Notes under the pieces: generated by a model
Told to the model about the DNA's origin: nothing
Databases searched by the model: none
Seen by the model: only the letters and a program-made list of their open reading frames with translations
Shown here: in pieces, positions 1 through 29,331 of the stretch
Layout of the letters: every line of letters begins with the position of its first letter
Position numbering within the stretch: position 1 is the first letter of the stretch
Assembly: GCA_002167555.2 (NCBI GenBank)
Contig: NHDL02000001.1
Location: 59,370-88,700, forward strand
DNA: 29,331 bases
Origin: Deltaproteobacteria bacterium TMED58
Lineage (GTDB): Bacteria > Desulfobacterota_D > UBA1144
Direction: 5' to 3'
Program-made: the position numbers and the translations under genes

Positions 1-236
1 AGTATAGTTCCGTAGGCTAAAGTTGAGCCACCTGGATTATGAATTGCCTGAAATAAAATAAATAGCTCAGGTAAAGATGTTGCTCCTGCAATTAATGTAA
101 TACTAATAACAGTATCCGATATTTTGAACCTTGAAGCAGCAGATAGTGCCCCTGAGATTAGAAAGCTAGCTCCATAATAAAGCATACAAATGGACGCTAT
201 CGTAGTTAGAACAATAATGATAGCGGGGTTTGACAT
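1..236 (-). CDS. Na+/Ca2+ exchanger (CaCA family), N-terminal fragment
   Basis: The gene is cut by the left edge of the window; 78 complete codons are visible from the ATG at 236. The translation begins MSNPAIIIVLTTIASICMLY and is hydrophobic. It then carries the first alpha-repeat signature of cation/Ca2+ exchangers: a GA near residue 23, an xSxTLIAGATSLPEL segment, then a second hydrophobic stretch. In this family (bacterial YrbG-like proteins) the TSLPEL segment contributes ion-binding residues in the membrane, and the protein extrudes Ca2+ in exchange for Na+ or H+. It starts 8 bases after the purC stop on the same strand, so it is probably cotranscribed with purC. Substrate and length cannot be judged from this fragment. 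The family call is seen in the sequence; the ion is inferred. Confidence 0.8.
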   Translation of the reverse strand, partial: MSNPAIIIVLTTIASICMLYYGASFLISGALSAASRFKISDTVISITLIAGATSLPELFILFQAIHNPGGSTLAYGTI

Positions 237-244
237 AAAGCTCA

Positions 245-1138
245 CTATGCGGTTAGCAGGTCTATTGCTTCAATATATTTCTTTGATGTTAAAGAAGCGA
301 TATCCTCAGGAAGCTGCGGTGCTGGTGGGTTTTTATCCCATCCAACAGAAGTTAGGTAGTCCCTAACAAATTGCTTATCATAGCTTTGCTGACCTCTTCC
401 TTCTTCATATAGTCCTAGAGGCCAGAATCTCGATGAATCTGGAGTTAGAACTTCGTCTATTAAAATAAGCTCATCTCCCACAAGACCAAATTCAAATTTA
501 GTATCCGCAATAATAATTCCTTTTGATTTAGCATAATCATGAGCTGTAGAATATATTTTTATGGAGTAGTCACGAACTTTCTCCGCCAGTTCTTGTCCAA
601 CTATTCCAACACAAGTTTCAAAGTCTATATTCTCGTCATGCTCACCTTGTTCAGCTTTAGTTGAAGGTGTAAAAATTGTTGGACTGAGCTTTTCGGACTC
701 AAGTAAACCATCTTTAAGCTTTATACCACAAACCGTTCCTTGTTTTTTATATTCAGACCAGCCAGAACCTGTAATATAACCTCTAACGATACATTCAACA
801 GCTAATGGTTTTGCTTTTTTTACTATCATAGATCTGCCTTTGAGAATTTCTTCATGTTCTTTGAGAGAAGGATATGCCTCTGTAACATTGTCTGTTATAA
901 AGTGATTTTGAATTATATTTTCAGTGAGAGAGAACCAAAATTTAGATAATTTTGTTAAAACTTCACCCTTACCTAAAATGCCGGTTGGAAGGACCGCATC
1001 ATATGCTGATATTCTATCACTAGATACTATTAGAAGAGAATCTCCCATATCGTATAAGTCGCGAACTTTGCCTCGATTAATCAAATTTTGATTAGGTAAA
1101 TTAGTTTCAAGTACAATATTTTTATTTTCTATATCCAT
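245..1138 (-). CDS. purC: Phosphoribosylaminoimidazole-succinocarboxamide synthase (SAICAR synthase)
   Basis: This 297-residue enzyme joins aspartate to CAIR with ATP, giving SAICAR in cytoplasmic purine synthesis. The family hallmarks are clear: RGKVRDLYD near residue 22, SSDRISAYDAVLP near 39, a VECIVRGYITGSGW segment near 113, and EVLTPDSSRFWP near 230. The length fits the longer (about 300-residue) branch of the family rather than the roughly 240-residue E. coli type. The ATG at 1138 places the ETNL...RGKVRD block where homologues have it. No Shine-Dalgarno sequence precedes the start. A TATAAT on the minus strand ends 8 bases before the ATG, so the message may be leaderless. The CaCA exchanger gene follows after 8 bases. 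Confidence 0.97.
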   Translation of the reverse strand: MDIENKNIVLETNLPNQNLINRGKVRDLYDMGDSLLIVSSDRISAYDAVLPTGILGKGEVLTKLSKFWFSLTENIIQNHFITDNVTEAYPSLKEHEEILKGRSMIVKKAKPLAVECIVRGYITGSGWSEYKKQGTVCGIKLKDGLLESEKLSPTIFTPSTKAEQGEHDENIDFETCVGIVGQELAEKVRDYSIKIYSTAHDYAKSKGIIIADTKFEFGLVGDELILIDEVLTPDSSRFWPLGLYEEGRGQQSYDKQFVRDYLTSVGWDKNPPAPQLPEDIASLTSKKYIEAIDLLTA

Positions 1139-1146
1139 AATTAAAT

Positions 1147-1175
1147 ATTATAAATTATGAGGAGCAAAAGAACAA
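1147..1175 (-). promoter_or_regulatory. Putative purC promoter giving a leaderless mRNA
   Basis: On the minus strand TTGTTC (1175-1170) is followed after 17 bases by a perfect TATAAT (1152-1147). The purC ATG is only 8 bases downstream of that -10 box, about where transcription should begin, and there is no ribosome binding site. The -10 match is strong and the -35 match weak. Confidence 0.55.
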
Positions 1176-1178
1176 AAT

Positions 1179-1207
1179 TTGATTTATAATTTTGTCCCTT
1201 ATACAAT
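1179..1207 (+). promoter_or_regulatory. Putative sigma70-type promoter of the tRNA-Val/thrS operon
   Basis: TTGATT (1179-1184), a 17-base spacer and TACAAT (1202-1207) form a good vegetative promoter. Transcription would begin near 1214, about 12 bases before the tRNA. It lies back to back with the purC promoter in the 87-base divergent spacer. Inferred from sequence match only. Confidence 0.6.
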
Positions 1208-1225
1208 ACTTCTTTTAGGAATTAT

Positions 1226-1297
1226 GAGCGCGTAGCTCAGGGGGAGAGCGCTTGCTTGACATGCAAGAGGTCGGTGGTTCAAATCCACTCGTGCTCA
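1226..1297 (+). tRNA. tRNA-Val (anticodon GAC)
   Basis: A full 72-base cloverleaf can be drawn. The acceptor stem is GAGCGCG with CGTGCTC (one G-T pair). The anticodon stem is CTTGC/GCAAG around the seven-base loop TTGACAT, so the anticodon is GAC. The variable loop is AGGTC and the T arm has GGTGG-TTCAAAT-CCACT. The discriminator is A and no CCA is encoded, so a CCA-adding enzyme is needed. The thrS ATG lies only 13 bases downstream, so tRNA processing would set the 5' end of the thrS message. Confidence 0.95.
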
Positions 1298-1310
1298 AAT
1301 TATAAGAATT

Positions 1311-3215
1311 ATGATGATATTTATAAAAAACGAAGAAGTTGAAGTAGAAGTTGGTAAAACTTTAGGAGAAGTTTTTTGCAAACTTAAATATGATAATTCA
1401 TTAATTGGGGCAATAGTTGATGGAAACCTTAAGGACTTATTTTATGTTGTACAAAAGGGAGAAAAAGTAGACCCAGTATTTAAAGATTCTGATAAAGGTC
1501 TAGGGCTTATAAGACATACAGCTGCACATGTATTAGCAGAGGCTGTTCAGTCAGTATATCCTGAAACAAAGGTTACAATTGGACCTGTTATAGATGACGG
1601 TTTTTATTATGATTTTTATTCAAAAAAGAACTTCACAGAAGATGATCTCGTACTTTTTGAAAAAAAAATGATTGAAATAATTAATAAAAAAATTCCCATC
1701 ACAAAAAAAGTTATTTCAAAAGATGATGCTCTAAATCATTTTAATTCTATGGGAGAAAGCTTTAAAGAAGAGTTAATTAATGACTTACCTAATAATGTGG
1801 AGATTTCATTATATTACCAAGATGAATGGTCTGATTTGTGTAAAGGTCCTCATGCTCCTAATACCTCGTATATAAAGTCATTTAAGTTGCTTAGCGTAGC
1901 TGGTTCTTATTGGAGGGGAGATGAAAATCGTGAATCCCTTCAAAGAATATATGGAACAGCTTTTTTTTCTAACAAAGACTTAAAAAAACATTTAACACTT
2001 TTAGAGGAAGCAAAGAAAAGAGACCATCGAAAACTTGGCAAAGAGCTTAATCTTTTTTCAATTACTGATGAAATTGGCCCAGGGCTAATTTTGTGGCATC
2101 CAAATGGAGCTATAATTAGGAGAATTATTGAAGATTATTGGAGAAAGGAACACGATGAGTCTGGCTATAGTCTAATTTTTACTCCTCATATTGCCAAAGC
2201 AGATTTATGGGAAACTTCAGGTCATACTGAATTTTATAGTGAAAATATGTTTTCACAAATGGATATTGATTCTAATAAATATCAAACAAAACCTATGAAT
2301 TGCCCATTTCATATCATGATTTACAAAAGTGAATTAAGAAGCTATAAGGATTTGCCAGTTAAGTTCGCGGAAATTGGTACAGTTTACAGGTACGAGCGAT
2401 CAGGAGTTCTTCATGGTCTATTCAGAGCAAGGGGATTTACTCAAGATGATGCACATATTTTTTGCACATTAGATCAAATAGAAGAAGAAGTCGAAAAAGT
2501 TATTAATTTAACTACAAAGTTTCTTAATACTTTTGGATTTAAAGATTATGAAATTTTTGTTTCTACTAAGCCTGCCAAATATGTTGGTTCTGACTCTGAG
2601 TGGGATCAGGCAACAAAAGCATTAAAGAATTCATTAGTCAATAAATCATTAGATTTCTCTATCGATGAGGGTGGAGGAGCTTTTTATGGCCCTAAAATAG
2701 ACCTTAAGATTAAGGATGTATTAGGTCGCTCATGGCAGTGCTCAACAGTTCAAGTTGATTTTAACTTACCAAAAAGATTTGACCTTAATTATATTTCACG
2801 TAATAATGATAGACTTCAGCCAGTAATGATTCATAGAGCAATCTTTGGGTCATTTGAAAGATTCTTTGGAATACTGATTGAGCATTATGGTGGAGCATTT
2901 CCTTTTTGGTTAGCGCCCGTTCAAGTTAAGATTCTAACAGTATCAGATGAGCAATTTGATTATTGTGATTTATTGTCTGAAACATTTAAGAAATCCAAAA
3001 TTAGGGTTGAATTTGATAAAAGGAATGAGAAGCTAGGTTTGAAAATAAGAGAAGCTGCAATAAGTAAAGTTCCTTATGTGATTACAATTGGTAAAGCTGA
3101 GGTTGAAAATAAGACTGTTAGTGTAAGGAAGTATGGCGGCGATCAATTAGGGGAATTAAAAGTTTCAGATTTTGTTGGTATTTTGAATAGTGAAAAAATG
3201 GAGGGTCTTTTATAA
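1311..3215 (+). CDS. thrS: Threonine--tRNA ligase
   Basis: This 634-residue class II aminoacyl-tRNA synthetase charges tRNA-Thr. Domains in order are the TGS domain (about 1-60), the editing domain, the class II catalytic core (about 245-535) and the anticodon-binding domain (about 540-634). The editing domain has HTAAH at 69-73 and a Cys/His pair at 177 and 181 in CKGPH, and would clear mischarged serine. Candidate zinc ligands of the active site are Cys331 (MNCP), His382 and His508. Length is normal for the family. Two in-frame ATGs (1311 and 1314) are possible starts; neither has a convincing Shine-Dalgarno sequence, and the tRNA ends 13 bases upstream. The stop codon overlaps the proposed AUA start of infC. 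Confidence 0.98.
   Translation: MMIFIKNEEVEVEVGKTLGEVFCKLKYDNSLIGAIVDGNLKDLFYVVQKGEKVDPVFKDSDKGLGLIRHTAAHVLAEAVQSVYPETKVTIGPVIDDGFYYDFYSKKNFTEDDLVLFEKKMIEIINKKIPITKKVISKDDALNHFNSMGESFKEELINDLPNNVEISLYYQDEWSDLCKGPHAPNTSYIKSFKLLSVAGSYWRGDENRESLQRIYGTAFFSNKDLKKHLTLLEEAKKRDHRKLGKELNLFSITDEIGPGLILWHPNGAIIRRIIEDYWRKEHDESGYSLIFTPHIAKADLWETSGHTEFYSENMFSQMDIDSNKYQTKPMNCPFHIMIYKSELRSYKDLPVKFAEIGTVYRYERSGVLHGLFRARGFTQDDAHIFCTLDQIEEEVEKVINLTTKFLNTFGFKDYEIFVSTKPAKYVGSDSEWDQATKALKNSLVNKSLDFSIDEGGGAFYGPKIDLKIKDVLGRSWQCSTVQVDFNLPKRFDLNYISRNNDRLQPVMIHRAIFGSFERFFGILIEHYGGAFPFWLAPVQVKILTVSDEQFDYCDLLSETFKKSKIRVEFDKRNEKLGLKIREAAISKVPYVITIGKAEVENKTVSVRKYGGDQLGELKVSDFVGILNSEKMEGLL
3200..3214 (+). promoter_or_regulatory. 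infC ribosome binding site with AUA start codon
   Basis: GGAGG at 3200-3204 lies inside the end of thrS and is followed after 7 bases by ATA at 3212-3214. This is the best ribosome binding site in the translation operon, yet no ATG, GTG or TTG lies at the right distance. The ATA overlaps the thrS stop as ATAA, an arrangement like the common ATGA coupling. It is used here to set the infC start. Confidence 0.75.
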
Positions 3216-3790
3216 AAAGAAAAAAAAGTAGTCCAAGAAAACCTTTGCAAAGGATTAATACTTCGATTAGGGCTAAGGAAGTTAGACTTATTGGTTTAGA
3301 TGGTTCGCAGGTTGGCATAGTTTCTATTGATGAAGCATTAAAAGCTGCAAGATCAAGTTCAACCGATTTAGTTGAAATCTCACCAGATGCAAAGCCCCCA
3401 GTATGCAAGGTAATGGATTATGGAAAATTTCTATATGATCAGAAAAAGCAGCAGGCTAGTCAAAAAAAGACCAAAGCACAAGTTTTAAAGGAAATTAAAT
3501 TTAGACCTAATATTGGAGAAAATGATTTTAATGTTAAAATAAACAGGCTTAAAGATTTTCTTGCTGATGGCCATAAAGTGAAAATAAGACTATGGTTTAA
3601 GGGGAGAGAAATTGTTCATAAAAGCATTGGAGAAGAGTTGGTAGCAAAAATAATTGATACGGTTTCAGAATCAGGTGAATTAGATAATGAACCAAAATTT
3701 GAGGGCAAAAACTTAACATTAATGGTTTTGCCAAAAAAATTAAAGGCGGTTAAAAAAGAAAATGTCAGTTCAAAAAATGAAGTCCAATAG
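3212..3790 (+). CDS. infC: Translation initiation factor IF-3
   Basis: IF-3 binds the 30S subunit, keeps it apart from 50S and checks the start codon and initiator tRNA. The N-terminal domain is recognisable by RINTSIRAKEVRLIGLDGSQVGIV and LVEISPDAKPPVCKVMDYGK; the C-terminal domain by KEIKFRPNIGENDFNVKINR and KVKIRLWFKGREI. From the ATA at 3212 the protein is 192 residues with the basic leader KRKKSSPRKPLQ expected of the family. From the TTG at 3245 it would be 181 residues, lose that leader and have no ribosome binding site. IF-3 genes often use rare start codons (AUU in E. coli) so that IF-3 represses its own translation; the same logic probably applies here. The 3' end overlaps rpmI by 29 bases. 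Confidence 0.95.
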   Translation: MKRKKSSPRKPLQRINTSIRAKEVRLIGLDGSQVGIVSIDEALKAARSSSTDLVEISPDAKPPVCKVMDYGKFLYDQKKQQASQKKTKAQVLKEIKFRPNIGENDFNVKINRLKDFLADGHKVKIRLWFKGREIVHKSIGEELVAKIIDTVSESGELDNEPKFEGKNLTLMVLPKKLKAVKKENVSSKNEVQ

Positions 3791-3962
3791 AAGTGCAGCT
3801 AAAAGATTTAAGTTGAAGCCTAATGGTAAACTAAAAAGAATTAAAGGTAATAAGCACCATTGTAATGTCCATAAAGCTCAATCTAGAATTAGAAGATTGA
3901 AAGAATCTGGGACAGTGGAAGGTAAGAAAGCTAAAGATTTGAGAAAGGTAATTTTTTCATAG
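3762..3962 (+). CDS. rpmI: 50S ribosomal protein L35
   Basis: A 66-residue, strongly basic ribosomal protein with the L35 signature KMKSNRSAAKRFKLKPNGKLKR and a C-terminal R-RR-K cluster. It packs into 23S rRNA of the large subunit. The start at 3762 (MSVQKMKSNR) gives the family's usual length of about 65 residues but lies 29 bases inside infC. A second ATG at 3777 would remove five residues. Neither has a clear Shine-Dalgarno sequence, so translational coupling to infC is likely. The order infC-rpmI-rplT is widely conserved. Confidence 0.95.
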   Translation: MSVQKMKSNRSAAKRFKLKPNGKLKRIKGNKHHCNVHKAQSRIRRLKESGTVEGKKAKDLRKVIFS

Positions 3963-3974
3963 GATTGGATAGAT

Positions 3975-4316
3975 ATGAGAGTTAAAACAAGTGTTGCAAG
4001 TAAAAAAAGAAAAAAAAGACTTTTAAAACAGACTAAGGGGTTCTGGGGTCAAAGAAAAAATGTCTTTAAAAGAGCAAAAGAAACCTTATTAAGAGGAATG
4101 GCATTCTCTTATAGAGATAGGCGTGTTAAAAAAAGGACAAACAGAGCCTTATGGATTATTAGAATTAATGCAGCACTAAGAGAAGAAGGCGTTACATATA
4201 GTAAATTCATTCATTCTCTTAAATCTAAAAATATTGAGTTAGATAGAAAAGTTTTATCCGAATTAGCGATGAATAGCCCAGAAAAATTTAAGAAGCTAAT
4301 TGCTGAAGTAGTTTAG
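3975..4316 (+). CDS. rplT: 50S ribosomal protein L20
   Basis: A 113-residue basic protein with the L20 features: MRVKTSVASKKRKKRLLKQTKGFWGQ at the N-terminus (the flexible extension that threads 23S rRNA), RDRRVKKRTNRALWIIRINAALRE in the middle and a globular C-terminal part. It is an early assembly protein of the 50S subunit. It begins 12 bases after rpmI and closes the thrS-infC-rpmI-rplT operon. In E. coli L20 represses rpmI and its own synthesis through an mRNA pseudoknot; I could not identify a comparable structure here. Confidence 0.97.
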   Translation: MRVKTSVASKKRKKRLLKQTKGFWGQRKNVFKRAKETLLRGMAFSYRDRRVKKRTNRALWIIRINAALREEGVTYSKFIHSLKSKNIELDRKVLSELAMNSPEKFKKLIAEVV

Positions 4317-4353
4317 GCCTAGTTTTACCCCTCCACTTATAGTTGAAGTTAGT

Positions 4354-4384
4354 TAATTTAAACCTCAAAAGTTTGGTTTAATTA
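4354..4384. repeat. Imperfect inverted repeat between rplT and gcvT
   Basis: TAATTTAAACC (4354-4364) and GGTTTAATTA (4375-4384) pair around a 10-base loop, with one bulged T. It sits in the 82-base spacer between two operons. There is no T run after either arm, so it is a weak candidate for a terminator. It could instead be an operator or an mRNA hairpin just upstream of gcvT. Confidence 0.35.
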
Positions 4385-4386
4385 GG

Positions 4387-4392
4387 TAAAAT
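4387..4392 (+). promoter_or_regulatory. Possible -10 box of gcvT
   Basis: TAAAAT ends 6 bases before the gcvT ATG, the same spacing as the -10 boxes before tyrS and the S41 peptidase gene. No good -35 hexamer lies 15-19 bases upstream, so this is only suggestive. An AGG at 4384-4386 is the only hint of a ribosome binding site and is rather far from the ATG. Confidence 0.3.
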
Positions 4393-4398
4393 ACTAGT

Positions 4399-5508
4399 AT
4401 GAAAGTAACTCCTCTTTTTGAATTCCACAAAAACATGAATGCTAAATTTGTTAACTTCAATGGTTGGAATATGCCGGTCTGGTTTGAGGACCTTAAACAA
4501 GAACATTTGCATGTTAGAAGTAGTGTTGGGGTTTTTGATGTAAGCCATATGGGAGAAGTTGAAGTTGTAGGAAATATGGCAGAAGAATTTATTAATTATA
4601 CATTTACTAATACTGTTTCTGATTTAAATGATGGTCAAGCAAGATATGGTTTTTTCTGTAATAATGAGGGAGGCGTGATTGATGACGTTATCATATATAG
4701 GTTATCCATAGATAGATTCTTCATTTGCGTTAATGCAGGAAACATAGCCCAAGTCTTTGAATGGCTCAACTCAACATCTGTTAATTTTGATATAGAAGTA
4801 AAAAATCTTACTGATTTTTATGGACAATTGGCTATCCAAGGACCTGATGCTGTTAAATGTATATCTAATCTTTTTTCCTCTTCAAATATTGATGCGATAA
4901 AAAAATATTCAATTTCATCTATTATTGAATTAGAAGATAGATTTAAACAAAAGTTAAAAAGTCCCTGTCCCAATGGCTACAATTTTTTGATAGCAAGAAC
5001 AGGATATACTGGTGAAGATGGATTTGAACTTTTTGTCCCTAACGAAGTTTTGCCTGATATTTATTCTTCACTCTTAGAACAAGTAAAGAATATTAAACCT
5101 TGCGGCCTGGGCTCTAGAGATACTTTGAGATTAGAAAAGGGTTTTCCACTCCATGGAAATGAACTAAGTGATAAATTAAACCCTATTGAGTCGAATTTAA
5201 GTAAATTTGTTGATTTCAGTAAACCAGATTTCATAGGAAAGAATTCTCTGGAATTAATTTCACAAAACAGAACCTCTACTTTAATTGGTTTTAAGATGTA
5301 TGAAAAATGCATTCCTAGATCAGGATATAAAATTTTTTCAAATGATAGTGAAATTGGTTATGTAACAAGTGGAACTTTTTCTCCCTCACTGCAGGAAGGA
5401 ATAGGGCTAGGAGTTATAAGCGGTAATTTCTCCGAAGTTACTGATATTGAAGTCAAAATAAGGAGTGACAAAAAGAAAGCAAAAAGATCTGCTTATCCAT
5501 TTGTATAG
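4399..5508 (+). CDS. gcvT: Aminomethyltransferase (glycine cleavage T protein)
   Basis: The 369-residue T protein takes the aminomethyl group from lipoyl-H protein, releases ammonia and hands the one-carbon unit to tetrahydrofolate. Motifs include FNGWNMPVWF and VFDVSHMGEVEV at the N-terminus, GGVIDDVIIYR with the conserved Asp pair at 95-96 near the folate site, IARTGYTGEDGFELF, and GLGSRDTLRLEKGFPLHGNEL. The C-terminal barrel includes EIGYVTSGTFSPSL. Length is normal. It is first in the gcvT-gcvH-gcvP operon, and gcvH starts 13 bases after it. I see no tandem glycine riboswitch in the 82-base spacer upstream. The L protein (dihydrolipoamide dehydrogenase) is not in the window. Confidence 0.97.
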   Translation: MKVTPLFEFHKNMNAKFVNFNGWNMPVWFEDLKQEHLHVRSSVGVFDVSHMGEVEVVGNMAEEFINYTFTNTVSDLNDGQARYGFFCNNEGGVIDDVIIYRLSIDRFFICVNAGNIAQVFEWLNSTSVNFDIEVKNLTDFYGQLAIQGPDAVKCISNLFSSSNIDAIKKYSISSIIELEDRFKQKLKSPCPNGYNFLIARTGYTGEDGFELFVPNEVLPDIYSSLLEQVKNIKPCGLGSRDTLRLEKGFPLHGNELSDKLNPIESNLSKFVDFSKPDFIGKNSLELISQNRTSTLIGFKMYEKCIPRSGYKIFSNDSEIGYVTSGTFSPSLQEGIGLGVISGNFSEVTDIEVKIRSDKKKAKRSAYPFV

Positions 5509-5515
5509 AAAGGAG
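5509..5515 (+). promoter_or_regulatory. gcvH ribosome binding site
   Basis: AAAGGAG directly follows the gcvT stop codon and is 6 bases before the ATG at 5522. It fixes the gcvH start there rather than at the in-frame ATG at 5465 inside gcvT. Confidence 0.85.
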
Positions 5516-5521
5516 AATGAA

Positions 5522-5908
5522 ATGTCTGAAATAAAAAATGATTTAAAATATAGTAGTGAACATGAGTGGGTTAAAATTGAAGGAGATGATGTAGCTATAG
5601 GGATTACTGATCATGCTCAAGATTCATTAGGGGAAATAGTTTTTGTAGAACTACCCAAAGTTGGTGATGTTTTGGAAAAATCATCCATTTTTGGTGCCGT
5701 AGAGTCCACCAAGTCAGTCTCTGATTTATATTCTCCAATAGCTGGTGTAGTTACCGAAGTTAATTCTTCAGTAGAAAGTGAGCCCGAAATTATAAATTCA
5801 AGCCCTTATGATAATGGTTGGATGATTAAGATTAACCCTGAAAATATTGACGATTTGGATACTTTGCTAGATTCAAAAGGATATAAAGATTTAGTTGATG
5901 GAAAATAA
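5522..5908 (+). CDS. gcvH: Glycine cleavage system H protein (lipoyl carrier)
   Basis: From the ATG at 5522 the protein is 128 residues, the usual H-protein size. It shuttles the aminomethyl intermediate between P, T and L proteins on a lipoyl arm. The lipoylated lysine is Lys64 in GAVESTKSVSDLYSP. Other family marks are YSSEHEWVKIE at residues 10-20, GITDHAQDSLGEIVFVELP, and NSSPYDNGWMIKI near the C-terminus. An upstream in-frame ATG at 5465 would add 19 basic residues encoded inside gcvT and is rejected, because it is foreign to the family and lacks a ribosome binding site. The 3' end overlaps gcvP by 11 bases. Confidence 0.97.
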   Translation: MSEIKNDLKYSSEHEWVKIEGDDVAIGITDHAQDSLGEIVFVELPKVGDVLEKSSIFGAVESTKSVSDLYSPIAGVVTEVNSSVESEPEIINSSPYDNGWMIKINPENIDDLDTLLDSKGYKDLVDGK

Positions 5909-8804
5909 ACTCAATATTAATTCTTCCTACTCTTTAGTAGAAAAAAAACCCTCCTTCTTAGATAGGCATATTGGTCCTTCAGAAACAGAGGTTAGAGAAA
6001 TGTTGGATAAATTAGGATTCTCAACTCTTGATGAGTTAATCCAGGCCACTGTTCCTAATCAAATCCTCTTAGATGCTCCACTAACACTAGATAATCCAAT
6101 GAGCGAGGAAGATGCCCTAGAGTATTTAAGTTCAAAAATTAGTCAAAACAATTTATTTAAAAGTTATATAGGAATGGGTTATAGCAACACAATTACTCCG
6201 TCTGTTATTTTAAGGAATATTTTGGAGAATCCAGGTTGGTATACCGCATATACTCCATATCAACCTGAGGTTTCTCAAGGCAGATTGGAAATGCTTATAA
6301 ATTTCCAGCAAATGATAATGGATTTTACTGGCCTAGAGGTTGCTAATGCTTCTCTTTTAGATGAAGGAACAGCTGCCGTTGAAGCGATGGTACTTGCATT
6401 TAGACATTCAAAAGATGATAGATGTATTTTCTTAGTTTCAGAGTTTTGTCACCCTCAGACTATTGATTTGCTGCATACTAGAGCAGAACCATTAGGTATA
6501 GAAATAAAAGTTGGGGACCTAGATTTATTAATTAAGGAAAATACAAACCTTTTCTTTGGATTTATAGGACAATATCCAAATACTTTGGGTCAAATCTCCG
6601 ACTTTAAGTTTGCTTTATCGCAATCTAAAGCCCAATCTTCAATATCAATTTTGGCTTGTGATTTACTATCACTTACTCTTTTAAAATCGCCAGGAGAATT
6701 GGGCGCTGACATCGCTGTTGGATCTTCACAGAGATTTGGTGTTCCTATAGGCTTTGGAGGACCCCATGCTGCATTCATATCTTGTAGGGAAGAATACAAA
6801 AGATTGATGCCAGGAAGAATAATTGGTAGATCTATTGATAAAAATAATAATTTAGCTTATAGGATGGCTTTGCAAACTAGAGAACAACACATTAGAAGAG
6901 AAAAAGCTACTAGTAACATATGTACCGCGCAATCTTTGCTCGCAATTGTTGCATCTGCATATGCCATTTATCATGGCCCGGAAGGTTTAAAAAGGATAGC
7001 TTTAAGAATTCATCGACTTGCGAGAATATTGAATCGGTGCATCTCTGATATGGGTTATACTACTTCTCCTTTGAGTTTTTTTGATACTATAAACATCAAA
7101 TGCTCCAAACAAAAACTGTCCTCCATAAAAAAGAAGTCTTTAAAAAATAAAATTAATTTTAGATATTATTCAAATGAAGAAATAACAATATCACTTGATG
7201 AAACTACGACTTTGAATGATGTTGCCGATATATTAAGTTGTTTTGGAAATACAAAGAAGACTGATTTAAATCTTATAGATGAACTACTATCTTCAGAAAT
7301 TCAAAATATTAAGAATAATAATCTGAGGATTAGTAAGTTTCTAACTCATCCAGTATTTAACGTTTATAAGTCAGAGACAGATATTCTAAGGTATTTGAAG
7401 AAGCTTGAGGATAAGGATATCGCTTTGAATAAAGCAATGATTCCTCTTGGATCTTGTACTATGAAGCTTAATGCAACATCTGAAATGATTCCAATTGGGT
7501 GGAAGACAGTTAATTCAATACATCCTTTTGTTCCCAAATCTCAGACTAAAGGCTATGATTTTGTAATTAAGAAGCTTGAAGACTCCCTTTCTAAAATTAC
7601 TGGCTTTGATTCTGTTTCCCTGCAACCAAACGCTGGCGCGCAAGGCGAACTTGCGGGCTTGATGACAATTAAAGCGTTTCAAAAAGCTACTAATAATGAT
7701 GATAGAGATATATGTTTAATTCCTAGCTCTGCACATGGAACTAATCCCGCAAGTGCAATATTAGCTGGCTTTAAAGTTGTAATTGTTAAATGTGATGATC
7801 AAGGTAATGTTGATACAAAAGATTTATCCTATAAGATTCAAGAGTATCCAGATAAAATTGCAGCTTTGATGGTTACGTATCCATCAACTCATGGTGTTTT
7901 TGAGGAAAGCATTGGTAAGATTTGTAGAATGATTCATGATGCAGGCGGGCAAGTTTATATGGATGGAGCAAATCTTAACGCTATAGTTGGAATTTCTAAG
8001 CCTGGCCATTTTGGCCCGGATCTGTGTCATATTAATCTTCATAAAACTTTTTGTATCCCACATGGTGGTGGAGGGCCTGGCGTGGGCCCTATAGCTGTGA
8101 AAAAACATTTGTCAGGTTTTTTACCTAACCATTCTGTTGTTAAGCATGCGGGTCCCAAAGATGGCTTTGGTTCTATTGCATCGGCTCCTTGGGGAAGCGC
8201 TTCTATTTTACCTATTTCATTGATGTATATTATGATGATGGGTGGAGATGGAATAAAGAAATCTACACAGATTGCAATAATGAATGCTAACTACGTTGCT
8301 ACTAAACTTAAAGACTACTATCCTATTCTATATACTGGACGTAATAATATGGTAGCACACGAATGTATTATTGATTTGAGAGAGATTAAGAAAAATCATG
8401 GAGTTAGTGAAGAAGATATAGCTAAGCGTTTGATAGATTATGGCTTCCATGCACCTACGATGTCATTTCCTGTTCCCGGAACCCTCATGATAGAGCCCAC
8501 AGAGAGTGAATCAAAAGCTGAAATAGACAGATTTTGTGATTCATTGATTGCAATTCATGGTGAAATAATTAAATATTCCAAAATTGAAGATGAAAGATTA
8601 TCTCCTCTAAAAGGGGCCCCGCACACATTTTATGATATTGTAAATAACAACTTCTCTTACTCTATCTCCGAAGCCTTTCCCGCACAGTTCTTGGAAGAAA
8701 ATGTTTCAAGATACATTGCACCAATAGGTAGAGTTAATAATGTTTTTGGTGATAGAAATTTTGTCTGCAGCTGTGTCCCAATAGAAGATTATATGGTCGG
8801 ATAA
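5898..8804 (+). CDS. gcvP: Glycine dehydrogenase (decarboxylating), single-chain P protein
   Basis: This PLP enzyme of 968 residues decarboxylates glycine and loads the aminomethyl group on lipoyl-H protein. It is the fused form; many low-GC and archaeal genomes split it into gcvPA and gcvPB. The N-terminal half starts FLDRHIGPSETEVREML and contains YTAYTPYQPEVSQGRLE. The C-terminal half has IPLGSCTMKLNA, SAHGTNPASA and the PLP lysine Lys716 in NLHKTFCIPHGGGGPG. FMIEPTES-type residues near the end (LMIEPTESES) are also typical. The ATG at 5898 is preferred over the TTG one codon upstream. It overlaps gcvH by 11 bases, which suggests coupling. Only one base separates its stop from the stop of the convergent surA-like gene. 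Confidence 0.97.
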   Translation: MENKLNINSSYSLVEKKPSFLDRHIGPSETEVREMLDKLGFSTLDELIQATVPNQILLDAPLTLDNPMSEEDALEYLSSKISQNNLFKSYIGMGYSNTITPSVILRNILENPGWYTAYTPYQPEVSQGRLEMLINFQQMIMDFTGLEVANASLLDEGTAAVEAMVLAFRHSKDDRCIFLVSEFCHPQTIDLLHTRAEPLGIEIKVGDLDLLIKENTNLFFGFIGQYPNTLGQISDFKFALSQSKAQSSISILACDLLSLTLLKSPGELGADIAVGSSQRFGVPIGFGGPHAAFISCREEYKRLMPGRIIGRSIDKNNNLAYRMALQTREQHIRREKATSNICTAQSLLAIVASAYAIYHGPEGLKRIALRIHRLARILNRCISDMGYTTSPLSFFDTINIKCSKQKLSSIKKKSLKNKINFRYYSNEEITISLDETTTLNDVADILSCFGNTKKTDLNLIDELLSSEIQNIKNNNLRISKFLTHPVFNVYKSETDILRYLKKLEDKDIALNKAMIPLGSCTMKLNATSEMIPIGWKTVNSIHPFVPKSQTKGYDFVIKKLEDSLSKITGFDSVSLQPNAGAQGELAGLMTIKAFQKATNNDDRDICLIPSSAHGTNPASAILAGFKVVIVKCDDQGNVDTKDLSYKIQEYPDKIAALMVTYPSTHGVFEESIGKICRMIHDAGGQVYMDGANLNAIVGISKPGHFGPDLCHINLHKTFCIPHGGGGPGVGPIAVKKHLSGFLPNHSVVKHAGPKDGFGSIASAPWGSASILPISLMYIMMMGGDGIKKSTQIAIMNANYVATKLKDYYPILYTGRNNMVAHECIIDLREIKKNHGVSEEDIAKRLIDYGFHAPTMSFPVPGTLMIEPTESESKAEIDRFCDSLIAIHGEIIKYSKIEDERLSPLKGAPHTFYDIVNNNFSYSISEAFPAQFLEENVSRYIAPIGRVNNVFGDRNFVCSCVPIEDYMVG

Positions 8805-8805
8805 G

Positions 8806-9708
8806 TTAAATCCTTACGGATATATATGCATTTTCTCTTAAATCTTGAAACCATTTGTCTAGGATTTGGAATTCTTTTTCATCAGCTATGTTTTTCTTGA
8901 TTTCTTCTTTTAAATTAAAAAATTCTGAATCACCTATCATTTTATTTTTAACATAAAAAAATTTCGTTTTATCGTCTTCATTAAAAGGACCCACTAAATT
9001 ATTTGTCTGAGATTGTTTAACGGCTTTTGAAATTTTTATATTCAAATCATCTACCGATATATAGCCTAAATTCATTGACTCAGGGAGCAAATATCCTTTT
9101 GTTTTTAACTCGTCAATGACTTTAGAAAATTGCTCATTAGTTTTTACATTATTTATAAGTTTGCTAACTTTGTCCTTAGAAATTTCATCATTTTTTGTAA
9201 CAACAAGAAAGAGGTTTGCCAATTCATCTTTTCTTAACTTGCCATAATTTTTAATATAGAAATCTTTTATTTCATTATCAGAAATAACTATTTTTCCTTT
9301 TAAAATAATTGTAGCTATGCTTTCCTGTAGATACTGATTTTTCCATCCGAACCTAATTCTATATAGATTAATACCGGTCCTCTTTAATTCACTTTCAACC
9401 TTTTCTTTTGTATTAGTCTCTATGAAGTTTTTCTCTATTCCATCTAATTGTTCTTCAGTGATAGAAATACCCATTCTTTTCCCTTGAAGCTCTAATAATT
9501 TCAAATCAGTCAATTCTTTTAAATATTTTTTTTGAATTTTTTTGTTTACAGATTTAATACCACTTTTTTTTATATGCTCATTTAGGTCGCTTAGAAATAT
9601 TACCTCATCATTTACAATAGCAGCGATGCCCTCATCTATATTTGCATATAAGTTTATAGGCTGAATCAGAATGAAGATAAATAGAAAAAAAAATTTAAAT
9701 TTTATCAT
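8806..9708 (-). CDS. SurA-like periplasmic chaperone / peptidylprolyl isomerase homologue
   Basis: A 300-residue exported protein, with a signal peptide in about residues 1-22 (Lys-rich start, long Phe/Ile/Leu core, cut near YANID). The SurA N-terminal fold follows: IAAIVNDEVIFLSDL, then helices with ELTDLKLLELQGKRMGI. The C-terminal end (LDKWFQDLRENAYISVRI) also matches SurA-type proteins. Between them is one parvulin-like region (about 160-265), in which MNLGYISVDDL and GPFNEDDKTKFFYV match only loosely. The usual His-Ile-Leu and GGDLG motifs are absent, so isomerase activity is doubtful and chaperone function more likely. It would assist outer-membrane protein folding. It lies 1 base downstream of mfd and is the last gene of the long minus-strand operon. 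Confidence 0.8.
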   Translation of the reverse strand: MIKFKFFFLFIFILIQPINLYANIDEGIAAIVNDEVIFLSDLNEHIKKSGIKSVNKKIQKKYLKELTDLKLLELQGKRMGISITEEQLDGIEKNFIETNTKEKVESELKRTGINLYRIRFGWKNQYLQESIATIILKGKIVISDNEIKDFYIKNYGKLRKDELANLFLVVTKNDEISKDKVSKLINNVKTNEQFSKVIDELKTKGYLLPESMNLGYISVDDLNIKISKAVKQSQTNNLVGPFNEDDKTKFFYVKNKMIGDSEFFNLKEEIKKNIADEKEFQILDKWFQDLRENAYISVRI

Positions 9709-9709
9709 T

Positions 9710-12700
9710 TTATTTATTTATTATTATAAACTCACCATCCTTAATTTCATAATCACTTTTTAGTATATCTTTAATGTCTTTTTTCTTCTCTAAAAATTTG
9801 GTTATATGCTTGGGTTCGTTGCTAATGTTCTCTACTTTTATCTGCCCCTCTTTCATTTTTTCAATTCCCTTACAGGTCATGATTATGGAACTAATTTTGA
9901 TTATAATTTTTTTTATACCTATCCTTTTGCATTCTATTTTTAAGAGGCTTATGTTTGCTAAGTTTTGTACTTCCTCTGGAATTGGCCCAAATTTATCTAA
10001 TAATTCTTCAATCAAGTTTAAATAATCTTTTTTGTTATTAATCAAAGATATTTTCTTGTAATAAAAAAGTCTTCTTTCGGGAGATTCTATATAATTGGTC
10101 GGTATATACATAGTTTTGTTGTAAATAATCTCAACATCATCTTCTTCATCAATACGATTGTTTTTATATTTATTTATTTCGCTTTCTAATAATTCCAGAT
10201 AGAACTCAATTCCAACATCATATATATTCCCCGACTGCTGTGTACCAAAAAGATTACCCGCTCCTCTTATTTCAAGATCTTCCATTGCAATGTTGAATCC
10301 TGATCCAAGCCGAGTTAATTTTCGAATTGCAGTAAGCCTCTTTCTGGCATTTTCCGAAATACTTTTATTTGGTATCAATAGGTAAGCTTTACCTTTCTTG
10401 CTCCCCCTACCAATTCTTCCTCTTAGCTGATATAAATCTGATAATCCGAATTTATGAGCATTGTTTATTATCATCGTATTAGCTTCTTGAATATCTAATC
10501 CCGCTTCAACAATGGTTGTTGTTATGAGAATTTTTATCTCTCCGTCTATGAAGTCTTTTAACTTCTTCTCAACCTCATTCCCCGGAAGTTTTCCATGTAT
10601 ATAATCAGCTTTATATTCAGGACATATTTCTTTAATTTGGTTGCAAATTTTTTCGATACTTAGTATTTCATTGTGAACAAAAAAAACTCTACCATCCCTC
10701 TTAAGTTCAAATTCAACTACATCTTTTATTAATGATAAATCAAATTCTTCTATATAAGTTTCAATGCTAAGCCTTTCCTTAGGTGGAGTAGCTAAGAGAC
10801 TTATTTCCCTTAATCCGCTTAAAGATAGCTGTAATGTTCTGGGAATAGGGGTTGCAGATATACTTAATGAATCAATCCCTTTTTTTAACTGTTTAATTTT
10901 TTCTTTATGTGTAACTCCAAATTTATGCTCTTCATCGACTATTATTAATCCTATATTTTTTAAATAACTTTGTTTTGAAAAAATTTTATGTGTTCCAATG
11001 ATTATATCAACTTTATCCTTTGAAAAATCTTCGACTATTTTATCAAGTTCAATTTTTTTTGTAAATCTTGTTATCCCTTCAACTCTAATAGGAAAATTTT
11101 GAAATCTACTACGAAAAGTTTCGAGGTGCTGTTGCGCAAGAAGAGTTGTAGGTGCGATTATAATTGTTTGTTTGATATTCATAGAGCATAGAAAGGCGGC
11201 TCTAAGTGCTATTTCGGTTTTACCAAAACCTACATCGCCACATATTAATCTATCCATTGGTGAGATTGATTGCATATCATTATATGTATCAAGGATTGCA
11301 TTTTTTTGATCTATTGTTTCTTCAAACTGAAATGTATCTTCAAATTCAGATAGTTCTTTATAATTTATTTTGAAACTATGACCTTTAACAGATTTCCTTT
11401 GGGCATAAAGGCTAAGTATTTCTCGGGCAGTGGTTTGAGCGACCTTTCTAGCTTTCTTAACTTTGCCTGACCACGCTTTTGTTCTTAAGGTATCTAATTT
11501 TTTAGTATCTGATGAACCGACATATTTTTGTATTAAAGATATTCTATCAATAGGCAGAAGAAGTAAGTCGTTATAGTTAAATTCACATTCAATAAAATCG
11601 ATATGTATACCATCTATGATTTTATTTTTTATCCCATTAAACAAACAAAGCCCATAGTCTTTATGGACTATGAGCTCACCTTTTCTTAAATCATTAAAGC
11701 CCGACAGTTTAAATGAAGCTTTTGCGTATTTTTGAGTATCAATTTTTTCTTTTGAACTGTTAAATCTATTATATGAGATGAAGATTTCATTAGTATCTTT
11801 TAAGATAAAGGATTTTCTTAGAAACCCCTTTAGATAGTTAATTTTTGAATCTTTTAAATCAAGTCTAAGGTTTTTAATTGTATCCTCATTTGACAATATT
11901 GTTATTCGTTTTTTTTCATTTTTTTTTCTTATAAAATCTGACAAATCTGACAATGATTGGATAAAACCATCATCTATGTATTCTAATTTAAATTTATACG
12001 CAGGTTCATCTATTTTTAGTGGATTAATATTTATGATTTTATTCTGCTCAATAAACTTTTTTATTTTAATATTTTTTTTAATCAAATTCTCAATCGAGTA
12101 GTCTGTGATAATTATAGAATCATTAATATGGTCCATTACAAGCATATTCTCTCTACTAGTAGGCTCTTTTACTATAGATAGAATACTTAGTTCATCTAAG
12201 CTCTCCTTTAATCTTCTTTCACTTTCGATATTGAATGTATTAATAGAACTTATTATGTCATTATAAAATTCAATTCTAATTGGCAATATGAAAGAAGGGG
12301 TGAAAACATCGACTATCGAGCCTCTTACAGAATAGTCACCAAGTTTTTCAGTAAACTGCGATTTTTTATATCCAAAATTTTCTAATTCACTTATTAATTT
12401 ATCCCTATCTAACAGATTAGTTCCCTTCTTTAGTAGAACAGTTTTTTTATTAATTTTATCGTTAAAATCACATAGAAGACCCTCGGCTTCAATAAATTTT
12501 ATTTTATTATTTTTACTTAAAAAATGAAGTATATTTAGAGATCTATTTCTTTCGCTCATAATATCTAAGTGAGAATTAAGAACGTCATTTCCTAGATAAA
12601 AGGTCTGCTTGTTCCACGTATCTTCTAAATATTCGACTATAAGTCTACATTTGTTAGAATTCTCAGTGACGTAAAATATTTTGCTTTTACTATGATTTGA

Positions 12701-12814
12701 GATTTGATTAATTATATTTGAAATTAAGAAATCATTTGTATCATAGAAGTTGAATGGATCCTTATTATTTAAAGATACTTCAATATTAGAAATCAAATCC
12801 TGGATATGACACAT
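9710..12814 (-). CDS. mfd: Transcription-repair coupling factor Mfd
   Basis: Mfd removes RNA polymerase stalled at DNA lesions and recruits UvrA. The protein has 1034 residues, somewhat shorter than the usual 1100-1180. The UvrB-like N-terminal region spans about 20-215 (including GDYSVRGSIVDVFTP and PIRIEFYND). The CarD-like RNA-polymerase-interaction domain spans about 375-440 (GELIVHKDYGLCLFNGI). A RecG-like SF2 translocase follows: Walker A GDVGFGKT at 526-533, DEEH at 627-630, SATPIPRTLQLSL, and TTTIVEAGLDIQEANTMI with QLRGRIGRG. A C-terminal TRCF domain ends the protein. Its start ATG overlaps the leuB stop by one base (TAATG), so it is translationally coupled to leuB. Confidence 0.97.
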   Translation of the reverse strand: MCHIQDLISNIEVSLNNKDPFNFYDTNDFLISNIINQISNHSKSKIFYVTENSNKCRLIVEYLEDTWNKQTFYLGNDVLNSHLDIMSERNRSLNILHFLSKNNKIKFIEAEGLLCDFNDKINKKTVLLKKGTNLLDRDKLISELENFGYKKSQFTEKLGDYSVRGSIVDVFTPSFILPIRIEFYNDIISSINTFNIESERRLKESLDELSILSIVKEPTSRENMLVMDHINDSIIITDYSIENLIKKNIKIKKFIEQNKIININPLKIDEPAYKFKLEYIDDGFIQSLSDLSDFIRKKNEKKRITILSNEDTIKNLRLDLKDSKINYLKGFLRKSFILKDTNEIFISYNRFNSSKEKIDTQKYAKASFKLSGFNDLRKGELIVHKDYGLCLFNGIKNKIIDGIHIDFIECEFNYNDLLLLPIDRISLIQKYVGSSDTKKLDTLRTKAWSGKVKKARKVAQTTAREILSLYAQRKSVKGHSFKINYKELSEFEDTFQFEETIDQKNAILDTYNDMQSISPMDRLICGDVGFGKTEIALRAAFLCSMNIKQTIIIAPTTLLAQQHLETFRSRFQNFPIRVEGITRFTKKIELDKIVEDFSKDKVDIIIGTHKIFSKQSYLKNIGLIIVDEEHKFGVTHKEKIKQLKKGIDSLSISATPIPRTLQLSLSGLREISLLATPPKERLSIETYIEEFDLSLIKDVVEFELKRDGRVFFVHNEILSIEKICNQIKEICPEYKADYIHGKLPGNEVEKKLKDFIDGEIKILITTTIVEAGLDIQEANTMIINNAHKFGLSDLYQLRGRIGRGSKKGKAYLLIPNKSISENARKRLTAIRKLTRLGSGFNIAMEDLEIRGAGNLFGTQQSGNIYDVGIEFYLELLESEINKYKNNRIDEEDDVEIIYNKTMYIPTNYIESPERRLFYYKKISLINNKKDYLNLIEELLDKFGPIPEEVQNLANISLLKIECKRIGIKKIIIKISSIIMTCKGIEKMKEGQIKVENISNEPKHITKFLEKKKDIKDILKSDYEIKDGEFIIINK

Positions 12815-13881
12815 TAACTCAGCTTAACTATATTGCTTAAAATTTCATCGCCCATTTCTGAACATGTGAGGGTGTTATCATAGCCGATATCTTTGGTTCT
12901 AAAACCTGCATTTAATGTTTTGGATACAGCTTTTTCTATTATATCATGTACAGAATCTAAATTAAGTGAATATTTAAAAAGCATAGCCAAAGATAATATT
13001 GCGGCTATAGGATTAGCAATATTCTGGCCAGCAATGTCTGGTGCACTACCATGAACAGGTTCATATATTCCATGCTTACTTCCAATACTTGCTGAAGGTA
13101 GCATTCCTAAAGAGCCTGTGAGCTCAGCTATTTCGTCGCTAATAATATCGCCAAAAAGATTTCCTGCTAGGATTACATCAAAAGTTGAAGGTCTTTTGAT
13201 TACTTGCATTGCAGCATTGTCTATGTATAAATGCTCTAATTCAACATCTTGGAAATTATTTTTATGCACTTCCGTTACCACATCTCTCCATAACTGCATA
13301 ACCTCTAAAACGTTAGCTTTATCCAAGGAGGTAACCTTATTTTTTCTTTTACGAGCAATTTCAAATGCAATATTTGCTACCCTGGCAATTTCATCTTCAT
13401 TATATATCAGGTTATTTGCCCCTATCCTTTTTCCGCCCACGTTTTTAACGTATCTTGGTTCACCAAAATATATCCCCCCAGTTAGTTCCCTAACTACAAA
13501 AATATCAGTACCTTCCACAATATCTTTTTTTAATGATGAAGCATTAATTAGAGCTGGAAAAACTTTCCCGGGTCTCAAATTTGCAAATGCTTCGAGTTCT
13601 TTTCTTAATGTTAATAAACCCTTTTCGGGTTTAAGATTATGCTCAAGCTCCTCCCACTTTGGACCACCAACTGCACCAAGCAAAACAGCATCGGATTCCA
13701 ATGCCTTATCTAGAACATCTTTAGTTAAAGGCTGACCATGTGCATCAATTGATGCTCCACCAAATAATTCTTCCGTAATCTCAATTTCAATACTTTTTTT
13801 AAAGAAATCTATTACTTTCATGCATTCATTTGTTACCTCTTTTCCAATACCATCACCTGGGAGAATCAATATTTTTTTCAT
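12814..13881 (-). CDS. leuB: 3-isopropylmalate dehydrogenase
   Basis: This NAD-dependent beta-decarboxylating dehydrogenase of 355 residues carries out the third step of leucine synthesis. Motifs include ILPGDGIGKEVTNECMKVI at the N-terminus, the substrate-binding Arg cluster in LTLRKELEAFANLRP, VVRELTGGIYFGEPR, the metal-binding Asp residues in NLFGDIISDEIAEL, and the NAD-site segment PVHGSAPDIAGQNIANPIAAILS. That order and the full length fit LeuB better than isocitrate or tartrate dehydrogenase. A good AAGGAG lies just upstream of the ATG at 13881. No other leucine genes are nearby, so leuB is detached from the classical leuABCD cluster. Its stop overlaps the mfd start. Confidence 0.95.
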   Translation of the reverse strand: MKKILILPGDGIGKEVTNECMKVIDFFKKSIEIEITEELFGGASIDAHGQPLTKDVLDKALESDAVLLGAVGGPKWEELEHNLKPEKGLLTLRKELEAFANLRPGKVFPALINASSLKKDIVEGTDIFVVRELTGGIYFGEPRYVKNVGGKRIGANNLIYNEDEIARVANIAFEIARKRKNKVTSLDKANVLEVMQLWRDVVTEVHKNNFQDVELEHLYIDNAAMQVIKRPSTFDVILAGNLFGDIISDEIAELTGSLGMLPSASIGSKHGIYEPVHGSAPDIAGQNIANPIAAILSLAMLFKYSLNLDSVHDIIEKAVSKTLNAGFRTKDIGYDNTLTCSEMGDEILSNIVKLS

Positions 13882-13899
13882 TTACTACTCCTTAGAAAT

Positions 13900-14631
13900 C
13901 TAAATTTTTCTTAATACAACTTTATTTCTTGTTTTACCTAATCCATCGATCTCTACGCTGACATTATCACCTTGTTTAATTTGACCAACACCTCCAGGTG
14001 TTCCTGTTAAAATCAAATCACCTTTATTTAATGTCATTACTTTACTTATATAACTTATTAAAAAATCAATTTTATGAATCATATATTTAGTATTGGACTT
14101 TTGTTTACTTTTTCCATTTAAAACTGTTTTGATTGTAACATCTTGGTAGTCAATTTCATCAGAAATTATTGGACCCAAAGGACAAAAGCTATCAAAACTC
14201 TTTCCTCGAGAGAATTGTATATCATGAGCTTGGACATCTCTAGCTGTTATATCATTCACGCAAATTGCTCCTAATATATATTTATATGAATCTTTTTTGG
14301 TAACCCATTTTGCTTCTTTTTTAATAACTATTCCTAGTTCACCTTCATAATCAACCTTTGAACTCATATAGTTCGGATACAATATATTTTCATATGGACC
14401 AACTATCGTTGATGGAGCTTTTAGGAAAATTAAAGGTTCTTTAGGTGGTTTTTTTTTCATTTCTTCTGCATGATCAAAATAGTTTAGACCAATAGCAATT
14501 ATTTTTGAGGGTGAAACTGATTCAACTATATCCTTTTTATTAATATTAGATATAAAGTTCTTATAATTCTTTAATGAAGAAAATTTTTTCTTTATTTTTT
14601 TATTCTGACTTTTATATGTTGTTATAATCAT
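13900..14631 (-). CDS. Fumarylacetoacetate hydrolase (FAH) family protein
   Basis: A 243-residue protein of the FAH superfamily, whose members are metal-dependent hydrolases, isomerases or oxaloacetate decarboxylases. The fold signature is clear: IIAIGLNYFDHAEEM, KAPSTIVGP, VDYEGELGIVI with likely metal ligands Glu96 and Glu98, Asp127 in VNDITARDVQ, RGKSFDSFCPLGP, and LNKGDLILTGTPGGVG. The substrate is not predictable. Closest general types are acylpyruvases, 2-hydroxyhepta-2,4-diene-1,7-dioate isomerases and the FAHD1 oxaloacetate decarboxylase group. No aromatic-degradation genes are nearby, so a housekeeping metabolite-repair role is more likely than catabolism. It lies between truA (1-base gap) and leuB (18-base gap) in one string. 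Confidence 0.88.
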   Translation of the reverse strand: MIITTYKSQNKKIKKKFSSLKNYKNFISNINKKDIVESVSPSKIIAIGLNYFDHAEEMKKKPPKEPLIFLKAPSTIVGPYENILYPNYMSSKVDYEGELGIVIKKEAKWVTKKDSYKYILGAICVNDITARDVQAHDIQFSRGKSFDSFCPLGPIISDEIDYQDVTIKTVLNGKSKQKSNTKYMIHKIDFLISYISKVMTLNKGDLILTGTPGGVGQIKQGDNVSVEIDGLGKTRNKVVLRKI

Positions 14632-14632
14632 A

Positions 14633-15370
14633 TCAATATTTTACATCATAAAGATACAAGCCACACGCTGGGACTGATAGATTTATTTTAAGTTTTGATT
14701 TGTTTTTTATAGCCCTAATTACTTCATTTTTACTAATTAAATTTTTTTCATAATTAATTAAGGCCCCTATAATCAACCTAACCATACCCCTAAGAAATCC
14801 ATTGCCTGTAATTTTCAATTCTACGAAATTTTTCCTTTTAATTATAGTAAAAGAGTAGATTTTTCTTATTGTATCTTTTCCAGAATAGCCAGTTTTACAG
14901 AAATTTATAAAGTTATGTTCGCCAACAAATAATTTTGCAAGTTCTCTGAGTTTTTTTATATTAAGATCTTTTTTTATATATAAGAATCTATCTATTTCGA
15001 ATACATTACACTCTTCCATTATTTTAATTTTATATAAATAGGTCTTTTTTTTACAACTATGCTGTGCATGGAAATTATCATCAACCTTAATGCAGTGATT
15101 GATTCTTATATTATTCTCTAGGAGAGAGTTTAGTTTATTTTTAAGCGCCATAGGATTAAAGTTTGTTATATTGTTTATATGAAAATTGGCAACCTGATTT
15201 AATCCATGCACACCACTATCCGTTCTACCCGATCCTAATAAAATAATTTTGGTTTTATATATTAGTTCAAGTTTTTTTTCTATTTCGTTTTGAACTGTTT
15301 TATTCTTGGCTTGCTTTTGCCAGCCGCAAAATTCGGTTCCAATATATTCTATGTGCATTTTGATATTCAT
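14633..15370 (-). CDS. truA: tRNA pseudouridine(38-40) synthase
   Basis: TruA, 245 residues, isomerises uridines 38-40 in the anticodon arm of many tRNAs. The catalytic Asp51 sits in GSGRTDSGVHGLNQVANF, the TruA motif. IEYIGTEFCGWQKQ at the N-terminus and FLRGMVRLIIGALI near the C-terminus are also diagnostic. Length is at the short end of normal. Its ATG overlaps the stop of the permease gene by one base (TAATG), and the FAH-family gene begins 1 base after its stop. Position gives no functional hint beyond cotranscription. Confidence 0.96.
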   Translation of the reverse strand: MNIKMHIEYIGTEFCGWQKQAKNKTVQNEIEKKLELIYKTKIILLGSGRTDSGVHGLNQVANFHINNITNFNPMALKNKLNSLLENNIRINHCIKVDDNFHAQHSCKKKTYLYKIKIMEECNVFEIDRFLYIKKDLNIKKLRELAKLFVGEHNFINFCKTGYSGKDTIRKIYSFTIIKRKNFVELKITGNGFLRGMVRLIIGALINYEKNLISKNEVIRAIKNKSKLKINLSVPACGLYLYDVKY

Positions 15371-16287
15371 TAGTATTTAATTCTTTTGTCAATTATAGGA
15401 TATGTAAAGTCAATTAGCATATTTATTGTTACAAGAACTGTTGTATATACAATTGTTAAGCCACAAACAATCGGATAGTCTCGATTGATAATAGACAGGA
15501 TAAACATCTTGCCCATACCTGGTATGGAGAAGATGCTTTCCACCACGAAAGAACCAGTAATCATAAATGCAGATATAGGACCTATAGCTGTTACAAATGG
15601 GATAAGCGAATTTTTCAGAATATAAAATTTCAGTATTAATTTAGGTTTTATATTATTTAAAATTGCATTTCTATAATATAGAGTATTTTGTATTTCATTC
15701 ATTGACTCTAGCATTAGTTTTGTTAAAAAAGATATTGAAGGTATCGATAATGTTATTACAGGCAATATGTAGCCCAATGGACTTTCTAGTAGAGCAGCTG
15801 GGAGTATTTTTAATTTTACAGAAAAGAACATTATCAACAGCGCACCAATTAAAAACGTAGGTATTCCTACAGATAGATATAAAAAATTACTCATTATTTT
15901 AGAAAATAAGCTGTTTCTTTTATTGTAAATAAATTTAGCTAAAACAATTGAGCTAAAAATAGTAAAAATAAGAGAAAGGATGCCAATTTTAATAGAATAT
16001 GGCATTGTTTTTCTTATAATTTCATTGACACTTTTGCCCGGATAGAAATATGAGGGCCCCAATTCAAGACTAGAAGTTGTTTTTATATAATGAATATATT
16101 GATTATATAAAGGCTCATCCAACTTGTATTTTTTTTCTATATTTTCCTTTACTCTTGGCGGGAGCCTCTTCTCTGTATCAAAAGGTCCGCCTGGGAGAAC
16201 TCTAAGTAAAAGAAAAGTTGATGAAACTACAATAAATATTACGAGAAGAGAACTTATAATCTTTGATAAAAAAAATTTAGTTTTCAT
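15370..16287 (-). CDS. OppB/DppB-type ABC transporter permease
   Basis: A 305-residue inner-membrane permease with about six membrane segments. The N-terminal helix leads into LRVLPGGPFDTEKRLPP, the signature of the OppB branch of peptide/nickel ABC permeases. The C-terminal half has the EAA-like loop VESIFSIPGMGKMFILSIINRDYPIV, where the ATPase docks. OppB normally pairs with OppC, two ATPases and a binding protein; none is in the window. Downstream is truA and upstream the S41 peptidase, whose 3' end overlaps this gene by 11 bases. The partners must be encoded elsewhere, or the operon has lost them. The family call is firm; the substrate (often di- or oligopeptides) is unknown. Confidence 0.9.
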   Translation of the reverse strand: MKTKFFLSKIISSLLVIFIVVSSTFLLLRVLPGGPFDTEKRLPPRVKENIEKKYKLDEPLYNQYIHYIKTTSSLELGPSYFYPGKSVNEIIRKTMPYSIKIGILSLIFTIFSSIVLAKFIYNKRNSLFSKIMSNFLYLSVGIPTFLIGALLIMFFSVKLKILPAALLESPLGYILPVITLSIPSISFLTKLMLESMNEIQNTLYYRNAILNNIKPKLILKFYILKNSLIPFVTAIGPISAFMITGSFVVESIFSIPGMGKMFILSIINRDYPIVCGLTIVYTTVLVTINMLIDFTYPIIDKRIKY

Positions 16288-19135
16288 TTTTTGTTAAATA
16301 AATTTCCTTGAAAGTTTTAATACCTTTAGTATCTGAAGCAACAATATAAAGTTTATTCCTACCTGGTTTTAAATTAATCTGAAAATTTTCATTAATTATT
16401 TTTTTATTTGGCAAATCTAGCCTTATTTTCTCATCATTGAGGAAATAATTAATATTCTTAATTTTCGATTCATCACTAACCACAGCTTCAATATTTACCT
16501 TATCTATATTGTTTTTTACTGTTGATTGAATATAAATTTGAGGCGGCTCCTCATACATTCTAGTAAGATTGATAAATTTAGAATTTTTCATCATAGATTC
16601 CACAGGTTCAAGATCGGTTTTTTTTAACCATAAATTAATTTCTTTTTTTCCAGAAGATACAAGTATAAAGTTTTGAGTTTCACCTAAACTATTAAATACT
16701 GATCCTTGTTTGACCTGACCTAAAATAATACCGTCATCACTGGGTTCGGAGTAGGCTAGCGTATTTAAAATAATCTTATATGTTTTTGATTTTGTATCAT
16801 AAGAAATTATTTCATCTTTATTTATTGTTATATCTTTATCAAATATTGCTCTAGTATTTTCATCGTGGAATCTGATGGCGAACTTAATTTTATCGTTTTT
16901 TATATCATCGAGCCCTATTGAGAGATTACTTTTTAAACCCAAGTTTTTATTATTTTGAGAGGATATTTTATGCTTCTTATTTTTAATTATTAATTGCTTG
17001 TCATTTGATAGCACGTGAATGTAGCACTTATCACAGTCTAAAGGTTCGTTTATTGTCTCTACATTCAGCTCAAAGTTAATTTGTTCCTTTTGTTTTATTG
17101 GAGTTATTGAATATGTAAATTTTGGAAATGTGAACATATCTTTTACAACTTCTATATCAATTTCTGTCCCACTAATTTTTAATAATGTTGGTCTTAGAGC
17201 TTGACTCATATCCAATTGTAATAAACTAAGATTTAATATATCATCACTACTCTTAATCCAACTAGGTAGATTAAATGATATTTCTAAGTCAGTTTTCTTA
17301 CTAGCTTTTATCTCACCAACATAAAAATATTTATTATCAAAAGTTTTATTGTCAGATTCTGATTTTATTATAATATTTGATAGAGGTTTATCGGATTTAT
17401 TTACGACTGATATATTTATTTCTTTATCTATACCAGGAGTAAATTTAATTTTATCTTGTTTTTTTATATTGACTTTATTTTCCAGAATATAATTCTTTCT
17501 ACTTTTAAAATTATTTTTAGCTGAGGAAAAATTTTTAAGTTTTCTTGAGAATGATTCACTAATTTTTTTTGCTTCTGGTGATATGCGAGCTTCTAGTATA
17601 GATAAAAAACTATTTATATTATTATTGAATTGAACTTTACTAATTAGATCAGAATTTAATATATATTTAGAGAAAGATATTAGCTCATCTTCATCATCTT
17701 CTTTGATTTTTTTTGGTGAATAAATAATATTAAATTTAGATTTTTCAATATCGTCAGAATTAACCTTGGTTGTCGTGTTGTTGTCATATAATTGGATTTC
17801 AATTTCCTTTTCGGATAACAATCTATTTTCTTCAAGCTTTATGGGGATAAAATTAATATCTGGTTTGATACCGTTTAGATGTACTTTATAATTTTCAGGA
17901 CTAAGGTATTCAGCAATTGTTAATTTAACTCCTGAGCCATCCTCTTGACTATAAACTTCTTGGACCGTACCTTTGCCGAATGTTTGCTGTCCAATTATAA
18001 TACCTCTTTCATTATTTTTTATAGCACCTGTCACAATTTCAGAAGCACTAGCACTGCCCCCATCTGTTAGAATAATTAGCGGCCCGTCAAATTTTGGGGT
18101 TTCATATGGGCTGGTAAAGAAATTGAAATTCATTTCCTTAGTCTTACTTTTGGTAGAAACTATTAATTTCTCCTTAAGGAATACATTTGATATTTTAAGG
18201 GCTTGTCCAAATAAACCTCCAGGGTTCCCTCTTAAATCTAATATAAGAGAGTTGATACCTTTTTGTCTCAATGACTCTAAAGAAGAGATAAATTCCTCAT
18301 AGGTATTTGATTGAAAAGTATTTATCTTGATATATCCAATATTATTCTTTAAGGATTTTGACTCTATACTTTTGATTTTAATTATATCTCTTACAATATT
18401 GAACTCTATTAATTCTGGAACATTTTCTCTTTCTACAAAAATAGTAATAGGTGTTCCTTTCTCGCCTCTTAAAAGTTTTATTGCTTGCTCTAATGTAAAA
18501 CCTTCTGTATCAAAATCTTCAATCCGACTTATTTTATCGTTTGCTTTTACTCCTATTTTATCGGCAGGTGTTCCTTCAATTGGCGAGATAATAGTAAGTT
18601 TTTCATCTCTTATTCCAATAACAATTCCTAAACCGCCAAAACTACCTTTGCTTTCAATTAGAAAATCATCAAATAAATCTGGATGAATTATCGATGAATA
18701 TTCATCAACGTGCTGCAGCATTGTATTCGCCACTAAGTAATACAGATCATCTACATCATTAAGTTGTATAGCATTAAATTCTTTTAGATTAGATATTAAT
18801 TGAGTTAATGCTATCCCAACATCTTTAATATTTTTTGCATTAAAAGGATACTCTTCTACTATGAGGTTGCCCCTAATATCATTACCTTGGACCTCAAACT
18901 TACTATTGCTCCCCCATTTTATCTTGATTAAAACATTATCAGAGTAAGAATTAATTGTGTTTATAGATTTTATAAGAATATCTTTATACTGATCATTATT
19001 ATAAAAATATGAATTTTTTTGAATATATTTAGCTGTGTCTCTTATAGTTAAACTTTCTTGTTTAGGGAATCCATAAGAAAAATCTGTGATTACAAAAAAA
19101 AGAACAAACCATGAAAGTAAATTTCTTAAAACCAT
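16277..19135 (-). CDS. Large S41 (C-terminal processing) serine peptidase with SH3-like and Ig-like C-terminal regions
   Basis: A 952-residue exported peptidase. A signal peptide occupies about residues 1-22. The PDZ domain (about 165-250) has GGLGIVIG and GVKANDKISRIED. The S41 core follows with LILDLRGNPGGLFGQAL and DGGSASASEIV; the likely Ser363/Lys388 dyad (GKG) keeps the 25-residue spacing of Prc/CtpA. Unlike ordinary CtpA (about 400-450 residues) it continues for some 500 residues: a charged linker (430-560), a beta-rich part with one CxxC (701-704), an SH3-like segment (about 785-845, ending LWLKKTDLEP) and a final Ig-like segment (868-946). This layout resembles large deltaproteobacterial peptidases (MXAN_5808-type). 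The CxxC and SH3 part may bind murein or partners. It starts the seven-gene minus-strand operon and has no ribosome binding site. Confidence 0.9.
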   Translation of the reverse strand: MVLRNLLSWFVLFFVITDFSYGFPKQESLTIRDTAKYIQKNSYFYNNDQYKDILIKSINTINSYSDNVLIKIKWGSNSKFEVQGNDIRGNLIVEEYPFNAKNIKDVGIALTQLISNLKEFNAIQLNDVDDLYYLVANTMLQHVDEYSSIIHPDLFDDFLIESKGSFGGLGIVIGIRDEKLTIISPIEGTPADKIGVKANDKISRIEDFDTEGFTLEQAIKLLRGEKGTPITIFVERENVPELIEFNIVRDIIKIKSIESKSLKNNIGYIKINTFQSNTYEEFISSLESLRQKGINSLILDLRGNPGGLFGQALKISNVFLKEKLIVSTKSKTKEMNFNFFTSPYETPKFDGPLIILTDGGSASASEIVTGAIKNNERGIIIGQQTFGKGTVQEVYSQEDGSGVKLTIAEYLSPENYKVHLNGIKPDINFIPIKLEENRLLSEKEIEIQLYDNNTTTKVNSDDIEKSKFNIIYSPKKIKEDDEDELISFSKYILNSDLISKVQFNNNINSFLSILEARISPEAKKISESFSRKLKNFSSAKNNFKSRKNYILENKVNIKKQDKIKFTPGIDKEINISVVNKSDKPLSNIIIKSESDNKTFDNKYFYVGEIKASKKTDLEISFNLPSWIKSSDDILNLSLLQLDMSQALRPTLLKISGTEIDIEVVKDMFTFPKFTYSITPIKQKEQINFELNVETINEPLDCDKCYIHVLSNDKQLIIKNKKHKISSQNNKNLGLKSNLSIGLDDIKNDKIKFAIRFHDENTRAIFDKDITINKDEIISYDTKSKTYKIILNTLAYSEPSDDGIILGQVKQGSVFNSLGETQNFILVSSGKKEINLWLKKTDLEPVESMMKNSKFINLTRMYEEPPQIYIQSTVKNNIDKVNIEAVVSDESKIKNINYFLNDEKIRLDLPNKKIINENFQINLKPGRNKLYIVASDTKGIKTFKEIYLTKNEN

Positions 19136-19151
19136 TAATACATTATATAAT
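19123..19151 (+). promoter_or_regulatory. Putative nadE promoter (leaderless)
   Basis: TATAAT at 19146-19151 is a perfect -10 box ending 8 bases before the nadE ATG. With a 17-base spacer the -35 would be TTCTTA (19123-19128), a weak match inside the peptidase gene. The short distance predicts transcription starting at or next to the ATG. Confidence 0.5.
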
Positions 19152-19170
19152 TTAATAATATGAATAGAAA
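19142..19170 (-). promoter_or_regulatory. Putative promoter of the ctp-to-surA operon (leaderless)
   Basis: A perfect minus-strand TATAAT (19147-19142) lies 6 bases before the peptidase ATG. The best -35 candidate with a 17-base spacer is TTTCTA (19170-19165), inside nadE, and is weak. The -10 box shares the palindrome ATTATATAAT (19142-19151) with the nadE promoter. Confidence 0.5.
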
Positions 19171-20800
19171 TATTAAAGTTGCGGTTGCACAGATGAATTC
19201 TTATGTTGGAGGGGTTGAGTACAATTATAAAAAGATTGTAAAATTTATAAAATCTGCAAAAGAAAGAGCGGCTGATTTAATTTGCTTTCCTGAATTAGCC
19301 TTAGTAGGGTACCCTCCTGAGGACCTTCTGCTAAGTTCAAAATTCTTAAAATCAGTCGAATTAGCTATTAAGAAAATTCAACAATCTAAATATAAAACCT
19401 CTTTTATACTTGGATACCCCAAGATAATAGAAGGAAAACTGTTCAATGTTGCAGGAGTATTTATTAATGGCCAATTAAAGTATGAATACAAAAAGATTTA
19501 TCTACCTAACTATGGGGTTTTTGACGAAGAAAGGTATTTTGCTGCTGGAGATAAGCCATTAATCTTTAATTTTAAAGGGAGAAATATATGCTTAACCATT
19601 TGCGAGGATATATGGCATAAGAATGGTATTTATAATAATTTATCTAACATTGAATCTCTTGACCTATTGATTAATATTTCGGCTTCTCCATATAGCACTT
19701 TTAAACAAGGGGAACGATTTAAATTATTAAGTTCAATTTCAAAAAAAAATAATTTAGAAATAGTATATTGCAATATGGTGGGAGGGCAAGATGAGCTTGT
19801 TTTTGACGGCGCGAGCATGTATCTCGATTCAAAAGGGAATCCTATTTTAAAAGGAAAAGATTTTAGTGAAGACTTATTGATTAAGACTTTGGGTCGGAGG
19901 CTGAGATATAAAGCCATACCAATAAAAAGAGGAACTAAAAATGAAAGTTTATTGCATATTTTTTCAGCTTTATCTTTAGGATTGAAAGACTATGTATTAA
20001 AGAATGGTTTTAAAAAAGTTGTCATTGGAATTTCTGGTGGAATTGATTCAGCTTTAGTCGCCGCAATAGCAGCCAAATCTTTAGGCCCAAAAAATGTATT
20101 GGGTATTGCGATGCCAACAAAGTTTAATTCTCAGTTAAGTTTGAACTTAGCGAATGATTTATCTGAGAATATTGGTTTCAGATTAAAAATTTCCGAAATT
20201 CAAGAGATATTTGATAATAATTTAAAGTTATTAAAAAGGGACGTCTATGGAAAAACAGATTTTGATATTACCGAGGAAAATTTGCAGGCTAGAATTAGAG
20301 CAAATATTTTGATGGCTACATCTAATAAGCTTGGCTCTTTACTTCTATCAACAGGTAATAAAAGTGAGACAAGTATTGGCTACTCGACACTGTATGGTGA
20401 TGCAACAGGTGGAATCGCTATTTTAAAAGATATACCAAAAACTTTGGTTTATGATTTAGCTAAATTTTATAATATACATAATCCAAATCAGGCTATTCCT
20501 TTAAAAATAATTCACAGAGATCCCTCAGCGGAACTAAGAATGAACCAAAAAGATTCTGATTCATTGCCTCCATATAAGATTTTAGATAAGATTTTGGAGC
20601 TTCATATTGAGGATGGAATAGAAGCAATTAAAATAGCCTCAAAACTAGGAATTAAAAAATCTTTAGTTCTGAAAATTATAAATAAATTGAATATGAGCGA
20701 GTTTAAAAGAAGACAGGGTCCGATAGGGATTAAAATTACATCTAAGGCATTTGGTAGAGATAGGCGATATCCAATTACTAATGGTTTTAAGGAAGCTTGA
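19160..20800 (+). CDS. nadE: NAD+ synthase, glutamine-dependent
   Basis: The 546-residue two-domain form makes NAD from nicotinate adenine dinucleotide with ammonia released from glutamine. The N-terminal nitrilase-fold glutaminase has the triad Glu45 (CFPELALVGYPPEDLL), Lys113 (YKKIYLPNYGVFDE) and Cys149 (LTICEDIWH). The C-terminal synthetase has the PP-loop SGGIDS at 292-297 and later LQARIRANILM and STGNKSETSIGYSTLYGD. The ATG at 19160 starts the protein at the usual position. It has no Shine-Dalgarno sequence, and its -10 box is 8 bases upstream, as described for the leaderless promoter. tyrS follows after 32 bases. Confidence 0.97.
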   Translation: MNRNIKVAVAQMNSYVGGVEYNYKKIVKFIKSAKERAADLICFPELALVGYPPEDLLLSSKFLKSVELAIKKIQQSKYKTSFILGYPKIIEGKLFNVAGVFINGQLKYEYKKIYLPNYGVFDEERYFAAGDKPLIFNFKGRNICLTICEDIWHKNGIYNNLSNIESLDLLINISASPYSTFKQGERFKLLSSISKKNNLEIVYCNMVGGQDELVFDGASMYLDSKGNPILKGKDFSEDLLIKTLGRRLRYKAIPIKRGTKNESLLHIFSALSLGLKDYVLKNGFKKVVIGISGGIDSALVAAIAAKSLGPKNVLGIAMPTKFNSQLSLNLANDLSENIGFRLKISEIQEIFDNNLKLLKRDVYGKTDFDITEENLQARIRANILMATSNKLGSLLLSTGNKSETSIGYSTLYGDATGGIAILKDIPKTLVYDLAKFYNIHNPNQAIPLKIIHRDPSAELRMNQKDSDSLPPYKILDKILELHIEDGIEAIKIASKLGIKKSLVLKIINKLNMSEFKRRQGPIGIKITSKAFGRDRRYPITNGFKEA

Positions 20801-20826
20801 AAAAATCTTGGCAAATAAGATAATAT
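20797..20826 (+). promoter_or_regulatory. Putative tyrS promoter (leaderless)
   Basis: TTGAAA (20797-20802, overlapping the nadE stop), an 18-base spacer and TAATAT (20821-20826) make a good vegetative promoter. The tyrS ATG is 6 bases beyond the -10 box and has no ribosome binding site, so the transcript should begin at about the ATG. Confidence 0.6.
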
Positions 20827-20832
20827 ATTAAA

Positions 20833-22026
20833 ATGCAATTCCTAGACCCAAAAAAACAATTAGAAATAATACTTGAAAATGTATCAGAAGTAATACCTGT
20901 AGACGAATTATTAGATAAACTCATAACCTCTTTTAAAAAAAATACTCCTTTGAAAATTAAGGCAGGTTTTGATCCTACATCATCTGACTTACATCTTGGC
21001 CATTCTTTATTACTTAAAAAATTAAAAGTATTTCAAGATTTGGGTCATGAAATTAATTTTTTAATTGGTGATTTTACTGCAATGATTGGTGACCCTACTG
21101 GAAGAGATAAGACCCGAAAGCCACTTTCAGCGGATGAAATAGAAATCAACGCATCTACATACAAGCAGCAAATGTTTAAAGTTTTAGATAAAAAGAATGT
21201 AAAAATTTTTTATAATTCAAAATGGTTTGATACTTTCAATTTGAAGGAACTTATAGGCCTCTCTTCATTGGAAAATGTAGCAAGATTATTAGAAAGAGAT
21301 GATTTTAAGAAAAGATATAAATCAGGCGAGCCAATAACGGTAACAGAGTTTCTTTATCCCATATTACAAGCTTATGATTCGGTTGTTCTCTCCTCAGACG
21401 TTGAGTTAGGTGGGACAGATCAAAGATTTAATATCCTTTTAGGTAGACAAATACAGAAGTCTTTTAATGTTCCAGAACAAGTAGGTGTCTTCCTTCCAAT
21501 ATTAGAGGGATTAGATGGAAAAATGAAAATGTCAAAGAGTTTAAATAATTATATAAGCCTGAATGATTCATTTGATGATATGTTTGGAAAAGTGATGTCA
21601 GTCTCAGATGATTTAATGCAAAGATATATTAATCTTCTTTTCAATAATGAAATCAGTCTCTTTGATTCTATTGAAAGTCCTTTGGAAAGAAAAAAGTTAT
21701 TGGGAATGAAAATAGTTTCAGAGTATTATGCAGAGAATTTGTCTCGATTAGCTAAAGATAATTTTGAAAAGAAATTTAGCAAAAAGGATTTTCCTAGTGA
21801 TTTAAAAGAAATTGAAGTCGATTTAGCTGGAAAAAAATTTTTAGATGTACTTTTTGAGGTAACGAAAGAATCCTTTTCAAAATCAGAATTAAAAAGATTA
21901 ATTAAAGACAATGCAGTAGAAGTTAATGGAGAAAAATTTAATACTTTAGATTCATTACCAAAGTTTGAAAACTCTTGGAAGCTAAAATTGGGCAAGAGAA
22001 ACTTTTATAATGTAAAAATTAAGTGA
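20833..22026 (+). CDS. tyrS: Tyrosine--tRNA ligase
   Basis: This class I aminoacyl-tRNA synthetase of 397 residues activates tyrosine. The HIGH-like motif is HLGH at 54-57 in DPTSSDLHLGHSLLLKKL. The KMSKS loop is at 232-236, and ELGGTDQRFNILLGR lies between them. A C-terminal S4 RNA-binding domain (about 335-395, with FSKSELKRLIKDNAVEVNGEKF) contacts the tRNA. Length fits the roughly 400-residue branch. The stop codon at 22024-22026 overlaps the 3' end of the RNase P RNA, which is transcribed from the opposite strand. Confidence 0.97.
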   Translation: MQFLDPKKQLEIILENVSEVIPVDELLDKLITSFKKNTPLKIKAGFDPTSSDLHLGHSLLLKKLKVFQDLGHEINFLIGDFTAMIGDPTGRDKTRKPLSADEIEINASTYKQQMFKVLDKKNVKIFYNSKWFDTFNLKELIGLSSLENVARLLERDDFKKRYKSGEPITVTEFLYPILQAYDSVVLSSDVELGGTDQRFNILLGRQIQKSFNVPEQVGVFLPILEGLDGKMKMSKSLNNYISLNDSFDDMFGKVMSVSDDLMQRYINLLFNNEISLFDSIESPLERKKLLGMKIVSEYYAENLSRLAKDNFEKKFSKKDFPSDLKEIEVDLAGKKFLDVLFEVTKESFSKSELKRLIKDNAVEVNGEKFNTLDSLPKFENSWKLKLGKRNFYNVKIK

Positions 22027-22372
22027 GTGGATTAGTAAGCCGAATTCTGTTCTATGTGATCATCTATCTAAGGCAATAATTACTTATTACCTTTAGCGAC
22101 CTACCCCGAAGCATTTGGAAGGGATACCAGCTTCTATACATGGTCTTTCTCCTGATGGGGTTTACCTAGCCAGAATTTGTTACCAAAACTGCGGTGGTCT
22201 CTTACACCACCTTTTCACCCTTACCGTTAATATCACGTGTTTATTAATGGCGGTTATTTTCTGTGGCACTTTCCATTGCCTTTCGACATCTGGGCGTTAC
22301 CCAGCATCAATTCCCTTAGGAGTTCGGACTTTCCTCTTGTATGTAAAATACAAGCGATCACTCAATCCACTC
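22025..22372 (-). ncRNA. rnpB: RNase P RNA (class A)
   Basis: The minus strand contains the conserved RNase P RNA core: GGAAAGTCCGAACTCC (22334-22319), ending with ACAGAATTCGGCTTAC around 22050-22035. The L15 region CTAGGTAAACCCC (about 22169-22157) carries the GGU that pairs with the tRNA 3' CCA. The two ends pair perfectly: GAGTGGATT (22372-22364) with AATCCACTC (22033-22025), nine base pairs of helix P1. This gives a length of about 348 bases. As the catalytic RNA of RNase P it cleaves tRNA 5' leaders. It begins 11 bases after the rnhA stop and its 3' end overlaps the tyrS stop codon by two bases. Long open frames on the plus strand here are accidental. Confidence 0.96.
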
Positions 22373-22376
22373 CACA

Positions 22377-22406
22377 ATATTATTTACGAAATTGCATCTT
22401 TTGCAA
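22377..22406 (-). promoter_or_regulatory. Possible rnpB promoter inside the end of rnhA
   Basis: TTGCAA (22406-22401), an 18-base spacer and TAATAT (22382-22377) lie just ahead of the RNA. The -10 box is 4 bases from the predicted 5' end, slightly closer than usual, so the true 5' end may be a few bases further in or come from processing of a longer transcript. Confidence 0.4.
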
Positions 22407-22788
22407 GCTTATCTGCGATGGTATTTAATTCTCTAGGAATATAATTTACTGTTATAGCAGATTTGATTTCTTTCTTAAGACTTTGAGCTTTGATTAAAAG
22501 AAGAGATAAATTTTTTTCCTTGCACTTCCATTTATTATTAAATTGCATACAAATTAGTTGTGAATCAGAAAAAATTTCAATATTACTGTATGCAAGCTCC
22601 TTTTTAATAATAGTTTCAAGACATATAATTAAAGCTTGATATTCAGCTATATTATTTGTCACGGTCCCCTCTAATGGCAAAGATATTCTTTCTTCAATAT
22701 TTTCGTTTGCTATAAATATTCCTACCCCGCCAGTACCAGGATTTGGTTGGCAGGCTCCATCTATAAAAATTTTTATATTATCCTTCAT
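22384..22788 (-). CDS. RNase HI-family protein
   Basis: A small RNase H fold protein of 134 residues. The four catalytic acidic residues are all visible: Asp10 (FIDGACQPNPG), Glu49 (NIAEYQAL), Asp75 (IFSDSQL) and Asp126 (YIPRELNTIADKLA). The family degrades the RNA strand of RNA:DNA hybrids, such as Okazaki primers and R-loops. It lacks the basic handle of E. coli RNase HI and is closer to the short RVT_3/YpdQ-like group, so it is called by family rather than as rnhA. Its start overlaps the stop of the zinc-ribbon gene as ATGA, and rnpB follows 11 bases after its stop. Confidence 0.92.
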   Translation of the reverse strand: MKDNIKIFIDGACQPNPGTGGVGIFIANENIEERISLPLEGTVTNNIAEYQALIICLETIIKKELAYSNIEIFSDSQLICMQFNNKWKCKEKNLSLLLIKAQSLKKEIKSAITVNYIPRELNTIADKLAKDAIS

Positions 22789-23492
22789 GTAATCTTTGCT
22801 ACGAGAATTTTTTTACAACATGGAGCAAGAACTATTTCCTTACTTTGTAAAACTTTGATATATGTTTGTGGAGGAATTTTCATATTACAGTGCCCACAAA
22901 TTTCACTATTTGTCTCAGATATTATTGGTGGTTTATTACTTGAACATAATCTTTCATAGATTTTTAAGAAATCTTTATCGGCATTTTTTGCTAAATCTAG
23001 TCGCTGATTACTTAAAGATTCAACCTCCGTTCTAGATTCATTAAGCTCTAACTCAAGTTCCTCAATTTGTCCTTTCATTGGAAGAATTTCACTCTCAAAG
23101 TTTTCTTGAGTTTTTTTTGAATCTTCCTTATTAGTCTCAATTTCTTCCATAACTTTTATAAGGCTATCTTCGATCTCTATTTTCTTCCTTTTTAAATCAC
23201 CAGTTTCTTTCTGAAGCGCTTCGAATTCTTTTGTTGAACTAATTGAAAAAAGTTTTTCCTCAATTAATTTAACTTTTTCCTCAATTTCTATAACATCTTT
23301 TTCATATCCTTTCGAGGCTAATTCAAGTTCCGAAACCTTTTGATTTAAATTTTCTATTTTCTTTTCCTCAATGTTAATTATTTGATTTATATCAGAAATT
23401 TTTTCGGGCAGTTTCTTATAAGAATTTTCAATCTCGGATATTTGAATATCTAATTTTTGAATCTCTAATAATGGTTTTATTTTTTCAATCAT
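22785..23492 (-). CDS. Coiled-coil protein with C4-type zinc ribbon (CT398/DUF164-like)
   Basis: From the ATG at 23492 the protein is 235 residues. About residues 10-175 form a long charged helical hairpin rich in Glu, Lys and Leu, with a conserved-looking FSISSTKEFEALQKE segment. The C-terminal part has ICGHCNMKIPPQ and later APCCKKIL, the four Cys of a small zinc ribbon. The family is widespread and its function unsettled; a nucleic-acid or secretion-related role has been proposed. An in-frame GTG at 23501 would add three residues but is only 2-3 bases from the AGGA at 23507-23504. The ATG is about 11 bases from it and is preferred. The AGGA begins at the last base of the upstream tRNA. Confidence 0.88.
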   Translation of the reverse strand: MIEKIKPLLEIQKLDIQISEIENSYKKLPEKISDINQIINIEEKKIENLNQKVSELELASKGYEKDVIEIEEKVKLIEEKLFSISSTKEFEALQKETGDLKRKKIEIEDSLIKVMEEIETNKEDSKKTQENFESEILPMKGQIEELELELNESRTEVESLSNQRLDLAKNADKDFLKIYERLCSSNKPPIISETNSEICGHCNMKIPPQTYIKVLQSKEIVLAPCCKKILVAKIT

Positions 23493-23506
23493 TTTGTTCA
23501 CTTTCC

Positions 23507-23580
23507 TGGGCCCAACTGGATTCGAACCAGTGACCGCCCGGTTATGAGCCGGGAGCTCTAACCAACTGAGCTATGGGCCC
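23507..23580 (-). tRNA. tRNA with CAT anticodon, probably tRNA-Ile2 (lysidine-modified)
   Basis: A perfect 74-base cloverleaf can be drawn. The acceptor stem is GGGCCCA with TGGGCCC. The anticodon stem is CCCGG/CCGGG around loop CTCATAA, so the anticodon is CAT. The T arm is ACTGG-TTCGAAT-CCAGT, the discriminator is A, and no CCA is encoded. A CAT anticodon means elongator Met, initiator Met or isoleucine with lysidine at C34. The perfect first acceptor pair rules out the usual initiator. The GGGCCCATAGCTCAG start resembles bacterial tRNA-Ile(CAT) more than elongator Met (often GGC-GTAGC), but this is a judgement from memory. It leads the minus-strand zinc-ribbon/RNase H/rnpB string. Confidence 0.9.
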
Positions 23581-23600
23581 TAGGATGTACTAAAAATCTT

Positions 23601-23629
23601 ATCCTATTTAAAAAAAATTGTTTTGTCAA
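23601..23629 (-). promoter_or_regulatory. Putative promoter of the tRNA/zinc-ribbon/RNase H/rnpB string
   Basis: On the minus strand a perfect TTGACA (23629-23624) is followed after exactly 17 bases by TAGGAT (23606-23601). Transcription would begin near 23594, about 14 bases before the tRNA 5' end. Confidence 0.6.
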
Positions 23630-23672
23630 TTTGAAAGACCCAACAAAATTATTCTACACGTTATAGCTATGA

Positions 23673-23700
23673 TTGACAGAGAATAAGATAAATTTATACT
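23673..23700 (+). promoter_or_regulatory. Putative sigma70-type promoter of the cytochrome oxidase operon
   Basis: A perfect TTGACA (23673-23678), a 16-base spacer and TATACT (23695-23700) form the best vegetative promoter in the window. Transcription should begin near 23707, leaving about 19 bases before the sco1 ATG. A strong constitutive promoter fits a main respiratory oxidase. Confidence 0.7.
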
Positions 23701-23725
23701 AATAATTCCCTGTTTTGCGTTAGGT

Positions 23726-24526
23726 ATGAAAAATTTTATTGTTTTTATTTTATTCTTAGCTCTGACTCTACCTGCTTTTTCAATATCAGATGAAGCAGAT
23801 ATAACTTATAACGTTGGTTGGACAGAAAAGCTAGGAGACAAGATTGATTTTAATGCGGAAATTACAAGTAGCAAAAATTTAACCAAGAAGTTTAAAGATT
23901 CTGTTGATTTAAATAAGCCAACCGTATTAATCCTTGCCTATTATTCATGTCCAAAAATGTGCACCTTCCTGCTTGATGGTGTACTAGAGGTTGTTAATTC
24001 AATTAACAATATAAGGCCTGGGTTGGATTATAATCTAGTAGCCCTAAGCTTTGATAAGAAGGATACTTTTGAGACATCTGGATTTAAAGAAGAAAGATAC
24101 AATAAAGATATGTCCTCAAATGAGCAGTGGGCCTTCTTTTCCGCTGACAGTATTAACATATCGGCAGTAACAAATTCCGTAGGATTTAAATTTAAAGAAG
24201 ATGGGGATGAATTTGCTCATCCTGCAGGTATAATATTTCTGACAAAAGAGGGAAGAATTTCAAGATATTTATCTGGAGTGCTTTTTGATCCTAAAGATTT
24301 CAGACTTGCACTCTTAGAAGCCTCCGATGGAGTTATCGGTAAGTCTTCTATATCTGACAAAGTTTTGCTCTATTGTTATGATTTTGATCCGGTAGGCAAA
24401 AAGTATGCTCTTAGAGCTTTAAATGTAATAAAGCTAGGAGGAGCAGTTACATTAATATTAATAGTCATTTTTATGTTTTTTATGTGGTTTAAGAAAAATA
24501 AAAATAATGAAGGAGAAACTAAATGA
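23726..24526 (+). CDS. sco1: SCO1/SenC-family copper chaperone for cytochrome oxidase
   Basis: A 266-residue exported protein with a thioredoxin-like fold that delivers or reduces copper for the CuA site of subunit II. A signal peptide or N-terminal anchor spans about residues 1-20. The copper-binding motif is Cys75-x-x-x-Cys79 (YYSCPKMCT) with His165 (FAHPAGIIFL). Unusually for the classical family it also has a C-terminal membrane segment (about 233-253) followed by a Lys/Asn-rich tail, so the domain is held at the outer face of the inner membrane. The stop overlaps the coxB start as ATGA. It leads the oxidase operon, in keeping with a role in assembling that enzyme. Confidence 0.93.
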   Translation: MKNFIVFILFLALTLPAFSISDEADITYNVGWTEKLGDKIDFNAEITSSKNLTKKFKDSVDLNKPTVLILAYYSCPKMCTFLLDGVLEVVNSINNIRPGLDYNLVALSFDKKDTFETSGFKEERYNKDMSSNEQWAFFSADSINISAVTNSVGFKFKEDGDEFAHPAGIIFLTKEGRISRYLSGVLFDPKDFRLALLEASDGVIGKSSISDKVLLYCYDFDPVGKKYALRALNVIKLGGAVTLILIVIFMFFMWFKKNKNNEGETK

Positions 24527-25464
24527 ATTGGTTACCACAATCAGCTTCAACATTTGCTCCAGGAGTTGACCTAATATTATGGTTAGTAACAATAATATCT
24601 GTTTTATCTTGTGTTCTTATTGGATTTCTTCTAGTTTATTTCTGTGTAAAATATAAAAGAAAGTCAGATAATGACCAAACGCCCGCAATAACACACGATA
24701 GTTTTCTTGAAACTTTATGGACCGTGATACCAACAATATTATGCATAGTAATATTTCTATATGGCTATATTTACTATGATGAATATACAACTACTCCAAA
24801 AAATGCTGTTGAAATAAATGTTACTGCAAAGCAGTGGATATGGTCATTTGATTATTCAAATGGTAAGAAGACATTAAACGAATTATATGTTCCGGTTAAT
24901 CAGCCAATTAGACTAGTTATGCAATCCGATGACGTCTTACACAGTTTTTTTGTTCCAGCATTCAGAGTCAAACAAGATGTAATGGGAAATAGGTATACTT
25001 ATATAAACTTTACTGCAACAAAAGAAGGAGTTTACGATTTGTATTGTACAGAATATTGTGGAACTGCACATTCAGATATGTTGGGGAAAGTTCATGTTTT
25101 GTCTAAGGCGAAATTTGCTTCATGGGAAGATGGTTCAGCGGATAAAGCTTTAAAGGCTTCAGCCGCCAACATTCCTCCTGCAGAACTTGGTAAGCAACTT
25201 TATTCCAGTAAGGGTTGTGTCGCATGTCACAGTATAGATGGAGCTGATGGAGTTGGACCAACATGGAAAGGTCTTTTTGGCAAGAAAAGGTTATTTGTCG
25301 ATGGTAGCTCTGCCGCTGCAGATGAAAACTATATTAAAGAATCTATATTATACCCAGGAGAAAAAATGGTTGAAGGCTATGCCCCTGTTATGCCTTCATA
25401 TAAAGGTCTTTTAGATGATAGTGAAATAACAGCTATTATTGAATATATAAAGACATTAAAATAA
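24523..25464 (+). CDS. coxB: Cytochrome c oxidase subunit II with fused cytochrome c domain (caa3 type)
   Basis: A 313-residue subunit that receives electrons at CuA. Two membrane segments lie at about 15-42 and 66-84. The CuA ligands are all present: His140 (DVLHSFFVPAF), Cys175, Glu177, Cys179, His183 and Met186 (YCTEYCGTAHSDMLG). A C-terminal class I cytochrome c follows (about 220-313), with heme site Cys232-Val-Ala-Cys235-His236 and likely axial Met290. The fusion is the mark of caa3 oxidases, in which the attached cytochrome replaces or docks the soluble donor. Its ATG overlaps sco1 by four bases; coxA starts 18 bases downstream. Confidence 0.97.
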   Translation: MNWLPQSASTFAPGVDLILWLVTIISVLSCVLIGFLLVYFCVKYKRKSDNDQTPAITHDSFLETLWTVIPTILCIVIFLYGYIYYDEYTTTPKNAVEINVTAKQWIWSFDYSNGKKTLNELYVPVNQPIRLVMQSDDVLHSFFVPAFRVKQDVMGNRYTYINFTATKEGVYDLYCTEYCGTAHSDMLGKVHVLSKAKFASWEDGSADKALKASAANIPPAELGKQLYSSKGCVACHSIDGADGVGPTWKGLFGKKRLFVDGSSAAADENYIKESILYPGEKMVEGYAPVMPSYKGLLDDSEITAIIEYIKTLK

Positions 25465-25482
25465 TTGATAGGAGAGAAATCA

Positions 25483-27078
25483 ATGTCAGAAGTTAATGAA
25501 AAAAATTATTTGGAGAATGGAGAAGGTTTTGCATCGTGGTTTTTTACTGTTGACCACAAAAGAATAGGTGTGATGTATTTATGGGCTATCGCTGTATTCT
25601 TTATTATCGCAGCTATCGCATCTTTTTTGGTCAGATTTGAACACTTAACGCCCGGACAAACGATTGTCAGCGCTGATACTTATAATGTTTTATTTACTTT
25701 GCATGGCTCCATGATGGTATTTTTATTTATTGTTCCAGGGGTTGCCGCAAGTTTTGGAAATTTTTTAATACCATTAATGATAGGCGCTAAAGATGTTATT
25801 TTTCCAAAATTAAATTTGTATAGTTTTTGGATTTATTTAGCGGGAGCGGCAATTTTTATGATTGCGTTGGCTGGACCTGCAGATACAGGATGGACTTTTT
25901 ATACACCATATTCAATTGAGACTGGCGCAAATGTTATATTGATTACACTTGGTATATTTGTTTTAGGTTTTTCATCTATTCTAACAGGTATTAATTTTAT
26001 TGTGACGATGCACAAACTTCGTGCTCCTGGTATGACTTGGGATAGGCTACCTCTTTTTTGTTGGGCTGCTTATGCTACATCATTGCTTCAAGTTTTAGCT
26101 ACTCCTGTAGTTGGAATTACTCTTTTATTATTGATTGGTGAAAGATACTTCGGTTTAGGATTTTTTGATCCAGCTCGTGGAGGAGATCCGGTAATGTTTC
26201 AACATTTCTTTTGGTTCTATTCACATCCTGCAGTTTATATTATGATTCTTCCTGCAATGGGCATTATTTCGGAAATTATGCCGGTCTTTTCACGTAAGCC
26301 TATTTTCGGTTATAAGGCAATAGCGTATGCAAGTTTAGCAATAGCATTGATTAGCTTCTTAGTCTGGGGACATCATATGTTTGTTAGTGGTCAGTCTAAA
26401 CTAGTTAACATAATATTCTCAGTTATAACTTATGCAGTCGCAGTCCCTACTGCTATAAAAGTTTTTAATTGGTTATGGACCATGCATAAAGGTTCAATTG
26501 AGCTCAGTACTGCTATGTTGTACTCACTAGCTTTTATTTTTCTATTTACCATAGGTGGGTTAACAGGCCTATTCTTGGGAGCTCTCGCGGCTGATGTTCA
26601 CTTGCATGATACTTATTTCGTAGTTGCACATATGCACTACGTTATGATTGGTGGAACAGTTTTTGGCTTTTTTGCTGCGCTCCATTTTTGGTATCCTAAA
26701 ATGTGGGGCAGAATGTTTGATGAATTTAAGGCAAAAATTGCCTTTGTACTTATTTTTATTGGTTTTAACGTAGTATTTTTCCCTCAGTTTATTATGGGGA
26801 CTCTCGGTATGCCTAGGAGATACTTTAACTATGCTCCTGAATTTCAATCTTTACATCAAATCTCTACTTACGGAACATGGATAATAGGTGCAGGATTCAT
26901 ATTAATGCTTTGGGTTTTGATGAGACCTTTACCTGGGAAAGCACCTGGCAATCCATATAGATCCGTATCTCTTGAATGGAGCATGGATTCTCCTCCAGGA
27001 ACTTTTAATTTTGATGAAATTCCGACAATTACAGAACCGGTATATAACTATGGTACCAAAGTAGAGGAGGAATCTTAA
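25483..27078 (+). CDS. coxA: Cytochrome c oxidase subunit I (A2-type heme-copper oxidase)
   Basis: The 531-residue catalytic subunit has about 12 membrane helices and reduces O2 to water while pumping protons. Ligands are visible: His74 and His385 for low-spin heme a, His383 for heme a3, and His248, His297 and His298 for CuB, with Tyr252 for the His-Tyr cross-link. Asp104 (D pathway) and Lys326 (K pathway) are kept. The helix VI glutamate of A1 enzymes is replaced by Ala250, and Tyr246-Ser247 precede the CuB His (YSHPAVY). This is the YS motif of the A2 subgroup. The ATG at 25483 is chosen because AGGAGAG (25470-25476) precedes it; the in-frame TTG at 25465 is rejected. coxC starts one base after the stop. 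Confidence 0.98.
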
Positions 27079-27079
27079 T

Positions 27080-27748
27080 ATGGGTTTCTTTGATGTTACA
27101 AGTAAAATAATTAAGTCCATAGCTTACCCTTCTGAAATGGTTCCCTCTATCGATGATCATGCTGATGATGGTGAGCATCACTTTGATCCAGTAACCGAAC
27201 ATGAAAGTGCAAAGCTGGGGATGTGGCTCTTTCTTGCCACAGAGCTCCTACTTTTTGGTGGTCTTTTCGCAGCTTATGCGATATACAGGGCCAAGTATCC
27301 TGAGATGTTTATGGATGGTTCAAAAAGTTTAGATGTAGTTCTTGGGACAGTTAATACTGTTATCCTAATTTTTAGTAGCTTGACTGTAGCAGTTGCTGTT
27401 AAAGCAATACAAGAGAATAGAATTAAATTAGTAAAATTAATGCTGTGGATTACTATAATTTGCGCAGCAATTTTCGCGGTGAATAAGTATTTTGAATACA
27501 CATATAAATTTAGCAAAGGAATTTTTCCTGGTACTGATATTTTTTATTCAATATATTTTGCATCAACTGGTGTACATATGTTGCACGTTTTTATTGGAAT
27601 GATTGTATTGGGAATATTACTTAGAAAGGTATACAAGGGGAAGTATTCGAAAGAAAATTTTACGGCTATTGAAATAGGGGGACTATATTGGCACTTGGTG
27701 GATTTAATATGGATTTACCTTTTTCCTTTATTATATTTGGTAGGTTAA
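27080..27748 (+). CDS. coxC: Cytochrome c oxidase subunit III
   Basis: A 222-residue membrane protein, the short five-helix form of subunit III. After a polar, His/Asp-rich N-terminal 45 residues comes ESAKLGMWLFLATELLLFGGLFAAYAIYR, the subunit III hallmark. Later segments include STGVHMLHVFIGMIVLGILL and a final IEIGGLYWHLVDLIWIYLFPLLYLVG. The subunit stabilises subunit I and proton uptake through the D pathway. A strong GAGGAGG ribosome binding site lies in the end of coxA, one base before which the genes nearly touch. coxD follows 9 bases downstream. Confidence 0.97.
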   Translation: MGFFDVTSKIIKSIAYPSEMVPSIDDHADDGEHHFDPVTEHESAKLGMWLFLATELLLFGGLFAAYAIYRAKYPEMFMDGSKSLDVVLGTVNTVILIFSSLTVAVAVKAIQENRIKLVKLMLWITIICAAIFAVNKYFEYTYKFSKGIFPGTDIFYSIYFASTGVHMLHVFIGMIVLGILLRKVYKGKYSKENFTAIEIGGLYWHLVDLIWIYLFPLLYLVG

Positions 27749-27757
27749 GGAGTTATT

Positions 27758-28039
27758 ATGGATAATCATGGATCATATAAACAATTAATTAATATCTGGA
27801 TTTTTTTAATGTTTCTAACTTTTATAACTGTTTATGTCGCACAATTCGATTTTGGAGCATTGAACGTTCCAATAGCTCTTCTTGTTGCATCAATTAAAGC
27901 TGGAGTTGTGGCATTGCACTTTATGCATTTAAAGCACGAAGATGGTTTGACATGGGTGTTTGCAAGTTATCCGATATTTTTACTTTTCTTATTAATTGCA
28001 TTTACTGCTACTGATATGTTTTCGCGCGTTTTAAATTAA
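27758..28039 (+). CDS. coxD: Cytochrome c oxidase subunit IV (caa3/COX4_pro-like)
   Basis: A 93-residue protein with three predicted membrane helices (about 10-28, 35-55 and 66-86) and the KAGVVALHFMHLKHEDG motif shared by bacterial subunit IV of caa3 and CyoD-like proteins. It is a small accessory subunit. A good AAGGAG ribosome binding site precedes the ATG. Its place after coxC is the usual order. It is too short for detailed comparison, but helix pattern, motif and context agree. Confidence 0.92.
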   Translation: MDNHGSYKQLINIWIFLMFLTFITVYVAQFDFGALNVPIALLVASIKAGVVALHFMHLKHEDGLTWVFASYPIFLLFLLIAFTATDMFSRVLN

Positions 28040-28043
28040 TAAT

Positions 28044-28904
28044 ATGGGTAGAATTGAAAAGTTAACCTTATATTCACTGATACTACTTCTTATTTGGGGT
28101 AATATGGTTAGTGGGCTAGGTGCTGGTTTGGCTTGTCCTGATTGGCCTTTGTGTTTTGGAAGTTTTTTTCCAGAGATAAATTTTCCTATATTCATGGAGC
28201 ATGGCCATCGTGTTCTTGGACTTTTTGTGACCATTTTCTTCGCTTTTTTGGCAAAAGAAAGATTAACTTTTTATAAAGGAATACATAAGTTAATTCCAAT
28301 TATATGCTCTATTTTGCTTGCAATACAAATTGTTGCAGGTGCTCTTGTAGTAATTCTTCAACTTGAAACCAATATAACTACTTTTCATTTTGGAAATGCT
28401 ATGGTTATTTTTATTTTAATTTATACAATGTGCTTGTATAAAAATAGTGAGGAACTAAATTCAATTTCTATTTTTACAAAGAAGAATATTCCTTATCTTT
28501 TTCTTTTCTTATTAGTTTATTGGCAACTTGTTTTAGGGGCATATGTTAGGCACTCAAATGCTGGTTTAGCTTGTCCAGATTTCCCAAAATGTCTTGGCTA
28601 TTGGCTTCCGCCATATTTAAGTGAAACAGTATTTGTTCATTTGTCACATAGAGCCAGTGGAATTTTGATTTTGCTAATTTCAATGGGCCTAATTATAAGA
28701 GCCTATTTTAAAAAGGTTGAGGATAAAATTTTTGTCAATCTTAAAAAACTTTTTTATCTTGTTATTTTACAGGTTACCGTTGGAATCTTTGTTGTAATCT
28801 CAAAGTTAGCCTTCTCAATGACAGCCGTTCATCTTTTAATTGCTCTTATTATTGTTGGAGTTATCCTTAATTTATTATTTGCGAAGAAAGAAGCCAATTC
28901 ATGA
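28044..28904 (+). CDS. ctaA: Heme A synthase (COX15/CtaA)
   Basis: A 286-residue, eight-helix membrane enzyme that oxidises the C8 methyl of heme O to the formyl of heme A. It shows internal twofold repetition: each half has a Cys-pair loop (Cys31/Cys37 in ACPDWPLC, Cys177/Cys183 in ACPDFPKC) and two His heme ligands. In the first half these are His55 (MEHGHRVLG) and His115 (TTFHFGNAM); in the second His202 (VHLSHRASG) and His263 (TAVHLLIAL). It starts 4 bases after coxD, and its stop overlaps ctaB as ATGA, so heme A synthesis is produced together with the oxidase. Confidence 0.95.
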   Translation: MGRIEKLTLYSLILLLIWGNMVSGLGAGLACPDWPLCFGSFFPEINFPIFMEHGHRVLGLFVTIFFAFLAKERLTFYKGIHKLIPIICSILLAIQIVAGALVVILQLETNITTFHFGNAMVIFILIYTMCLYKNSEELNSISIFTKKNIPYLFLFLLVYWQLVLGAYVRHSNAGLACPDFPKCLGYWLPPYLSETVFVHLSHRASGILILLISMGLIIRAYFKKVEDKIFVNLKKLFYLVILQVTVGIFVVISKLAFSMTAVHLLIALIIVGVILNLLFAKKEANS

Positions 28905-29331
28905 AATATTTTAAGGCTATAATATCCTTATCTAAGCCAAATATAATACTAAGTGTTGCTCTTACAGGTTTTACAGGAATTGTTATTGCTGACTTAGGAG
29001 TACCTTCACCTAAAATTGTATTTATTTCTCTTTTATGCCTAATTTTTTCAGCAGCTGGATCTGCAATGATTAATAACTTGATTGAAAGAGAAAATGATGA
29101 ATTAATGGAAAGATTGGAGAATCGCGTTAAAGCCTTAAAGCTTGTGGGGGTAGGGAACTTATCAGCTGTTGCAGCTTTTTTAATAACCACATCTATTGCT
29201 CTTTCTGCAATTTACATAAATTTTCTGAATTGTGCCCTGATAATACTCGCAATACTTTCATATACTATTTATTACACTCTTTTTCTAAAAAAGTCCTCAC
29301 CTTTTGGAACAGTACTGGGAGGTATTCCTGG
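28901..29331 (+). CDS. ctaB: Protoheme IX farnesyltransferase (CtaB/CyoE), N-terminal part
   Basis: The gene runs off the right edge; 143 codons are visible. It starts KYFKAIISLSKPNIILSVAL, the usual opening of UbiA-family prenyltransferases, and has several membrane segments. The enzyme adds farnesyl to protoheme to give heme O, the substrate of CtaA. The prenyl-diphosphate motif is NNLIERENDELMERLENR, where CyoE-type enzymes have NxxxDxxxD: the first Asp is Glu here and the second is kept. The usual RPLxxG stretch after it is not recognisable. YYTLFLKKSSPFGTVLGGIPG near the edge is typical. Context makes CtaB the best call, but it is a divergent one. Confidence 0.85.
   Translation, partial: MKYFKAIISLSKPNIILSVALTGFTGIVIADLGVPSPKIVFISLLCLIFSAAGSAMINNLIERENDELMERLENRVKALKLVGVGNLSAVAAFLITTSIALSAIYINFLNCALIILAILSYTIYYTLFLKKSSPFGTVLGGIP

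Follow-up and report, generated by a model that had tools for sequence, protein, structure and literature searches.

A predicted AUA start codon of infC that overlaps the thrS stop codon in a deltaproteobacterial genome and its relatives

In a window of 29,331 nucleotides (the whole stretch of DNA that was analysed) from the small marine bacterium Deltaproteobacteria bacterium TMED58, the gene for translation initiation factor IF3, infC, almost certainly starts at an AUA codon at 3212. This codon shares bases with the stop of the upstream gene, thrS. The start codon, its Shine-Dalgarno (SD) sequence and the overlap are established, as far as sequence and comparison can establish them. We consider it very likely that infC starts at this AUA, that IF3 feeds back on a start of the AUH class, and that the thrS stop codon delivers ribosomes to it. 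Within this reading, self-repression by IF3 is proposed by analogy with E. coli, and translational coupling to thrS is suggested by the geometry of the overlap. The only unusual element of the start is its AUAR overlap with thrS, which is retained across most of the phylum.

The infC reading frame and its start codon

The features of the thrS-infC junction are as follows.

1311..3215, forward strand: thrS, threonyl-tRNA synthetase, an ORF of 634 aa whose stop codon TAA (3213-3215) overlaps the infC start
3191..3193, forward strand: TGA, the in-frame stop that bounds the infC frame on the upstream side
3200..3204, forward strand: GGAGG, SD sequence, inside thrS and 7 nt (3205-3211) before the ATA
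3212..3214, forward strand: ATA, predicted infC start codon, read as fMet, from the phylum comparison and the lack of an earlier standard start
3212..3215, forward strand: ATAA, 4-nt overlap of infC start and thrS stop, with a 4-nt overlap also in relatives
3212..3790, forward strand: infC, encoding IF3, 192 aa counted from the ATA, named from TIGR00168 and a PDB match
3245..3247, forward strand: TTG, rejected alternative start and probable internal Leu codon, without an SD and not conserved

The open infC frame begins with the codon that follows the TGA and runs to the stop codon at 3788-3790, and its first letters are AAA AAT GGA GGG TCT TTT ATA AAA AGA AAA AAA AGT AGT CCA AGA AAA CCT TTG CAA AGG ATT AAT; the thrS frame ends with ...ATG GAG GGT CTT TTA TAA. 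Between the TGA at 3191-3193 and the TTG at 3245, the infC frame contains no ATG, GTG or TTG, and the ATA at 3212 is the sole AUH or CTG codon. The product is IF3, as it matched the NCBIfam infC equivalog TIGR00168 (E=3e-61; 206 bits, where the cut-off is 60), with 8jsg_A as the best PDB match (E=2e-47, residues 11-176). The 16S rRNA of the source genome ends with a normal anti-SD, GGATCACCTCCTTA. A sequence-only reading of this DNA had placed GGAGG at 3200-3204, 7 bases from an ATA overlapping the thrS TAA (junction A-TAA), and every one of these coordinates was correct. The unbroken frame that it described from the ATA into IF3 was borne out by the open frame and the TIGR00168 score, and the basic N-terminal leader that it noted is retained in the family.

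The TTG at 3245 was considered as the start of IF3, with the upstream ATA frame being untranslated or a chance extension. TTG is a standard start, the 181-aa protein that it would yield retains the conserved RIN..IRA..EVRL core, and short leaders before the IF3 core occur in some other phyla. Against this, no SD match of at least 4 nt precedes the TTG, in agreement with the sequence-only reading, which had called it the first standard start and one that lacks a ribosome binding site. The position is not conserved either: it is TTG, TTA or CTG within the genus (TTA or CTG in two members) and ATG in another genus, never with an SD, and it is ATG, AAT or AGT further off. In addition, the 11 codons from the ATA up to the TTG are conserved in relatives along with the SD, and the ATA is invariant; conservation of these leader residues had been named beforehand as a point on which the AUA start depended. 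An IF3 beginning at TTG 3245 is therefore most improbable, and this start was rejected for its lack of both an SD and conservation.

Start codon and thrS overlap across the phylum

We then compared infC 5' regions among relatives, which was the check proposed in the sequence-only reading. The genomes numbered 5 in the genus, 14 in the family, 14 in the order and 57 in both the class and the phylum (8 families). An IF3 match was found in 52 of the 57 phylum genomes, and the comparison covered 50 loci from seven families, namely the source genome and 49 relatives. In the alignment, the start column was ATA in all 50 loci, and in each an ATA with a preceding SD-like sequence heads the infC frame. 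An SD match of at least 5 nt precedes the ATA in 46/50 loci as compared to 8% of body codons, and a match of at least 4 nt is present in 49/50. One locus (L083) has GGGGG in place of GGAGG and is scored as having no SD under exact matching.

ATA could have been invariant simply as the Ile codon that an AT-rich genome uses by default. Ile codons in the infC bodies of the 50 loci were ATA (336), ATT (270) and ATC (113). However, four conserved internal Ile columns were ATA in only 12/50, 5/41, 23/50 and 28/49 loci, and such columns ranged from 0 to 57% ATA across the phylum and from 0 to 46% in the family of the source genome. Since ATA at the start column was found in 50/50 loci, we rejected default codon usage as the explanation.

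None of the 50 loci has ATG at the start site, though ATGA would keep the overlap. Several relatives (e.g., L087, L088, L092 and L093) lack any canonical in-frame start before the IF3 core, and some members of the phylum have an in-frame ATG, GTG or TTG either before or after the ATA, with no SD match. A standard ATG elsewhere in relatives would have spoken against the AUA start; none of the relatives offers a usable standard start in place of the ATA. Thus, infC of the source genome has a non-canonical AUH start with an SD, no canonical alternative and conservation in relatives.

The thrS gene lies upstream of infC in all 50 loci, as determined by tblastn with a C-terminal stretch of thrS. 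In 37/50 loci, the thrS stop and the infC ATA overlap by 4 nt, as ATAA (15 loci) or ATAG (22 loci), and this arrangement is present in the distant families f1, f2, f5, f7 and f8; ATGA, the usual 4-nt overlap, was never found among the 50. The source genes form such a pair, with the stop and start sharing ATAA and the GGAGG lying inside thrS. The overlap is common in the phylum and probably old. The remaining 13 loci keep the ATA with gaps between thrS and infC ranging from -17 to +18, indicating that the AUA does not depend on the overlap. The sequence-only reading had regarded the start as a stop-coupled ATAA version of the device; the overlap is indeed widespread in the phylum, but these 13 loci show that it is unnecessary for AUA. 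The base at +4 after the ATA is A or G in 49/50 loci, so that most of the non-overlapping loci, too, contain TAA or TAG there.

One genus of family f8 contains both arrangements. L128 reads CGAACAGAGATAGCT and has the 4-nt overlap, while L103 reads CGAGTAGAGATAGCT, in which a change of CAG to TAG makes an earlier thrS stop and the ATA is unchanged. Compared to L128, a new stop shortens thrS by two codons in L097, L098, L103, L110, L111 and L112. In these six loci, the 4-nt overlap has ended while the infC ATA and SD stay, providing a natural uncoupling experiment.

infC starts in other bacteria and the surrounding operon

To place the AUA start among infC genes at large, we used 120 infC loci, with about 30 from each of four other phyla, in a sample centred on deltaproteobacterial-type, clostridial, alphaproteobacterial and actinobacterial genomes. 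The SD-supported starts were ATA (43), ATC (33), ATT (33), CTG (2), ATG (1), GTG (1) and TTG (1), with a clear SD absent in 6/120 loci; the starts were called automatically, and a few errors are to be expected. AUH starts are thus the rule for infC in these four phyla, and AUA accounts for about a third. The 4-nt ATAA overlap with thrS was seen in only one of the 120 loci (L218) and in none of a further set of infC loci that we examined. Other phyla use an infC ATA without the thrS overlap, and in many bacteria infC lies away from the thrS end or is unlinked from thrS. In the phylum sample around L050, infC appears to use CTG starts in L160, where the CTG is preceded by AAGGAGG, and in L155, where it overlaps the thrS stop as CTGA and has a weak SD. 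If true, these would be further IF3-sensitive variants.

Non-AUG infC starts have been described in several bacteria. The E. coli gene starts with ATT (AUU), with autoregulation by IF3 shown by experiment, and the Streptomyces gene with AUC (PMC5472188); an ATT start is given for Listeria (PMC13068326). In S. aureus, an AUA start was mapped by ribosome profiling with retapamulin-stalled ribosomes, and an extended SD is described there (PMC13009471). The view in the sequence-only reading that AUA is a less common version of the device therefore did not hold, given this mapped start and the share of AUA in the four phyla. Since AUA, AUU and AUC starts are usual for infC across bacteria, the source infC is an ordinary example of a known device; it is a predicted member of the IF3-sensitive non-AUG infC starts, with a start codon that is well supported on comparative grounds.

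E. coli infC (L133) resembles that of the source genome in having thrS directly upstream, an SD and a non-AUG AUH start; the RIN motif of either protein also has its R at residue 14, counting from the start codon. The two differ in the start codon itself (AUU versus AUA), in the thrS stop, a TAA that lies 3 nt before the infC start in E. coli but overlaps it in the source genome, and in that autoregulation is experimental for E. coli and proposed from E. coli for the source. S. aureus shares the AUA start, which was mapped there by stalled ribosomes and is known here from comparison; the available part of the S. aureus account does not mention a thrS overlap, unlike the junction described here (PMC13009471). 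The Streptomyces start is likewise AUH but differs in being AUC. Termination-reinitiation has been shown at 4-nt AUGA overlaps of other gene pairs, and 4-nt stop/start overlaps usually couple translation (PMC6728339). Those ATGA overlaps, like the present one, combine a 4-nt stop/start overlap with an intragenic SD, but share a TGA stop, whereas overlaps in the source phylum have an AUA start and share TAA or TAG.

Downstream, the thrS-infC-rpmI-rplT run is completed by two genes, and an RNA gene lies elsewhere in the window.

3762..3962, forward strand: rpmI (L35), downstream operon gene overlapping the infC end; an ORF named from sequence
3975..4316, forward strand: rplT (L20), last gene of the run; an ORF named from sequence
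22020-22373, reverse strand: RNase P RNA, class A, Rfam match of 285 bits

The rpmI ORF starts at an ATG (3762) inside the infC end, giving a 29-base overlap (3762-3790) in another frame, with a second in-frame ATG, at 3777, likewise within infC. The corresponding gap in E. coli is about 96 bases, so the operon is tighter in the source genome. No Rfam element was detected near infC or rplT, and no known L20-type leader was found; the only Rfam matches in the whole window were RNase P and two tRNAs. The RNase P RNA is flanked by the end of tyrS at 22026, with whose 3' end it shares about 7 bases, and by an RNase HI-like ORF (22384-22788, reverse strand).

Proposed control of IF3 synthesis

In the mechanism that we propose, GGAGG at 3200-3204 would position the ribosome on the AUA at 3212, which would be decoded by initiator fMet-tRNA. 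Because AUA belongs to the AUH starts that IF3 disfavours, as it does AUU and AUC, free IF3 would lower its own synthesis, in a negative feedback like that known for the AUU start of E. coli. Ribosomes ending thrS may be delivered onto the infC start at the shared AUAA (AUAG in many relatives). The bases common to the stop and start codons should make the amount of IF3 depend on translation of thrS as well. RNA folding of 3170-3260 revealed no special structure (z=0.44). Nothing in this stretch therefore suggests a structural switch around the SD, which we set aside as unsupported, and it is the geometry of the overlap that argues for coupling.

AUAA and AUAG contain a stop codon, while AUUN and AUCN cannot; AUA is therefore the only AUH codon that fits a 4-nt overlap, and so meets non-AUG control and stop/start overlap together. 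This may be why AUA is fixed across the phylum; IF3 levels would then be set both by feedback and by the ribosomes arriving from thrS, at a reinitiation start open to rejection by IF3 itself. We offer this extension only tentatively, since the ATA is retained without overlap and is frequent in other phyla, both of which make the overlap a weaker reason for its fixation.

The same junction could be read with less regulation. AUA might be the start but be kept only by the thrS stop written in the overlap, as a constraint on sequence and not through IF3 feedback; the 37 overlapping loci and the purine at +4 in 49/50 agree with this. ATGA, however, would do just as well for the overlap and is found in 0/50 loci, the ATA stays in the 13 loci with a moved thrS stop (e.g., L103 vs L128), and infC as a rule begins with AUH in phyla that lack the overlap, making a purely sequence-based constraint improbable. 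It is somewhat more conceivable, though still doubtful, that the AUA is IF3-sensitive and the overlap has no coupling role, with infC initiating independently from its own SD and possibly its own promoter. A strong SD is retained throughout the phylum loci, and infC is separated from the thrS end in many bacteria. Internal promoters can serve infC in other bacteria. What speaks against independent initiation is that the overlap is kept across distant families (f1, f2, f5, f7 and f8), and that such overlaps usually couple translation (PMC6728339). We thus favour the reading in which IF3 feedback and ribosome delivery from thrS both act on the AUA start.

Across this phylum, IF3 would be annotated wrongly by gene finders limited to ATG, GTG and TTG. 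The AUAA/AUAG junction seen phylum-wide provides a natural setting in which to ask if IF3 discriminates start codons in reinitiation as it does in new initiation; otherwise, the source infC is one more instance of a well-known autoregulatory device.
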